Of a stretch of DNA of 64,000 bases, positions 1-64,000 are shown in pieces. The notes under the pieces are model-generated. The model was not told the DNA's origin. It did not search any database and worked only from the letters and a program-made list of their open reading frames with translations. The first letter of the stretch is position 1. Every line of letters begins with the position of its first letter. This DNA is from Sphingomonadales bacterium Ga0077559 (GTDB taxonomy: Bacteria; Pseudomonadota; Alphaproteobacteria; Sphingomonadales; Sphingomonadaceae): the NCBI GenBank assembly GCA_001464315.1, contig LNFK01000034.1, positions 40,428-104,427 of the forward strand, read 5' to 3'. A program made the position numbers and the translations under genes.

Positions 1-1548
1 CCTGCCGGTCTGCAATTACGCTGGAGCCGTGGGTGGTCGCTGACGGCGCGGATACTTGCAGTCAACCTGTTCGTACTAGCGCTGCTCGGTGCGGGCTTGT
101 TTTTTCTCGACAGTTACCGTGTGAGGCTGATTGCCGAACGCGAACTGGCCGCCCGGTCGCAAGCTGAATTGCTGGCGACTAGCCTGCCGTTAGTGGATGC
201 AGATCGACGTGATGAATATATTGTAGCCTTCGGACGCCAGCTTCAATCGCGGATCCGGATTTATGACGATGATGGACGCAAGCTCATGGATAGCTTTGAC
301 ATCGCCGCTCCTACCTATCAATTTCGCGATCCCACCAAGGAACCGTGGCGCAAGGTTGCGGCGCGCGCTATCGACCGCGTTGTGGACTTCATGGTGGGGG
401 CCCGCGCGCTTTACCTTTTTGTTGAGCCTGAAAGAGATACCGCGTCGGCTTGGAAAGAAATTTCCGAAGCGAAGCCCGGTAAACCAGTTTCCAAGACACG
501 ATTTGCCCCGGATTTGACGCATGTCATCAGTGCAGCATCCAGTTCGCCAAATCGCGAGTTTTCGGTGCTGACTACTTCGAACGAGCGCGACATCCGGGTG
601 TTTGTGCGAGCCGAGCGGTTCGACATTGCCATGTTTGTTCTACTGTCCTTGTTTGTCGGAATATTGCTGTCGGTTTTTCTGGCAAGAACCATCGTCAAGC
701 CATTGCGCCATCTCGCCCGTGCTGCGGTCAAAGTACGCCTGGGGCGCGCACAAGAAGTCACGGTGCCGCGCCTGCCATCGAGGCGTGACGAAATCGGGAT
801 GCTCGCCCGCGCGTTATCCGACATGAGTATCGCGCTTCGCCAGAGGATCGACGCGACCGAAGCGTTTGCCGCCGACGTCGCCCATGAAATCAAAAACCCG
901 CTGGCTTCACTACGCTCGGCGCTTGATGGGGCCGAAAGCGTCAAGGATCCGGCGCTTCGCGCGCAATTGATGGACGTCGCCAAAGCAGATGTGCAGCGTA
1001 TGGACCGGTTGATCAGCGATATTTCGGACGCCAGCCGGGTCGACTCACAACTGGCAAAGGCGAAGTTCGAATCCATCGATCTTGGCGACATGATCGAACA
1101 ATTGCTGCAAGCACGCGAAAGCCGTTCCGCCGATGGCGATGTCCGGATTGCCTTTGCCAGGCCGCGCAGAGGTATCGCAACGGTGATGGGTGAGGATGTC
1201 CGGTTAGAGCGCATGCTAACGAACCTTATCGATAATGCTGTTTCGTTTTCGCCGCCCGGCGCAGTCGTGGAGATTTCAGCGACACTCGCCGATGATGAGG
1301 TCATTGTCCGCATCAGCGACGAAGGACCAGGCGTCCCCGAACAAGATCGCGAGGCCATTTTCCGCCGCTTTCACAGCGAGCGCCCCGATGTCGAAGATTT
1401 TGGCCAGCATAGCGGTTTGGGCCTGGCAATCGCGCGCACCATCGTTGAGGGTCATCATGGTCGGATCGCGGTTCGGGACCGGGTCGATGGTAAAGGCGGC
1501 GCGTGCTTTGAAATCGCCTTGCCCTGCTCTGCCGCGTCGAGCCAATGA
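1..1548 (+). CDS. chvG: Sensor histidine kinase, ChvG-like (5' end outside window)
   Basis: Frame open from base 1; TM segments, HAMP-like region, H-box AADVAHEIKNPLASLRSAL, N-box and G-box (DNAVSFSPPG, DEGPGVP, GLGLAIA); directly followed by hprK as in other Alphaproteobacteria. Confidence 0.88.
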   Translation, partial: PAGLQLRWSRGWSLTARILAVNLFVLALLGAGLFFLDSYRVRLIAERELAARSQAELLATSLPLVDADRRDEYIVAFGRQLQSRIRIYDDDGRKLMDSFDIAAPTYQFRDPTKEPWRKVAARAIDRVVDFMVGARALYLFVEPERDTASAWKEISEAKPGKPVSKTRFAPDLTHVISAASSSPNREFSVLTTSNERDIRVFVRAERFDIAMFVLLSLFVGILLSVFLARTIVKPLRHLARAAVKVRLGRAQEVTVPRLPSRRDEIGMLARALSDMSIALRQRIDATEAFAADVAHEIKNPLASLRSALDGAESVKDPALRAQLMDVAKADVQRMDRLISDISDASRVDSQLAKAKFESIDLGDMIEQLLQARESRSADGDVRIAFARPRRGIATVMGEDVRLERMLTNLIDNAVSFSPPGAVVEISATLADDEVIVRISDEGPGVPEQDREAIFRRFHSERPDVEDFGQHSGLGLAIARTIVEGHHGRIAVRDRVDGKGGACFEIALPCSAASSQ

Positions 1549-2021
1549 GTACAGTGATGCTTCATGCAACTGCGGTGGCGATTGACGGCAATGGTGTCCT
1601 GATTAGTGGGCCGTCGGGGTCGGGAAAATCGGACTTGGCGCTGCGCTTGATTGATCGCGGTGCAAAGTTGGTAAGCGATGACGCCGTCGCCGTTTTTATC
1701 GATCAGGATATGCCCGTTTTGTCCGCCGCTCCGAATATCGAAACGCTACTGGAAATTCGCGGTATTGGCATCCAAACGGTCCCATTTATCGTGTCGGCGC
1801 CGCTACGCCTCGTTGTCGAGTTGACTGAAAAGATTGACAGAATGCCGGCGCGACACACAGATTCTGTAATTGCGGGCTTTAATGTTCCTTCCACAAATCT
1901 TGCGCCATTTGAAACAAGCGCCGCGATCAAACTTGAATATGCTCTGCGTTCCGTCGTTGACGCAGACCGGTGGCCAATGGCACGGTCCGAAATCGCAACG
2001 CCTGAAAGTAACAAAATTTGA
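1545..2021 (+). CDS. hprK: HPr kinase/phosphorylase, short alphaproteobacterial type
   Basis: Walker A GPSGSGKSDLALRLIDRGAKLVSDDAV; 158 aa C-terminal-domain-only form; overlaps chvG and is followed by rapZ/EIIA/HPr. Confidence 0.9.
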   Translation: MSTVMLHATAVAIDGNGVLISGPSGSGKSDLALRLIDRGAKLVSDDAVAVFIDQDMPVLSAAPNIETLLEIRGIGIQTVPFIVSAPLRLVVELTEKIDRMPARHTDSVIAGFNVPSTNLAPFETSAAIKLEYALRSVVDADRWPMARSEIATPESNKI

Positions 2022-2998
2022 CTCGTAAGACCTCCAGCAAGCGACAAACGATATTGCTGGTGACCGGACTGTCCGGCGCCGGTAAGTCAACCGTGCTCAA
2101 AACGCTCGAAGATTTAGGCTGGGAGGCTGTCGACAATTTTCCAATCCGCCTCGCCGGACCGTTGCTCGACATTCCGGGCGGCAGTGGCAGGTCTGGACCT
2201 TTGATTCCCCTCGCGCTTGGCTTCGACTCTCGCACACGTGGGTTCAAGGTAGAACAACTCATCAAACAGATAAAATCGCTTCAGAAAAATCCAGACCTCA
2301 ACATTCTCACATTATTTCTGGACTGCGCCGGCACCGAAATCGAACGTCGCTATTCCGAAACGCGCAGGCGTCATCCGATGGCGCAAGACCGGCCAGCCAT
2401 CGACGGAATTGCGCTTGAGCGAATGATGATGGAGCCGCTACGCCGCTGGGCAGAAACCGTCATTGATACCAGCAAATTATCCGCGCATGAACTGCAAACC
2501 GATATCCGCGAACGCTTCAGCAGTGAGACATCTACACATTCGACGATCAGCATTACCAGCTTTGGCTATTCACGCGGCGTCCCGTATAATGCCGATTTGG
2601 TTTTTGACTTACGCTTTTTGCGCAATCCGCACTGGGACAATATACTGCGCCCGTTGACCGGACTGGACCCTAAAGTTTCGGCTTATGTCGAAAGTGATGC
2701 AAAATATCCTGAAGCGATGGAAAAGATTAGGAGCCTCCTCTTGTTTCTTTTGCCGCTCTATGACGGGCAGGGAAAAGCCTATGTCAACATCGCCTTCGGC
2801 TGCACCGGCGGACGTCATCGGTCGGTGCATGTTGCCGAACAATTTGGAAAATGGTTACGCGAAGAAGGATTTTCCCCGACCATCGCCCATCGCGATTTGA
2901 CGTCAAGACCGATTGACGCGCTTGAAGGGCCTGCTAACGGCGCGGACCAGCCTGCAATAAACGGGCGCACCAAAAAGCGGGGTAGCGAACTTATATGA
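2018..2998 (+). CDS. rapZ: RapZ family nucleotide-binding protein
   Basis: VTGLSGAGKSTVLKTLEDLGWEAVDNFP and C-terminal GCTGGRHRSVHVAEQ signature. Confidence 0.93.
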   Translation: MTRKTSSKRQTILLVTGLSGAGKSTVLKTLEDLGWEAVDNFPIRLAGPLLDIPGGSGRSGPLIPLALGFDSRTRGFKVEQLIKQIKSLQKNPDLNILTLFLDCAGTEIERRYSETRRRHPMAQDRPAIDGIALERMMMEPLRRWAETVIDTSKLSAHELQTDIRERFSSETSTHSTISITSFGYSRGVPYNADLVFDLRFLRNPHWDNILRPLTGLDPKVSAYVESDAKYPEAMEKIRSLLLFLLPLYDGQGKAYVNIAFGCTGGRHRSVHVAEQFGKWLREEGFSPTIAHRDLTSRPIDALEGPANGADQPAINGRTKKRGSELI

Positions 2999-3399
2999 TC
3001 GGACTGATTTTGGTCACGCACGGCCGGCTGGCAGAGGAATTCCTCGTCGCGCTGGAACATGTGGTCGGCCCGCAACAACAGATAGCGACTATTTGCATCG
3101 GACCGCATGATGATATGGAAAGCCGCCGCAAAGAAATTGCCGCGGCGATCAAACAGGTCGAGACGGGATCAGGCACCATCATTTTGACCGACCTGTTCGG
3201 CGGAACGCCGTCAAACCTGTCGATTTCACTGCTCGACACAGGCAAGGTCGAAGTTATCGCCGGGGTAAACCTGCCGATGCTGATCCGCCTCGACAGTGCC
3301 CGGAAAAATCTGGGCGTGACTGATGCGGTTGCTGCTGCACGCGAAGCAGGCCGGAAATATATCAGCGTCGCCTCCGAAGTGCTGGAAGCGTCGAAATGA
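2995..3399 (+). CDS. PTS sugar/mannose-type EIIA component
   Basis: ILVTHGRLAEEFL with active-site His; TDLFGGTPSNLS motif. Confidence 0.9.
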   Translation: MIGLILVTHGRLAEEFLVALEHVVGPQQQIATICIGPHDDMESRRKEIAAAIKQVETGSGTIILTDLFGGTPSNLSISLLDTGKVEVIAGVNLPMLIRLDSARKNLGVTDAVAAAREAGRKYISVASEVLEASK

Positions 3400-3674
3400 C
3401 GCGCATCAGCCGACAGGTCACGATTGTGAACCAGAAAGGCCTTCACGCACGCGCCAGCGCCAAGTTTGTCACCTTTGTCAGCCGCCTTCCCGAAGGGTTG
3501 AAAGTCGAAGTTGAAAAGGACGGGCATCTTGTCACTGGAACATCGATCATGGGCTTGATGATGCTTGGCGCAGCCAAAGGCAGCGAAATCACGGTGCATG
3601 TCGAAGGCGAGCAAGCCGATATGGCTTTGGAGAAGCTTGTCGGTCTAGTGGTCGACGGTTTCGGCGAAGACTGA
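3396..3674 (+). CDS. HPr family phosphocarrier protein
   Basis: NQKGLHARASAKFV His-15 motif; SIMGLMMLGAAKG regulatory-Ser region. Confidence 0.92.
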   Translation: MTRISRQVTIVNQKGLHARASAKFVTFVSRLPEGLKVEVEKDGHLVTGTSIMGLMMLGAAKGSEITVHVEGEQADMALEKLVGLVVDGFGED

Positions 3675-4477
3675 TGCGCCGGGAAATCACCGGTTTTTCC
3701 AATCCACTGTTGAAAGAAGTCCGCAGCCTACGCGAAAAGAAACTGCGCAAGCGCGCGGGCCTGTTTCTCGCTGAGGGCTTGCGGATCATGACCGAGGCAC
3801 GCGAAGCCGGTTTCCTGCCTGAAATGCTGTTCCGGGTAAAAGACCGTGAAGTGCATGCGCTTGAAATTGCTCTGGAGAGTGACGTCCTTGCAGCAGGTGG
3901 CGACGTGATCGAAACCAGCGCGGAAATCATGGCTAAGCTCTCGGGGAAAGACAACGCGCAAGCCGTGGTTGGCGTCTATCGCGATCACGGTACTGAACTT
4001 GATGCTATCCAGCGAGAAAGCGCCCCGATCTGGCTGGTGGCACAGGCGATGCGCGACCCAGGCAATCTGGGCACGATGCTGCGTACTGGCGATGCCGTTG
4101 GCGCAGGCGGCCTGATCCTGCTTGATGATTGCACTGACCCTTTTTCGGTTGAGGCGGTTCGAGCCAGCATGGGGGCAATTTTTACACAGAAGGTCGTTCA
4201 ATGCCGCTGGGAAGAGTTCGTGGCATGGCTGCGCACCGGTCCTGGTCAGTTGGTTGGAACCAGTTTGCAGACGGAAACGGATTATCAATCCGCCAAATTT
4301 ACTTCACCCTGCTTCGTTCTGACGGGCAACGAAGCGCAAGGGTTACCGGAAGAATATGAGGCACAATGCGATCTGCTGGTCAAAATGCCGATGCGCGGCA
4401 AAGCCGACAGCTTGAACGCCGCTGTCGCGACTGCGGTTATGGCTTACGAGGTGCTAAACCAGTTTCGAAGAAACTAG
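3674..4477 (+). CDS. TrmH/SpoU family RNA methyltransferase
   Basis: AQAMRDPGNLGTMLRTGDAVGAGGLIL, LTGNEAQGLPEE, SLNAAVATAVMAYE motifs. Confidence 0.92.
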   Translation: MRREITGFSNPLLKEVRSLREKKLRKRAGLFLAEGLRIMTEAREAGFLPEMLFRVKDREVHALEIALESDVLAAGGDVIETSAEIMAKLSGKDNAQAVVGVYRDHGTELDAIQRESAPIWLVAQAMRDPGNLGTMLRTGDAVGAGGLILLDDCTDPFSVEAVRASMGAIFTQKVVQCRWEEFVAWLRTGPGQLVGTSLQTETDYQSAKFTSPCFVLTGNEAQGLPEEYEAQCDLLVKMPMRGKADSLNAAVATAVMAYEVLNQFRRN

Positions 4478-4519
4478 TTTAGCGCTATAATTTTGACGCG
4501 TACGGTAGGAGTTGGCCAC

Positions 4520-5230
4520 ATGCGCAAGATCATAACATTAGGAATTACGAACGTTCTTCTGTTGACTGGATGTCAAACTACCACGCCAACCGCTCCCGAA
4601 CCCGATCTTTATTTTACTGCGCGCGGCAATGAACCCGGCTGGATCGTTCGCTTTGATGCCAAGAAGATCGCATTTGAAGGCGATTATGGCGAGACGAAAA
4701 TTACCGTGCCGAAGCCGCAAGGCCGTCCTTCGTTCAACGGCATGCGTTATATCACTGACCAGCTGACCGTCGACGTTACTCACGCGAGCTGCGCTGATGT
4801 TATGTCGGGACAGCGTTATGCCGAAACCGTGACGGTGCTTGCGAGCGGTAAGGAATACAGGGGTTGCGGCGGCCGACAATTACCACCGGAGTCGCTCAAT
4901 GACACTGATTGGACAGTCGTCATGACCGAACAGATGCCGATTGTGCCAAATGTGCCAAATGTGCCTACTTCACTTCGTTTTACAGGCGGACGAGTGAGCG
5001 GTAACGCTGGCTGCAACAATTTTACAGGCAGCTATACGGTCAAAGGTGGCACCATCAATTTTGGTCCAATTGCTGCGACAAAAATGGCATGTGGCCAAAA
5101 AGAGATGATGCAGGAAGCAAAGCTGCTTTCTGTGCTCAAAAGCAAAGTCAGTATGCGCTACACCGTAAACGGCGACCTCATCCTGACCAACGAAAGCGGA
5201 CAGCGAGCAACGTTCAGGCGGGTGATCTAG
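4520..5230 (+). CDS. META-domain lipoprotein (HslJ-like C-terminus)
   Basis: Lipobox LLTGCQ; C-terminal FTGGRVSGNAGCNNFTGSYTVKGGTINFGPIAATKMAC typical of META domains; ATG at 4520 preferred over upstream TTG at 4493. Confidence 0.8.
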   Translation: MRKIITLGITNVLLLTGCQTTTPTAPEPDLYFTARGNEPGWIVRFDAKKIAFEGDYGETKITVPKPQGRPSFNGMRYITDQLTVDVTHASCADVMSGQRYAETVTVLASGKEYRGCGGRQLPPESLNDTDWTVVMTEQMPIVPNVPNVPTSLRFTGGRVSGNAGCNNFTGSYTVKGGTINFGPIAATKMACGQKEMMQEAKLLSVLKSKVSMRYTVNGDLILTNESGQRATFRRVI

Positions 5231-6567
5231 GCAGCATCCTCGTCGCGTTGACCATCAAGCATCGGCGCTTCCATCGATTCCCCATATCGCGGTAGGGCTT
5301 CAACAACAGGCACATCTTCCAGTTCCCGCGAACCGGTTTCGACATTGAGCGCAGCGAATTTCCTACCCGTCGAAACCACGTTTCGTTCGAAGCTGCCGAC
5401 GAACTTATTGTAATTATTAACTGCCGACGACAGCCCGCTGCCGACTGATTTTAGATGCTGCGCAGCGACAGCTATCCGGTCATACATTTCCTTGCCCAAT
5501 TGGCCGATTTGTTTTGCTTCGCGCGCCAGTCCTTCCTGCCGCCATACGCTCGCGACAGTACGGGCAATCGCTACCAGATTGGTCGGCGTCGCCAACAAAA
5601 CCCGCTTTTCAAATGCGAAATCCCACAAGTCGGGCTGATGCTCTAATGCCGCCGCAAGGAAATGCTCGCCGGGCACAAACATAATCACATAATCAGGCGC
5701 TTCTTCGAATTGGTCCCAATAAGCCTTGCGCGACAATCCATCGATATGCGCGCGCATCGATGCTGTATGCCGTGCCATTGCCGCATCCCGCGGTAAATCG
5801 TCATCGGCATTAAACGCATCCTGATAATCATTTAGCGACACCTTGGCGTCGATCACCAGGCTGCGTCCGCCGGGGACTTTGAGGATCGCGTCCGGGCGCA
5901 GTCGTCCGTCTTCGGTCGAAACACTGGCTTCGGTGACAAAATCAACGTGCTCGGACAGGCCACAACTTTCGAGCACATTTTTAAGCTGCTGTTCGCCCCA
6001 CCGACCGCGTGCTTTCGGCGCGTTACGCAGACTGTTCACCAGGCGCGCCGCCTCTTCTCTAACCTGCTGCTGCCCTGCTTTCATTTCGCCGATCAGTCCT
6101 TGCAAGTTACCATAGGCTTCGACACGTTCCTTCTCGATCTTTCCAACCTGATCCTCATACGCTTTCAGACGTTCGCCAACCGGCGCGAGTAAATGCTTCA
6201 AGCGCTCCTCATTCTTTTCGCCTGCCTGATGGAAACGCTCGTCGGCACGCTGCAAAAAAGCGGCCTGCGCTTCGCCCAGCAGCTTTTGTCCGATCTCGCC
6301 AAACTGCGCTGACAGTAGTTCCTTGGCTTCACCAAGCGCCGCCTTCTGTTCCTCGAACGACCTTTCGCGTTCATCGAGCGACGTTTCGACTTGCGCGAGT
6401 TTTAACCGGGCCTCATCGCGCTCCGCCGTTACACCATTTAGCGAAAGCCGAAGGCTGGAAACAGTTTCCGCGCCAGCCGCGACATTTTTTTCACCAAGAA
6501 ACCAACCAACGGCCAGCCCGAGCAAAAGTGCGACAACGACGGCAATGACGACTATTAGCGGTTCCAC
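5227..6567 (-). CDS. rmuC: DNA recombination protein RmuC
   Basis: N-terminal TM, coiled coil, then RGRWGEQQLKNVLESCGL ... LRPDAILKVPGGRSLVIDAKVSLNDY. Confidence 0.93.
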   Translation of the reverse strand: MEPLIVVIAVVVALLLGLAVGWFLGEKNVAAGAETVSSLRLSLNGVTAERDEARLKLAQVETSLDERERSFEEQKAALGEAKELLSAQFGEIGQKLLGEAQAAFLQRADERFHQAGEKNEERLKHLLAPVGERLKAYEDQVGKIEKERVEAYGNLQGLIGEMKAGQQQVREEAARLVNSLRNAPKARGRWGEQQLKNVLESCGLSEHVDFVTEASVSTEDGRLRPDAILKVPGGRSLVIDAKVSLNDYQDAFNADDDLPRDAAMARHTASMRAHIDGLSRKAYWDQFEEAPDYVIMFVPGEHFLAAALEHQPDLWDFAFEKRVLLATPTNLVAIARTVASVWRQEGLAREAKQIGQLGKEMYDRIAVAAQHLKSVGSGLSSAVNNYNKFVGSFERNVVSTGRKFAALNVETGSRELEDVPVVEALPRYGESMEAPMLDGQRDEDAA

Positions 6568-6585
6568 CGCTTTTCTCCCGATTCA

Positions 6586-6600
6586 GAACGAATATAGAAC
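6586..6600. promoter_or_regulatory. Predicted LexA (SOS) operator upstream of rmuC
   Basis: + strand GAAC-GAATATA-GAAC, i.e. GTTC-N7-GTTC in the rmuC direction, about 19 nt before the start codon. Confidence 0.65.
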
Positions 6601-6621
6601 ATAGCCCATGGCGGGCTGACG

Positions 6622-7413
6622 TCAAGGCGCTTGCACAACCTCACGCCGCGCGTGCTTGACTTTTGCATAGGCGATCATGCTAAGTGGCAAAAGCCCGGCA
6701 TAAACCACGCTTGCGGCGATCAATGCGACCCAGGGCGCGGCAATCAGCACCGCACCGAACAAGCCAAAGCCAGCCAATGCGATAAAACGGAAACTCGGCC
6801 TAACTTTAATCGATGACCAGCTGAAGGTCGCGACGTTGGAAATCATTAGCACCGCGACGATCAACAGCCATGGTGCGACGATCCGGTAATCGCGCATCCA
6901 ATCAGCGCCGGTTTCAAACCATATCAGCATCGGCAGCAAAGCAAGCCCTGCCCCCGGCGGCGATGGCACGCCCGTATTAAAACCGGCCGATTTATGCGGT
7001 TGATGTTCGGTGTCGATCTGCGCATTGAAGCGCGCCAGACGAAGCGCGGCGCAGAGTACGAAAAATACCGATATCGTCCAGCCGAAACGTGGCATGTCCT
7101 GCATCACCCAAATGTAGATGACCAGCGCCGGTGTCGCACCAAAGGCGATAACGTCTGACAGCGAGTCAAGCTCGGCACCAAAGCGGCTCTCGCCCTTTAA
7201 CAGCCGAGCGATCCGGCCATCGAGCGCATCGAGCACGCCAGCTACCACAATGGCGGCAACCGCGTTTTCCCATTTGCCCTGAAGAGCGAACCATGCACCC
7301 GATAGCCCAGTGCATAATGCAAGCGCCGTCACCGCATTGGGTGCCAGCGCGCGCAAAGAAATTCCGGGTCGGGAGCTGGGCTGTTCCACTATTGCAGACT
7401 CATCAGTGCGCAA
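6622..7413 (-). CDS. pssA: CDP-diacylglycerol--serine O-phosphatidyltransferase
   Basis: CDP-alcohol phosphatidyltransferase motif [26 protein letters not shown]; overlaps psd. Confidence 0.93.
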
Positions 7414-8137
7414 TGGCGATCAGATCTTGGTCAACGCCCAACTCGGCGATGACCGTCTCACCTGCTACGCACCGCTGGCCCTTGATAACCTGCGACGACG
7501 TACCTTGCGGCAAATACACATCGACGCGGCTGCCGAAGCGAATGAGGCCTATGCGCTGGCCATTGGCGACACTGTCGCCTTCTTTAACGAAAGCAACGAT
7601 GCGGCGCGCCACCAGCCCGGCGATCTGCGTAAAACCAATTCGCACACCGTCAGAGCGTTCGACAAGGAAATGCTGCCGCTCATTTTCTTCGCTGGCCTTA
7701 TCCAGGTCAGCGTTCAGAAACTTTCCGGCGATATACACGACGCGTTTGATCGTGCCGCGAATAGGCGTGCGATTTATATGCACATCGAACACGCTCATAA
7801 AAATGGAAACGCGCGTCAGCGGCTGGTCACCCAGACCATCGGGTCCACGCAATTCGGTAGGCGGCGGCACTTTTTCGATCAGCGTCACAAGACCGTCGGC
7901 AGGGGCCACCACAAACCGGTCATCGGTCGGCGTTGCACGCGCTGGGTCGCGGAAAAACGCGAGTGTCCATGCCGTAACCGCCAGCATCGGCCATGCCAGC
8001 GTCTCCCACGCCATAAACGCGAAGAAGATGGTTATCCCGCCCGCAATCAGGCCAAATTTTCGGCCTTCAGGATGAATAGGAGGAAACGACCATTTTGCGA
8101 CCCCGGTTCCCCGGTTTGTGAGTTCTTGTCTGCTCAT
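7403..8137 (-). CDS. psd: Phosphatidylserine decarboxylase family protein
   Basis: [10 protein letters not shown] and [13 protein letters not shown] (GS cleavage-site motif); adjacent to pssA. Confidence 0.92.
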
Positions 8138-8279
8138 CCTGCCTAACTAGGCGGTGAAGCGAGATGTTACAACCGATAGATGGCCTTTTTGGCGCTATCG
8201 GCGAAGGTTGAACATATGACAGACTTTGCTATGGCTCGCCGCAACAAACCCTACTCCCTATTGGAAAGCGCTTCCTGAC

Positions 8280-9500
8280 ATGGCTAAAATCAAGGTGAAG
8301 AATCCCGTCGTCGAGCTTGATGGCGACGAAATGACCCGCATCATTTGGGAATGGATTCGTGAGCGGCTTATTCTGCCGTATCTTGATATCGACCTGAAAT
8401 ATTACGACCTTGGCATGGAATATCGCGACCAGACCGACGACCGCGTTACGGTCGAATCGGCCAATGCGATCCGCGAACATGGCGTCGGCGTAAAATGCGC
8501 GACCATCACCCCGGATGAAGCGCGGGTCGAAGAATTTGGCCTGAAGAAAATGTGGAAATCGCCCAATGGCACCATCCGCAACATCCTCGGCGGCGTGGTT
8601 TTCCGCGAGCCAATCGTTATCCAGAACGTGCCGCGCCTGATCCCGGGCTGGACCGATCCGATCGTTATTGGACGCCATGCATTTGGCGATCAGTATCGCG
8701 CCACCGATTTTCTTGTCCCAGGCCCTGGTACGCTGCGCCTCGTATGGAATGGCGATAATGGTCAAGTAATCGACGAAGAGGTGTTCCGCTATCCTTCACC
8801 GGGTGTTGCGCTCGCAATGTACAATCTCGACGACTCCATACGTGATTTTGCGCGCGCCTCATTAAACTACGGCGTTACCCGCGAATGGCCGGTCTATCTG
8901 TCTACCAAGAACACGATCCTTAAATATTACGATGGCCGCTTCAAAGACTTGTTCCAAGAAGTTTTTGAAACCGAATTTGAAGCCAAGTTCAAGGAACTTG
9001 GCATCGTCTACGAACATCGCCTGATCGACGACATGGTCGCATCGGCGCTCAAATGGTCGGGCAAGTTCATCTGGGCTTGCAAGAATTACGATGGCGATGT
9101 GCAATCGGACCAAGTTGCGCAAGGCTTCGGCTCATTGGGCTTGATGACCTCGATCCTGATGACGCCAGATGGCAAAACCGTCGAAGCAGAAGCTGCGCAT
9201 GGCACTGTCACCCGCCACTTCCGCCAGCATCAGCAGGGTAAAGCCACATCGACCAATCCGATTGCATCGATCTTTGCATGGACCGGGGGCCTCAAATTCC
9301 GTGGGAAATTCGATGAGACGCCCGACGTTACGCGCTTTGCCGAAACGCTTGAAGAAGTCTGCATCCAGACTGTTGAAGATGGTCATATGACCAAAGATCT
9401 TGCGATTCTCATCGGCCCCGATCAGGCGTGGATGACCACAGAGCAGTTTTTCGAGCAGGTCCGGGTCAATCTTGAAACCAAAATGGGCAGCTGGCAGTAA
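8280..9500 (+). CDS. icd: NADP-dependent isocitrate dehydrogenase
   Basis: [37 protein letters not shown]-terminus; [32 protein letters not shown]. Confidence 0.96.
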
Positions 9501-9525
9501 ATTCTGCGGCTACAATCCAAATATG

Positions 9526-9556
9526 AGCGCGGACAGCAATGTCCGCGCTTTTTTTG
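9526..9556 (+). terminator. Rho-independent terminator downstream of icd
   Basis: AGCGCGGAC-agcaat-GTCCGCGCT followed by a T-run. Confidence 0.85.
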
Positions 9557-9601
9557 TGCCTGCCCTTCCCTTTGTATCTCGCATGTGCGTAATAAAGCCT
9601 C

Positions 9602-11362
9602 ATGGCAGCCGAACTCCAAACCGATGGTATAAGCGACATTGTCGTCATTCTGGGCGCGGCGGGTATCGTTATTCCGGCATTTGCGCGCTTCCGTATTACG
9701 CCCATCATCGGGTTCATCTTAGTCGGAATACTTGTTGGTCCAATGGGTCTGGGAAGGCTGGTCGGACAATATCCCTGGCTTGAATGGTTTTCGATCACCG
9801 ACGCGGAGAATATTCGTCCAATCGGCGAATATGGGATTATATTGCTGCTCTTTTCTATCGGGCTGGAGCTTTCGTTTCGCAGACTCTGGACCATGCGGCG
9901 ACTTGTGTTCGGAGTAGGCGCAGCACAGCTGTTCGGTGCGGGGCTCATCATCGCGGCTGGCCTTTTGCTGTTCGGATATGGCGCCACAGCTGCATTGGGG
10001 ATCGGCATAGCTCTCGCTTTGTCGTCAACGGCACTGGTTTTACCAATATCGGGGACGCAATCAGCGGTCGGCAAATCCGCGCTCGCAATGTTACTGTTCG
10101 AGGATCTGGCAATTGTCCCCATCATTTTTGTGCTCGGCGCCCTGGCCCCGCAAGCCGGTGCAGATTCTTGGGAAGGCTTGATAACAGCACTTTGGCAAGG
10201 GACATTGGTCATTGTAGGGATGCTGGTGCTTGGACGCTTTTTGCTCCCGCGCTTGTTTGGCCAGGCAGCGCGGACAAAGAGTCCGGAATTGTTCGTTTCG
10301 GTGAGCCTTCTTGTCGTGATAGTCGCTAGCTTGGCGACTGGTGCGGTTGGGCTCTCGCCAATAGTGGGCGCGATGATCGCAGGCCTTTTGATCGCCGAAA
10401 CTGACTATCGTAACGAAGTTGAGGTCATGACAGCGCCTTTCAAAGGCCTCGCACTGGGGGTGTTCCTGATCAGCGTGGGAATGCAAATCGACCTTGGTTT
10501 TGTTGCGGATAACTGGCCCGCACTGGTCGGCGCTGTAGCGGCAGTTGTCATGATCAAAGCAACCGTCACCGCTGGTCTTTTGAAATTAAACGGCGCGCGG
10601 ACCGGGACAGCGACGGAAACAGGAGTCCTGATGGGCAGCCCTTCGGAAACCACGCTTATCGTGCTAGGCGCGGCGGGCGCAGCGCAGATTATCGACAGTG
10701 CAACTATCAATTTCTGGCAGGTCGCCACCGCAATTGGTCTGACGATAACCCCCATATTGGCGCGGGTCGGCCATGATATGGCGCGACGACTGGAATTGCG
10801 CGAGAGCGACGACGAGGTGCTTGAGCAGGATCTGAATACCGAACCCCGCACGGTGGTTATTGGATTTGGCCGGGTCGGAAAACTGGTTGTCGACATGCTA
10901 AAAACCCACGACCAACCATATGTCGCGGTCGAATCGAGCATCGATGCCGTCGCTTCGGCGCGGCGGCAGGGATATAAAGTTATTTTCGGCGATATTTCGC
11001 GACCGGAAACGCTCGATAAACTGAGCCTCGGGCATGCGAAGGCTCTCATCCTGACTATGGATCAGCCAGTGTTGGCGGAACGTATCGTAAAGAGGGTGCG
11101 TGCATGGTTGCCCGACATCACGATCGTTGCGCGCGCTCGTGATGCGGAACATGCGGCGCGCTTGTATCAGGTCGGCGCAAGCGATGCGGTTCCGGAGACT
11201 CTTGAAAGTTCGCTTCAGCTTTCGGAAGCAGTACTAGTCGACTTGGGCGTTCCCATGGGGCCAGTCATCGCATCGATCCATGAAAAGCGCGACGAGTTCC
11301 GGCGCCAGATCAAGGAAGCGGGAGGTCTAGATCAAGCCCCAAAATTGAAGCTAACCAGCTAA
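9602..11362 (+). CDS. Monovalent cation:proton antiporter-2 (KefB/KefC-like) with TrkA-N domain
   Basis: Multi-TM CPA2 N-terminus ([21 protein letters not shown]); RCK motif [27 protein letters not shown]. Confidence 0.9.
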
Positions 11363-14001
11363 CCCGCTAATACGGCCTTAATCGCATCCAGTGCGGCCTG
11401 CGCCTGATCGGCACCTGCAGGTCCGCCGCCTTGCGCCATATCGGGCCGGCCGCCACCGCCCTGCCCGCCCATCGCGGCGGTTGCCGCGCGGACCAGATCG
11501 GGTGCGGTGATTTTGCCATGCAACTCTGGCGAGACGGCCACCACAATGGTATTGCTGGTCTCGTTCGCAGCAACAATTGCGACGATACCAGTGCCGACTT
11601 CCTTCATTTGCTCATCGGCCAAGCCGCGTAACGCCTTGGGTTCGATGCCGGAAATGACCTGACCCATGAAATTAACGCCGCCGATTTCCTCAGCCTCAGC
11701 CTTTGGACCGCCGCCGCCCGAAAGCGCCAGCGCGGTTTTTGCGTCGGCCAGTTCCTTTTCGAGCCTTTTGCGTTCGGCGAGCAATGTTTCGACGCGGCCA
11801 GCCACTTCATCAGGTGCGGTTTTCAGCATGGAAGCAATGTCTTTCAACTGCGCCTCGCGACCTGCCAACCACAAGCGGGCAGCTTCACCCGTCAATGCTT
11901 CAATGCGGCGGATCCCGCTGGCAACCGCGCCTTCGGAAACTATAGTAAACAATGCGATGTCACCCAGCGCGTTGACATGGGTACCGCCGCACAGCTCGAC
12001 AGAATAATGTGCGCCTTCGGTATTGCCCATCGAAAGAACGCGAACCTCATCGCCATATTTCTCGCCGAACAGGGCAAGCGCACCGGCGGCTACCGCGTCA
12101 TCGGGTGTCATCAGCCGCGTCGTTACCGCGGCGTTATGGCGAATTTGCGCGTTCACTTCGGCCTCGACGATGGCGATATCTTCAGGTGTCATCGCCTGAT
12201 TGTGCGAGAAGTCGAAACGTAACCGTTCGGACGCGACCATGCTGCCTTTTTGGGTAACATGCCCGCCAAGCCGGTGGCGTAGCGCGGCGTGCAGCAGATG
12301 CGTCGCGCTATGGTTGGCGCGCAATGCGTCGCGGCGCTGGGTGTCGATCTTTAAGGCAACGACATCACCGACCTTGATTTCACCGTGTTCGATCGTGACC
12401 TGATGCGCGTGCAACCGGCCAAGAGGCTTCGCTGTATCGGTCACCTGGCCGCGCAGGTTTGCGCTGGTGATGACTCCTGCATCGCCCATCTGGCCACCAC
12501 TCTCGCCATAAAAGGGTGTCTGGTTGGTGATCACAGTCACTGTGTCGGCAGCTACTGCCGATTGAACTTCAATGCCGTCGTTGACCAATGCGACAACCTG
12601 GCCTTCGCCTTCGCTGGCGGTATAACCTGTGAACTCGGTCGAGCCTACGCGCTCGGCAATATCGAACCAGACATCGTCCGATGCCTTAGCTCCTGAACCC
12701 TTCCACGCGGCGCGGGCCATCGCCTTTTGGCCTTCCATTGCGGCTGCAAAACCGGCTTGATCGATGCCAAAGCCTTGCGCGCGCAATGCATCCTCGGTCA
12801 GGTCATAGGGAAAGCCAAATGTGTCATAAAGTTTGAACGCAGTTTCACCGGCGAGGGTGTCGCCTGCTTTCATGCCAGCGGTGGCCTCGTCGAGCAGCTT
12901 GATTCCCTTATCCAGCGTCCGGCGAAACTGGGTTTCTTCTTGCAGCAGGGTCGCTTCGATAGCTGGCTGTGCGCGGAGCAGTTCAGGATAGGCAGCACCC
13001 ATTTCAGCGGCGAGACTTCCGACCAGACGGTGCATCAACGGCTCCTTCGCACCAAGGATATGCGCATGCCGCATCGCACGGCGCATAATCCGGCGTAGCA
13101 CATAGCCGCGACCTTCATTGGATGGCATGACGCCATCGGCCAGCAAGAAGCTGGTCGACCGCAAATGGTCGGCGATCACGCGGTGGCTGGCTTTTTGTTC
13201 GCCTTCCGCCTTGGTGCCCGTCAGCGCCTCAGACGCCTCGATCAGCGCCTTGAAGGTGTCGGTGTCGTAATTGTCTGGTACGCCCTGCAAAACCGCGGCA
13301 ATCCGCTCCAGCCCCATGCCGGTGTCGATGCTAGGCTTGGGCAATGGCACATCGGTGCCGTCCTCCTGCCGCTCGAACTGCATGAAGACGAGGTTCCAGA
13401 TTTCCACAAAACGGTCGCCATCTTCGTCGGCGCTGCCCGGAGGGCCACCGAAAATATGGTCGCCATGATCGTAAAATATTTCGCTGCATGGACCGCAAGG
13501 GCCAGTATCGCCCATCGACCAGAAGTTATCGTTCGTTGCGATGCGGATGATGCGTTCTTCGGGCAGACCAGCAATCTTGCGCCACAAATCGAACGCCTCG
13601 TCGTCGGTATGATAGACGGTCGCTGTCAACCGGTTAGGGTCGAGCCCCCAGGTCTTGGTGAGCAACGTCCACGCATGGGTGATTGCCTCATCCTTGAAAT
13701 AGTCGCCGAAAGAGAAATTTCCGAGCATTTCGAAGAAAGTGTGATGCCGCGCCGTGTAACCGACATTATCGAGGTCATTATGCTTACCGCCTGCCCGTAC
13801 GCATTTTTGGCTCGATGCAGCGCGAGGCGTTTCGCGGCTCTCAAGACCGGTAAAGACATTCTTGAACGGCACCATACCGGCATTAACGAACATTAATGTC
13901 GGGTCATTATACGGTACCAATGGCGCGGACTGCACCACGTCGTGGTCGGCATCCCCGAAATAGTCGAGAAAGCCGCGGCGAATATCATTTGTCGAATTCA
14001 T
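11359..14001 (-). CDS. alaS: Alanyl-tRNA synthetase
   Basis: [56 protein letters not shown]. Confidence 0.97.
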
Positions 14002-14208
14002 AATGCCAGCGACTTAGGATAGCACACCGCCCTCGGCAAGCGGGATATGTTGATGACGTTGAATGAGGCAATCCCTAAATTGATGTGCAAAACGGCCGGG
14101 CTAGTCCCTTTTGCTCAACGCAGTGTCACGACATCAACCAATTGACAGGCTAATGTCGGCTGTTAGGCTAACAATACTGACGATTCAGCTATTTAGAGGG
14201 GTCGTTTC

Positions 14209-14523
14209 GTGATAAAATTGAAGAACATGTACATGTTGTGCGCAGCGAATATATTTGTACTTGCCTCAACAGCATCGGCACAGACAGAACCAGTGGCAAC
14301 TGCCGCCGGACAGGCATCGGAAATGTTGATTTTGAATGCCGGAGTGCCGATTACTCTGGTTGTCACGCAAGAAGTGAATAGCAGTACGCATAAAGAGGGC
14401 GACATTTTCAAACTTACTGTGATGAACGATGTTTCGACTGGTCAAACCGTAGTTATTCCCAAGGGCACACCCGCGACTGGCGAGATTACGTGGCGAACGG
14501 GTAAAGGTGCGTTCGGCAAATAG
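14209..14523 (+). CDS. Small exported protein of unknown function, possibly 3'-truncated
   Basis: Signal peptide (LCAANIFVLASTASAQ); ends abruptly at ...TWRTGKGAFGK*. Confidence 0.6.
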   Translation: MIKLKNMYMLCAANIFVLASTASAQTEPVATAAGQASEMLILNAGVPITLVVTQEVNSSTHKEGDIFKLTVMNDVSTGQTVVIPKGTPATGEITWRTGKGAFGK

Positions 14524-14556
14524 GGCAGTAGCCCACGAGCCTGTTATTCCCGAATG

Positions 14557-15183
14557 TTAGGCATAGGCATATGGCCCGCCCTTTTCGAGCGCCGCCTGAT
14601 AAGCCGGTCGCGCATGGATGGCGGCAACATAGGCGGTAAGTTTTGGTTTGTCGGCGGCGTAGCCCATTTTGACCGCGGCCTCAGCGGGGAAGCTGAGCAT
14701 GATATCGGCTCCTGTCAGGCCATCGCCGACAAAATAGCCCGAATCAAGCAGGCGATCTTCCATGAATTGAAAATGACTATTGAGCTGCTGCTCAATACGC
14801 GGACGTAGAGGAGCGCCGCCTTCGCCGAGGCGGCTGGTGTAAAGATTCAACAAAATCGGCGTCATCGCCGACCCTTCGGCAAAGTGCAGCCATTCGAGAT
14901 AGCGGATATGGTCATCGCTGCCACGCGCGGGAACGAGATGGGCCCCGCCATGGCACTCGCAGATATATTCGACGATAGCGGCAGACTCATAGATGATTTT
15001 GCCTTCGTCCTCGATCACCGGCGACTTGCCGAGCGGATGAATGGCAAGCAATTCGGGTGGTGCAAGATTGGTGACGGCGTCGCGCTGATGGTGGCGGATT
15101 TCATATGGCACGCCGATTTCTTCCAGCAACCAGAGGATTCGTTGCGAGCGGCTGTTGTTGAGATGGTGGACGATAAGGGTCAT
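14557..15183 (-). CDS. Glutathione S-transferase family protein
   Basis: MTLIVHHLNNSRSQRILWLLEEIGVPYEI thioredoxin-fold start; SPVIEDEGKIIYESAAIVEYI. Confidence 0.88.
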   Translation of the reverse strand: MTLIVHHLNNSRSQRILWLLEEIGVPYEIRHHQRDAVTNLAPPELLAIHPLGKSPVIEDEGKIIYESAAIVEYICECHGGAHLVPARGSDDHIRYLEWLHFAEGSAMTPILLNLYTSRLGEGGAPLRPRIEQQLNSHFQFMEDRLLDSGYFVGDGLTGADIMLSFPAEAAVKMGYAADKPKLTAYVAAIHARPAYQAALEKGGPYAYA

Positions 15184-16052
15184 GGCTTTTCCTGATTGTT
15201 CATGTGGATGAGTGCGGCGAGTTCGCGGACCAGTTTGGCGGCCAAGATAGCGGAGACACCATTCACGTCGCGCGCGGGGTTGAGTTCGACAATGTCGGCG
15301 CCGACGATCCGAGCATCTTGTTTGGCAAGGCAAGCAAGCACTTCGCGAACAGTCAGGCCGCCGGGTTCGGGATGCGCGACGCCGGGGGCTTCGGATGGAT
15401 CGATGCCATCGAGATCGATGCTGATGTAGAGCGGGCCTTCGAGCACGGGAATATGTGTGGGCGTGAAATTTGCCATAGGCAAAATCTCAACGCCATAATG
15501 TTCCGCCTGCTCGCGGCAGTGGCGGTTGAGCGTGCGGATACCGATTTGAACGAGCCGCTTGGCATGGCCCGCCTCCATGATCCGTGCGAAGGGTGAGGCA
15601 TGGCTGCGCGGATTGCCTTCGAAATCGGCATAGAGATCGGGATGTGCATCGAAATGGAGGATGCTGAACGGCCCATGCTTCGCGGCAATGGCTGCCACCA
15701 GCGGGTAGGTAACGGCATGATCGCCGCCGAGCGATATTGGAACTGCACCTGAGCCCATTGCAAGTTGGATCGCAGCGGTGATGTGTATGTCGTCCGCAGC
15801 GCAATCTATATCGGATAAGGGCAAATCGCCTTTGTCGACCAAGTCGATATCGACGCCTATTTCCAACCCCGCTTCGGTGGAAAGATTGCCGCGATCGCTC
15901 CACAGCGCCTCGCGGATTGCGGCAGGCCCCAACGCAGCGCCGCGCTCGAACGAACTATTCTGGTCGGTCGGCAGGCCGATGAGGTGAATGGCAGGTTGCA
16001 CAACGGCAATTGGCCCTTTGAAGTCCGACATGTCAAGCACTGCAAATCGCAC
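15180..16052 (-). CDS. Arginase/agmatinase/formiminoglutamase (ureohydrolase) family
   Basis: SLGGDHAVTYPLV, LHFDAHPDLY, SIDLDGIDPSEAPGVAHPEPGGL metal-binding motifs. Confidence 0.9.
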   Translation of the reverse strand: MRFAVLDMSDFKGPIAVVQPAIHLIGLPTDQNSSFERGAALGPAAIREALWSDRGNLSTEAGLEIGVDIDLVDKGDLPLSDIDCAADDIHITAAIQLAMGSGAVPISLGGDHAVTYPLVAAIAAKHGPFSILHFDAHPDLYADFEGNPRSHASPFARIMEAGHAKRLVQIGIRTLNRHCREQAEHYGVEILPMANFTPTHIPVLEGPLYISIDLDGIDPSEAPGVAHPEPGGLTVREVLACLAKQDARIVGADIVELNPARDVNGVSAILAAKLVRELAALIHMNNQEKP

Positions 16053-16105
16053 GGAATGCTGTCGAAGGTGACTCTCTGCTTAGCGCTTTTTCAGCCTAAA
16101 TAAGT

Positions 16106-16135
16106 GACCCGCCCCGGGGTGGACCAGGGCGGGTC
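16106..16135 (-). terminator. Hairpin terminator downstream of recA
   Basis: GACCCGCCC / GGGCGGGTC inverted repeat just past the recA stop, followed on the minus strand by an A/T-rich stretch (ACTTATTT); weak U-tract. Confidence 0.55.
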
Positions 16136-16191
16136 GGAAGCAACGGTCTCAGGCAGGGACCGCGCTTTTAACCTCTTGGGGAAGAGGAAAC

Positions 16192-17271
16192 TTACATATC
16201 GTCGTCGGCCTCGATACCGGTCATCAGCACTTCGGCGACTTCCTCGGTCTTGCCGCGAATGGCGGCCTCGAGCCTTGCTGCGACTTCGGGATTTTCGTTC
16301 AGATAATTTTTGGAATTTTCACGGCCCTGCCCGATGCGGATCGAATCGTAACTGAACCAGCTACCCGATTTTTCGACAATGCCTGCCTTCACACCCAGAT
16401 CGAGCAATTCGCCGGTTTTTGAGATGCCTTCGCCATACATGATGTCAAATTCGACCTGTTTGAACGGCGGCGCGACCTTGTTCTTGACGACTTTAACGCG
16501 CGTAGTGTTGCCTACAATTTCCTCGCCCTGCTTGATCTGGCCGGTGCGGCGGATGTCGAGGCGGACCGAGGCGTAGAATTTAAGCGCGTTACCGCCGGTC
16601 GTGGTTTCAGGTGAACCGTACATCACGCCGATTTTCATGCGAATCTGGTTGATGAAGATCACCATGCAGTTCGAACGACTGATCGATCCGGTTATCTTGC
16701 GCAGCGCCTGGCTCATCAAACGCGCTTGCAGGCCGACATGGCTGTCGCCCATCTCGCCCTCGATTTCTGCGCGCGGTACCAAAGCCGCCACCGAGTCGAT
16801 AACAACGATATCGACGGCGTTCGAGCGCACCAGCGTATCGGCGATTTCAAGCGCCTGCTCCCCGGTATCGGGCTGCGATACGATCAGGTTATCGATATCG
16901 ACGCCCAATTTCTTGGCATAGCCGGGGTCAAGCGCATGTTCGGCATCGATAAACGCCGCAGTTCCGCCAGCCTTTTGCGCTTCGGCAATCGCATGCAGGG
17001 TCAAAGTCGTCTTGCCCGAGCTTTCCGGACCGTAAATTTCAATCACGCGGCCCTTGGGCAATCCACCAATACCCAATGCGATATCGAGGCCCAGCGAGCC
17101 GGTCGAAACCGCATCGATGGTAATCGCCTCACGGCTACCCAGCTTCATTGCGCTGCCCTTGCCAAAGGCGCGATCGATTTGCGCCAATGCTGCGTCGAGC
17201 GCCTTTTGGCGGTCTGCGTTATTCATATTCTTTGCCTGATTCCCATCGATGATCTTGAGACTTGCTGCCAT
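16192..17271 (-). CDS. recA: Recombinase RecA
   Basis: [71 protein letters not shown] before ATG at 17271. Confidence 0.97.
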
Positions 17272-17303
17272 TTGTCCACTCCTTAGCTTCAATGCCTATT
17301 CCG

Positions 17304-17318
17304 GAACATCACCGGAAC
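17304..17318. promoter_or_regulatory. Predicted LexA operator 1 upstream of recA
   Basis: GAAC-ATCACCG-GAAC (GTTC-N7-GTTC on the recA strand). Confidence 0.8.
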
Positions 17319-17348
17319 AAATAGGCATGTATTGCATATGTTCTTAAA

Positions 17349-17363
17349 GAACAAGAGCGGAAC
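17349..17363. promoter_or_regulatory. Predicted LexA operator 2 upstream of recA
   Basis: GAAC-AAGAGCG-GAAC, preceded by GTTC at 17340. Confidence 0.65.
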
Positions 17364-17401
17364 ATAATATTATTTCCTATATTTTTCAATATATAATCAA
17401 A

Positions 17402-19804
17402 TTAGTCTTCACGGGCAAGCGCATCATGCACCGCCTCGGCAATTTGCTGCACCGAAAATGGCTTGGGCAGGAACGATACATTGTCGAGGCTGATCGTCTC
17501 GCGCAGTTGCTCCTCGGCATAGCCTGACATGAACAGCAGACGAATATCCCCAAACTGCCCGCGCAGATTGCGCGCCATTGTCGGTCCGTCCATATTGGGC
17601 ATCACGACATCGGACACGACCAGATCGTATCGCTTGCCGTCGGCGAATAGCGCCAGCGCCTCTTCGCCGTCGCATGCGGTTTCAACGACATAGCCCTGCC
17701 GCACCAACGCGCGTTCGGCAACCGCGCGGACCATGTCTTCGTCCTCGACCACCAATATACGCCCGCTGCCCCACAGATCCTTCGGCTTGTAGAATTCGCG
17801 TTTGGCGGGCTCCGCAGGTGCTTCGCCGACATGGACCGGCAGATAGATGTCGAACCGCGTCCCCTGCCCCAGCTCCGATTCGGCAAAGATAAACCCGCCC
17901 GACTGTTTGACGATGCCGTAGACGGTCGAAAGCCCCAGACCCGTGCCCTTGCCGACCTCTTTGGTGGTAAAAAACGGCTCGAATATCTTGGTGAGATTTT
18001 CTTTCGAGATGCCAACACCGCTGTCCTCGACCGACAACAGCACATAATCGCCGATGGGCAGGATATCGCTGCCCATCGCGCGCACTTCATCCTGCGTGAC
18101 CTTTTTGGTGCTGATATGCACCACGCCCCCCTTGGGCATCGCATCGCGGGCATTGACGCCCAGATTAATGATCACCTGCTCCAATTGCCCCGGGTCGGCC
18201 CGGATCGCCCCCATCGCTCGGCCATGATGCAGTTCGAGCCGAACGGTTTCGCCAAGCAGGCGTTTTAACAGGCTCGAGACGTCGGCAACTACATCGGCCA
18301 ACTGCAAAACCTGAGGGCGGAGCGTTTGCTGCCGCGAAAAGGCTAGCAATTGCCGCGTCAGGCTGGCGGCGCGGTTCGAGTTGTTCTTGATCTGCTGAAT
18401 ATCGTCATAATCGCCGTCGCCTGGCTGATGCCGCAACAGCATGAGGTCGCAATAGCCGATGATTGCGGTCAGGATGTTGTTGAAATCATGCGCAACGCCG
18501 CCCGCCAACTGGCCGATCGATTCCATCTTGGTCTGTTGTGCGACCTGCCGCTTCAGCTTGATTTCCTCGATATTGTCCTTGAGACCCAGCAGCACTGCCG
18601 CTTCGCCTAGGCCGCGAACGCCGGCAATCGACAGCGCGATCACTTCGTCAGGCCGCTCCTTCAAGCGCACCGCGATATCGCCCGAGCTTGCCGAACCGCT
18701 GCCATAGCGGCGGATGCTTTCGAGCACCGCTGCCTTGTCTTCGGCAATTACCAGATCGCCGGGATAAGGCGGCAATTGTTCAGACGGAATATCGATAACG
18801 CGCGCAAATGAATCATTTGCAAATAGAAACCGCCCATCGCGATCTACCAGCGCCAACCCGAGCGGCAATGTCGACAGCAATTGTTCGACATGCGCCAAAG
18901 CAAGCCCGCGTTCGACCTTTGCGCCTTCCTCATCCACCGCGAGCAGCAGCGATGCGCCTCCCGCTTCATCATCGGACAACGGCACGTGCAGCAGCCTGAT
19001 CGGCAGTCCCCGCCGCCCTTCGCGCTCGAAGAAGACACTGCCTTTCTCGTCCATACGCATGTAGCTGGCGAATTCGCGTCCGGTAATCGGTTCGTTGTCG
19101 TTGCCCGTCGCGCGCAGCGCATAAGCAGCATTGGAGGCGCGAATCCGTCCGTCGGGACCAATCGAAACGGCCATGACGCCACTGTTCGCCATTGCGCGTC
19201 CGATCCGTCCCGTTATCAACTCGATCGCCCTGCTTTCGATATCGAGCCGTTCAAGCGGTGCCAGCCGCCACAACAGATATTCGTCTGCGGTACCTGCCCG
19301 TGCAACCTTGACGCTGAACTGGCGGTCGTCCTTGACGATGGCATCGATCTGCGCACTGCCGTCACGCCACGCAGCGCGGCCTGCTGCTATCAGCATTTCA
19401 CGGCTGGCGTTATCGACGCCGAGATCGGGCGGAGCCTTTAACCCTGCGAACGCCTTGGTAAAATGATCGTTGGCGCACACCAGGCGCCCTGCACGGTCGC
19501 TGATCGCGATGGCGGCATTGCTCAATTGCGCGGCGGCATGCGTGATCGACCAGTCGGGCGGAAGCGTAGTTTCGGGCAATTCTGCTGGCCGGGTTCGCCT
19601 TACATAATCGACCAGCCCCCACGCGCCAACCATAGCGCCAGCGAAGCTGCCGACCAGCATCACGTTCTTTGTCGCTAGCCATAATATGCCAAGCGAGGCG
19701 AGCGTCGCTACCGCCAGCAACAAAATGTGCTGGCGGTTTGCTTGCGCGGCTTCCTCGCCATCACTCCCGAAAATCTGCAATTGCTTGGGGGTGACGGGGT
19801 TCAA
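17402..19804 (-). CDS. cckA: Hybrid sensor histidine kinase, CckA-like
   Basis: PAS regions, H-box [30 protein letters not shown]-terminal receiver domain [15 protein letters not shown]. Confidence 0.9.
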
Positions 19805-19813
19805 AGCATATCC

Positions 19814-21862
19814 TTACCAGATGCGGACGCGATCCTCGGACTTGAGGTACAGCTTTCCGTTAGGTTTCGGCTGGAACGCATCGTACCATTTGTCAAGATT
19901 GCGAACGACCCAGACGCGCTGTGCCGAGGGGCTGTGCGGGTCGGTTATCAACCGCTGACGCAGATTGGCCTCGCGATAATTACGCCGCCACACTTGCGCC
20001 CACCCGAGGAAAAAGCGCTGATCGCCGGTCATGCCATCGATTACCGGCGCTTCCTTGCCCCCGAGCGAGGCTTTGTAGGCGTCGTAAGCTATGGTCAGGC
20101 CCGCCAGATCGCCGATATTTTCGCCCAACGTGAATTCGCCCTTCACATTCGCGTCAGGAAAAATCTTGTAAGCGTCATATTGCGCGATCAGCTGCTTGCC
20201 CGCCGCTTCGAACGCCTTGACGTCGCTTTCGGTCCACCAATCGGACAATTTGCCGGTCTGGTCATATTTTGCACCCTGATCGTCGAAATGATGGCTGACT
20301 TCATGGCCGATAACTGCGCCAATTCCGCCATAGTTTATCGCTGGGTCGGCTTTCGGATCAAAGAAAGGCGGCTGCAGGATCGCGGCCGGGAACACGATCT
20401 CGTTCATGCCGAAATTGGCGTACGCGTTGACCGTTTGCGGCAACATACCCCATTCCCAGCGACGGATGGGCGCGCCAAGCTTCGACATATTGTCGTCAAA
20501 ACCCCATTGGTTCGACCGCAAATCATTGCCGAACAAATCGCTGCGGACGATTTTCAGCTTGGAATAATCTTTCCAGCGATCAGGATAACCAATCTTCGTA
20601 GTGAAATTCGCCAGTTTCTGGCGGGCTTTGACCTTGGTTTCGGGTTGCATCCATGCCAGACCGTCGATCCGGCGGCCCATTGCGCCCAGCACGTTTTTCA
20701 CCAACACATCCATTGCCGCTTTGGTTTCGGGTGGGAAATATTTTGCGGCATATGCTTTGCCGACTTCGTCACCGACTGTTCCCTCGGTCAGCTGGACGCC
20801 CCGCTTCCAGCGAGGCTCGCGTTGCGGCGTGCCCTGCAATGTAGTGCCGTAGAATGCGAAGGTCGTATCCGATACCGAATCGGGCAGGACATTGGCGAAG
20901 CCGGCGAGGCTATTGACGATCATCTGGTCTTTCAGGACACTAAGGTCTGTTTCGGCATAGACTTTAGTGATGCCGGTTATCGCGCTAGGCTGGCTGACGA
21001 TGACTTCGGTGATTTTCGGACTAACTTTGGTCAGTATCGGCGACATTTTCAGACCTGGAGTCATGCCGTCGAGTTGCGCTAGCGTCATCTTGTTATACGT
21101 CTTGGTAGCATCACCCGAATCTTCGCGCGTCCACTGCACCTCGGCAAACCTCTTCTCCATCGCGAAAATGGCGTCAGCACGGGCTGCGGCATTTTTCTCA
21201 CCAGCCAATGTCAGCATTTTTGCGAGATATTCTTTATAAGCCTTTCTGATAGATTCAAATTTATCATTTTCGACCAGATACATGTCGCGATCAGGAAGGC
21301 CCGTACCTCCCTGGTAAATCTGGAAGATATAGATATCAGGATTTTTGTCGTCCTGACCAACATAGCCGCCGAACAGCGCGCCAACGCCGTTGCGCGCGGC
21401 TGTCGGCATCAATTTTTCGAACGCCGCCTTGCTTTTGACGCCGCGGACTTGCTTCAGCCACGGCTGGATTGGTTTGAGACCCTTTTTCTCCACTGCGGCC
21501 TGATCGATATAGCTTGCATATACGTCGCCAGCCTTGCTGCCCTTACGATCCTTTTCGGCTTCCAAAACCAGTTTCACGCGGTCTTTCGACAGATCGTCAA
21601 GCGCGGTGAACATGCCGTAATTTGATTTGTCGGCTGGAATTTCGGTATTTGCTGCCCATTTGCCGTTGGCAAAAAGATAGAAATCGTCACTCGGCGCAAC
21701 CGATTTGTCCATGCCTTCGGTATCGAACCCAAAGCTGCCCAGCTGCGGGCCATCGCTCAATGGTGCTGTTTCGGCTACGGGCGCACTTTGCGCCATGGCT
21801 GGCGACGCAATCGCCAGCAACGACGCCGATGCGGCCAAGGCCAGTTTGGATGCAAATTTCAT
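19814..21862 (-). CDS. M13 family metallopeptidase (PepO/neprilysin-like)
   Basis: Signal peptide; zinc motif GHEVSHHFDDQGAKYD; ENIGDLAGL; C-terminal SEDRVRIW. Confidence 0.94.
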   Translation of the reverse strand: MKFASKLALAASASLLAIASPAMAQSAPVAETAPLSDGPQLGSFGFDTEGMDKSVAPSDDFYLFANGKWAANTEIPADKSNYGMFTALDDLSKDRVKLVLEAEKDRKGSKAGDVYASYIDQAAVEKKGLKPIQPWLKQVRGVKSKAAFEKLMPTAARNGVGALFGGYVGQDDKNPDIYIFQIYQGGTGLPDRDMYLVENDKFESIRKAYKEYLAKMLTLAGEKNAAARADAIFAMEKRFAEVQWTREDSGDATKTYNKMTLAQLDGMTPGLKMSPILTKVSPKITEVIVSQPSAITGITKVYAETDLSVLKDQMIVNSLAGFANVLPDSVSDTTFAFYGTTLQGTPQREPRWKRGVQLTEGTVGDEVGKAYAAKYFPPETKAAMDVLVKNVLGAMGRRIDGLAWMQPETKVKARQKLANFTTKIGYPDRWKDYSKLKIVRSDLFGNDLRSNQWGFDDNMSKLGAPIRRWEWGMLPQTVNAYANFGMNEIVFPAAILQPPFFDPKADPAINYGGIGAVIGHEVSHHFDDQGAKYDQTGKLSDWWTESDVKAFEAAGKQLIAQYDAYKIFPDANVKGEFTLGENIGDLAGLTIAYDAYKASLGGKEAPVIDGMTGDQRFFLGWAQVWRRNYREANLRQRLITDPHSPSAQRVWVVRNLDKWYDAFQPKPNGKLYLKSEDRVRIW

Positions 21863-21922
21863 TTTAAAACTCCCCAGAAATGATGGGGAAGCGCTAATTC
21901 TATCAGGCCCTACGGCTAGACA

Positions 21923-22501
21923 TTATCCACCAGCCGCATTTGCCTTCGACCGGCGTCGCCATTTCGAACTGATCCACCAACGCCAGAACCAGGCGGCCAG
22001 CACATAGCCGATCGCCGCGGCGACAACAGAGATGATCGCAAGGCCGGCAACACCCTCGATAATCGCGGTGGGCGCTTCGGAGAATATCCAGTCAGTCCAC
22101 GCCGACAAGGGTGCGCCGGTTTCGATCAGTTCCAGAAATTTGCTGGACCCCCCGCCAAGCTGCAGTACCGAATTGCCGACATATACTGACCCGGCAAGGA
22201 TGAACGGAGTAGTGGCGGGCATGCTCAAAAACGTCATCGCCGCGCCTATCGGGATATTGGCACGAAACGGCAATGCTAACAGCGCCACGCCCGCAATCTG
22301 GACGCCAGGAATAAGCAGAAAAATTCCGACGAGCAGGCCGAGCGCCACGCCGCGCGGCACCGAGCGGCGCGTGAAGCGCCATAATGCCGGATGGAACACG
22401 CGCTTAGCAAATGGACGCAGAAAACGGCTGCGTTCGAAACTGTCGCGCGTCGGGGCCTGCTTGTGCATCCAGGCGCCCAGTTTGTTCCGTGGCGTCTTCA
22501 T
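21923..22501 (-). CDS. DUF2062 domain-containing membrane protein
   Basis: [23 protein letters not shown] and [19 protein letters not shown] pattern of DUF2062. Confidence 0.8.
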
Positions 22502-22980
22502 CCGCGATCCCGCATGATTCGTCCCTGCTCGCGTTTCCAATCGCGCTCCTTCTCGGTGGCCCGTTTATCAGGGGCTTTTTTGCCCTTGGCGAGCGCCAAT
22601 TCTACCTTTGCACGACCACGGCCGTTAAAATAGACCGACAGCGGAACCAAGGTCATGCCATCCCGCGAGACCGCAGCGTGCATCTTGTTAATCTCGCGGA
22701 CATTAAGGAGCAATTTACGAGGGCGCTTTGGTTCGTGATTGAACCGGTTGCCATGGCTGAATTCAGGGATATTGGCGTTGATCAGCCAGACGCCGTCGGC
22801 CTTCACCTCAGCATAGCTCTCGGCAATCGAACCTTCGCCAAAACGCAAAGATTTGACCTCAGTGCCAGTGAGCATGATCCCGGCCTCATATTTGTCCTCG
22901 ATGTAAAAATCATAGCGTGCGCGCCGGTTCTCGGCGACGGTTTTGACTTTATTAAAAGCTTCGGGCTTGGGACGCGCCAT
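22498..22980 (-). CDS. smpB: SsrA-binding protein SmpB
   Basis: [48 protein letters not shown]. Confidence 0.96.
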
Positions 22981-23861
22981 CAGATAAGGCCTGCATTCTC
23001 CAGAGCGGCATCGACTTGCGCGCGGCTGGCTTCGCTGGGCGGGGTCATCGGGAGGCGTAGCTCGTTAGGAAAGCCGTCGATCACGCGCGACAGCGCATAT
23101 TTAATTGGACCAGGTGATGCATCAGAAAACAAAGCAAGATGAAGTGGATAAAGCTTATCATTCAGATTGCGTGCCAACTCGTAGTCTCCCGACGCGCATG
23201 CAGTCTGGAATTCTGCGCATAGCTTGGGCGCAACGTTAGCTGTCACCGATATGCAGCCAGCGCCGCCGCTTGCGTTGAACGCCAATGAGAGTTCATCTAC
23301 CCCCGACAGCAAGCAAAAATCGTCGGGGCAAGCGAGCCGGTGGTCAGTGACACGCGACAAATCACCGCTCGCATCTTTGATGCCAATGACGGTCGGCAGC
23401 TTTGCAAGCTCGGCCACGGTTGAGGGCTTGATGTCGGTCACCGTCCGCGCAGGCACGTTATACAGGACGATCGGTAGATCGTTCTTCTCGGTCATACGGT
23501 GGAAGTGCGCGTAGATGCCCTCCTGGTTTGGCCGGTTGTAATAAGGCGCAACGACCAACCCCGCCGCCGCACCGCTTTTTTTCGAAAAATTGAGATGCAA
23601 GATCGCGTTCGTCGTATCGTTCGAACCGCAACCTGCAATTACCGGCACGCGGCCGGCAGCCTGCTCGATGCAAACCTCAATGACACGGTGATGCTCGGCA
23701 TTCGATAGCGTCGATGCCTCACCCGTCGTCCCGGCAGGAACCAGTGCGCTCGATCCTTGCTCGATTTGCCAGTCAATTAGCGCGCGAAAATGTTTCTCGC
23801 TAAACGCTCCGTCGCAAAAAGGAGTCACCAGGGCCGGAATTGAACCGGAAAACATATGCAT
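22980..23861 (-). CDS. dapA: 4-hydroxy-tetrahydrodipicolinate synthase
   Basis: [41 protein letters not shown]. Confidence 0.95.
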
Positions 23862-23943
23862 TAACTTTCAATATGGACCATAAACTCATCTAAGTGGGAA
23901 TATAGTCGTTCGTTCAGCACGTGATAAGGATGGGGCTCATAAT

Positions 23944-25977
23944 ATGTCCAGCATGGTAAAGCATCTCATTTCAGCATCGATGCTGATTCTTCCGTTCGCC
24001 GCAGCGGCGTCGGCCCAGCAACAAGTCCCTGTGGCGTGGCAACAAGGCACGGGCGGAAACGTGCCCGCCGCGCGTCCATCGGGCCAGCCTTTGGTCATGC
24101 CGGTGGTTCAAAATGACCCGAGCGAGGGCAAAATTCCCGCCGCTTTGCAGCGCTGGAAAATGTTGAGCGCGGCATCCAATTATAGCTTTGGCGAATATGC
24201 GTCCTTTTTGATGGCCTATCCCGACTGGCCAAATTCGGACGAGATGCGCAAAAATGCCGAAGCCGCGATCAACCCGCTGAGCTATTCGCCGAGTCAGGCT
24301 GTGGCCTATTTCGACAGGCTGCCTCCAATGACCAACGCTGGCCGCGCGAAATATGCGATTGCCCTTGATGCAACCGGCGACCGTGTCCGAGCCGAAGCCC
24401 AGGCACGCGAAGCATGGCGCAGCGGACCGCTGACCGATGACGACGAAGCGCGGCTGTTCCGCATTGCAGGAAATAAATTCACTTCGGCCGACCATGATGC
24501 GCGCGTTGACCGGCTTTTATGGTCAAGCGCCACGCGTTCAGCCGAACGCTGGATTGCCTATACCTCGCCGCAGCGTCGCCCCGCGTTCGCCGCTGCGCTG
24601 GCAACGCGTCTGAAAAGCCCTGACGCGGCATTAAAGGTTCAGGAAGCCGGAAGCCTAGCCAATGGCGAGGCAAGTTTGCTCGCCGCACGCGCCGATGCGC
24701 TGCGGATTTCGGGCAACAGCACTGCCGCACGCGAATTGCTGGCCAACCGCGCCAATCTGATCGCGCCTGCGCCGGTGCTCAAGGATTGGTACCAGTTGCT
24801 GCTGACGCATGCGCAGGCTGCTGCGAATGACGGCCAATATGATGTCGCATACCGTATTGCGTCGCGCGTCGATGACGCTGCTCCGGCCGGGCTCGTGATG
24901 GTCGATCAGGATTTGACGACGCGTGACAGATATACCAGCCTGACCTGGCTTGCAGGAACGGTGGCGCTTGAACGTCTGGGCCGCCCGCGGGATGCGGTTG
25001 CCATGTTCAATCGTTATGCAGACGCTGCCAAAGCGCCGCAGACCAGATCAAAAGGCCTCCACTGGGCGGGTAAAGCCGCCGCCCAAGCGGGCGATCAAGC
25101 CGGCGCAACGCGCTTTCACGAACAAGCGGCCAATTATTATGAAAGCTTTTTCGGCCAGCTCTCGCTCGAGCAGTTGCGTCGTCCACTGCCGCCCGTCCCC
25201 CGTGTTGCAGCCACACCGCCGCCTTTGACCGAGGGCAGCGCCCCACCTGTCTTCCTCGCCGCCGCGCTGGCGTCAAAATATGGCAGTTGGAAAGACCAGA
25301 GCAACTTCTTGCGCGCAATTGCCCGCAACGCAAAGACACCGGGTGATTTTGCGACCGCCATCGGTCTTTCACAAAAAATTAATCGCCCCGATCTGGCGGT
25401 CATGGCCGGACGAACGGCTCGCTATTTCGGCTATTCGAATTTGCTCGCCAACGGCTATCCGACGGTGAACGTTCCGGCCTCGCAGAATCATAACTGGACG
25501 CTTGCTCATGCGATCATGCGGCAGGAAAGCCAGTTCGACAAAGCCGCCGTCAGCCATGCCGGCGCGCGCGGACTGATGCAGTTGATGCCCGGAACCGCGC
25601 GTGAAACATCAGGCAAAATTGCGATGACCTATCGACCCGATGCGCTCACCGTTGATACCGATTATAATATTGCTTTGGGTTCAACCTACATTCAACGCAT
25701 GCTCGATTATTATGGTGGCAACTATCCGCTGGCGATTGCGGCTTACAATGGCGGCCCAGGCAACGTGAACAAATGGCTAAAAGCCTATGGCGACCCACGT
25801 ACTGGCCAGATCGGTATTATGGAATGGATCGAGAAAATCCCGCTCAGTGAAACGCGCGATTATGTGTATCGCGTGCTCGAAAACGCCGTGATGTACGACC
25901 ATTTGCATCCAGAACGAGCCCGTTACAAAAAGCCCAATCCGTTGAGCCACTATCTGGGCAAGTCGACGCCGGGTTAA
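23944..25977 (+). CDS. Soluble lytic murein transglycosylase
   Basis: Signal peptide, alpha-helical superhelix, C-terminal AIMRQESQFDKAAVSHAGARGLMQLMPGTA and AIAAYNGGPGNVNKW. Confidence 0.93.
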   Translation: MSSMVKHLISASMLILPFAAAASAQQQVPVAWQQGTGGNVPAARPSGQPLVMPVVQNDPSEGKIPAALQRWKMLSAASNYSFGEYASFLMAYPDWPNSDEMRKNAEAAINPLSYSPSQAVAYFDRLPPMTNAGRAKYAIALDATGDRVRAEAQAREAWRSGPLTDDDEARLFRIAGNKFTSADHDARVDRLLWSSATRSAERWIAYTSPQRRPAFAAALATRLKSPDAALKVQEAGSLANGEASLLAARADALRISGNSTAARELLANRANLIAPAPVLKDWYQLLLTHAQAAANDGQYDVAYRIASRVDDAAPAGLVMVDQDLTTRDRYTSLTWLAGTVALERLGRPRDAVAMFNRYADAAKAPQTRSKGLHWAGKAAAQAGDQAGATRFHEQAANYYESFFGQLSLEQLRRPLPPVPRVAATPPPLTEGSAPPVFLAAALASKYGSWKDQSNFLRAIARNAKTPGDFATAIGLSQKINRPDLAVMAGRTARYFGYSNLLANGYPTVNVPASQNHNWTLAHAIMRQESQFDKAAVSHAGARGLMQLMPGTARETSGKIAMTYRPDALTVDTDYNIALGSTYIQRMLDYYGGNYPLAIAAYNGGPGNVNKWLKAYGDPRTGQIGIMEWIEKIPLSETRDYVYRVLENAVMYDHLHPERARYKKPNPLSHYLGKSTPG

Positions 25978-25985
25978 GACAGGCA

Positions 25986-26069
25986 CCGTAGCCCTGAGCC
26001 TGTCGAAGGGCGCTTCTGAGCTATAGTGCTGTTTTGGGAGGCTTGCTTCGACAGGCTCAGCACTACGGT
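25986..26069. repeat. Intergenic inverted repeat of the CTGAGCCTGTCGAAGG type
   Basis: ACCGTAGCCCTGAGCCTGTCGAAGG ... CTTCGACAGGCTCAGCACTACGGT flanking about 30 bp. Confidence 0.85.
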
Positions 26070-26098
26070 TCTTGTTTAATATGTTCTAGGGTCGAGCG

Positions 26099-26596
26099 AT
26101 GGTCGAACGCACAAACCCGATAACGCCTGCTGGATTCGCAGCCTTACGCGCTCGGTATGAGCAGTTATTCGCTGTAGATCGGCCAGCAGTGGTCGAAATT
26201 GTCCACTGGGCTGCGGGAAATGGTGACCGAAGCGAGAATGGCGACTATATTTATGGACGCCAAAAACTGCGCGCAATTGACCGTGAACTGGGCCAGCTTT
26301 CGAAAAAGATGAAAGTCGCCAAGATACTAGATCCTGCTAGGCAGGAAGACCAAAGCCGGGTGTTTTTTGGGGCCACTGTGTCCATCGCCGATGCCGATGA
26401 TCTCCACCGCACGGTTACGCTGGTCGGCGATGACGAAGCGGCAGCGGGCGAAGGCCGGATTGGCTGGAACAGCCCGCTCGCCCGCATGCTGCGTGGAGCG
26501 CGGGTCGGCGATGTCAGAACGGTGACGCTTCCTGTCGGCGCAAAAGAATGGGAAGTGATTGCAATCAGCTATCCCGAACCTCAGTCATCACTCTAA
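26099..26596 (+). CDS. greB: Transcription elongation factor GreB-like
   Basis: NGDRSENGDYIYGRQKLRAIDRELGQLSKKM; RIGWNSPLARMLRGARVGD. Confidence 0.92.
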   Translation: MVERTNPITPAGFAALRARYEQLFAVDRPAVVEIVHWAAGNGDRSENGDYIYGRQKLRAIDRELGQLSKKMKVAKILDPARQEDQSRVFFGATVSIADADDLHRTVTLVGDDEAAAGEGRIGWNSPLARMLRGARVGDVRTVTLPVGAKEWEVIAISYPEPQSSL

Positions 26597-26633
26597 TCTT
26601 AGTCAGCGGTGGCCAAAGATCTTTCCGGTTTCC

Positions 26634-27003
26634 CTAACCGCTCCAAGGTTGATTGAGCTGTTGTAACTCGCCATCCCAGCCAAATCTTTGGCCGTTACCC
26701 GATTCCACACGAATCAGGTTCAACTGGATCGCAACCCGAAGGCTTCCGGGGCCATCCATCGTTCCTGCGGCAGCAACATGATCGGTTTCGCCAGCGCTGT
26801 CGCCACCCAAAAAGTGCAAAGGATGACACATTGCGCCCGGGAACCGAGCGTAATGCCGCCCAACTGCCATTGACGGTGTAGAGCATATTTTTGAACCATA
26901 ATTGTCCGCCGATCGTGCCTTTGGCGTCATCGGTCAAAAAATAGAGTTTTACGTCGCGCGTTCCATCATGGAACGGTTTGCTGCCCATTTCCCAGTTCGA
27001 CAT
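26634..27003 (-). pseudogene. Possible frameshifted small gene of unknown function
   Basis: Plausible N-terminus in one frame (MSNWEMGSKPFHDGTRDVKLYFLTDDAKGTIGGQLWFKNMLYTVNGSW) and plausible C-terminus in another (GGDSAGETDHVAAAGTMDGPGSLRVAIQLNLIRVESGNGQRFGWDGELQQLNQPW); crossover near a T5 homopolymer. Confidence 0.5.
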
Positions 27004-27120
27004 TCATTCCTTCCTGTTGCGGAAAGCAGCGCTGAAGCAATTGCTGTCATGACGTCAAGACAAGTTCACGAGGGGAATTGGGCAGAATATCGGGCGTTGC
27101 ATCTGGTGCTTGATCGATAG

Positions 27121-27906
27121 TTAGTTTTGTGGCGAATAGCCCAATGATTTTTCGGCCATTGTCATAATCTCGGGGTCAACTTCGGGAAAATCCTGCGGCA
27201 CGCTCGCTTTCATTTCCTTCACAACATGCTTTAAAAAAGCGATCCGCGCGGCTTTCTGGTTATTGCCGTCGATCACGGTCCACGGTGCCCAATGCGTGTC
27301 GGTGCGCTTGAACATGTCTTTTATCGCGTCGAGATATTCTTCATGCTTTTCGCGGTTACGGAAATCTTCCGCCGTCACTTTCCAGCGTTTGGCCGGATCA
27401 ACGAGCCGCTCGGTCAACACCTTGTCCTGCGTTTCCGGCGTAACATGCAGGAACAGCTTTATAATCTTGGTTCCAATCTCGCCCTGACGTGATTCGAATT
27501 CGTTGATTTCATCATAGCCACGGCGCCATTCGGCTTCGCTGCAAAAGCCTTCGACGCGCTCGACGAGCACACGGCCATAATGGCTGCGGTCCCAGATATG
27601 GACCTCTTGAGCGCCGGGTAGCTTGTTCCAAAAACGCCAGAGGAAATGCTTGTCCTTTTCCTCCGCAGACGGCGCAGAAATCGAATAAACCTGATAATAA
27701 CGCGGATCGAGCGTCGCGGTCAGGCGCTTGATCGCGCCGCCCTTCCCCGCCGCATCCCAGCCTTCGACAACGATCAACGTCCGCGCCTTGTGCAGAATGT
27801 GTAGCGATTGCAGTGCGGCGAGACGGTCCTGAAGTTCCTTTAGATCAGCGTCGTAATCGCCGTCATATTTGGTGCCGGATTCATAGTCAGAGAGGTCGAT
27901 AGCCAT
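27121..27906 (-). CDS. ppk2: Polyphosphate kinase 2 family protein
   Basis: VVEGWDAAGKGGAIKRLTATLDPRYYQVY; FLWRFWNKLPGAQEVHIWDRSHYGRVLVERVEGF. Confidence 0.93.
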   Translation of the reverse strand: MAIDLSDYESGTKYDGDYDADLKELQDRLAALQSLHILHKARTLIVVEGWDAAGKGGAIKRLTATLDPRYYQVYSISAPSAEEKDKHFLWRFWNKLPGAQEVHIWDRSHYGRVLVERVEGFCSEAEWRRGYDEINEFESRQGEIGTKIIKLFLHVTPETQDKVLTERLVDPAKRWKVTAEDFRNREKHEEYLDAIKDMFKRTDTHWAPWTVIDGNNQKAARIAFLKHVVKEMKASVPQDFPEVDPEIMTMAEKSLGYSPQN

Positions 27907-28163
27907 GGCTACGTTTCAGCACCTTATCGGCGGTGAAACAAGGGCGCGCGTCAGATCGTTCAGAAAAGGGACACCGCCAACGCTCATCATGTCAGTGCAA
28001 GCGCAAATGACAAGGCCAATTATGGGTGGGTATCACTCGCTCCGGCGTTCACGTGCCTGCCCGATCGCGACCTGCGACGCGGTGGCGCGTTCGGCACCAG
28101 CAACAGCACAACGATCCCGAATCGCTTTTGAAGATTCCCCCTAACGTCAGTCAGAAGAAATTT

Positions 28164-29936
28164 TTAATCGGCGATCACTCGGATGGCAAGTTCGCGCAAT
28201 TGCTTCGGCTCGGCAGGCGAAGGCGCACCCATCAGCAGGTCTTCGGCGCGCTGGTTCATCGGGAACAGCGTGATTTCGCGCAGGTTCTGAACGCCGCAGA
28301 GCAACATGACCATGCGGTCAACACCCGCTGCCATGCCACCATGCGGAGGGGCTCCATATTGGAATGCACGGTACATGCCGCCGAAGCGCTCTTCGACGTC
28401 GGCTTGGGTAAGACCGGTCAATTCGAACGCCTTCACCATCAGGTCGGGATGCTGGTTGCGGATCGAACCTGAGGCGAGTTCATAGCCGTTGCACACCATA
28501 TCATATTGGTACGCTTTGATAGTCAGCGGGTCCTGGGTTTGCAACGCTTCCAACCCGCCTTGCGGCATCGAGAACGGATTGTGCGCGAAGTCGACCTTTT
28601 TGTCTTCTTCGCTCCACTCGTAAAACGGGAAGTCGATGATCCAGCAGAAACGGAAACTGTCCTTGTCGATCAGGTCGAGCTGTTCGCCAGTGCGCGTGCG
28701 GGCAGCACCCGCCAGTTTGGCCGCTTGCTCATCCTTGCCGGCAGCGAAGAAACATCCGTCGTCGGGGCCAAGGCCGATGGCGTCATAAAGCGCCTGCATG
28801 CCTTCTTCACCATGATTTTTGGCAATGGGGCCGCCAAATTCACCGGCTTTTCGTGTTACATAACCAAGACCTGCATGGCCTTCGCTACGTGCCCATTCAT
28901 TCATGTCATCAAAGAACTTGCGGCTTTTTTCGGCGGTTTTTGGCGCTGGAATGGCGCGGACAACGCCGCCGCCTTGGACGATGCGCTCGAACAAGCCGAA
29001 GCCTGATGTGCGGAAATGATCGGTGACGTCGTGGATGATAAGCGGGTTACGCAGATCAGGCTTATCGGTACCGTAATCGAGCATGGCCTTGGCGTGTGGG
29101 ATACGAGGGAATTCGCCTGCCGGCGTCACCTTTTTGCCGTCCGCGAACGCCTCGAACACGCCAGCCATGACTGGCTCCATCGTGTCCCAAACCTCTTCCT
29201 GCGTAACGAAGCTCATTTCGAGATCGAGCTGGTAAAATTCGCCTGGGAGACGGTCGGCACGAGGGTCTTCATCGCGGAAGCATGGCGCGATTTGGAAATA
29301 GCGGTCGAAACCAGCGACCATCAGCAACTGCTTATATTGCTGAGGAGCCTGCGGCAGTGCGAAGAATTTGCCCGGATGGATTCGGCTGGGCACCAGGAAA
29401 TCGCGCGCACCTTCAGGGCTGGATGCGGTCAGAATGGGTGTTGAATATTCGGTGAAGCCGATATCTTCCATCCGGCGGCGCGTTTCGCGGATGATCTGCG
29501 TACGCTTTACGATATTAGCGTGCAAAGTTTCGCGGCGCAGGTCGAGGAAGCGGTATTTCAGACGCGTTTCTTCAGGATATTCTTGCTCACCTGCGACTGG
29601 CAGCGGCAGTTCTTCGGATTTGCTCAGGACGGTCACGCCACGTGCGAACACCTCGATCTCACCGGTCGGCAGGTTCGGATTGACCGTCGCGGCGCTCCGC
29701 GCCTTTACCTCGCCATCGATTGTCACAACGCTCTCAACGCGCAGCCCTTCAAGGATCGCCAATGCAGGGCTGTCGCTATCCGCGACAATTTGAGTCATCC
29801 CATAATGGTCGCGCAAATCTACAAAAAGCACGCCGCCATGGTCGCGCTTGCGGTGCACCCAGCCCGACAGGCGGACGGTTTCTCCGACATGCGAAGCGCG
29901 GAGTTCGGCGCATTTGTGGCTGCGATAGACGTGCAT
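28164..29936 (-). CDS. aspS: Aspartyl-tRNA synthetase
   Basis: [57 protein letters not shown]-terminal [13 protein letters not shown]. Confidence 0.97.
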
Positions 29937-30031
29937 GGGTCACTCAATTCAAAAAAGCTGTGGAAAGCGCGCCTAACAACCTTGCGAGCAGGCTTTGTCA
30001 AGTCGGGATTGCCTGTTATGGCGCAAGCCGC

Positions 30032-31216
30032 ATGCAAATTCATCCACTCATCACCGACAGCAAACGCCTCGCCGAATTGTGCGGGCGGCTCGCTAAATCA
30101 CCCTTTGTCGCGGTCGACACCGAATTTATGCGGGAAAATACCTATTATCCCGACCTGTGCCTGGTGCAGCTCGCTGATGCCAATGAGGCCGCAGCAATCG
30201 ACCCCAAGGCCGAGGGGCTCGATATGACCCCGATGCTTGAATTGCTGTGTAATAACGAAGACGTGCTGAAGGTTTTTCATGCCGGAGGGCAGGATATCGA
30301 AATATTCTTCAACCTGACTGGCAAGACCCCATATCCGATGTTCGACACGCAGATTGCTGCGATGGCACTCGGGCAAGGCGAACAAATCGGCTATTCCAAT
30401 CTGGTCGACCTGTGGATGAGTATCCAGCTCGATAAAGGCGCGCGCTTTACCGACTGGTCGCGGCGGCCATTAGACAAGCGCCAGATCGACTACGCGATTG
30501 CCGACGTCACGCATTTGTCGGTGATTTTCCCGATGATGCTTGAAAAGTTGAAAACGACCGGACGTGGCGCATGGCTCAACGACGAGATGGAGCGGATTTC
30601 GGATGCCGCCAATTATCGCAATGATCCTGACAATGCCTGGAGCCGCATTAAAATCCAGTCACGCAAGCCAGAAGTCTTGGGCCGCCTGCAGGCAATGGCG
30701 GCGTGGCGCGAGAAAGAGGCACAGCGTAAGAATATCCCGCGTGGGCGGATTATGAAGGACGAAACGCTCGCCGACATCGCCGCGCATCCGCCAAAATCTC
30801 AATCCGATTTACCAAAGGTCCGCGGACTCTCGCCAGCATGGCGCGATAACGAAATTGGCGCGCGATTGATTGGCGTGATCGAGGCTAGCCAGCCAATGTC
30901 ACGCGATGTTCTGCCCGACCGCAGTCGCAGCGCGCCAGGTGGCGGCAAAGATGGATCGCTTGTCGCAGACCTGCTCAAGCTTCTTTTGAAAATAAGGTCG
31001 CGCGAAATCAATGTTGCGCCGCGCCTGATTGTTCGCACCGAAGAACTCGAACGGCTGGCGGCAGGTGAGCGTGACGAATTGGAAGTGCTCACCGGTTGGC
31101 GCTACGAGCAATTCGGGCGCGACGCGCTCGATCTGGTCGAAGGACGATTGGCCTTTGCGGTCGTCAAAGGTAAGCTTAAAATGACGCTTACCCACGAAGA
31201 GGATATGGTGAGATGA
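30032..31216 (+). CDS. rnd: Ribonuclease D
   Basis: FVAVDTEFMRENTYYPDLCLVQLA, DIEIFF, DWSRRPLDKRQIDYAIADV; HRDC-like C-terminus. The annotated ORF start at 29720 overlaps aspS; ATG at 30032 preferred. Confidence 0.94.
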   Translation: MQIHPLITDSKRLAELCGRLAKSPFVAVDTEFMRENTYYPDLCLVQLADANEAAAIDPKAEGLDMTPMLELLCNNEDVLKVFHAGGQDIEIFFNLTGKTPYPMFDTQIAAMALGQGEQIGYSNLVDLWMSIQLDKGARFTDWSRRPLDKRQIDYAIADVTHLSVIFPMMLEKLKTTGRGAWLNDEMERISDAANYRNDPDNAWSRIKIQSRKPEVLGRLQAMAAWREKEAQRKNIPRGRIMKDETLADIAAHPPKSQSDLPKVRGLSPAWRDNEIGARLIGVIEASQPMSRDVLPDRSRSAPGGGKDGSLVADLLKLLLKIRSREINVAPRLIVRTEELERLAAGERDELEVLTGWRYEQFGRDALDLVEGRLAFAVVKGKLKMTLTHEEDMVR

Positions 31217-31524
31217 GAATATTATCGCCGCTTCCAATATTGGCCCTGGCTGCTTGCTCCAGTCCTGCGCAACAGGCTCCTACTGCCATCGAACCTGCCG
31301 CCGTCGAACAAACAACCGGGTTCAGTTGCGCCGCCGAATCGGTCCAATATGCCATCGGCCAAAAGACGAGCGCCGAGCTTGGCTCAAAACTGGTCAAGGA
31401 AAGCGGATCGCGCACCTTGCGCTGGATGCCGCCGCGTTCGGCAGCGACGATGGATTACCGGCCGGACAGGCTGAACATCGCCTATAATGACGATATGGTC
31501 ATCACCCGCGTCAACTGCGGCTAG
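31213..31524 (+). CDS. Peptidase inhibitor I78-like lipoprotein
   Basis: Lipobox LALAACSS; IGQKTSAELGSKLVKESGSRTLRWMPPRSAATMDYRPDRLNIAYNDDMVITRVNCG matches the I78 family pattern. Confidence 0.82.
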   Translation: MRILSPLPILALAACSSPAQQAPTAIEPAAVEQTTGFSCAAESVQYAIGQKTSAELGSKLVKESGSRTLRWMPPRSAATMDYRPDRLNIAYNDDMVITRVNCG

Positions 31525-32105
31525 ACACCAAGTACGCGTTTGACCAAGGTCAGATTGACGGGCGCATTCTCCGCCAGCGCCATAGCGTTGGCCGCGCGCG
31601 CAAAAGCCTCGATCGCCGCGTAACTGCGTTCGATTCGCCGTTTGACAAAGCTCAACGCATCGATGCTGATCGCCGCACCGCGGTCGGTCAGTTGTTTCTG
31701 CAGCAATTGCTCGATCATCTCGTCATCGGGCGGCAAAATTTCGAGCAACAAAGCGGCACCCAGCCGTGACTGCAGATCTGGCAACGCGATATTCCAGTCC
31801 GCCGTGCGCCAGCGCGAAATTAGCAGCAACGGCGCTTCGCTCTCTTGCGACCGGTTCCAGGCATTGAACAATGTCTCGGCTGCATTGCTCTCTGCGTCGT
31901 CGATTACGGTCCCGCCCTGCCCCGAAAAATAGCGCGCCATCAGGCTTTTGCCCGAGCGCGCCGGCCCGGTAAGGATCGCACAGCGCTTTGGCCAGTTTGC
32001 TGCGCTGCCCAATCCGGCAAAAGCGGTCGCGTTCGATGGTGTGATGATCAGGCTGGACGACGCGCCGCCGCGTAGTTCGTCCAAGGGCAAGGCAATCTGG
32101 TGCAT
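31521..32105 (-). CDS. hdaA: DnaA-related regulatory inactivator HdaA-like protein
   Basis: P-loop-like LTGPARSGKSLMARYF; DIII-like region; adjacent to DUF2066/purM. Confidence 0.8.
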   Translation of the reverse strand: MHQIALPLDELRGGASSSLIITPSNATAFAGLGSAANWPKRCAILTGPARSGKSLMARYFSGQGGTVIDDAESNAAETLFNAWNRSQESEAPLLLISRWRTADWNIALPDLQSRLGAALLLEILPPDDEMIEQLLQKQLTDRGAAISIDALSFVKRRIERSYAAIEAFARAANAMALAENAPVNLTLVKRVLGV

Positions 32106-32123
32106 GCGATCAGCGACGGACGC

Positions 32124-33224
32124 TCACGGACGCGGCGGTTGGGCAGGCGGCGGTGTTGCCGGCGTTTCGCGAGGAGGCGAGGCCTCTGAAATGATCGAAT
32201 TGACGACATCGTCAAGCGACTGAACCTCAGGTTCTGCAGTAGTCGGGGCGACGTCGCTTTCGGCTGGCGTCTCGACCACTTCGGTTTCCAGTTCCTCCTC
32301 CTCGACCACCGTTTCTTCAAGAACGAGTGAGGCATCGGCGCGGAGCCGCCCGCTGGCAAGTGCCGACTGGAATAATTGGTCCATGCGCACCACCGCCTGG
32401 TCCATCATGCCGGGAATCCCGGAACTGTTGGCAGTACGCAGCGTGAAGGAACCCAAGAATTTGTTATCCGGGCCGTAGCGAGCCGAAAAACGGCCTATAA
32501 CCGGTCCACCTGGCCATTGCCGCTCGATCCGCGCCAACGGAATGATAACGTCCGCGGCGCCAAACTGGTCGAGTATAGTACGCCACCAGCCACGGCTGCG
32601 CCGACCGATCTGGCCAGCGTTGAGCAATAGCGATTCGCCGCCTGCCCCGCTCGGGCGGACATAATCGATGCGGCTGTCGGCGGTGCGGAATTTCGCCCAG
32701 CTACGCTGCCACGAGGTACGCTGCTCGAACAGTGTCGGTGCGCCTGCAGAGTAAGTGATTGGCATCAGCAACAATGGTGCCGAGCGCCGGACGACGCCGC
32801 TTACTCCAAGCAATTGTCCTGCCCGGGCGCGGTCAAACAATACGCCGAGCTTCGCGACATAACGGCGCGGGCCGATTTGCTCTTCTTCGACAACGATTGC
32901 TGCGACGATGCCGTCGAGCGTCGAGTCCGAAAGTGTTGCGCCGGCACTGCCGTGGGTCTTGCGCCAAAGCGCCGACCATGCCAGCCGCTGCGCCTCTTCC
33001 CAACCTTTTTGCCGGGCTTCTTGGGCGTTGTCGCCCGAGACATTCACCGAAACATTCTTGACTTCAAAATCGCCATTGCTGGCAATCGGATTTATCCCGC
33101 GCTTTGGACCTTCGATCTGGGCGATCACGATCCCGCCGGTAACCAGCGCCAATGGCAGGCCAATCGCCGCAATCTTGAACCATTTCCCGCCAGATTTTGT
33201 CATTGCGGCGTTCTTAGGCGACAT
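32124..33224 (-). CDS. DUF2066-like heavy-metal/periplasmic protein upstream of hdaA
   Basis: N-terminal TM; FEVKNVSVNVSGDNAQEARQKGWEEAQRLAWSALW; genomic position. Confidence 0.65.
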   Translation of the reverse strand: MSPKNAAMTKSGGKWFKIAAIGLPLALVTGGIVIAQIEGPKRGINPIASNGDFEVKNVSVNVSGDNAQEARQKGWEEAQRLAWSALWRKTHGSAGATLSDSTLDGIVAAIVVEEEQIGPRRYVAKLGVLFDRARAGQLLGVSGVVRRSAPLLLMPITYSAGAPTLFEQRTSWQRSWAKFRTADSRIDYVRPSGAGGESLLLNAGQIGRRSRGWWRTILDQFGAADVIIPLARIERQWPGGPVIGRFSARYGPDNKFLGSFTLRTANSSGIPGMMDQAVVRMDQLFQSALASGRLRADASLVLEETVVEEEELETEVVETPAESDVAPTTAEPEVQSLDDVVNSIISEASPPRETPATPPPAQPPRP

Positions 33225-33264
33225 AGGCGTGGAATTCCAACCCTGTTCTCGCTAACGGCGGTAA

Positions 33265-34371
33265 ATGGACGCAAAACAGAATACTGACGAACCCTATACC
33301 TACGCTAAAGCCGGCGTTTCGATTGACGCAGGCAACGCGCTGGTGCGCGCGATTGCGCCCTTGGCTAAAGCCACGCGGCGCGCGGGCGCGGATGCCGATT
33401 TGGGCGGATTTGGCGGGTTTTTCGATTTAAGGGCAGCCGGGTTCAACGATCCGTTGCTTGTTGCCGCCAATGACGGCGTCGGTACGAAGTTGAAACTCGC
33501 CATCGAATCGGGGCGGCATGAGGGCGTCGGCATCGATCTTGTCGCGATGTGCGTGAACGATTTGATCGTGCAAGGCGCAGAGCCGCTGTTTTTCCTCGAT
33601 TATTACGCAAGCGGTAAACTCGATCTGACTGTCGCAACTGCCGTGGTTGCGAGCATTGCGGAGGGCTGCAAGCTCGCCGGATGCGCTTTGATCGGCGGCG
33701 AGACGGCGGAGATGCCCGGCATGTATTCGGAAGGCGATTATGACCTCGCCGGTTTCTGCGTCGGAGCGGTTGAGCGCGATCAGGTGCTGACAGCGGACAA
33801 GATTGCCGATGGCGATGTACTGTTAGGACTGGCTTCGTCGGGTATCCATTCCAACGGATTTTCGCTGGTGCGGCGATTAGCGACGGACAAGAATTGGAAA
33901 CTCGACCGCCCTGCGTTGTTCGACCAGAATGTCATCCTGATCGACGCGCTGATGGCGCCGACGCGCATTTATGTGAAGTCGCTGCTGCCTTTGGTTCGAA
34001 CCGGCAAGATCCACGCGATGGCGCATATCACCGGCGGCGGTTTGCTCGAAAACATCCCGCGGGTTTTGCCGGCTGGCCTGCACGCTCATGTCGACGCCGA
34101 CTCATGGGAGCAGCCGCGTTTGATGGCGTTCCTTCAGGCGCAAGGAAATATCGAACCCGAAGAAATGGCGCGGACGTTTAACTGCGGTATTGGCATGGTG
34201 ATTGCGGTTGCGGAGGGCGACGTTGCGGATGTGACAGCTGCGCTTGAGGTGACTGGGGAGGTTGTGCACTGCATCGGGCACATATCGGCGGAGGATAAGG
34301 GCTGCACGGTTTCGGGGAGTGTCGAGACGTGGAGCGCGCAGGCTGATTGGACCGCGACGCATGTGGGCTAA
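33265..34371 (+). CDS. purM: Phosphoribosylformylglycinamidine cyclo-ligase
   Basis: [52 protein letters not shown]. Confidence 0.96.
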
Positions 34372-34383
34372 GCGGCCTCTATT

Positions 34384-34489
34384 CCCCTCCCGCAAGCGGG
34401 AAGGGTTAGGGGTAGCGCGAGCCGCAGGTGAGCTTGCAACCTCGGGTTCAGATACCCACCCCCAGCTCCTCCCGCCTGCAGGAGGGGAG
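34384..34489. repeat. Intergenic palindromic element, family 1 copy A (between purM and purN)
   Basis: CCCCTCCCGC..GCGGGAAGGGTTAGGGGT....TACCCACCCCCAGCTCCTCCCGCCTGCAGGAGGGGAG; co-linear with 37484-37590. Confidence 0.85.
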
Positions 34490-34491
34490 AA

Positions 34492-35442
34492 GTGACCAAA
34501 GCCCGTATCGCCATCCTGATCTCGGGAACCGGAACCAACATGGCCGCCCTGCTCTACGCCGCCAAACATCCCTCCTGCCCTTACGAAATCATACTAGTTG
34601 CCAGCAATAACTCCGACGCCGAAGGCCTGAAGCTCGCCGCAGCCGAAGGCATCGCGACCTTTGCCCAGCCGCATCAACATCTCGACCGCGCCGTCCACGA
34701 CGCGATGATGCATGATCGGATTGTCCACGCCGGCGCCACCCATGTCGCGCTTGCTGGCTATATGCGGATATTGAGCGAGGCGTTTGTGCAGAAGTGGGAG
34801 GGGCGGATGCTCAATGTCCATCCGTCGTTGCTTCCCAAATACAAAGGCCTTCACACGCATCAACGCGCGATTGATGCGGGCGACAGTCACGGCGGATGCA
34901 GTGTACATCTGGTGACGGCGGAGCTCGATGACGGGCCGGTGCTTGGCCAGATGCAGGTGGCGATTTTGCCCGGTGACACCGCCGACACGCTGGCCGAGCG
35001 GGTCAAGCTGGCGGAGCATCAGCTTTATCCCCGAATTCTCGCCGAATATGTCAGCCGCGATAGCGACCCTGCATGGTTAGTCCAACAGGTCCGCGAACGC
35101 GCGATGGCACAGCCCGAGGCCGACGAAGTCACCAGCCACGGAATGCCCTGCTTCGGCATCACCGGCGCTAAGAAATTTGCCTATGTCTCGGTCGACCATC
35201 ATGGTGACGGGAAGACCGCGTTACTGGTCAAAATCAGCGGCGCGGAGGAGCAGGCGATGCTGATCGACAGCGATGAAGACCGCTACTACCGCCCCGCCTA
35301 TTTCGGCGACGGCTGGATCGGCATCAGGCTCGATCTGGGCGACACCGACTGGGACCATATCGGCGAATGGCTCGCCAAAAGCTGGCTAGCGGTCGCCCCA
35401 AAGAAGTTGACCAAGCTGATGGATGTGGCGGGGGAGTTTTGA
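34492..35442 (+). CDS. purN: Phosphoribosylglycinamide formyltransferase with C-terminal MmcQ/YjbR-like domain
   Basis: PurN motifs ILISGTGTNMAALL, HPSLLPKYKGLHTHQRAIDAG; extra ~110 aa SHGMPCFGITGAKKFAYVSVDHHGDGKTALLVKISG...WDHIGEWLAKSWLAVAPKKL resembling YjbR/MmcQ. Confidence 0.88.
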   Translation: MTKARIAILISGTGTNMAALLYAAKHPSCPYEIILVASNNSDAEGLKLAAAEGIATFAQPHQHLDRAVHDAMMHDRIVHAGATHVALAGYMRILSEAFVQKWEGRMLNVHPSLLPKYKGLHTHQRAIDAGDSHGGCSVHLVTAELDDGPVLGQMQVAILPGDTADTLAERVKLAEHQLYPRILAEYVSRDSDPAWLVQQVRERAMAQPEADEVTSHGMPCFGITGAKKFAYVSVDHHGDGKTALLVKISGAEEQAMLIDSDEDRYYRPAYFGDGWIGIRLDLGDTDWDHIGEWLAKSWLAVAPKKLTKLMDVAGEF

Positions 35443-35444
35443 AA

Positions 35445-35783
35445 ATGCGATTTTCTGTTTTGTTCGTCATATTTTCAGCAGCAGTCAGCAGCAGCCTGTA
35501 GCGCACCACAGAAGACGAGGTTGCAGACACAGATGTATTGGACAGCCGGGTTGTGATGCCCGTTGGCGCTAACGCATTAGAAAATTACAACCGCGTTTAT
35601 GCTCGAAATGGAGCGGGCTGGGTTGGCGTTTTTAATTCAGCAAATGACGACATTGGTAATGCAGAAATCATGGATTCGGAGAACATTCTTCCCGGGATTA
35701 TGGATGGCGGTTGCACGGTCGTGAATGTGAAGCTTGACGAAAATCAGAATTTTCTTTCAGCCTTTTGCAATGGAGAGGCTTGA
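35445..35783 (+). pseudogene. Possible degraded small lipoprotein gene
   Basis: ATG at 35445 is in frame with the 35538-35783 ORF but interrupted by TAG at codon 19; lipobox-like AACSAPQK present in an alternative frame. Confidence 0.4.
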
Positions 35784-35803
35784 GAGAAATTACAGTTTTC
35801 ACG

Positions 35804-35962
35804 CCTCTCCCGTTGGGAGAGGAAACGCAGCCTCATGAGCGTAGCAAATTAGGCGGAGTTGGTGAGGGGTTGTGCCATGTCGACGGGGCTGACCCCCTCA
35901 CCCAGATACAGCTAGGCAACGAGTTGCCTAGCTTTCTCGACCCTCTCCCGACGGGAGAGGGG
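35804..35962. repeat. Intergenic palindromic element, family 2
   Basis: Terminal hairpins CCTCTCCCGTTGGGAGAGG and CCCTCTCCCGACGGGAGAGGG, internal GTGAGGGGTT / ACCCCCTCAC, nested AGCTAGGCAACGAGTTGCCTAGCT. Confidence 0.8.
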
Positions 35963-35970
35963 AAGTTTAA

Positions 35971-36393
35971 TTACCCAACAATCTCTTCAGGCTTGAAGAA
36001 GTATGCGATTTCAATTGCTGCATTCTCGTCGCTGTCCGAACCGTGGACGCTGTTCGCTTCGATGCTTTCAGCCAGTTCCTTGCGGATTGTGCCGGGTTCG
36101 GCGTTGGCTGGGTTGGTTGCGCCCATGATGTCGCGGTTGCGCTGCATGGCATCTTCGCCTTCGAGCACCTGGACAACAACCGGACCGCTGATCATGAAAT
36201 CGACCAGTTCGCTAAAGAACGGGCGTTCCTTGTGCACGGCGTAGAAGCCTTCGGCCTGTTCGCGGGTCATGTGGATACGCTTCGAAGCGACAACGCGAAG
36301 ACCTGCTTCTTCCAGCATCTTGGTGACCGCACCGGTCAGGTTACGGCGGGTGGCGTCGGGCTTGATGATCGAAAAGGTGCGGGTAACCGCCAT
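35971..36393 (-). CDS. ndk: Nucleoside-diphosphate kinase
   Basis: [57 protein letters not shown]. Confidence 0.97.
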
Positions 36394-36486
36394 GGGGAAC
36401 TCCATTATTTGGGGGGGTGAATAAGTTGGCCGCGCCTCTAGCCGCTGCGGTGCAGCATGGCAAGGCTGTTCAGATTTGAGCGAAGG

Positions 36487-37011
36487 CTAGTTCTTCCCGC
36501 CACCAATGATAACCGCCGCCGTCCCGCCACTTTCGTTAGGGGTCGCGGTGACCACCAACGTCGCGTCATTATCGCCTTTGGCCGAGAAATTGGCCGTTTC
36601 GCCCTTATCCGATGTGGTCGTCGACTGCGTGTTGATCGTGAACCCGCGCCTTTCGGCTTCAGCCTTGTAGAAGCCGATAACTTCAGCGGGTGTGTCTTTA
36701 GTCAGCACCGTCGCCATCCCGCCGCCGGTGCCGTCCTTGTCGCTACCGCCCATGAACGCGCCTTTGACCTCTCCACCGGGATAGACCGGAAGTCCGAGCG
36801 GCAAGCCTTCTTTTGCCGCCGCATCGCCGAAGGTAATTTTGCCTTCGCCGTCCTTGCCCTCGAAGGTAATTGTGCCGCTTTCGCTATCTTTGTTGGTATC
36901 GGATGTAATCTTGATTTCTTCGCCGTCGGCGGTGGTAACGGTAGTCGTGTCTTCATTGCTGCCGCATGCAGCCAGCGCCAGCATTGCGGCCAAGGGGATA
37001 AGGTGTCGCAT
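36487..37011 (-). CDS. Lipoprotein of unknown function
   Basis: MRHLIPLAAMLALAACGSNED lipobox; Thr/Gly/Lys-rich mature part. Confidence 0.7.
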   Translation of the reverse strand: MRHLIPLAAMLALAACGSNEDTTTVTTADGEEIKITSDTNKDSESGTITFEGKDGEGKITFGDAAAKEGLPLGLPVYPGGEVKGAFMGGSDKDGTGGGMATVLTKDTPAEVIGFYKAEAERRGFTINTQSTTTSDKGETANFSAKGDNDATLVVTATPNESGGTAAVIIGGGKN

Positions 37012-37045
37012 GGTCTTTCTCCTTCGACCGTTACATATCGAAAGA

Positions 37046-37480
37046 CTAGGGCCCCTGCACCCATTTTCCGCCGTCCTGCTTCCAATATCGCCGTTCGACA
37101 TTTTCTTTGTCGGCCAGAGTTCGCCACGCGGTACGGGCGTTGTAGGTGTGGCTCGGCGGGAACAGGTAGAAGGCGCGGATGAAGCCCAAAGCCTCGTCGC
37201 GCCACACACCGTCGGCCATTGCGATAAATCTCGCATCATTGGCCGCATCGGGGGCGTCCGATAAAAGGATGGGCTGGATTGCGTCGTCGTCACCGGCCTT
37301 TGCGTGAGCCAGAAAGCTGTCCGCCTTCCAGCCCCACAACGCCGCCGAGATTACGTCCAACTGGGACGCGTCGCTGCTCACCACCAGCAACCGCCCACCG
37401 CCGTCGAGCACACGCTGAGCAATCGGCGGCAGCACTTTTTCGGCTGGATCGCGGGTCAGCTGGTAGAAATCAACCTGCAT
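37046..37480 (-). CDS. holC: DNA polymerase III subunit chi
   Basis: MQVDFYQLTRDPAEKVLPPIAQRVLDGGGRLLVVSSD; ALWGWKADSFLAHA; immediately downstream of pepA. Confidence 0.88.
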   Translation of the reverse strand: MQVDFYQLTRDPAEKVLPPIAQRVLDGGGRLLVVSSDASQLDVISAALWGWKADSFLAHAKAGDDDAIQPILLSDAPDAANDARFIAMADGVWRDEALGFIRAFYLFPPSHTYNARTAWRTLADKENVERRYWKQDGGKWVQGP

Positions 37481-37483
37481 CAG

Positions 37484-37590
37484 TCCCCCTTCCGCCTGTG
37501 GGAGGGATTAGGGGTGAGGCGAGCCAAAGGTGAGTGTGCAACGTCGCTGTCACATGCCCACCCCCAGCCCCTCCCGCAGGCGGGAGGGGA
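37484..37590. repeat. Intergenic palindromic element, family 1 copy B (between holC and pepA)
   Basis: CCCCCTTCCGCCTGTGGGAGGGATTAGGGGTGAGGCGAGCC....TGCCCACCCCCAGCCCCTCCCGCAGGCGGGAGGGGAG. Confidence 0.85.
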
Positions 37591-37599
37591 GCCCATGGA

Positions 37600-39057
37600 T
37601 TAGCTCTCGAAATTGTCGGCCACAAACCGGTCGAGCAACCGCACGCCAAAGCCAGTCGCGCCTTTATCCCAAACCGGTCCGGCCTTGTCGGCCCACACGG
37701 TGCCGGCAATATCAAGATGCGCCCATTTGACGCCGTCCTTGATGAAGCGGCCCAGAAACTGCGCAGCGGTAATCGAGCCTGCACCTTTGCCGCCGATATT
37801 CTTCATGTCGGCAATCGGGCTGTCGATCATCTTGTCATAGGCTTTCGACAGCGGGAAGCGCCACAACGGGTCGCCAGAGGCCTTGCCCGCCGCAGTCAGC
37901 TTGTCGGCGAGCTCATCGCTGTTCGAGAACAAACCGGCATATTCGCTGCCCAGCGAAACGATAATCGCGCCGGTTAGCGTTGCCAGATCGACGATATATT
38001 CGGGATTATAATTTTCCTGCGTCCAGTGCAGCGCGTCGCATAATACCAGCCGCCCTTCGGCATCGGTGTTGAGCACTTCGATAGTCTGCCCCGACATCGA
38101 CGTCACGATATCGCCGGGACGCTGCGCGTTGCCGTCGGGCATATTCTCGACAAGGCCGCACACGCCGATGACATAGGCCTTGGCCTTGCGACCAGCGAGT
38201 GCCTTCATCGTGCCTGCGACCGCGCCTGCGCCGCCCATGTCCCACTTCATGTCTTCCATGCCAGCGGCGGGTTTGATTGAAATGCCGCCGGTGTCAAAGG
38301 TCACGCCCTTGCCGACCAACGCCACGGGGCGTTCCTGCATTCCGCCGGTGCCGTCCCATTTCATGATCAGCATCCGCGATGGCCTCCGCGAACCTTGGCC
38401 AACGCCGAGCAAAGCGCCCATGCCCAGCTTTTCCATCGCAGGAACGTCAAGTACGGTGATTTCAACGCCGAGATCGGCCAGATGCTGGCACCGTTCAACG
38501 AAGCTTTCGGGATAAATGATATTGGCAGGCTCAGTCACCAATTCCTTGGTGAGCGCGACGCCATCGGCAATCGCCTTGTAACTCGTCCACAAATCAGCCG
38601 CTTCGGCTGGCGCGCCAACAACAGTTAGACCATGGACGGTCGGCTTCGATGTCTCGGCCAGCTTTGTGCGATATTTATCCATCCGCCAATTGCGCAATGT
38701 CGCGCCGTAAGCCACTTCTGCGGCTGCCTTTGCCGACAGGTTAGCGCCGTGGATCGCAATATGCTTGGCACCCGACGTCTGCACTTTGGCAACAATATCG
38801 CCACCCGCTTTTTGATAATCACCGGCATCGCCCTCAGCCACGCCGAGCAAAACGATACGCACCAGCTTGCCGCCTTCTTCATTGATCAAAAGGAAGCTTT
38901 GCCCTGCGTCGCCCTTGAAACGCGCCAGTTTTGCGGTGTCGCGCACCATTTGCGCCTTTTCCAGCGGAAACTCAAATGTTTCGAAACTGCTCTTGGTGAC
39001 GATAAAAGCCAGCACATCGGCTGCTTCAGGACGTGCTGTGGCGAAATCGATCTTCAT
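37600..39057 (-). CDS. pepA: Leucyl aminopeptidase (M17)
   Basis: VGKGVTFDTGGISIKPAAGMEDMKWDMGGAGAV; NTDAEGRLVLCDAL; start MKIDFATARPEA at 39057. Confidence 0.95.
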   Translation of the reverse strand: MKIDFATARPEAADVLAFIVTKSSFETFEFPLEKAQMVRDTAKLARFKGDAGQSFLLINEEGGKLVRIVLLGVAEGDAGDYQKAGGDIVAKVQTSGAKHIAIHGANLSAKAAAEVAYGATLRNWRMDKYRTKLAETSKPTVHGLTVVGAPAEAADLWTSYKAIADGVALTKELVTEPANIIYPESFVERCQHLADLGVEITVLDVPAMEKLGMGALLGVGQGSRRPSRMLIMKWDGTGGMQERPVALVGKGVTFDTGGISIKPAAGMEDMKWDMGGAGAVAGTMKALAGRKAKAYVIGVCGLVENMPDGNAQRPGDIVTSMSGQTIEVLNTDAEGRLVLCDALHWTQENYNPEYIVDLATLTGAIIVSLGSEYAGLFSNSDELADKLTAAGKASGDPLWRFPLSKAYDKMIDSPIADMKNIGGKGAGSITAAQFLGRFIKDGVKWAHLDIAGTVWADKAGPVWDKGATGFGVRLLDRFVADNFES

Positions 39058-39248
39058 GAAATGGGTCAGCCTTTCCGCTGTCGGTTTATTAACGCAAGGC
39101 GCTCTATAGGCGCATTTAGGCAGGCGGTTAAAGCAAAAGATTGTAGCGGAACCGACGATCCGCCGGCTCGTTAAGCACGCATACAGGGGCTTGCCGCAAG
39201 GTGCTGGACCACAGGCTACAGGGGCGATAAGGGGAGTGCAGTTTTTTG

Positions 39249-41513
39249 ATGGAAATCCCCGCCTTGCATCCCGTTTCTCCCCGTCCTCTGGTGCTCGCGC
39301 TTTGCCTAGGTTGCGCAGTCGTGCCGCAAATGGCGTGGGCGCAAGACTTGACCCGCGACGTGCCGGAAACGGCGGCAGTTCCGGCTGAACCCGAAGTCCA
39401 GGCCGCAACCGGCGATACGATCGGCTTTTCAGCCTCGACGGTCGAATATGATTCGAACACGGAAATCGTCACCGCAAAGGGTGACGTCATCGTCAACCGC
39501 GATGGCTATACTATGCGCGCCGATACGGTCGTGTGGAACCGCACGAGCGGCGAGGTTACCGCCAATGGCAGCGTGCGGGCAGTCGGCCCTGAAGGCGACG
39601 TCGCTTATGCTGACACATTCGTAGTAACCGACAGCCTGAAAGACGGCATTGTCGAAAATCTGCTGGTGGTACTGGCCGACGAAAGCCGGTTGGCAGCAAA
39701 AAGCGGTGTGCGGACGAACGGCATCTACCGCCTCGACTATGCGGCCTATACGGCATGCAAGGTCGAGGATGCAAAAGGGTGCCCGAAAAAGCCGAGCTGG
39801 GTCGTGAAAGCGGTCAAGGTCGTTTACGATCCTGCCCGCAAACGCGTCAAATATGAAGGCGCACGGATCGAGCTTTTCGGCCTGCCGATCATCCCCCTGC
39901 CTTTCCTGTCGCATGTGGTCGATGCCAAGGCCGGCAGCGGCTTTCTGGTGCCAAGCATCGGTTTTTCGCGCAACAACGGGCTTGAGGTCGAACAAAGCTA
40001 TTATTGGCGGATGGCACCAAATCGCGATCTAACCGGATCGATTACCGCCTTTTCCGGGGCAGCGCCGCTTGGCAAAGTCAATTTTCGCACTTTGGAAAAA
40101 AAAGGCGCCCTCGACGTCACAGCGTACGGCACCTATAGCAACCGTATAAACACCAGCGGCACAGTCATTCCCGCCGGCAGCAACGTGTTTCGCGGCTATA
40201 TTGAGGGAGTTGGCCGTTTCCAGCTTGACCCTTTTTGGTCGATTTCGGCATCGGGCCGCTACGCGTCCGACCGTACCTTCCTGCGGCGATATGATATCAG
40301 CCGCGACGACCGGTTGCGTTCGACCTTCGCCGCCGAACGGATTGGCGATGACAGTTATTTTTCGCTCGCCGGATGGGCGGTGCAGACACTTCGGACTGGC
40401 GACCGGCAGGGGTTAGCCCCGATAGCGCTGCCCGAAATCGACTATCGCTTGCGCTTCGACGATCCGCTGCTCGGCGGCAAAATCCAGTTGCAGGCCAATA
40501 GTCTCGCCATAGGGCGTACCGCGGGGCAGGATACTCAGCGCGCCTTTGCCTCGGCGCGGTGGGATTTGCGGACGCTGACCGGACTTGGTCAGGAAGTAAC
40601 GTTCACGCTCCTCGGCCGCGGCGATATCTATCACAGCGATGAAAATGCCAGCACCGTGACCGCCATTTATCGCGGAGAAAGTGGCTGGCAGGGTCGCGGG
40701 ATCTTTGCCGCTGCGGCAGACGTCAAATGGCCGTTCGTCGGCCGTGCGTTTGGCGGAACGCAGATATTCACGCCGCGCGTCCAACTGGTTGCTGCGCCAT
40801 CGGTTTCGAACCTGAAAATTCCCAACGAAGATTCGCGCGCAGTCGATTTGGAAGACACAAATCTTTTCGCGCTCAACCGCTTTCCGGGCTACGACCGGTT
40901 CGAGGATGACTATCGGATCACCTACGGTTTCGACTGGGCGTTACGGCGCAACAACTTTACTGCAGATGTCACCGTCGGCCAAAGCTATCGCCTGTCAGAT
41001 CGGGCTTCGATCTTTCCCGACGGCACCGGCCTGTCCGACAAGGTTTCTGACATTGTCGGGCGAAGCGAATTCCGGTTCAAGGATTTCGTCAAGCTGACCC
41101 ACCGGTTCCGCCTCGACAAGGATAATTTCGCCATCCGCCGCAACGAAATCGACGCCACTGTCGGATCGCGAAGTACCTATCTTCAAATGGGCTATCTGCG
41201 TCTCGACCGCAATATCGGGCCGACCGTTGAGGATTTAAATGATCGCGAAGAAATCCGTCTTGGCGGCCGCGTGCGCGTCGCCAGATTTTGGTCGATCTTT
41301 GGTTCGACCACAATTGACCTGACCGACACTACCGAAGACCCGATTTCCTTGGCCGACGGTTTCGACCCGATCCGCCACCGCTTGGGTGTTGCATATGACG
41401 ACGACTGCCTCTCGCTCAGCCTGACATGGCGGCGCGACTATCAACCCGTGGGCGATTCGCAGCGCGGCAACAGCTTCCTGTTCCGGCTGGCATTTCGCAA
41501 TCTGGGTGTGTAA
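39249..41513 (+). CDS. lptD: LPS-assembly protein LptD
   Basis: Signal peptide; OstA-like N-domain (YDSNTEIVTAKGDVIVNRDGYTMRADTVVWN); beta-barrel C-terminus; followed by surA-pdxA-rsmA. Confidence 0.93.
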   Translation: MEIPALHPVSPRPLVLALCLGCAVVPQMAWAQDLTRDVPETAAVPAEPEVQAATGDTIGFSASTVEYDSNTEIVTAKGDVIVNRDGYTMRADTVVWNRTSGEVTANGSVRAVGPEGDVAYADTFVVTDSLKDGIVENLLVVLADESRLAAKSGVRTNGIYRLDYAAYTACKVEDAKGCPKKPSWVVKAVKVVYDPARKRVKYEGARIELFGLPIIPLPFLSHVVDAKAGSGFLVPSIGFSRNNGLEVEQSYYWRMAPNRDLTGSITAFSGAAPLGKVNFRTLEKKGALDVTAYGTYSNRINTSGTVIPAGSNVFRGYIEGVGRFQLDPFWSISASGRYASDRTFLRRYDISRDDRLRSTFAAERIGDDSYFSLAGWAVQTLRTGDRQGLAPIALPEIDYRLRFDDPLLGGKIQLQANSLAIGRTAGQDTQRAFASARWDLRTLTGLGQEVTFTLLGRGDIYHSDENASTVTAIYRGESGWQGRGIFAAAADVKWPFVGRAFGGTQIFTPRVQLVAAPSVSNLKIPNEDSRAVDLEDTNLFALNRFPGYDRFEDDYRITYGFDWALRRNNFTADVTVGQSYRLSDRASIFPDGTGLSDKVSDIVGRSEFRFKDFVKLTHRFRLDKDNFAIRRNEIDATVGSRSTYLQMGYLRLDRNIGPTVEDLNDREEIRLGGRVRVARFWSIFGSTTIDLTDTTEDPISLADGFDPIRHRLGVAYDDDCLSLSLTWRRDYQPVGDSQRGNSFLFRLAFRNLGV

Positions 41514-41618
41514 GGCATCTCCCATCATTCCGGGGGAAGGACGTGTCTGCTCATCTGCTGTTCAGCAGTGCCGGACTAATTCCCACCTTCAAATTGACCT
41601 TGTACTGGACCAATATCG

Positions 41619-42959
41619 ATGAAGCTTTCCAAGCGCCTTTCCATTGTTGCACTGTTGGCAACTGCTACCGCGCTGACGCCTTTAGTCGCCCAAACTGTGG
41701 CAGACGAGGGCACGCAAGAGGCACGACTTGACATTCCCGATGGGCAGCAACTTTTCGGCAAAAACGATCCAAATCTGCGCCGTGCAACCGCGCAAGTGAA
41801 TGGTGAAATCATCACGGGCACCGACATCGACCACCGGCTTGCGTTGATTGTTGCCGCGAACAACAACAAGTTGCCGCCAGAAGAAGAAGCGCGTTTTCGC
41901 GCGCAGATACTGACCAATTTGATCGACGAAACATTGCAAATCCAAGAAGCGGCGGCCAATGAAATTGAAGTGACCGATGCCGAGGTCAACCAATATTTCG
42001 ATCGCGTCGCGCAACAGAATTTCGGTCGGCCTGCCGCTGAGGTTGACAAATATCTGATTTCGGTTGGATCGTCAGTTTCCACATTAAAGCGCCAGATCAA
42101 GGGCGAACTGTCTTGGAGCCGATTGCTCTCGCGCAATGTGCGGCCTTCCGCCAATGTCAGCGATGACGAAGTCAATGCGATTATCGAGCGGATCAAGGCA
42201 ACCAAGGGCACCACCGAATACCGCTTGGGTGAAATCTATTTGTCGGCGACACCTGAAACGCAGACTGCGGTTGCTGAAAACGCCAAAAAGATAATGGACC
42301 AGCTGCGCCAAGGCGCGAATTTTGTCGCTTATGCACGGCAGTTTTCCGAAGCATCGACCGCGTCGGTTGGCGGCGACCTCGGTTGGTTGACTGCTGCGCA
42401 ATTGCCCGCTTCGCTAGCCGGTGCAGCCGAAGCGATGAACTCCAACGAAGTCGTTGCAGTCCCGTCACCTGGCGGCGTGTCGATCCTTTTGTTGATCGAC
42501 AAGCGTCAGGTGGCAATGTCAGACCCGCGCGATTCAGTATTGAGCCTGAAGCAGATCGCCATCACTTTCCCGGCGGGCACAAGCGAAGCGCAAGTCACAC
42601 CGATGGTGCAACGTTTTGCCGAAGCCACCCGCAAGATCAACGGCTGCGGTGCGGCGGATGAAATGGCGCGGACGCTTGGCGCCGATGTGGTCAACCGCGA
42701 CGGCATAAAAGTGCGCGATTTGCCGGCACCACTCCAACAGGTCATGCTTGAACTACAGGTTGGCCAGTCGACCCCGCCGTATGGCTCGCTCGAAGACGGC
42801 GTTCGCGTGTTCGTGCTGTGTGGACGCGATGCACCACAAGAGGCATCCTCTGAATCCTTCGATGAAATCATGTCGCGACTGGAAGAGGAACGCGTCAACA
42901 AGCGCGCGCGCATCTACTTGCGCGATTTGCGCCGCGACGCGGTTATCGAATATAACTAA
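41619..42959 (+). CDS. surA: Peptidylprolyl isomerase, SurA-like
   Basis: SurA N-domain (ATAQVNGEIITGTDIDHRLAL) and PpiC-type domain; locus context. Confidence 0.9.
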   Translation: MKLSKRLSIVALLATATALTPLVAQTVADEGTQEARLDIPDGQQLFGKNDPNLRRATAQVNGEIITGTDIDHRLALIVAANNNKLPPEEEARFRAQILTNLIDETLQIQEAAANEIEVTDAEVNQYFDRVAQQNFGRPAAEVDKYLISVGSSVSTLKRQIKGELSWSRLLSRNVRPSANVSDDEVNAIIERIKATKGTTEYRLGEIYLSATPETQTAVAENAKKIMDQLRQGANFVAYARQFSEASTASVGGDLGWLTAAQLPASLAGAAEAMNSNEVVAVPSPGGVSILLLIDKRQVAMSDPRDSVLSLKQIAITFPAGTSEAQVTPMVQRFAEATRKINGCGAADEMARTLGADVVNRDGIKVRDLPAPLQQVMLELQVGQSTPPYGSLEDGVRVFVLCGRDAPQEASSESFDEIMSRLEEERVNKRARIYLRDLRRDAVIEYN

Positions 42960-43972
42960 TGGGTAAAGCCCGACTGGACCTGCCGCTGGCAATATCCGTC
43001 GGCGACCCTGCGGGGATTGGGCCTGAGATTATCGGTAAAGCATGGGAAGTCCGGTCGAAAGCCGGGCTTCCGCCTTTTTTTGCAATTGGTGATATTGGCA
43101 GCTTTGCGCCGCATTGGAACGGCCCAGTCGTGCGCATCGAAGACCCGGCCGACGCTGCGAAACATTTTGGATCGGCCCTACCGGTCATCCAACTTCATAA
43201 CTGCATTTCGGTTATTCCCGGCATGCCAGATATGGATGGCGCGCATTGTGCGTATCAGGCGCTTGAAATGGCGATTGGATTTGCCCGCGCAGGCAGCGCC
43301 GCAGCTCTGGTCACTGGGCCAGTTTCCAAAGCGCAGCTTTACGCTGTCGGTTTCACACATCCGGGCCAGACGGAGTTTATCGCCGAGCGATGCGGCGTTG
43401 CCAAGAACAACGCCGTTATGATGCTGGCCGGGCCTGATCTGCGCGTCGTGCCAATGACCACGCATATCCCGCTGGCGTCGGTGGCGGACAAGCTTGACGG
43501 CAGGCTCATCCGGCAGCGCTTGCGCGCGACAGCAAAGGGTCTGCAGCGGAATTTCGGAATAAAACATCCGCGGCTGGCAGTCGCCGGTTTCAATCCGCAT
43601 GCCGGAGAATCGGGCAATATGGGCCGGGAGGAAATCGACATTTTCATTCCCGCCATCGAGCAAATCCGAGGGGAAGGGTTCGACGTCGTGGGGCCACTTC
43701 CTGCCGACACGATGTTCCATGCCGAAGCGCGCTCGCATTATGATGCGGCATTATGCGCCTATCATGATCAAGCGCTGATTCCACTGAAGACGCTGTATTT
43801 CCATGATGCCGTGAACATAACCTTGGGACTGCCCGTAGTCAGGACATCTCCCGATCATGGCACGGCTTTCGGCATAGCGGGGCAAAACAAGGCGCTGCCC
43901 AATTCAATGATCGCAGCCATCAAAATGGCGGAAATGGCCGCGCTCAACCGCATCGCTGCCGACGCAGCCTGA
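42959..43972 (+). CDS. pdxA: 4-hydroxythreonine-4-phosphate dehydrogenase
   Basis: ISVGDPAGIGPEI; VTGPVSKAQL; GFNPHAGESGNMGREE; HDQALIPLKTLYF. Confidence 0.96.
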   Translation: MGKARLDLPLAISVGDPAGIGPEIIGKAWEVRSKAGLPPFFAIGDIGSFAPHWNGPVVRIEDPADAAKHFGSALPVIQLHNCISVIPGMPDMDGAHCAYQALEMAIGFARAGSAAALVTGPVSKAQLYAVGFTHPGQTEFIAERCGVAKNNAVMMLAGPDLRVVPMTTHIPLASVADKLDGRLIRQRLRATAKGLQRNFGIKHPRLAVAGFNPHAGESGNMGREEIDIFIPAIEQIRGEGFDVVGPLPADTMFHAEARSHYDAALCAYHDQALIPLKTLYFHDAVNITLGLPVVRTSPDHGTAFGIAGQNKALPNSMIAAIKMAEMAALNRIAADAA

Positions 43973-44793
43973 TGACCGTCAAACTGCCACCCTTGCGCGA
44001 GGTTATCGCCCGTCACGGCCTGTCGGCAAGCAAGGCACTGGGCCAGAATTTCCTTTTTGACGAGCAGCTGCTCGACAGGATCGCAGCGATTCCGGGTCCG
44101 TTGACCGGCGAGCATGTTTACGAAGTAGGCCCCGGCCCCGGCGGGTTGACCCGCGCTTTGCTGCGCGCCGGAGCCAGTGTCCTCGCGGTCGAACGCGACC
44201 GGCGGTGCTTGCCTGCGCTTGCCGAATTGTCCGAGGCATTTCCCGGACAGTTGCGCGTCATTGAAGGCGATGCGCTAAAGATTGATCCCTTCGCCGAAAT
44301 CGGCGCGCCGTTTCACATTGCGTCGAACCTACCCTATAATGTCGGAACTGCGCTGGCTGTTGGTTGGCTCGGCGGAGATATCTGGCCGCCGCAGTGGAAG
44401 TCGTTGACATTGATGTTCCAGCGCGAGGTTGCCGACCGGATTGTTGCAGCCCCTGCGTCCGACGCTTTTGGCCGGCTGGCGATATTGGCGCAATGGCGAT
44501 CAAAGGCGGCCATTGCGATGCCCGTTCACCGGTCCGCATTCACCCCGCCGCCAAAGGTTATGTCCGCCGTTGTTCACATCACGCCGTCCGCCGCACCCGA
44601 GGGCGTGAAAATGTCGGTGCTTGAAAAACTGACCGCCGCCGCATTCGGAAAGCGGCGCAAAATGTTGCGGCAAAGCCTGAAGGGCGTTGCTGGCGCGCTT
44701 GAGGCGTTAGAGATCACCGGCATCGCGGCAGACCGGCGACCCGAGACCGTCGACATCAACGAATGGTGCGCACTGGCGAGGTGCCTGAGCTAG
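43972..44793 (+). CDS. rsmA: 16S rRNA dimethyladenosine transferase
   Basis: SKALGQNFLFDEQLLDRIA; YEVGPGPGGLTRALL; SNLPYNVGTAL. Confidence 0.96.
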   Translation: MTVKLPPLREVIARHGLSASKALGQNFLFDEQLLDRIAAIPGPLTGEHVYEVGPGPGGLTRALLRAGASVLAVERDRRCLPALAELSEAFPGQLRVIEGDALKIDPFAEIGAPFHIASNLPYNVGTALAVGWLGGDIWPPQWKSLTLMFQREVADRIVAAPASDAFGRLAILAQWRSKAAIAMPVHRSAFTPPPKVMSAVVHITPSAAPEGVKMSVLEKLTAAAFGKRRKMLRQSLKGVAGALEALEITGIAADRRPETVDINEWCALARCLS

Positions 44794-44806
44794 GTCATCG
44801 CTAGGG

Positions 44807-46051
44807 GTGGCACTTTCAAATTGGCAAAGCTATGAGCTTTGGATGCATAGCCTGCCAGCCCATGAACGAGTGATATTGGACCGCATCGAGCATATTATCA
44901 TGCTCGAACAAGTGCAGTCGTGGGCCGCGGTCAACAGCGGTTCGAATAATCTGCAGGGTCTTGCAGCCACCGCTCAATTGCTCGCTAATGCCTTTTCAGC
45001 CTTGCCGGGCAACTTGGCATTGATTGACCCCGAGCCCGTTGAAAAAGTAATGGCCGACGGCTCCGTAGAAATAGTAAAGCACGGACAGCATTTACTGGTG
45101 ACCGTTCGTCCCGAGGCGCAGACGCAACTGCTATTTACGGGCCATATGGACACCGTATTTCCCGCCGATCACAGCTTCCAGAATCAACGCTGGCTCGAGG
45201 ACGGCATACTCAACGGCCCCGGTGTCGCAGACATGAAGGGCGGCATCGCAGTCATGCTCGCTGCGCTGCAGGCCGCAGAAACATCGCCCGATTTTACGCA
45301 TGTCGGATATCAGGTTCTGATCAACAGCGATGAGGAAGTTGGATCGCCGTCATCGGCAGCGCTGATTGCACAAATCGCGCAGCATAAGCTGGCGGCGTTG
45401 ACCTACGAACCCGCGCTTCCCGATGGCACATTGGCTGGCGAACGCGGCGGTAGCGGTAATTTCTCGATCATTTTTACCGGCAAAAGCGCACACGCCGGTC
45501 GCAATCCGCAAGACGGACGCAATGCGTTGCTGGCCGCCGCCGATCTGGCGCTCCGCCTCAAAGCGCTGACCAGAGAAGGCCTGTCGGTCAACCCTGCCAA
45601 AATCGAAGGTGGCAGCCCTAATAATGTTGTGCCCGACCACGCCATATTGCGCGTCAACTTCCGGCCGCGTACGCCGCAAATTGTCACCGAAACTGATGCG
45701 CTTTTCCGGCACTTGGTGGCCGACATTGAACGCGACCATGAGGTTCACGCGCACGTCCACGGCAGCTTTGGCCGCCCGCCCAAGGCGATTGATGCGGGCG
45801 CAGCAAAACTGTTCGACCTCGTCAAACAATGCGGCGCAGAACTTGGCCTGTCTATCGCGTGGAAATCGAGCGGCGGGGTATGCGATGGAAATAACATCGC
45901 GGCCTGCGGCGTGCCAGTGGTTGACACGATGGGCGTTCGCGGCGGCAATATCCACAGTTCGGAAGAGTTTCTGATTACCGAAAGTCTCGTCGAGCGCGCC
46001 CAGTTATCGGCGCTGACCATCATGCGGATTGCCGCCAAAGGAACTTTATGA
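44807..46051 (+). CDS. M20 family metallohydrolase (carboxypeptidase G2/ArgE-like); start uncertain
   Basis: FTGHMDTVFPADH, GPGVADMKGGIAVMLAAL, NSDEEVGSPSS; stop overlaps astA start. Confidence 0.9.
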   Translation: MALSNWQSYELWMHSLPAHERVILDRIEHIIMLEQVQSWAAVNSGSNNLQGLAATAQLLANAFSALPGNLALIDPEPVEKVMADGSVEIVKHGQHLLVTVRPEAQTQLLFTGHMDTVFPADHSFQNQRWLEDGILNGPGVADMKGGIAVMLAALQAAETSPDFTHVGYQVLINSDEEVGSPSSAALIAQIAQHKLAALTYEPALPDGTLAGERGGSGNFSIIFTGKSAHAGRNPQDGRNALLAAADLALRLKALTREGLSVNPAKIEGGSPNNVVPDHAILRVNFRPRTPQIVTETDALFRHLVADIERDHEVHAHVHGSFGRPPKAIDAGAAKLFDLVKQCGAELGLSIAWKSSGGVCDGNNIAACGVPVVDTMGVRGGNIHSSEEFLITESLVERAQLSALTIMRIAAKGTL

Positions 46052-47079
46052 CGTTTATCATTCGCCCCGCAAGCATGGACGATGTGCAGCCGATTTATGA
46101 GATGGCCAAAAGGACAGGCGGCGGATTTACGAACCTACCGCCCGACCGCAAGGCGCTGACCGCGAAGTTGGAAAAATCAGCCGCCGGATTTGCCCGCGCG
46201 GAAGATACCGTCAATGACGACCTGTACGTTTTCGTGCTGCAAAACACCCAAACCGGCGAGGTGCGCGGCACATGCCAAATTTTCGGGCATGTTGGCCAAA
46301 AATGGCCATTTTACAGCTACCGGATCGGCGCGCTGACCCAGCATAGCGTCGAGTTGGACCGCACCTTTCGCGCCGACATATTGAATCTATCGACCGACCT
46401 AGAAGGCACGTCCGAAGTTGGCGGGCTGTTCCTGCACCCCGGCGAACGCGCTGGCGGACTTGGCCTACTGATTGCGCGCAGCCGCTATATTTTTATCCGC
46501 AACCACCGCGCACGCTTTGCTGACCGGACCTTGGCTGAACTTCGCGGCGTGATCGACGAGGCGGGCGGTTCGCCATTTTGGGACGGTGTGGCGGGTCGGT
46601 TCTTCGGTATGAGCTTTCAGGAAGCCGACGAATTCAACGCCAAATTCGGTAACCAGTTCATTGCCGACCTGATGCCCAAACATCCCGTCTACATCGCCAT
46701 GCTCAGCGAAGCCGCGCGCCATGTCATCGGCTTACCTCACCCTTCGGGTCGCGCCGCAATGCGGATGCTTGAGGAAGAAGGTTTTTCGTGGGAAAATTAT
46801 GTCGATATTTTCGACGGCGGCCCGACGATGACTGCGCGCACTGACCAGATCAGAAGCATTCGTGAAGCCAAGGAATCGGCTATTGTCGAGATATCTGACG
46901 CGCTGGGTGACCACAAAAAGGGCGAAAAAATGCTTGTTTCCTCAGGCAGGATGGCAAGTTTTAAAACCGCCTACGGCTGGGTCGAACTACGGGAAGGCGG
47001 GATTGCGATTGATCCGGTGAGCGCCAAAGCACTGAGGGTCGATGTCGGAAGCAGTATCACTCACGTGGCGCGGTGGTGA
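46048..47079 (+). CDS. astA: Arginine N-succinyltransferase
   Basis: MTFIIRPASMDDVQPIYEMAKRTGGGFTNLPPDR; FLHPGERAGGLGLLIARSRY; PFWDGVAGRFFGMSFQEAD. Confidence 0.94.
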   Translation: MTFIIRPASMDDVQPIYEMAKRTGGGFTNLPPDRKALTAKLEKSAAGFARAEDTVNDDLYVFVLQNTQTGEVRGTCQIFGHVGQKWPFYSYRIGALTQHSVELDRTFRADILNLSTDLEGTSEVGGLFLHPGERAGGLGLLIARSRYIFIRNHRARFADRTLAELRGVIDEAGGSPFWDGVAGRFFGMSFQEADEFNAKFGNQFIADLMPKHPVYIAMLSEAARHVIGLPHPSGRAAMRMLEEEGFSWENYVDIFDGGPTMTARTDQIRSIREAKESAIVEISDALGDHKKGEKMLVSSGRMASFKTAYGWVELREGGIAIDPVSAKALRVDVGSSITHVARW

Positions 47080-47082
47080 CGA

Positions 47083-48336
47083 ATGGCTCTCGTTGAAATC
47101 AACTTTGACGGTATTATTGGCCCGAGCCACAATTACGCAGGCCTAAGCCTGGGCAATATCGCATCATCAAGCAACGCGGGCGCGGCTTCGCAACCGCGTG
47201 CGGCGGCATTACAAGGCGTCGAAAAAATGCACGCCAATTTGCGGTTGGGTCTGGCGCAGGGCTTTTTTATGCCGCTGGATCGGCCAAACACGGCTTGGCT
47301 GGCTGGCCTTGCTACGGATATGGAACATGCCGAACCGCATATCCGCGCGGCCGCCTTCTCAGCCTCGGCGATGTGGGCGGCCAATGCTGCCACCGTTTCC
47401 CCCGCCCCTGATACAGCAGACGGTCGGTGCCACTTGTCCGCTGCCAATCTGCTTACCATGGCGCACCGGAGCCATGAATGGCACGGAACACTTGCCCAGC
47501 TAAAGCTGGCCTTTTCCGACGAGCAGCATTTTGCCGTCCATGCTGCGGTGCCGCCGCCCTTTGGCGACGAGGGCGCAGCCAATTTTATGCGGCTTTGCCC
47601 CTCGCACGGTGAGGCTGGCATCGAGATTTTCGTATACGGCAAGGCAGGTGGCCCCTTCCCCGCCCGCCAGCATATTGAATCGTCAAAGGCCATCGCGCGT
47701 GCACACCGGCTTGATCCGGCAAAGACCTTGTTCGTGCAGCAATCCGAAATCGCGATAGCCGCAGGCGCATTCCACAATGATGTCGTCGCGGTCGCCAACG
47801 AACGCGTGCTGTTTACGCATGAACAGGCGTTTGAATTTCCCGATCAAACCTACGCCGATATCAAACGTCTGATGCCCGATGCGGAAATCATCATTGTGCC
47901 TGCTGACCACATCAGCCTTGCCGACGCCATTCAAAGCTATTTGTTCAACGCGCAGTTGGTGACGCTGCCGACCGGAGGAATGGCGCTGATACTGCCCAGC
48001 GAGGCCGAGGCCAACGAACGTGTCTGGAGCTGGTTAAGCGAAATGGTCGCAGGCAATGGCCCGATCCGTGAACTGGTTCCCGTCGATGTCCGGGAATCAA
48101 TGGCCAATGGCGGCGGCCCCGCCTGCCTGCGGCTTCGCGTGGTCGCGGATCCCGCGACGGTCGATGCGCGATTTATCGCCAACGAATCAAAGCTCGACCA
48201 GATTGCCGGGGTAATCGCGGCGCATTGGCCTGAAACTATTACACCCGACCAACTAGGAGACGCGAGGCTGATCCGTCAGATTCAAAATGCACGCGCGGAG
48301 CTCTTGCAAGCGTGTGATCTGACCGAACTCAAATAA
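47083..48336 (+). CDS. astB: N-succinylarginine dihydrolase
   Basis: EINFDGIIGPSHNYAGLSLGNIASSSNAGAASQPRAAALQG; FHNDVVAVANERVLF; NGGGPACLRLRV. Confidence 0.96.
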   Translation: MALVEINFDGIIGPSHNYAGLSLGNIASSSNAGAASQPRAAALQGVEKMHANLRLGLAQGFFMPLDRPNTAWLAGLATDMEHAEPHIRAAAFSASAMWAANAATVSPAPDTADGRCHLSAANLLTMAHRSHEWHGTLAQLKLAFSDEQHFAVHAAVPPPFGDEGAANFMRLCPSHGEAGIEIFVYGKAGGPFPARQHIESSKAIARAHRLDPAKTLFVQQSEIAIAAGAFHNDVVAVANERVLFTHEQAFEFPDQTYADIKRLMPDAEIIIVPADHISLADAIQSYLFNAQLVTLPTGGMALILPSEAEANERVWSWLSEMVAGNGPIRELVPVDVRESMANGGGPACLRLRVVADPATVDARFIANESKLDQIAGVIAAHWPETITPDQLGDARLIRQIQNARAELLQACDLTELK

Positions 48337-48376
48337 CCGTCGAGTATTTTTACAAACACCGCATCCATTAACCATT

Positions 48377-48655
48377 ATGACCCCAGCTTTTCCTGAACTG
48401 GCACAGGGATTGCTCTATATTTTCTTAACTATGAAAAAAATAGCGCGCCTGTTCACAATCAAGACCAAATTGGAGGTCTTCCTTATCACCTACGCGCTTG
48501 GTTTGGGCGCGGTAATGCGGGGGCAGGAATATATGCAACAATATCCCGGCAATATCGGAAAGGTTTTTTTCGTGCTGTGTACAGGCGCCGTTTTCATGGC
48601 CTCAGCAAAAATGCTCGAAGCAGTAGAATTTCAAAGCGCTTTCGGGGTGGATTAG
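48377..48655 (+). CDS. Small inner-membrane protein of unknown function
   Basis: 92 aa, two hydrophobic stretches; FLITYALGLGAVMRGQEYMQQYPG; real start probably an internal ATG. Confidence 0.6.
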   Translation: MTPAFPELAQGLLYIFLTMKKIARLFTIKTKLEVFLITYALGLGAVMRGQEYMQQYPGNIGKVFFVLCTGAVFMASAKMLEAVEFQSAFGVD

Positions 48656-48741
48656 GACCAAGGATTCTGTTGCTCGGCGCGTATTTGCTGACGCATTTTC
48701 GAACCGAAAAACCGGTTTCCTTTTTTTGAAAATGCTTGGGT

Positions 48742-49080
48742 GGGGGGCTTCTGTTGCTCGGCGCCCCCCGGGCCGCCGTAACTATTCTGTTGCCCGGCCA
48801 GTCCAGCCGCGTTCTTTTAGTGTAAGTTCAGACCGTGAGGCCCAAAATTACGCTGCGAGAGCAAGTGCTTCGTTATCGTTTGCACCTATTGGTTGTGAAC
48901 CATTTCACGGCTTATTCATGCCGGGCAAAAACAATGCTTTTGAACACACGTCGATCCTAGTTCAGCCCCTTCAGGACCCCTGAATATCAGGGATTTTGGT
49001 GGAGCTGCCGGGTACCGCCCCCGGGTCCGCTGTATCTATTACACATCGCCATTTATCGCCATAGCCGGGCGAACCCGGCA
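48742..49080 (-). ncRNA. ssrA: Transfer-messenger RNA, circularly permuted two-piece alphaproteobacterial form (outer ends approximate)
   Basis: Minus strand: acceptor piece ...GGACCCGGGGGCGGTACCCGGCAGCTCCACCA ending at 48997; intervening segment 48970-48996; coding piece starting GGGGCTGAACTAGGATCGACG at 48969; tag GCAAACGATAACGAAGCACTTGCTCTCGCAGCGTAA (ANDNEALALAA*) at 48883-48848. GGGGCTG pairs with CAGCTCC of the acceptor stem. Confidence 0.93.
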
Positions 49081-49124
49081 ACGACCCATATAGGCGCTTT
49101 TTGGTGAATGGGAAGTGAAGGCGT

Positions 49125-49457
49125 TTAAAGACCCTGCATATTCCGACTTTCAGCCGGAATATGCACCACCAACCCATTGAGTTCGGGCGTCAGGACGATC
49201 TGGCAGGACAAGCGGCTGGTCCGCCTTGCGCCGCTGGCTAGATCGAGCATATCTTCTTCGTCTTCGACCGCGCAGGGGAGTTTGTCGAACCAGTTCTTGT
49301 CGATGATCACATGGCAGGTCGAGCACGCCATCTGTCCCTCGCACGTGCCCTCGAGCGGCTGACCAGCGGCTTGCGCGACTTCGAGCAGGCCCTGCCCTGC
49401 TTCGGCTTGCACTTCTTGCCGTTCGCCATCAGCGCTGATGAAGGTCACATTGATCAT
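49125..49457 (-). CDS. 2Fe-2S ferredoxin
   Basis: GTCEGQMACSTCHVII cluster-binding motif; DLASGARRTSRLSCQIVL. Confidence 0.94.
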   Translation of the reverse strand: MINVTFISADGERQEVQAEAGQGLLEVAQAAGQPLEGTCEGQMACSTCHVIIDKNWFDKLPCAVEDEEDMLDLASGARRTSRLSCQIVLTPELNGLVVHIPAESRNMQGL

Positions 49458-50500
49458 AACATCGCCTCTGCAGCCCAGTTAATTGTCGCAGCAGCAATGT
49501 CAATTTCTTCAGGTGTCGTATAGCGGCCAAAGCCAAGACGAATTGATGATTTCGCCTGTGCGTCAGTAAGGCCAATCGCGCGAAGGACATGGCTCGGGCG
49601 GCCTGAACCGCTGGCGCAGGCAGAGCCTGCCGAAAAGGCAAGATTGCGGCATTCTGACATCAGCCGCCCTACATCGACACCGTCGCGGCGAATATTGAGA
49701 TTGCCTTTGTAGCGATGGGTGAGCGGGCCATTGATCGTCCAGTCGGCGAATGCGGCAATAGCGCGGTCCCACAGCGCCGAAACATGCGCTGCGTCTGCTA
49801 CCATACGCTCCGCAGCCAGTTTCGCCGCTGCCCCAAAGCCTGCGCATAAAGCAGGCGATAGTGTTCCCGAGCGAAGCCCTTGTTCTTGGCCCCCGCCATG
49901 CATCTGCGGTTCCAATTTTATCCCGTCACGCACCCAAAGCGCGCCGATGCCTTTGGGGCCAAATATTTTATGCGAAGAAATCGCGATCATGTCAGGGCCA
50001 TCGGGAATAGGCATCCGGCCATAGGCTTGGACAGCGTCGCATAAAAACACTCCGCCTTGGGCATGCGCGGCTGCGGCGAGTTCGGCGACGGGCTGTATGG
50101 TTCCGATTTCGTTATTGATGAGCATGACTGCCGATAGTCCGGAGCTGATATAACCTATATCGGCATTTCCGTCGGAGCCGACCGCAAAGCTGGTTCCGCC
50201 GAGATGCTCCACGCAATCCAGAACCGCAGCATGCTCGGTTGCGGCGGCAATGATCGGCATGCCGGACCCTTTGATCGCCAGATTGATCGACTCAGTCGCA
50301 CCACTGGTAAAAATCACCCGCCCGCCGCTCGGCAATAGCGCCGCGACCTGCTCGCGCGTGACCTCGACCGCGGCCGCCGCCGCCCTGCCCGCTGCATGGA
50401 CGCTGTGCGGATTGGCGAAGCCGCCCTTGAGCCAAGGCTCCATCGCGGCAAAGGCTTCGGGCGCGAGCGGTGTCGTCGCCTGATAATCGAGATAGATCAT
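49454..50500 (-). CDS. Cysteine desulfurase family protein (copy 1)
   Basis: MIYLDYQATTPLAPEAF; SSHKIFGPKGIGAL (PLP Lys); FSAGSACASGSGRPSHVL (Cys loop). Confidence 0.93.
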   Translation of the reverse strand: MIYLDYQATTPLAPEAFAAMEPWLKGGFANPHSVHAAGRAAAAAVEVTREQVAALLPSGGRVIFTSGATESINLAIKGSGMPIIAAATEHAAVLDCVEHLGGTSFAVGSDGNADIGYISSGLSAVMLINNEIGTIQPVAELAAAAHAQGGVFLCDAVQAYGRMPIPDGPDMIAISSHKIFGPKGIGALWVRDGIKLEPQMHGGGQEQGLRSGTLSPALCAGFGAAAKLAAERMVADAAHVSALWDRAIAAFADWTINGPLTHRYKGNLNIRRDGVDVGRLMSECRNLAFSAGSACASGSGRPSHVLRAIGLTDAQAKSSIRLGFGRYTTPEEIDIAAATINWAAEAML

Positions 50501-51558
50501 ACCGCCTTGGCCCGCTTTGAAATCGAGCGCCACACGTCCAGGAAATGCATGATATCAGCTTCGCAGGTTTCCGGTCCAAAACTGACGCGAATGACCTCGG
50601 ACGCCGCAACGGCATCCCAGCCCATAGCCCCCAGCACGTGGCTCGTCTTTAGCGTTCCTGAGGAACAAGCGCTTCCTGCCGAAACCGCGATACCTGCCAT
50701 ATCGAAATTGATAAGCTGGCTTGATGCGGCAATGCCGGGCATCCGGTAGCTGCCGATGGTTGCAAGCCTCTTGCTGGCAGCAGCGACGATCTCGCCGCCC
50801 TCGGCCAGCAATGCGTCTTCCAGCACAGTTCGAAGTTTTTTGTTCTGTTCGAGCCAGCCAAAACCCTTCTCCAGCGCTGCACCAAAACCAATCGCGGCGG
50901 GAAGATTTTCAGTCCCGCGCCGGTATCCCTGTTCCTGACCGCCCGTCGGCTGCAACAAACCCAGATTGCGCGTCAGCAACGCGCCAATGCCAGGAGGCCC
51001 GCCCAGTTTATGCGCGGACACCGCAATGAGGTCTGCATCCGGCAACGCAAGCTTGCCTGCGCTTTGCGAGCAATCTGCGAACAAAGTACCCCCCGCTGCC
51101 TTCACCGCATCATAAACCGCATCCAAGGGCTGGATAACGCCAGTTTCATTGTTGACCGACTGGACGGCATATCGGACCGGTTCTGTGATTGCCGACAACT
51201 CGACATATCCGTTTTCATCGACGCGCAAGTGCTCAGCCGATGCAACACCCAGCACCGCGTCATGTTCGACCGCGCTGGCAATCGCCTCGCCTCCGCGCAA
51301 GGCAATCGCAATGGCTTCGCTTGCGCCGCTCGTGAGGATAACCTCGCCATCCCAACCCAGCACTGCCGCGATCCGTTCGCGCGCATCCTCAAGCGCTGCA
51401 CGCGCCGCGCGCCCTTCATTATGCGGTGACGACGGGTTCGCCCAATATTCCAAGCCTTCCATCATCGCCGCACGCGCCGCGCCCACCACCGGCGTAGTTG
51501 CGGCATGATCGAGATATATGCGGGGGCGCGGAGGCATAAACCTGTGCAAGCTTTCCAT
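50497..51558 (-). CDS. Cysteine desulfurase family protein (copy 2)
   Basis: RIYLDHAATTPVVGAAR; SAHKLGGPPGIGALLTR; VSAGSACSSGTLKTSHVLGAMG; overlaps copy 1 by 4 bp. Confidence 0.92.
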   Translation of the reverse strand: MESLHRFMPPRPRIYLDHAATTPVVGAARAAMMEGLEYWANPSSPHNEGRAARAALEDARERIAAVLGWDGEVILTSGASEAIAIALRGGEAIASAVEHDAVLGVASAEHLRVDENGYVELSAITEPVRYAVQSVNNETGVIQPLDAVYDAVKAAGGTLFADCSQSAGKLALPDADLIAVSAHKLGGPPGIGALLTRNLGLLQPTGGQEQGYRRGTENLPAAIGFGAALEKGFGWLEQNKKLRTVLEDALLAEGGEIVAAASKRLATIGSYRMPGIAASSQLINFDMAGIAVSAGSACSSGTLKTSHVLGAMGWDAVAASEVIRVSFGPETCEADIMHFLDVWRSISKRAKAV

Positions 51559-51663
51559 GACAGTTGCGAAAATCGTGACTGCTTCTATATAGCGCTTCCA
51601 CTTCCTGCAAAGCCCGAACCATCGAGCACTGCGCGCCAATAGTCTTTAGAATCGAAAACACAC

Positions 51664-52320
51664 ATGCCCGCCATTGCTATTCCCGGTCCAGAAGGCCGCC
51701 TCGAAGCCCGTTTCTCGCCGCCGCCGCGCCCGCGTGCGCCGATCGCGATGATCCTGCATCCGCATCCGCAGGCAGGCGGTACGATGAACGACCGTATCAC
51801 GCAGCAGCTTTACAAGACCTTTGTGGCACGCGGCTTCGGCGTATTACGCTTCAACTTTCGCGGCGTCGGACGCAGCGAAGGCGAGTTCGACAATGGCATC
51901 GGCGAATTATCCGACGCGGCATCTGCGCTCGACTGGGTCCAAAGCTTCCACCCCGAAGCATCGACCACCTGGATCGCTGGTTTCAGCTTTGGCGCGTGGA
52001 TTGGCATGCAATTGTTGATGCGCCGCCCTGAAATTCGGGGTTTCATCTCGGTCTCGCCGCCTGCCAACATGTATGATTTCAGCTTCCTGGCGCCCTGCCC
52101 TTCATCGGGGATCATCATTCAGGGCGTGAATGACGAGGTGGTGAACCCGAATGCGGTTCAGAAGCTGGTCGACAAGCTCCGCACGCAGCGGCATATTACC
52201 ATCCACCACGACGAAATCCCCCGCGCCAACCATTTTTATGAGAATGAAATGGATATGCTGATGGCGTCGGTGAACGGATACCTGGATTTCCGCCTGGATC
52301 CTAACTCGCCGATCAAGTGA
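51664..52320 (+). CDS. Alpha/beta hydrolase
   Basis: ILHPHPQAGGTMNDRI; FNFRGVGRSEGEFDNGIGE; GFSFGAWIGMQ; IIIQGVNDEVV. Confidence 0.9.
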   Translation: MPAIAIPGPEGRLEARFSPPPRPRAPIAMILHPHPQAGGTMNDRITQQLYKTFVARGFGVLRFNFRGVGRSEGEFDNGIGELSDAASALDWVQSFHPEASTTWIAGFSFGAWIGMQLLMRRPEIRGFISVSPPANMYDFSFLAPCPSSGIIIQGVNDEVVNPNAVQKLVDKLRTQRHITIHHDEIPRANHFYENEMDMLMASVNGYLDFRLDPNSPIK

Positions 52321-52355
52321 CGTGGTTCACGCAGGGAGGCAAAGCTTTTCCACAC

Positions 52356-52432
52356 CCGTCATGCTGAACTTGTCCCAGCATCTTACTTTTCGACGCCGCA
52401 ATTGAGACCCTGAAATAAGTTCTGGGTGACGG
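52356..52432. repeat. Intergenic imperfect inverted repeat (CCGTCATGCTGAACTTG... type)
   Basis: CCGTCATGCTGAACTTGTCCCAGCATC vs reverse complement of GACCCTGAAATAAGTTCTGGGTGACGG. Confidence 0.8.
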
Positions 52433-52477
52433 TGGAGAGTATTTCTCGCTGCACACCCTACGCCTCGGCGTGAAAGT

Positions 52478-52684
52478 CTACTTTTGATTGGACGCGCCGG
52501 TCACCAGCGATTGCCCTTTGTCATCCGGCACAACCCAGATCGCGATATTAGCGAAAATCACCAATGCCGCCACGATCATCAGCCACATTTGCTTGCCCGC
52601 TCCTTCGCTGCGCCAGCGCTTCCACGCCCCAAAAAGCAACAAAATAGCCGCAAATGTTGCGAGCGACAGGATGAGATTGGCCAT
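52478..52684 (-). CDS. Small membrane protein of unknown function
   Basis: 68 aa, two TM segments, MANLILSLATFAAILLLFGAWKRWRSEGAGKQMWLMIVAALVIFANIAIWVVPD. Confidence 0.65.
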   Translation of the reverse strand: MANLILSLATFAAILLLFGAWKRWRSEGAGKQMWLMIVAALVIFANIAIWVVPDDKGQSLVTGASNQK

Positions 52685-52793
52685 CCCCCAGCATAATCAT
52701 CATGGATAAGCCGCGCAATCGGGCAAATTCGGCATAGCCTTTTTTCGGCACCTCCCCTAATCGGGGCGGGTTCCGACTCATTCAGGATATGCC

Positions 52794-53246
52794 GTGCGTA
52801 TCGCCATTGCCTCAGACCATGCCGCCTTTGAGCTAAAAGCCGCCTTGGCCGACCATGTCCGCGCCGCGGGGCACGAGGTGCAGGACCTCGGGCCGAATGA
52901 CGATAGCTCGGTCGATTATCCCGATTACGGCTATAAATTGGCGTCTGCAATTGCATCAGGCGATGCGGAATGCGGGATCGCATTATGTGGCTCCGGTATC
53001 GGCATTTCGATCGCGGTTAACCGCAACCCAGCCGCCCGCTCTGCGCTTGTTTCCGAACCACTGTCCGCCAAACTGGCACGCGAACATAATGACGCGAATG
53101 TCATTGCGATGGGCGCGCGCCTGATCGGTATCGAAATGGCCAAGGCCTGCGTCGATGTCTTTCTTTCCACAGAATTTGGCGGTGACCGCCACCAACGCCG
53201 GGTCGACAAATTGTCCCACCCGATTACATCCAAGGAGCCAGCATGA
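52794..53246 (+). CDS. rpiB: Ribose 5-phosphate isomerase B
   Basis: [49 protein letters not shown]. Confidence 0.95.
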
Positions 53247-54547
53247 GCAGCGCCGCCGCTAACGACATTCAGACAAACGGATTTTTCACCCAAACGCTCG
53301 TCGAGCGCGATCCCGAGATTGCTGGCTGGATTGCCAAGGAGCTTGGCCGACAGCAGGACAAAATCGAACTTATTGCGTCTGAAAATATTACGTCGCGCGC
53401 CGTTCTTGAAGCCACGGGCTCGATCCTGACGAACAAATATGCCGAAGGCTATCCTGGTAAGCGCTATTATGGCGGATGCGAATATGTCGACGAAATCGAA
53501 ACCATCGCGATAGAGCGCGCCAAGAAACTGTTTGGTTGCGAATTCGCGAACGTTCAACCCAACAGCGGCAGCCAGATGAACCAGGCTGTTTTCCTCGCGT
53601 TATTGCAGCCAGGCGACACGTTCATGGGGCTGGATCTCAACTCCGGCGGGCATCTGACCCATGGCTCGCCAGTCAACATGTCGGGCAAATGGTTCAATCC
53701 GGTCGCCTATGGCGTTCGGCGGGACGACCATCTTATCGATATGGACGAGGTTACGCGGATCGCTCGTGAAAATAAGCCAAAGCTGATCATCTGCGGCGGC
53801 ACCGCCTATTCGCGCGGTTGGGATTGGGCGCGCTTCCGCGAGATCGCCGACGAGGTTGGCGCGTATCTGATGGCCGACATGTCGCACATCTCCGGCCTCG
53901 TTGCGGGCGGAGCGCACAGCTCACCGGTTCCGCATGCCCATGTGACGACATCTACCACCCACAAATCACTACGCGGGCCGCGTTCGGGCATTATCCTGAC
54001 CAACGACGAGGTGCTGGCAAAGAAGTTTAACTCGGCGATTTTCCCAGGGTTACAGGGCGGTCCGTTGGTCCATGTCATCGCGGCCAAGGCTGTTTGTTTT
54101 GCCGATGCGATGAAGCCTGAATTCAAAAGTTATGCCGCAAGCGTCGTCGAAAATGCCAAGGCGCTCGCCTCTTCGTTGCAGGAACAGGGGCTCGATATTG
54201 TCTCGGGAGGCACCGACAACCATTCGATGCTGGTCGATCTTCGCCCCAAGCAGGCAAAGGGCAAGCACGCCGAACACGCGCTCGACCGCGCTTCGATCAC
54301 CTGCAACAAGAATTCGATTCCATTCGATCCAGAAAAACCTTTTATCACTTCTGGCCTTCGATTGGGTACACCCGCAGGCACTACGCGCGGTTTTGGTCCG
54401 GCCGAATTCCGGCTTATTGGACGAATGATTGCCGATGTCGTTGAAGGGCTGCGTCATAATGGCGAGGCCGGCGACGGTCAGATCGAAGCACGGATTAAGG
54501 ACGAGGCGGAAGCGTTGTGCGCGCGCTTCCCAATCTATCCCTCTTGA
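53243..54547 (+). CDS. glyA: Serine hydroxymethyltransferase
   Basis: [60 protein letters not shown]. Confidence 0.97.
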
Positions 54548-54594
54548 ACTATATAGGTGACTTACCCATCTAATACACAGAAGGGAATTTGACC

Positions 54595-54939
54595 ATGGGA
54601 TTTTGTAACGAGTGCGATGCCGAATACGGGGAAGGCGCAAAGTTTTGCCCGCAATGCGGCGCGAAAACGCCTGAGCAACGTGCGGCAGAGAGCATACCCA
54701 ATCAGGCCAAGCACTATGTCGGCGAGGCAGCGGATGAATTGTGGGGAGCGACCAAGGACGCTTTTCACACGGGCAAGCATTTGGCCGATCAGGATACCGT
54801 GAAGAAGGTCGCGGGCGGTGCCGCGATCGGGGCAGCAGCAGCAGTTATCGCGCCGATCGGCCTGGCCACCGGCGCGCTGATCGGGGCCGGGATTGTCGCT
54901 TATCGGCATGTGAACAAAAAGAAAAATCAGGAAAAATAA
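54595..54939 (+). CDS. Zinc-ribbon domain protein with glycine-rich membrane segment
   Basis: CNECDAEYGEGAKFCPQCGAK; GGAAIGAAAAVIAPIGLATGALIGAGIVAY. Confidence 0.75.
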   Translation: MGFCNECDAEYGEGAKFCPQCGAKTPEQRAAESIPNQAKHYVGEAADELWGATKDAFHTGKHLADQDTVKKVAGGAAIGAAAAVIAPIGLATGALIGAGIVAYRHVNKKKNQEK

Positions 54940-55401
54940 TTGCGCTGCCCATTTTGCGGACATGATGACAGTCAGGTCAAGGACAGCCGTCCAACCGAAG
55001 ATAACAGTGCAATCCGCAGGCGGCGTCAGTGCGAGGGCTGCGGCGGACGCTTTACGACGTTCGAGCGCATTCAGTTGCGCGAGCTGACGGTCATCAAAAC
55101 CGAAGGCAAACGCGAACCGTTCGAGCGGGAAAAGCTTGAACGCTCGCTTTCGGTTGCCTGCCGCAAACGCCCCGTCGATAACGCGCAAATCGAGAAACTG
55201 GCATCGGGCATTCAACGCCAGCTCGAAACATTGGGCGAAAGCGAAATCGAATCGAAGCGCATCGGTGAATTCGTCATGGACGGGCTCAAGGCGCTCGACA
55301 GCGTCGCCTATATCCGCTTCGCCTCGGTCTATAAGGATTTCAGCGAAGCGAAGGATTTCGAAGATTTCGCCGGGAGCGTTGTCGAAGCGGCGAAAAAATG
55401 A
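54940..55401 (+). CDS. nrdR: Transcriptional repressor NrdR
   Basis: [49 protein letters not shown]-cone; TTG start. Confidence 0.96.
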
Positions 55402-56120
55402 GTTCGCCGCCCATCATCATCCTCGTCCGCCCGCAACTCGGCGAAAATATCGGCAAAGCTGCGCGCGCCATGTTGAATTTTGGGCTCACCGAGATGCGTC
55501 TGGTCGCGCCGCGTGATGGCTGGCCCAATCCAGCGGCGGGACCGGCGGCGTCCGGTGCAGATATCGTACTGGCCAATGCGCAAGTGTTTGACACGCTTGC
55601 CGAGGCAACTGCCGACATCAGCCATGTCTACGCAACGACGGTTCGCAAGCGCGGTGTCACCAAGCCGGTTATAACGCCCGAGATGGCCGCTTTGGAAGTC
55701 CTGCAAAACGAGGGCCGAAGTGCGATACTTTTCGGTGCCGAACGGTCCGGTCTCGAAAGCGATGAGGTTACCGTTGCGCGTGCCATCATCACGGTGCCGA
55801 TCAATCCCGAATTCGGCTCGCTCAACCTCGCGCAGGCCGTTATCCTGTGCGCCTACGAATGGTCCAAGACCCAGGCCCTCGCTAGCCCACCAAAGACCGA
55901 TCTCGATCCGCCCGCTTCTCAGTTCGAGCTGGATGGACTGATCACCCAGTTGGACGAAATGCTTCAGCCGCTTGGCTATTTCAGGCCAACTGACCGGGCA
56001 CCAGTCACCCGGCGAACGCTGCGCAACCTGCTCACCAAGCCTGCGTGGAACGCTTTAGAGGTCCGAACCCTGCGCGGAGTCCTGACAACATTGGCCAAAC
56101 ATCGCAGGGAAAGCGACTAG
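55398..56120 (+). CDS. trmJ: tRNA/rRNA methyltransferase, TrmJ-like
   Basis: [68 protein letters not shown]. Confidence 0.92.
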
Positions 56121-56443
56121 CGGCCGGTGCTCCGGATTTCGTCCCATCGTTCGAGCTCGTAAGCGATCGATGCCTCGACAAGCCGTTCCCAGAAATCGGC
56201 AACAAGCGTTACCGAAACGCCAGATTGCTCCGCCTGCGCAACAGCATTGCCAATGACCTCTGATTTACGCGCTTCATCGCGCACCGTTTCCCGGTCGGTC
56301 TTGATCCGCGCCGCTGCGTCCATATAGGTAAAGCGCCGCGCAAGCAGCGCCACCAGATCGCGGTCGATGGCATCAACGCCTTCGCGCACCTGCGCCATGT
56401 TGCTGCAATTTGCGGGGCTTATTGGCCGAATGCTTTCCGTCAT
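56117..56443 (-). CDS. Chorismate mutase
   Basis: VREGVDAIDRDLVALLARRFTYMDAAARIKTDRETVRDEARKSEVI AroQ-type helix pattern. Confidence 0.88.
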   Translation of the reverse strand: MTESIRPISPANCSNMAQVREGVDAIDRDLVALLARRFTYMDAAARIKTDRETVRDEARKSEVIGNAVAQAEQSGVSVTLVADFWERLVEASIAYELERWDEIRSTGR

Positions 56444-56623
56444 GGCCGCGCGTTTAGAAAGTGTGCATGATAAAGTCGAGCGCGATGTTGACTTATCGGC
56501 CCAACCCCGCCATAGGCCCGCCTTCGCAATCGACCCTGCACCCCGGTGAAGCAGGTGTCCGGCCCATCCAGCATGGCTCGCGCGGTACCGGGAGTAACGT
56601 TGTTAGCAAATTGGAGACACATT

Positions 56624-57238
56624 ATGTCGATGCGCAAAAGCTCGAAGTATAAACTTGACCGCCGGATGGGTGAAAATATCTGGGGTCGCCCGAAATCACC
56701 CGTCAACAAGCGTGAATATGGCCCCGGTCAGCATGGCCAGCGCCGCAAGGGCAAACTGAGCGATTACGGCATTCAGCTGCGCGCCAAGCAAAAGCTCAAG
56801 GGCTATTATGGCGACGTCACCGAAAAGCAGTTCAAACGCGCTTATCAGGAAGCCAGCAACATGAAGGGCGATACGTCGCAGAACCTGATTGGTCTGCTTG
56901 AACGCCGTCTCGACATGGTTGTTTACCGCGCCAAGTTCGCGCCAACGATTTTCGCTGCGCGCCAGATCGTCAGCCACGGTCACATCCGCGTCAACGGCGT
57001 GAAGTGCAACATCGCCAGCCGTCAGGTCGCTGTCGGCGACGTCATCAGCCTGGGCAACAAGGCCAAGGAAATGGCACTCGTCATCGAAGCCCAGGGCCTC
57101 GCCGAGCGCGACATTCCTGAATATGTCGCCGTAGACGGCAACGACAAGGTCACCTTCGCGCGCATCCCGACGCTCGACGAAGTGCCTTACCCTGTCAAGA
57201 TGGAACCAAATCTGGTCGTCGAATTCTATTCGCGTTAA
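56624..57238 (+). CDS. rpsD: 30S ribosomal protein S4
   Basis: [60 protein letters not shown]4 domain [14 protein letters not shown]. Confidence 0.97.
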
Positions 57239-57263
57239 TTCAGGCGTCAAAGCCAAAACAAAG

Positions 57264-57292
57264 AGGCGGTCCTGCGGGGCCGCCTTTTTTAT
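57264..57292 (+). terminator. Rho-independent terminator downstream of rpsD
   Basis: AGGCGGTCC-tgcgg-GGCCGCCT followed by TTTTT. Confidence 0.88.
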
Positions 57293-59355
57293 TTCATCTG
57301 CAGTTTCGCTTTGAGAAATTTAATGCTCTTCTCCAGCATTTCCGACCGTACGGCACTATCCTCAAGATAATGGTCCCGTTTCTTGTAAACAACCAGCTCC
57401 GGTGCCTTGCCCGCGTCGCGTAACTGATCGGCCATGAATTTCGACTGACTGACGTCGACGTTTAGATCGACGTCGCCGTGAAACATCAGCACCGGTGCTG
57501 CGATTTTGCCAGCGTTGCGCGCAGGCGATCCCTCTACGATATGCGGTCCGGATCCTATAAAATCCCGCGTGACCCGGTAGCTCATATAGTTGCGGTCGTC
57601 CTCTTTCAGCTTTGCGAGGTCAGTAACCGGTGCCACCGCGACAATTGCCTTGAACAACCCAGGGTCCTCCACACCTGATTGCAGTGCCGCATAGCCGCCG
57701 TAGGACCAGCCGAAAATCGCAATCTTGTCGGCCGAGGCAATGCCTTCGGATATCAACCAGTGCCCGCTGTCGTTGACGTCGCCAATCGCTGTTTTCCATG
57801 ACTGAAAGCCGTTTTGCCGATACCAATCGTCGCCAGAGCCTGATGATCCGCGATAATTGGGTTGCAGCACCGCAAAGCCCTGATGCGCGAAATATTGCGC
57901 CAGCCAATCGAAGCCCCATTCGTCGCGTGCACTCGGCCCGCCATGCGGCATAACGATCGCTGGCAGCCCCTTGCCGGTGCTTCCGACCGGCAAAGTGAGA
58001 TATCCAGGAATCATAGTTCCGTCGGCCGCTTTCAGACTAACCGGTTTGACCGGAGCGAGCGTATATCCTGCGAGTTCAGGTCGGCTTGCGAACAGCGAGC
58101 CCACTTTTTTGGTTGCCTTGTCGAACAGATAATATTGGCCCGGATTGGTGTCACTCCCCGCCCACACGATAAGCTTCTGCTCGTCGGCGCTCATCCCGCC
58201 GAAATACACCATCTCGGCATTAGGAAGTGCTTTGGAAAGCGACGCGGCCAATTTCTTAAGTTCAGTATCGAAATATACAGCTTGCCGTTTTTCGGTGGCA
58301 AAGCTGAAACCGACGACGCGATTTTTGCGGCCCAACGTAATCAGGCTGTCCACATCGACATCGGGGCGACTGAAGATTTTTGTTTTGACAAGGCTGGTGT
58401 CAAGCTGGACCTTATAGAGCGCCAAGCGGCCCTCAAATTTTTCAAAGCCATAAGCTGCGTTTTCAACAGGATCGACCGAATAAGGATTGAAACCTATATT
58501 TGCGGTGAAATCATATTCGCCGAAAGGCTGCCAGTCATTTTGCCCTGCGGGCCGGTACATGTAGCGCCTTATGCCGCTGTCATAGCCGGCAGCGGTTTTC
58601 ATTACACCCATCATGCGTACATTGCCGAGTCCGTCGCTGATATATTCGGTCGCTAAACGCGTTGGCTTTACAACGGTTTTGGTCGCGAGCGTGCGTGTAT
58701 CGACTCGATCGACCCCATAACCTTCGTCCGTTTTTGCGATCAATGAGCCGATTTTTTCCTCAGGCACATGCGAGCGGCCGAGCAAGACAGCCCCGTCATC
58801 CCCCGGCAGCAAATCGATCAGATTGCCCCCGAAATTGGAAAAATATTGGGCATTGTTTCCTTGGCGGATAGATACCAATTTAACCCCAGTACCATCTGCA
58901 TTGATCGCCAAAAGCCGATTGACCGATACCCATTCATTGGCATCGGGCAAAATCATCCGCACGTTGCAAATTAGCCGGTCATTCGACACCCATTCGCAAT
59001 AGGACAGACGTTCGGGGTCACCCGAAGCGGAAAGTGCCGGTTTCGCAATGCCGCCATTTGCAATATCAACGGTGAATAACGTGCTTCCCTGCCCATCGGC
59101 TGAAACAATATAGGCAACCTTGTTACCGTCGGGAGAAAGCGACACATGCTCGATACCTTGGCGCGCACCAAATGCGGCGGCAGATTTTTCTTGAGCTGAC
59201 AAAGACACGGGCAAGGAAATTGCCAAAAGAATAACAAGAAATCGTATGATTTTGCTCCCCAAACCCGAAGTATAGATATGAAACCAACAGTTTGGGGAGG
59301 CAAGTCGAAAATGTTTAACGCAGTCGCAATGTTGTAAATAGTCAATCAGAATCAC
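57289..59355 (-). CDS. S9 family (prolyl oligopeptidase-like) peptidase; start uncertain
   Basis: IFGWSYGGYAALQSGV catalytic Ser motif; MFHGDVDLNVDVSQS; signal peptide ...LLAISLPVSLSAQ. Confidence 0.92.
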   Translation of the reverse strand: MILIDYLQHCDCVKHFRLASPNCWFHIYTSGLGSKIIRFLVILLAISLPVSLSAQEKSAAAFGARQGIEHVSLSPDGNKVAYIVSADGQGSTLFTVDIANGGIAKPALSASGDPERLSYCEWVSNDRLICNVRMILPDANEWVSVNRLLAINADGTGVKLVSIRQGNNAQYFSNFGGNLIDLLPGDDGAVLLGRSHVPEEKIGSLIAKTDEGYGVDRVDTRTLATKTVVKPTRLATEYISDGLGNVRMMGVMKTAAGYDSGIRRYMYRPAGQNDWQPFGEYDFTANIGFNPYSVDPVENAAYGFEKFEGRLALYKVQLDTSLVKTKIFSRPDVDVDSLITLGRKNRVVGFSFATEKRQAVYFDTELKKLAASLSKALPNAEMVYFGGMSADEQKLIVWAGSDTNPGQYYLFDKATKKVGSLFASRPELAGYTLAPVKPVSLKAADGTMIPGYLTLPVGSTGKGLPAIVMPHGGPSARDEWGFDWLAQYFAHQGFAVLQPNYRGSSGSGDDWYRQNGFQSWKTAIGDVNDSGHWLISEGIASADKIAIFGWSYGGYAALQSGVEDPGLFKAIVAVAPVTDLAKLKEDDRNYMSYRVTRDFIGSGPHIVEGSPARNAGKIAAPVLMFHGDVDLNVDVSQSKFMADQLRDAGKAPELVVYKKRDHYLEDSAVRSEMLEKSIKFLKAKLQMK

Positions 59356-59637
59356 ACGTTACATCGCTAACCTCTAATCACTGTAGGAGCCTGCAATCAG
59401 CCATATCCAATTCGGCGTTTAAGGTGTTCTCCGCAGATCTTTGATCGCCTTTGGTACCAACAAGCTCAGGACATGCTTGATGTGACTTTCCGCGCAGGCT
59501 TGTAGGATGGCTCTTCCACCCCGCAGAGTTACCTTGCGCAGATTTCGGGGGCTTTTGACCTCCAGACCCTTTTTCATTTGAGCCTGTCCGCGCGCTCTGG
59601 CAGGGTACGCAACTATATTTCCCTATAGGAGAATCAT

Positions 59638-61323
59638 ATGCGCATCCTGACGCTTGCTCTGGTTTCGGCGCTCGCGCTGACGGCTTGCAAAAAAACCGAT
59701 GAAAAGGTCGAAGCTCCTGGCGTCGAAACAGCGATATCTAGTGAGTTGGCCGTTCCCGAACTGTCCGAGGCGACGATGAAGGAAGTGACCAAAGAGCTTT
59801 CGCTGGACAGCTATGAAGGCCGCGCGCCGGGATCGGCAGGCGAGGAAAAGACCGTCAACTATCTGATCGAAAAGTTCAAAGCGGCAGGGCTCGAACCCGG
59901 CAACGGGACAAGCTGGACACAGGATGTACCGCTGGTTGAAATTCTCGCCAAGAATGTCTCGGCGCTCAGCATAGCCGACAAAAAGGGCAAGGCGATGTCC
60001 TTTGCCTATGGCAGCGAATTCGTTGTCGGTAGCTACCGCGAGACACCGAAGACCGAGGTCAAGGCAAGCGAAATGGTGTTTGTCGGTCACGGCATTGTTG
60101 CCCCTGAAAAAGGCTGGAACGATTATGCAGGCGTCGACGTCAAGGGCAAGACCGTTGTTATCATGGTCAACGATCCCGATTTCGACAGCGAAGGCCTCGA
60201 TGGCCCCTTCGGCGGCAAGGCGATGACCTATTATGGCCGCTGGACCTATAAATATGAAGAAGCCGCAAAGCAGGGTGCCGCGGCTGTGCTCATCATCCAC
60301 GATGACGCGCCAGCCGCTTATGGCTGGAATGTCGTCAATTCGAGCTGGACCGGCGCACAGTTCCTCGCCCAATCGAAAGACGGCGGCAAATCGCAGACGC
60401 TGGCAAATGGCTGGATCCAGAAGGGCGTAGCGAAAGAGATTTTCGCCGCCGCTGGACAGGATCTCGACAAGCAGATGACCGCCGCCAAAGCGAAGGGCTT
60501 CAAGGCGGTCCCTCTGGGCCTGACGGCCTCGATGTCATTCGATAACGAGATCAGCCGGAAGAACAGCCGGAATGTCCTCGGTATTATCAAAGGCGCGAAA
60601 CGGCCCGACGAATATGTGCTCTACACCGCGCACTGGGACCATCTAGGTATTTGCACTCCAGTCGATGGCGATGAAATTTGCAATGGCGCAATCGATAATG
60701 CCACGGGAACGGCGGCGCTGGTCGCACTGGCCGAAGGCTTTAAGAAAGCCGGTGCGCCCGACCGTAGTGTTGTGTTTCTAGCCGTAACAGCCGAGGAATC
60801 AGGCCTACTCGGCTCAAAATATTATGCAGAAAATCCGGTTTATCCGCTCGGCCAGACGGTAGGCGGCGTCAACATGGATGCCTTCTCAATGGCTGGACCT
60901 GCCAAGAATCTGACCGTCATCGGTAAAGGCAAGTCGCAGCTCGATGATTATCTGGGCGCAGCGGCAATAGCCGAAGGTCGCACACCCGAAATGGAACCCA
61001 CACCTGAAAAGGGCTTCTATTACCGCTCCGATCATTTCAGCTTCGCCAAATTGGGCGTGCCGATGGTGTATTTCGAAGGAGGCGATGATCTGGTGACCGG
61101 CGGCAAAGAAGCCGCGAAAAAGATCGCCGAGGAGTATGAGAAGAACGCCTATCACAGCCCGAAGGACGAATTTAACGACGCTTGGGATTGGTCGGGCGTG
61201 ATGGCTGACCTGCGGCTCTATTACCGCGTCGGACGCATGCTGGCGATGACCGAAGCCTGGCCGAACTGGAACGAAGGCGACGAATTCCGCGCCATTCGTG
61301 ACAAGAGCCGGGCGGCGAAGTAA
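59638..61323 (+). CDS. M28 family metallopeptidase, lipoprotein
   Basis: Lipobox ALTACKK; YTAHWDHLG, NGAIDNATGTAALVALAE, AVTAEESGLLGSKYY, YYRSDHFSFAKLGVP. Confidence 0.94.
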   Translation: MRILTLALVSALALTACKKTDEKVEAPGVETAISSELAVPELSEATMKEVTKELSLDSYEGRAPGSAGEEKTVNYLIEKFKAAGLEPGNGTSWTQDVPLVEILAKNVSALSIADKKGKAMSFAYGSEFVVGSYRETPKTEVKASEMVFVGHGIVAPEKGWNDYAGVDVKGKTVVIMVNDPDFDSEGLDGPFGGKAMTYYGRWTYKYEEAAKQGAAAVLIIHDDAPAAYGWNVVNSSWTGAQFLAQSKDGGKSQTLANGWIQKGVAKEIFAAAGQDLDKQMTAAKAKGFKAVPLGLTASMSFDNEISRKNSRNVLGIIKGAKRPDEYVLYTAHWDHLGICTPVDGDEICNGAIDNATGTAALVALAEGFKKAGAPDRSVVFLAVTAEESGLLGSKYYAENPVYPLGQTVGGVNMDAFSMAGPAKNLTVIGKGKSQLDDYLGAAAIAEGRTPEMEPTPEKGFYYRSDHFSFAKLGVPMVYFEGGDDLVTGGKEAAKKIAEEYEKNAYHSPKDEFNDAWDWSGVMADLRLYYRVGRMLAMTEAWPNWNEGDEFRAIRDKSRAAK

Positions 61324-61329
61324 TCGGTC

Positions 61330-62310
61330 ATGACCTTCCGAATGCCCGCCGAATGGGAACCGCATGAACGCGTCTGGATCGGCTTTCCAAGCTTTGCCGA
61401 TTATTGGGGTAAACCATTGGCGGAGGCGCAGCGACAGATCGCGGCGTTTGCCAATGCGGTCCACGACAGCGGCGCTGGTGAAGCCGTCCACCTGATCGCG
61501 GGCAACGCCGATGCGGCAGCGTTGGCGTGCGATTTGGTCGACGAAGGTGTGATCGTTGAACAGCGTAACATCGGTGACATCTGGTTGCGCGACACTGGCT
61601 GCATCATTGTCAAAGACGGCACGCAGCGGATAGCGCGTAATTTCGGCTTCAACGGCTGGGGCGGTCGCTTTGATTATGCGGGTGACCAAAGCATTGGTTT
61701 GGAGCTAGCGCAAGCTGCGGAACTGTCGGTGCGTGACTGCGACTGGATACTAGAGGGCGGTTCGATTGATGTTGATGGCGAAGGCGCCGCCGTTACAACC
61801 GTAGATTGCCTGCTCAACCCGAACCGGAATGCATCGCTTGACAAGGTGCAAATTGAGGCGCGGTTGCGCAGCGACCTTGGCATCGAACGTCTGCTATGGC
61901 TCGGCGACGGCTTGGGCAATGATCACACCGATGGCCATGTTGATAATCTGGCCCGCTTTGTCGGCGCGAACCATCTGATCATTCCTGAAGCCCGCGACGC
62001 CGATGACCCCAATGCCGCCGTCTACGCCGATGCCCATCAGCGCGCGGAGGCCTTCGGATGCAAGGTCACCGCCCTGCCCTCGGTCGGACGGTTCGAGCAA
62101 AATGGCGAGGCCGTCCCAGCGAGTTACATGAACTTCTATATAGGAAACAGCGCGGTAATTGTCCCGATCTATGGCAGCCGCCACGACGATAATGCGCTGG
62201 CCGAACTTGCCTTGCTATTTCCAAACCACAAGATAGTCGGCCTCCCCGCCGACGCTGTTCTGACTGGCGGCGGTAGCTTCCATTGTTCGAGCCAGCAGGC
62301 ACCGCTTTGA
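61330..62310 (+). CDS. aguA: Agmatine deiminase family protein
   Basis: MPAEWEPHERVWIGFP; RDTGCIIV; LEGGSIDVDGEG; GDGLGNDHTDGHVDNLARF; GGGSFHCSSQQ. Confidence 0.95.
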   Translation: MTFRMPAEWEPHERVWIGFPSFADYWGKPLAEAQRQIAAFANAVHDSGAGEAVHLIAGNADAAALACDLVDEGVIVEQRNIGDIWLRDTGCIIVKDGTQRIARNFGFNGWGGRFDYAGDQSIGLELAQAAELSVRDCDWILEGGSIDVDGEGAAVTTVDCLLNPNRNASLDKVQIEARLRSDLGIERLLWLGDGLGNDHTDGHVDNLARFVGANHLIIPEARDADDPNAAVYADAHQRAEAFGCKVTALPSVGRFEQNGEAVPASYMNFYIGNSAVIVPIYGSRHDDNALAELALLFPNHKIVGLPADAVLTGGGSFHCSSQQAPL

Positions 62311-62376
62311 CCGTATTGGCAAAGTCAGATCTGCGCGCCATATACTAGCCGTCCAACAGAGAGGAAAATCACCCCC

Positions 62377-63237
62377 ATGAAGAAACTCATTTTACTCGCC
62401 CTCGCCGCCACCGCGCTCACCGCGCCCGCCGCTGCCCAGCATGATGGCATGAGCAAGGCCGAGCACGACAAGATGCACAAAGAACATACCGAGCGGCTTG
62501 CAAAAATCCTTGCCGATCCAGCCCGCGCTGAAGACGCCAAGCGTGACAAATATCGCCAGCCTGCCAAAACTCTTGAATTCTTTCAGGTCCACCCTGACCA
62601 TGTCATCGGCGAATATGCACCGGGCGGCGAATGGTACACGCGTATCTTGGGCCGCTATGTCAACGAAAAGGGCAAGTTCACTGGCCTCTATTTCGGTACC
62701 AACACCCATTTCAGCGATAAGCAGAAGGAAGGCATCGCCGCTGGCGTGGTAAAATTCCCTGAGGATGTAGCTAAGGTAACCGGCCGCCCCGCAACTGACT
62801 TTTCCGCCTTTTCGCTCAGCAGCATGCCTGAGGGCGTCAAAGGCACTTATGACCGTATCCTGATAATGAGGATGATGCACAATCTGATGAATTGGAACAT
62901 TGCCGACGCCGAAATTAAGGCGATGCGCGACCTGCTCAAGCCAGACGGCATGATCGGTATTGAGCAACATCGTGCCAAAGCCGACGCGCCGTTCAGTTAT
63001 ACCAACGGCAGCAAAGGCTATGTACGCGAAGCCGATGTAATCAAGTTCATGGAAGTGAACGGTTTTGAGCTTGTTGGCAAAAGCGATGCCAATGCCAATC
63101 CGAAAGACAGCGCTAACTGGCCCGACGGCGTATGGACACTGCCACCAGCACTCCGCCTGAAAGAAGTCGACAAGGCGAAATATGAAGCCATCGGCGAAAC
63201 CGACCGGATGACTTTGTTGTTCAAGAAGCGGCCCTGA
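62377..63237 (+). CDS. Predicted methyltransferase-like protein with N-terminal signal peptide
   Basis: MKKLILLALAATALTAPAAAQ signal; YDRILIMRMMHNLMNWNIADAEIKAMRDLLKPDGMIGIEQHRA resembles the C-terminal half of class I SAM methyltransferases. Confidence 0.8.
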   Translation: MKKLILLALAATALTAPAAAQHDGMSKAEHDKMHKEHTERLAKILADPARAEDAKRDKYRQPAKTLEFFQVHPDHVIGEYAPGGEWYTRILGRYVNEKGKFTGLYFGTNTHFSDKQKEGIAAGVVKFPEDVAKVTGRPATDFSAFSLSSMPEGVKGTYDRILIMRMMHNLMNWNIADAEIKAMRDLLKPDGMIGIEQHRAKADAPFSYTNGSKGYVREADVIKFMEVNGFELVGKSDANANPKDSANWPDGVWTLPPALRLKEVDKAKYEAIGETDRMTLLFKKRP

Positions 63238-63241
63238 TGCA

Positions 63242-63595
63242 TTGACGGCAGAGTTCATCACTCGCGCCCTGTTGTCGGGCCTTATCATCGCGGTGATCGC
63301 TTTGATCGGGCGAAAGGCTCCGGCAGCGGCGGCGTTGGTGGCCTCGCTGCCGCTAATTTCAATCCTCGGCATGATCTGGCTGTGGCGCGATACTGGCGAC
63401 AACGCGCTGCTTGCCAATCATGCCGAGGCGACATTCTGGTATGTACTCCCCAGCCTGCCGATGTTTCTGCTCATCCCGTGGATGTTGCGCAGTGGGTTCA
63501 GCTTCTGGCTGACGCTGGGCGCAGGCGTAGTCATGACATTCCTGCTCTACCTTGCCACAATCGGCATTGCCGCGCGTTTCGGTGTGCGGCTATAG
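63242..63595 (+). CDS. DUF3147 family membrane protein
   Basis: 117 aa, multi-TM, LIAVIALIGRKAPAAAALVASLPLISILGMIWLW. Confidence 0.75.
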   Translation: MTAEFITRALLSGLIIAVIALIGRKAPAAAALVASLPLISILGMIWLWRDTGDNALLANHAEATFWYVLPSLPMFLLIPWMLRSGFSFWLTLGAGVVMTFLLYLATIGIAARFGVRL

Positions 63596-63602
63596 CGACC
63601 CC

Positions 63603-64000
63603 ATGACCCGCAACATCACCGTCGCCGCCCTTCAATTGCCATTGGCTGGCAGCGAAGCCGAAAATATCGATGCCGTTTCCGACCTGGTCGCTGAGGCCGC
63701 AGCACAAGGCGCGCAGATTATTCTGCCTCCCGAACTTTTTTCCGGTCCCTATTTCTGCAAGACACAGGAAGAAGCGCATTTCGCCTTCGCCCGCCCGACG
63801 CTTGAACATCCATCGGTTCGCGCGATGGCAGAGCTTGCAAAGCAACTGGGTGTTGCCATTCCAACCAGCTTCTTCGAACGCGACGGTTCGCACTTTTACA
63901 ATACGCTCGCGATGATCGATGCGAACGGTGAAATCCTAGGCACCTATCGCAAGAGCCACATTCCCGATGGCCCCGGCTATCAGGAGAAATATTATTTCCG
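63603..64000 (+). CDS. aguB: N-carbamoylputrescine amidase (3' end outside window)
   Basis: MTRNITVAALQLPLAGS...IILPPELFSGPYFC (nitrilase Glu), GTYRKSHIPDGPGYQEKYYF (nitrilase Lys); frame open to window end. Confidence 0.93.
   Translation, partial: MTRNITVAALQLPLAGSEAENIDAVSDLVAEAAAQGAQIILPPELFSGPYFCKTQEEAHFAFARPTLEHPSVRAMAELAKQLGVAIPTSFFERDGSHFYNTLAMIDANGEILGTYRKSHIPDGPGYQEKYYF

What the first reader, a model, noticed from the sequence alone, without database searches (positions are those of the whole stretch)
48742..49080. Permuted two-piece tmRNA (ssrA) on the minus strand, not visible in the ORF track
Reading the minus strand gives an acceptor half (...CCGGG-GGCGGTA-CCCGG-CAGCTCC-A-CCA, with an atypical T-loop GGCGGTA) upstream of a coding half (GGGGCTGAACTAGGATCGACG...). 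GGGGCTG pairs with CAGCTCC over 7 bp (one G-U). The tag reads ANDNEALALAA*. Circular permutation of ssrA in Alphaproteobacteria is established; the exact tag and the processing sites here are read from sequence or inferred. smpB is about 26 kb away in the same window.
Basis: partly seen in the sequence, partly recalled or inferred. Interest (0 to 1): 0.65.

Follow-up and report, generated by a model that had tools for sequence, protein, structure and literature searches.

The report
Two-piece tmRNA with doubled terminal pseudoknot
The finding is a genuine, ordinary split ribosome-rescue RNA gene of the kind known from alphaproteobacteria; the only unexpected part is that in this bacterial family the small RNA knot at the end of its message half has been copied in tandem, a lineage trait we found no description of.

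Summary
Window 49080-48742 (minus) is a circularly permuted ssrA. It matches Rfam alpha_tmRNA at 221 bits (E 1e-62) and tmRNA_permuted at 139 bits, and ARAGORN independently reads the tag ANDNEALALAA. It is the only tmRNA in a genome rated 99.8% complete; every weaker one-piece hit coincides with a tRNA gene. smpB (22498-22980, minus) is confirmed. The 'atypical' T-loop GGCGGTA is normal for the family, and the acceptor stem has the G3-U alanine identity pair. As such the gene is already-known biology: 116 of 121 relatives have it.

Other Alphaproteobacteria have one (0 of 55 sampled have two). In this family 103 of 106 anchored genomes have two. Both copies show compensatory changes. Rfam's model stops after the first. 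A decayed third copy lies at 48680-48662, and some relatives carry one or two further copies. I read this as a lineage-specific duplication of the terminal pseudoknot, probably within the mature coding RNA and perhaps protecting its free 3' end. Processing, expression and function are untested.

The parts
48997..49080 (-). Acceptor piece of the permuted tmRNA: 5' hairpin (helix 11-like, GCCGGG-TTCG-CCCGGC at 49079-49064), D-like region, T-arm with loop GGCGGTA, acceptor 3' strand CAGCTCC, discriminator A and CCA. About 84 nt (C. crescentus chain B is 83 nt, PMC1168896). The 5' end is inferred.
   Evidence: Rfam RF01849/RF04321, sequence, T-loop and acceptor survey, PMC1168896
48970..48996 (-). 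Intervening segment (27 nt) between CCA and the coding piece, removed in the two-piece model
   Evidence: Position between CCA and GGGGCTG; relatives' median length 28 nt. Removal is inferred.
48742..48969 (-). Coding piece of the permuted tmRNA, from acceptor 5' strand GGGGCTG to the end of the second terminal pseudoknot (228 nt). The 3' end is inferred.
   Evidence: Rfam RF01849 to 48775; covarying pseudoknot to 48742
48848..48883 (-). Proteolysis-tag reading frame, ANDNEALALAA plus stop TAA
   Evidence: ARAGORN, Rfam alignment; the same or near-identical tag in relatives
48778..48809 (-). Terminal pseudoknot copy 1: S1 CGGC/GCCG, S2 GGACU/AGUUAC with a bulge, loop GGCAACAGAA
   Evidence: Sequence; 22 compensatory cells against a shuffled maximum of 10 in relatives; control scan
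48742..48775 (-). Terminal pseudoknot copy 2: S1 CGGC/GCCG, L1 CC, S2 GGGGGGC/GCCCCCC, loop AGCAACAGAA; outside the Rfam model
   Evidence: Covariation in 37 distinct relatives; Rfam match ends between the copies in 27 of 27 family loci checked
48662..48680 (-). Third, decayed copy (GCGCCGAGCAACAGAATCC, 18 of 19 identical to copy 2) without recognisable pseudoknot stems
   Evidence: Repeat family; pairing check fails; the exact 14-mer occurs nowhere else in the genome
22498..22980 (-). smpB, SsrA-binding protein (partner)
   Evidence: NCBIfam NF003843 E 2.3e-60 and TIGR00086 E 3.1e-52

Best explanation
This is the cell's only ssrA, in the circularly permuted alphaproteobacterial form. The transcript is probably cut by tRNA-processing enzymes (inferred) into an acceptor RNA (about 49080-48997) and a coding RNA (48969 to about 48742), which re-associate through the 7-bp acceptor stem and the connector helix. 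Charged with alanine (G3-U pair) and bound by SmpB, it rescues stalled ribosomes and appends ANDNEALALAA for proteolysis (inferred from family). In this lineage (family Sphingomonadaceae in the broad sense) the terminal pseudoknot of the coding RNA has been duplicated in tandem, so the coding RNA probably ends in two H-type pseudoknots. Most likely role of the second copy (inferred): the terminal cap of the free 3' end of the coding RNA against 3'-5' exonucleases and a folding aid, with copy 1 becoming an internal, bulged version.
For: Rfam 221 and 139 bits; ARAGORN tag; sole tmRNA in the genome; 116 of 121 family genomes, 61 of 61 order genomes and 107 of 115 class genomes hit; smpB present; G3-U and T-loop conserved. 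Duplication: pair in 103 of 106 anchored family loci against 0 of 55 class loci. Copy 2 forms S1 in 94.5% against 16% shuffled and S2 of at least 5 bp in 94.5% against 5%; 98.8% of cells paired, 10 of 11 pairs with double changes, 0 of 500 shuffles as high, collapsing when slid by one base. L1 is 2 nt in 91 of 101. Copy 1 covaries too. In a sister family one genome has one copy and another has two in the same context (L202, L197). Of 75 tandem-motif hits inside ssrA found in 84,980 species, 72 are named Sphingomonadales.
Against: No RNA data: processing sites, 3' end and two-piece state are not shown here. MFE folding of the last 100 nt is not better than shuffles (z -0.03), though that program cannot make pseudoknots. 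Copy 1 in the window itself has weaker S2 pairing than copy 2. The exonuclease-cap role is a guess.
Confidence: 0.9

Rival explanations
1. The gene is a standard permuted tmRNA whose coding RNA ends after pseudoknot copy 1, as in the Rfam model. Copy 2 and the third copy are trailer sequence, for example a processing or transcription-termination hairpin that is trimmed away.
For: Rfam's model ends between the copies in 27 of 27 loci checked; copy 2's S2 is a very GC-rich stem.
Against: Copy 2, not copy 1, keeps the exact class-wide architecture (4-bp S1, 2-nt L1, 6-8-bp S2, CAACAGAA loop) and the following CAC(T) end; its pseudoknot stem S1 covaries, which a simple hairpin would not need. No T-run follows it, and no terminator-like site was found there.
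Confidence: 0.2
2. The tandem copies are members of a mobile or dispersed palindromic repeat that inserted beside ssrA and have nothing to do with tmRNA.
For: Extra copies at about 82-98 nt spacing in about ten family genomes, some within tandem units of about 94 nt sharing CGACGGTCCTCGCC.
Against: In the whole genome the exact motif exists only beside ssrA. The motif is the terminal tmRNA pseudoknot in other Alphaproteobacteria that have a single copy, and the pair is almost universal in the family.
Confidence: 0.03
3. Copy 1 is not a duplicate but the ordinary upstream pseudoknot (pk2 of other tmRNAs) that has converged on the same loop.
For: Descriptions of the C. crescentus coding chain place one pseudoknot upstream of the terminal one (PMC1168896).
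Against: Copies 1 and 2 share loop GGCAACAGAA, a 4-bp CGGY S1 and, in many genomes, a 2-nt L1. Single-copy genomes of sister families carry the single pseudoknot in copy 1's upstream context, and L197 shows a clean 36-nt tandem repeat.
Confidence: 0.1

Closest known systems
Permuted two-piece tmRNA of Alphaproteobacteria (Rfam RF01849 alpha_tmRNA; Caulobacter crescentus tmRNA)
   Same: Gene order acceptor-IVS-coding, CCA encoded, G3-U, T-loop GGCRGTA, ANDN...LAA-type tag, terminal pseudoknot with CAACAGAA loop
   Different: Terminal pseudoknot present twice in tandem; most described two-piece tmRNAs have only PK1 and PK2 in the coding piece (PMC3985003), or pk1-pk3 with pk4 reduced to a helix (PMC1168896)
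Cyanobacterial one-piece tmRNA with pk4 replaced by two small tandem pseudoknots pk4a/4b (PMC1168896)
   Same: Precedent for tandem small pseudoknots in a tmRNA
   Different: Different pseudoknot, different lineage, one-piece RNA; there it replaces a larger knot, here it duplicates the terminal one
Beta- and cyanobacterial permuted tmRNAs (RF01850, RF01851)
   Same: Also permuted; covered by RF04321
   Different: Separate lineages; the window matches the alpha model best

Membership tests
Alphaproteobacterial permuted tmRNA (RF01849) | Covariance-model match above the gathering score (50 bits) | tested here: met
   221.2 bits over model 1-355
Alphaproteobacterial permuted tmRNA (RF01849) | Permuted order: acceptor half with CCA upstream of acceptor 5' strand plus tag | tested here: met
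   Sequence; 27-nt IVS
Alphaproteobacterial permuted tmRNA (RF01849) | tRNA-like domain: 7-bp acceptor stem with G-U third pair, T-arm | tested here: met
   G-U in 102 of 106 family loci
Alphaproteobacterial permuted tmRNA (RF01849) | Tag reading frame ending in a hydrophobic -LAA/-IAA signal | tested here: met
   ANDNEALALAA*; relatives mostly ANDNEALAIAA or ANDNEALALAA
Alphaproteobacterial permuted tmRNA (RF01849) | smpB in the genome and no other ssrA | tested here: met
Alphaproteobacterial permuted tmRNA (RF01849) | Transcript processed into two base-paired RNAs | not testable with these tools
   Needs northern blot or RNA-seq
Alphaproteobacterial permuted tmRNA (RF01849) | Single terminal pseudoknot in the coding piece (class-wide pattern, not part of the Rfam definition) | tested here: not met
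   Two tandem copies in the window and in 103 of 106 family loci; 0 of 55 class loci. This marks a variant rather than excluding membership.

The most novel reading that the evidence does not exclude
In Sphingomonadaceae (broad sense) the mature coding RNA of the two-piece tmRNA carries two covarying terminal pseudoknots made by tandem duplication of one unit. The unit keeps multiplying downstream in some genomes, so the number of 3'-terminal pseudoknots is an evolvable property that tunes stability or turnover of the coding RNA.
Probability: 0.45. Interest if true: 0.4.

Novelty: new variant of a known kind. Interest (0 to 1): 0.27.

Why it matters
The gene itself is textbook biology and adds one more confirmed example. 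The tandem terminal pseudoknot is a clean natural experiment on what the free 3' end of a split tmRNA needs. It is almost fixed in one large family and absent from the class sample, both copies keep their base pairing, and the current model (Rfam RF01849) stops before the second copy, so the 3' ends of these ssrA genes are probably annotated about 35 nt too short. That also matters for mapping genomic islands that use ssrA ends.

Tried and rejected
Looked for a one-piece ssrA elsewhere in the genome: none; all seven weak RF00023 hits coincide with tRNA genes. Tested whether the T-loop is unusual: no. Tested whether the GCAACAGAA copies are a dispersed genome repeat: no. Looked for tandem-motif tmRNAs in viral contigs: 117 pattern matches, none in an ssrA context by my filter. 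Single-strand MFE folding of the tail was uninformative. Mao 2009, Keiler 2000 and Sharkady 2004 are not held, so prior description of the duplication cannot be excluded.

Full report
CHECK OF THE OBSERVATION. Rfam's alpha_tmRNA model matches 49118-48775 end to end with 221.2 bits (gathering score 50, E 9.6e-63), and the newer tmRNA_permuted model matches 49060-48848 with 138.7 bits. ARAGORN independently calls a permuted tmRNA with tag ANDNEALALAA. The acceptor stem GGGGCTG/CAGCTCC is 7 bp with a G-U third pair, which is the alanyl-tRNA synthetase identity pair described as completely conserved in tmRNA (PMC3985003). It is G-U in 102 of 106 relatives' loci. The T-loop called atypical, GGCGGTA, is normal here: GGCAGTA or GGCGGTA in 98 of 106 family loci and 43 of 55 class loci.

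The genome (2.86 Mb in 78 contigs, 99.78% complete) has one alpha tmRNA and one permuted tmRNA hit, both this one. The one-piece model RF00023 gives seven sub-threshold hits (at most 36 bits, cut-off 47), and all coincide with tRNA genes. smpB is a clear NCBIfam equivalog at 22498-22980 minus. The gene is general in relatives: 116 of 121 family genomes, 61 of 61 order genomes and 107 of 115 class genomes have a match.

ANATOMY. Acceptor piece about 49080-48997; the 5' end is placed by the helix 11-like hairpin that begins the C. crescentus acceptor chain of 83 nt (PMC1168896). Intervening segment 48996-48970, 27 nt (family median 28). Coding piece from 48969. Tag frame 48883-48848. The gene follows a 2Fe-2S ferredoxin gene on the same strand (49125-49457) and converges with a 92-aa open frame (48377-48655). 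Best matches of the locus among the named genomes fetched are Sphingorhabdus and an unclassified Sphingomonadales MAG, so the host is a sphingomonad.

GCAACAGAA occurs three times on the minus strand just after the tag: 48793-48785, 48757-48749 and 48673-48665 (shuffled expectation for the whole window 0.5). The longer repeat GCGCCGAGCAACAGAAKCC links the last two. In the whole genome the exact 14-mer GCCGAGCAACAGAA is found only here, and one of the one-mismatch matches is the first repeat.

In other Alphaproteobacteria the motif occurs once, as the loop of a terminal H-type pseudoknot, for example CGGU-UC-GGGGGGC-ACCG-GGCAACAGAA-GCCCCCC. A 4-bp S1 forms in 98% and S2 of at least 5 bp in 96% of 51 class loci. 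By position and its 4-bp helix this is, I infer, the terminal knot called pk3 in the C. crescentus model (PMC1168896); other authors count only PK1 and PK2 in two-piece tmRNAs (PMC3985003).

In the window's family a tandem pair 34-39 nt apart is present in 103 of 106 anchored loci, allowing one mismatch in the motif. Of the other three, L037 shows the pair and L105 (their anchors were misplaced), and L123 could not be judged. In the class sample 0 of 55 have a pair. Across the order, families f117, f118 and f121 have single copies. Families f115, f116, f119 and f120 include pairs in some genomes. Within f120, L202 has one copy and L197 has a clean 36-nt tandem repeat in the same upstream context, which is what a tandem duplication predicts. 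A scan of 84,980 named species for the tandem motif returned 120 rows before its limit. Of these, 75 are in ssrA: 72 named Sphingomonadales, two not resolved to order, and one Paracoccaceae MAG whose second copy lacks S2.

IS THE SECOND COPY REAL STRUCTURE? For copy 2 in the family, S1 forms in 94.5% of loci against 16% in local shuffles, and S2 of at least 5 bp in 94.5% against 5%. L1 is exactly 2 nt in 91 of 101. On 37 distinct 34-nt units the named pseudoknot has 98.8% of cells paired, 10 of 11 pairs with changes on both sides and 93 such cells. No shuffle of 500 reaches these three values, and sliding partners by one column drops pairing to 53-56%. Units were chosen with a 7-bp S2, so the S2 percentage is biased upward. 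S1 was not used for that choice and still pairs in 96.6% with double changes in all four pairs. Copy 1 has the same S1 and loop, but its S2 carries a two-base bulge; 28 distinct units give 22 double-change cells against a shuffled maximum of 10. The Rfam match ends between the two copies in 27 of 27 family loci checked, so copy 2 is outside the current model.

FURTHER COPIES. About ten family genomes carry a third or fourth copy, usually 82-98 nt further on. In some, a unit of about 94 nt is repeated with copies that look more alike within a genome than between genomes (L018, L023, L024, L068). These have shorter stems and are partly unpaired. The window's third copy (48680-48662) has the loop but no recognisable stems.

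MECHANISM. Shown: sequence, structure conservation, sole ssrA, partner smpB. From established knowledge: the permuted precursor is thought to be cut by tRNA-processing enzymes, the pieces re-pair, and C. crescentus two-piece tmRNA works in trans-translation (PMC3985003). Inferred: the coding RNA ends at or just after 48742 with two knots. Unlike one-piece tmRNA, its 3' end is free, and tmRNA turnover in Caulobacter involves the 3'-5' exonuclease RNase R (PMC3985003), so a second terminal knot could add protection or folding robustness. The only other tandem small knots that I found described are pk4a/4b of cyanobacterial one-piece tmRNA (PMC1168896).

VERDICT. The reported finding is correct and already known in kind. 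The duplicated terminal pseudoknot is a lineage-specific variant that I found no description of in the papers I could search, but three key papers could not be read. Interest is modest.

Noticed in passing
window 48377-48655 (+): 92-aa open frame convergent with ssrA, no Pfam or NCBIfam match; similar sequence appears downstream of ssrA in several relatives (seen by eye in L009, L018, L026).
   Followed up: partly
L018, L023, L024, L068, L073, L088, L089, downstream of ssrA: Tandem units of about 94 nt, each with a CAACAGAA hairpin and a CGACGGTCCTCGCC-like stretch; in several of these genomes the copies look more alike within a genome than between genomes.
   Followed up: partly
L207 (family f116), about 230-310 nt after the acceptor CCA: Three tandem terminal-knot-like units (GCGCCGGGCAACAGAA, GCGCCGGGCAACAAAA, GCGCCAGGCAACACCA), apparently an independent expansion.
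   Followed up: no
window 44807-48336 (+): M20 peptidase-like protein, AstA-family arginine N-succinyltransferase and AstB-family succinylarginine dihydrolase genes in a row (arginine succinyltransferase pathway).
   Followed up: no
window 49125-51639 (-): Ferredoxin of ISC type and two adjacent class-V aminotransferases (cysteine desulfurase-like) upstream of ssrA on the same strand.
   Followed up: no
G215 (class sample), C5:288509-288849: A second, weaker alpha_tmRNA hit (72.8 bits) besides the main one in this genome; possible duplicate, degraded or foreign ssrA.
   Followed up: no
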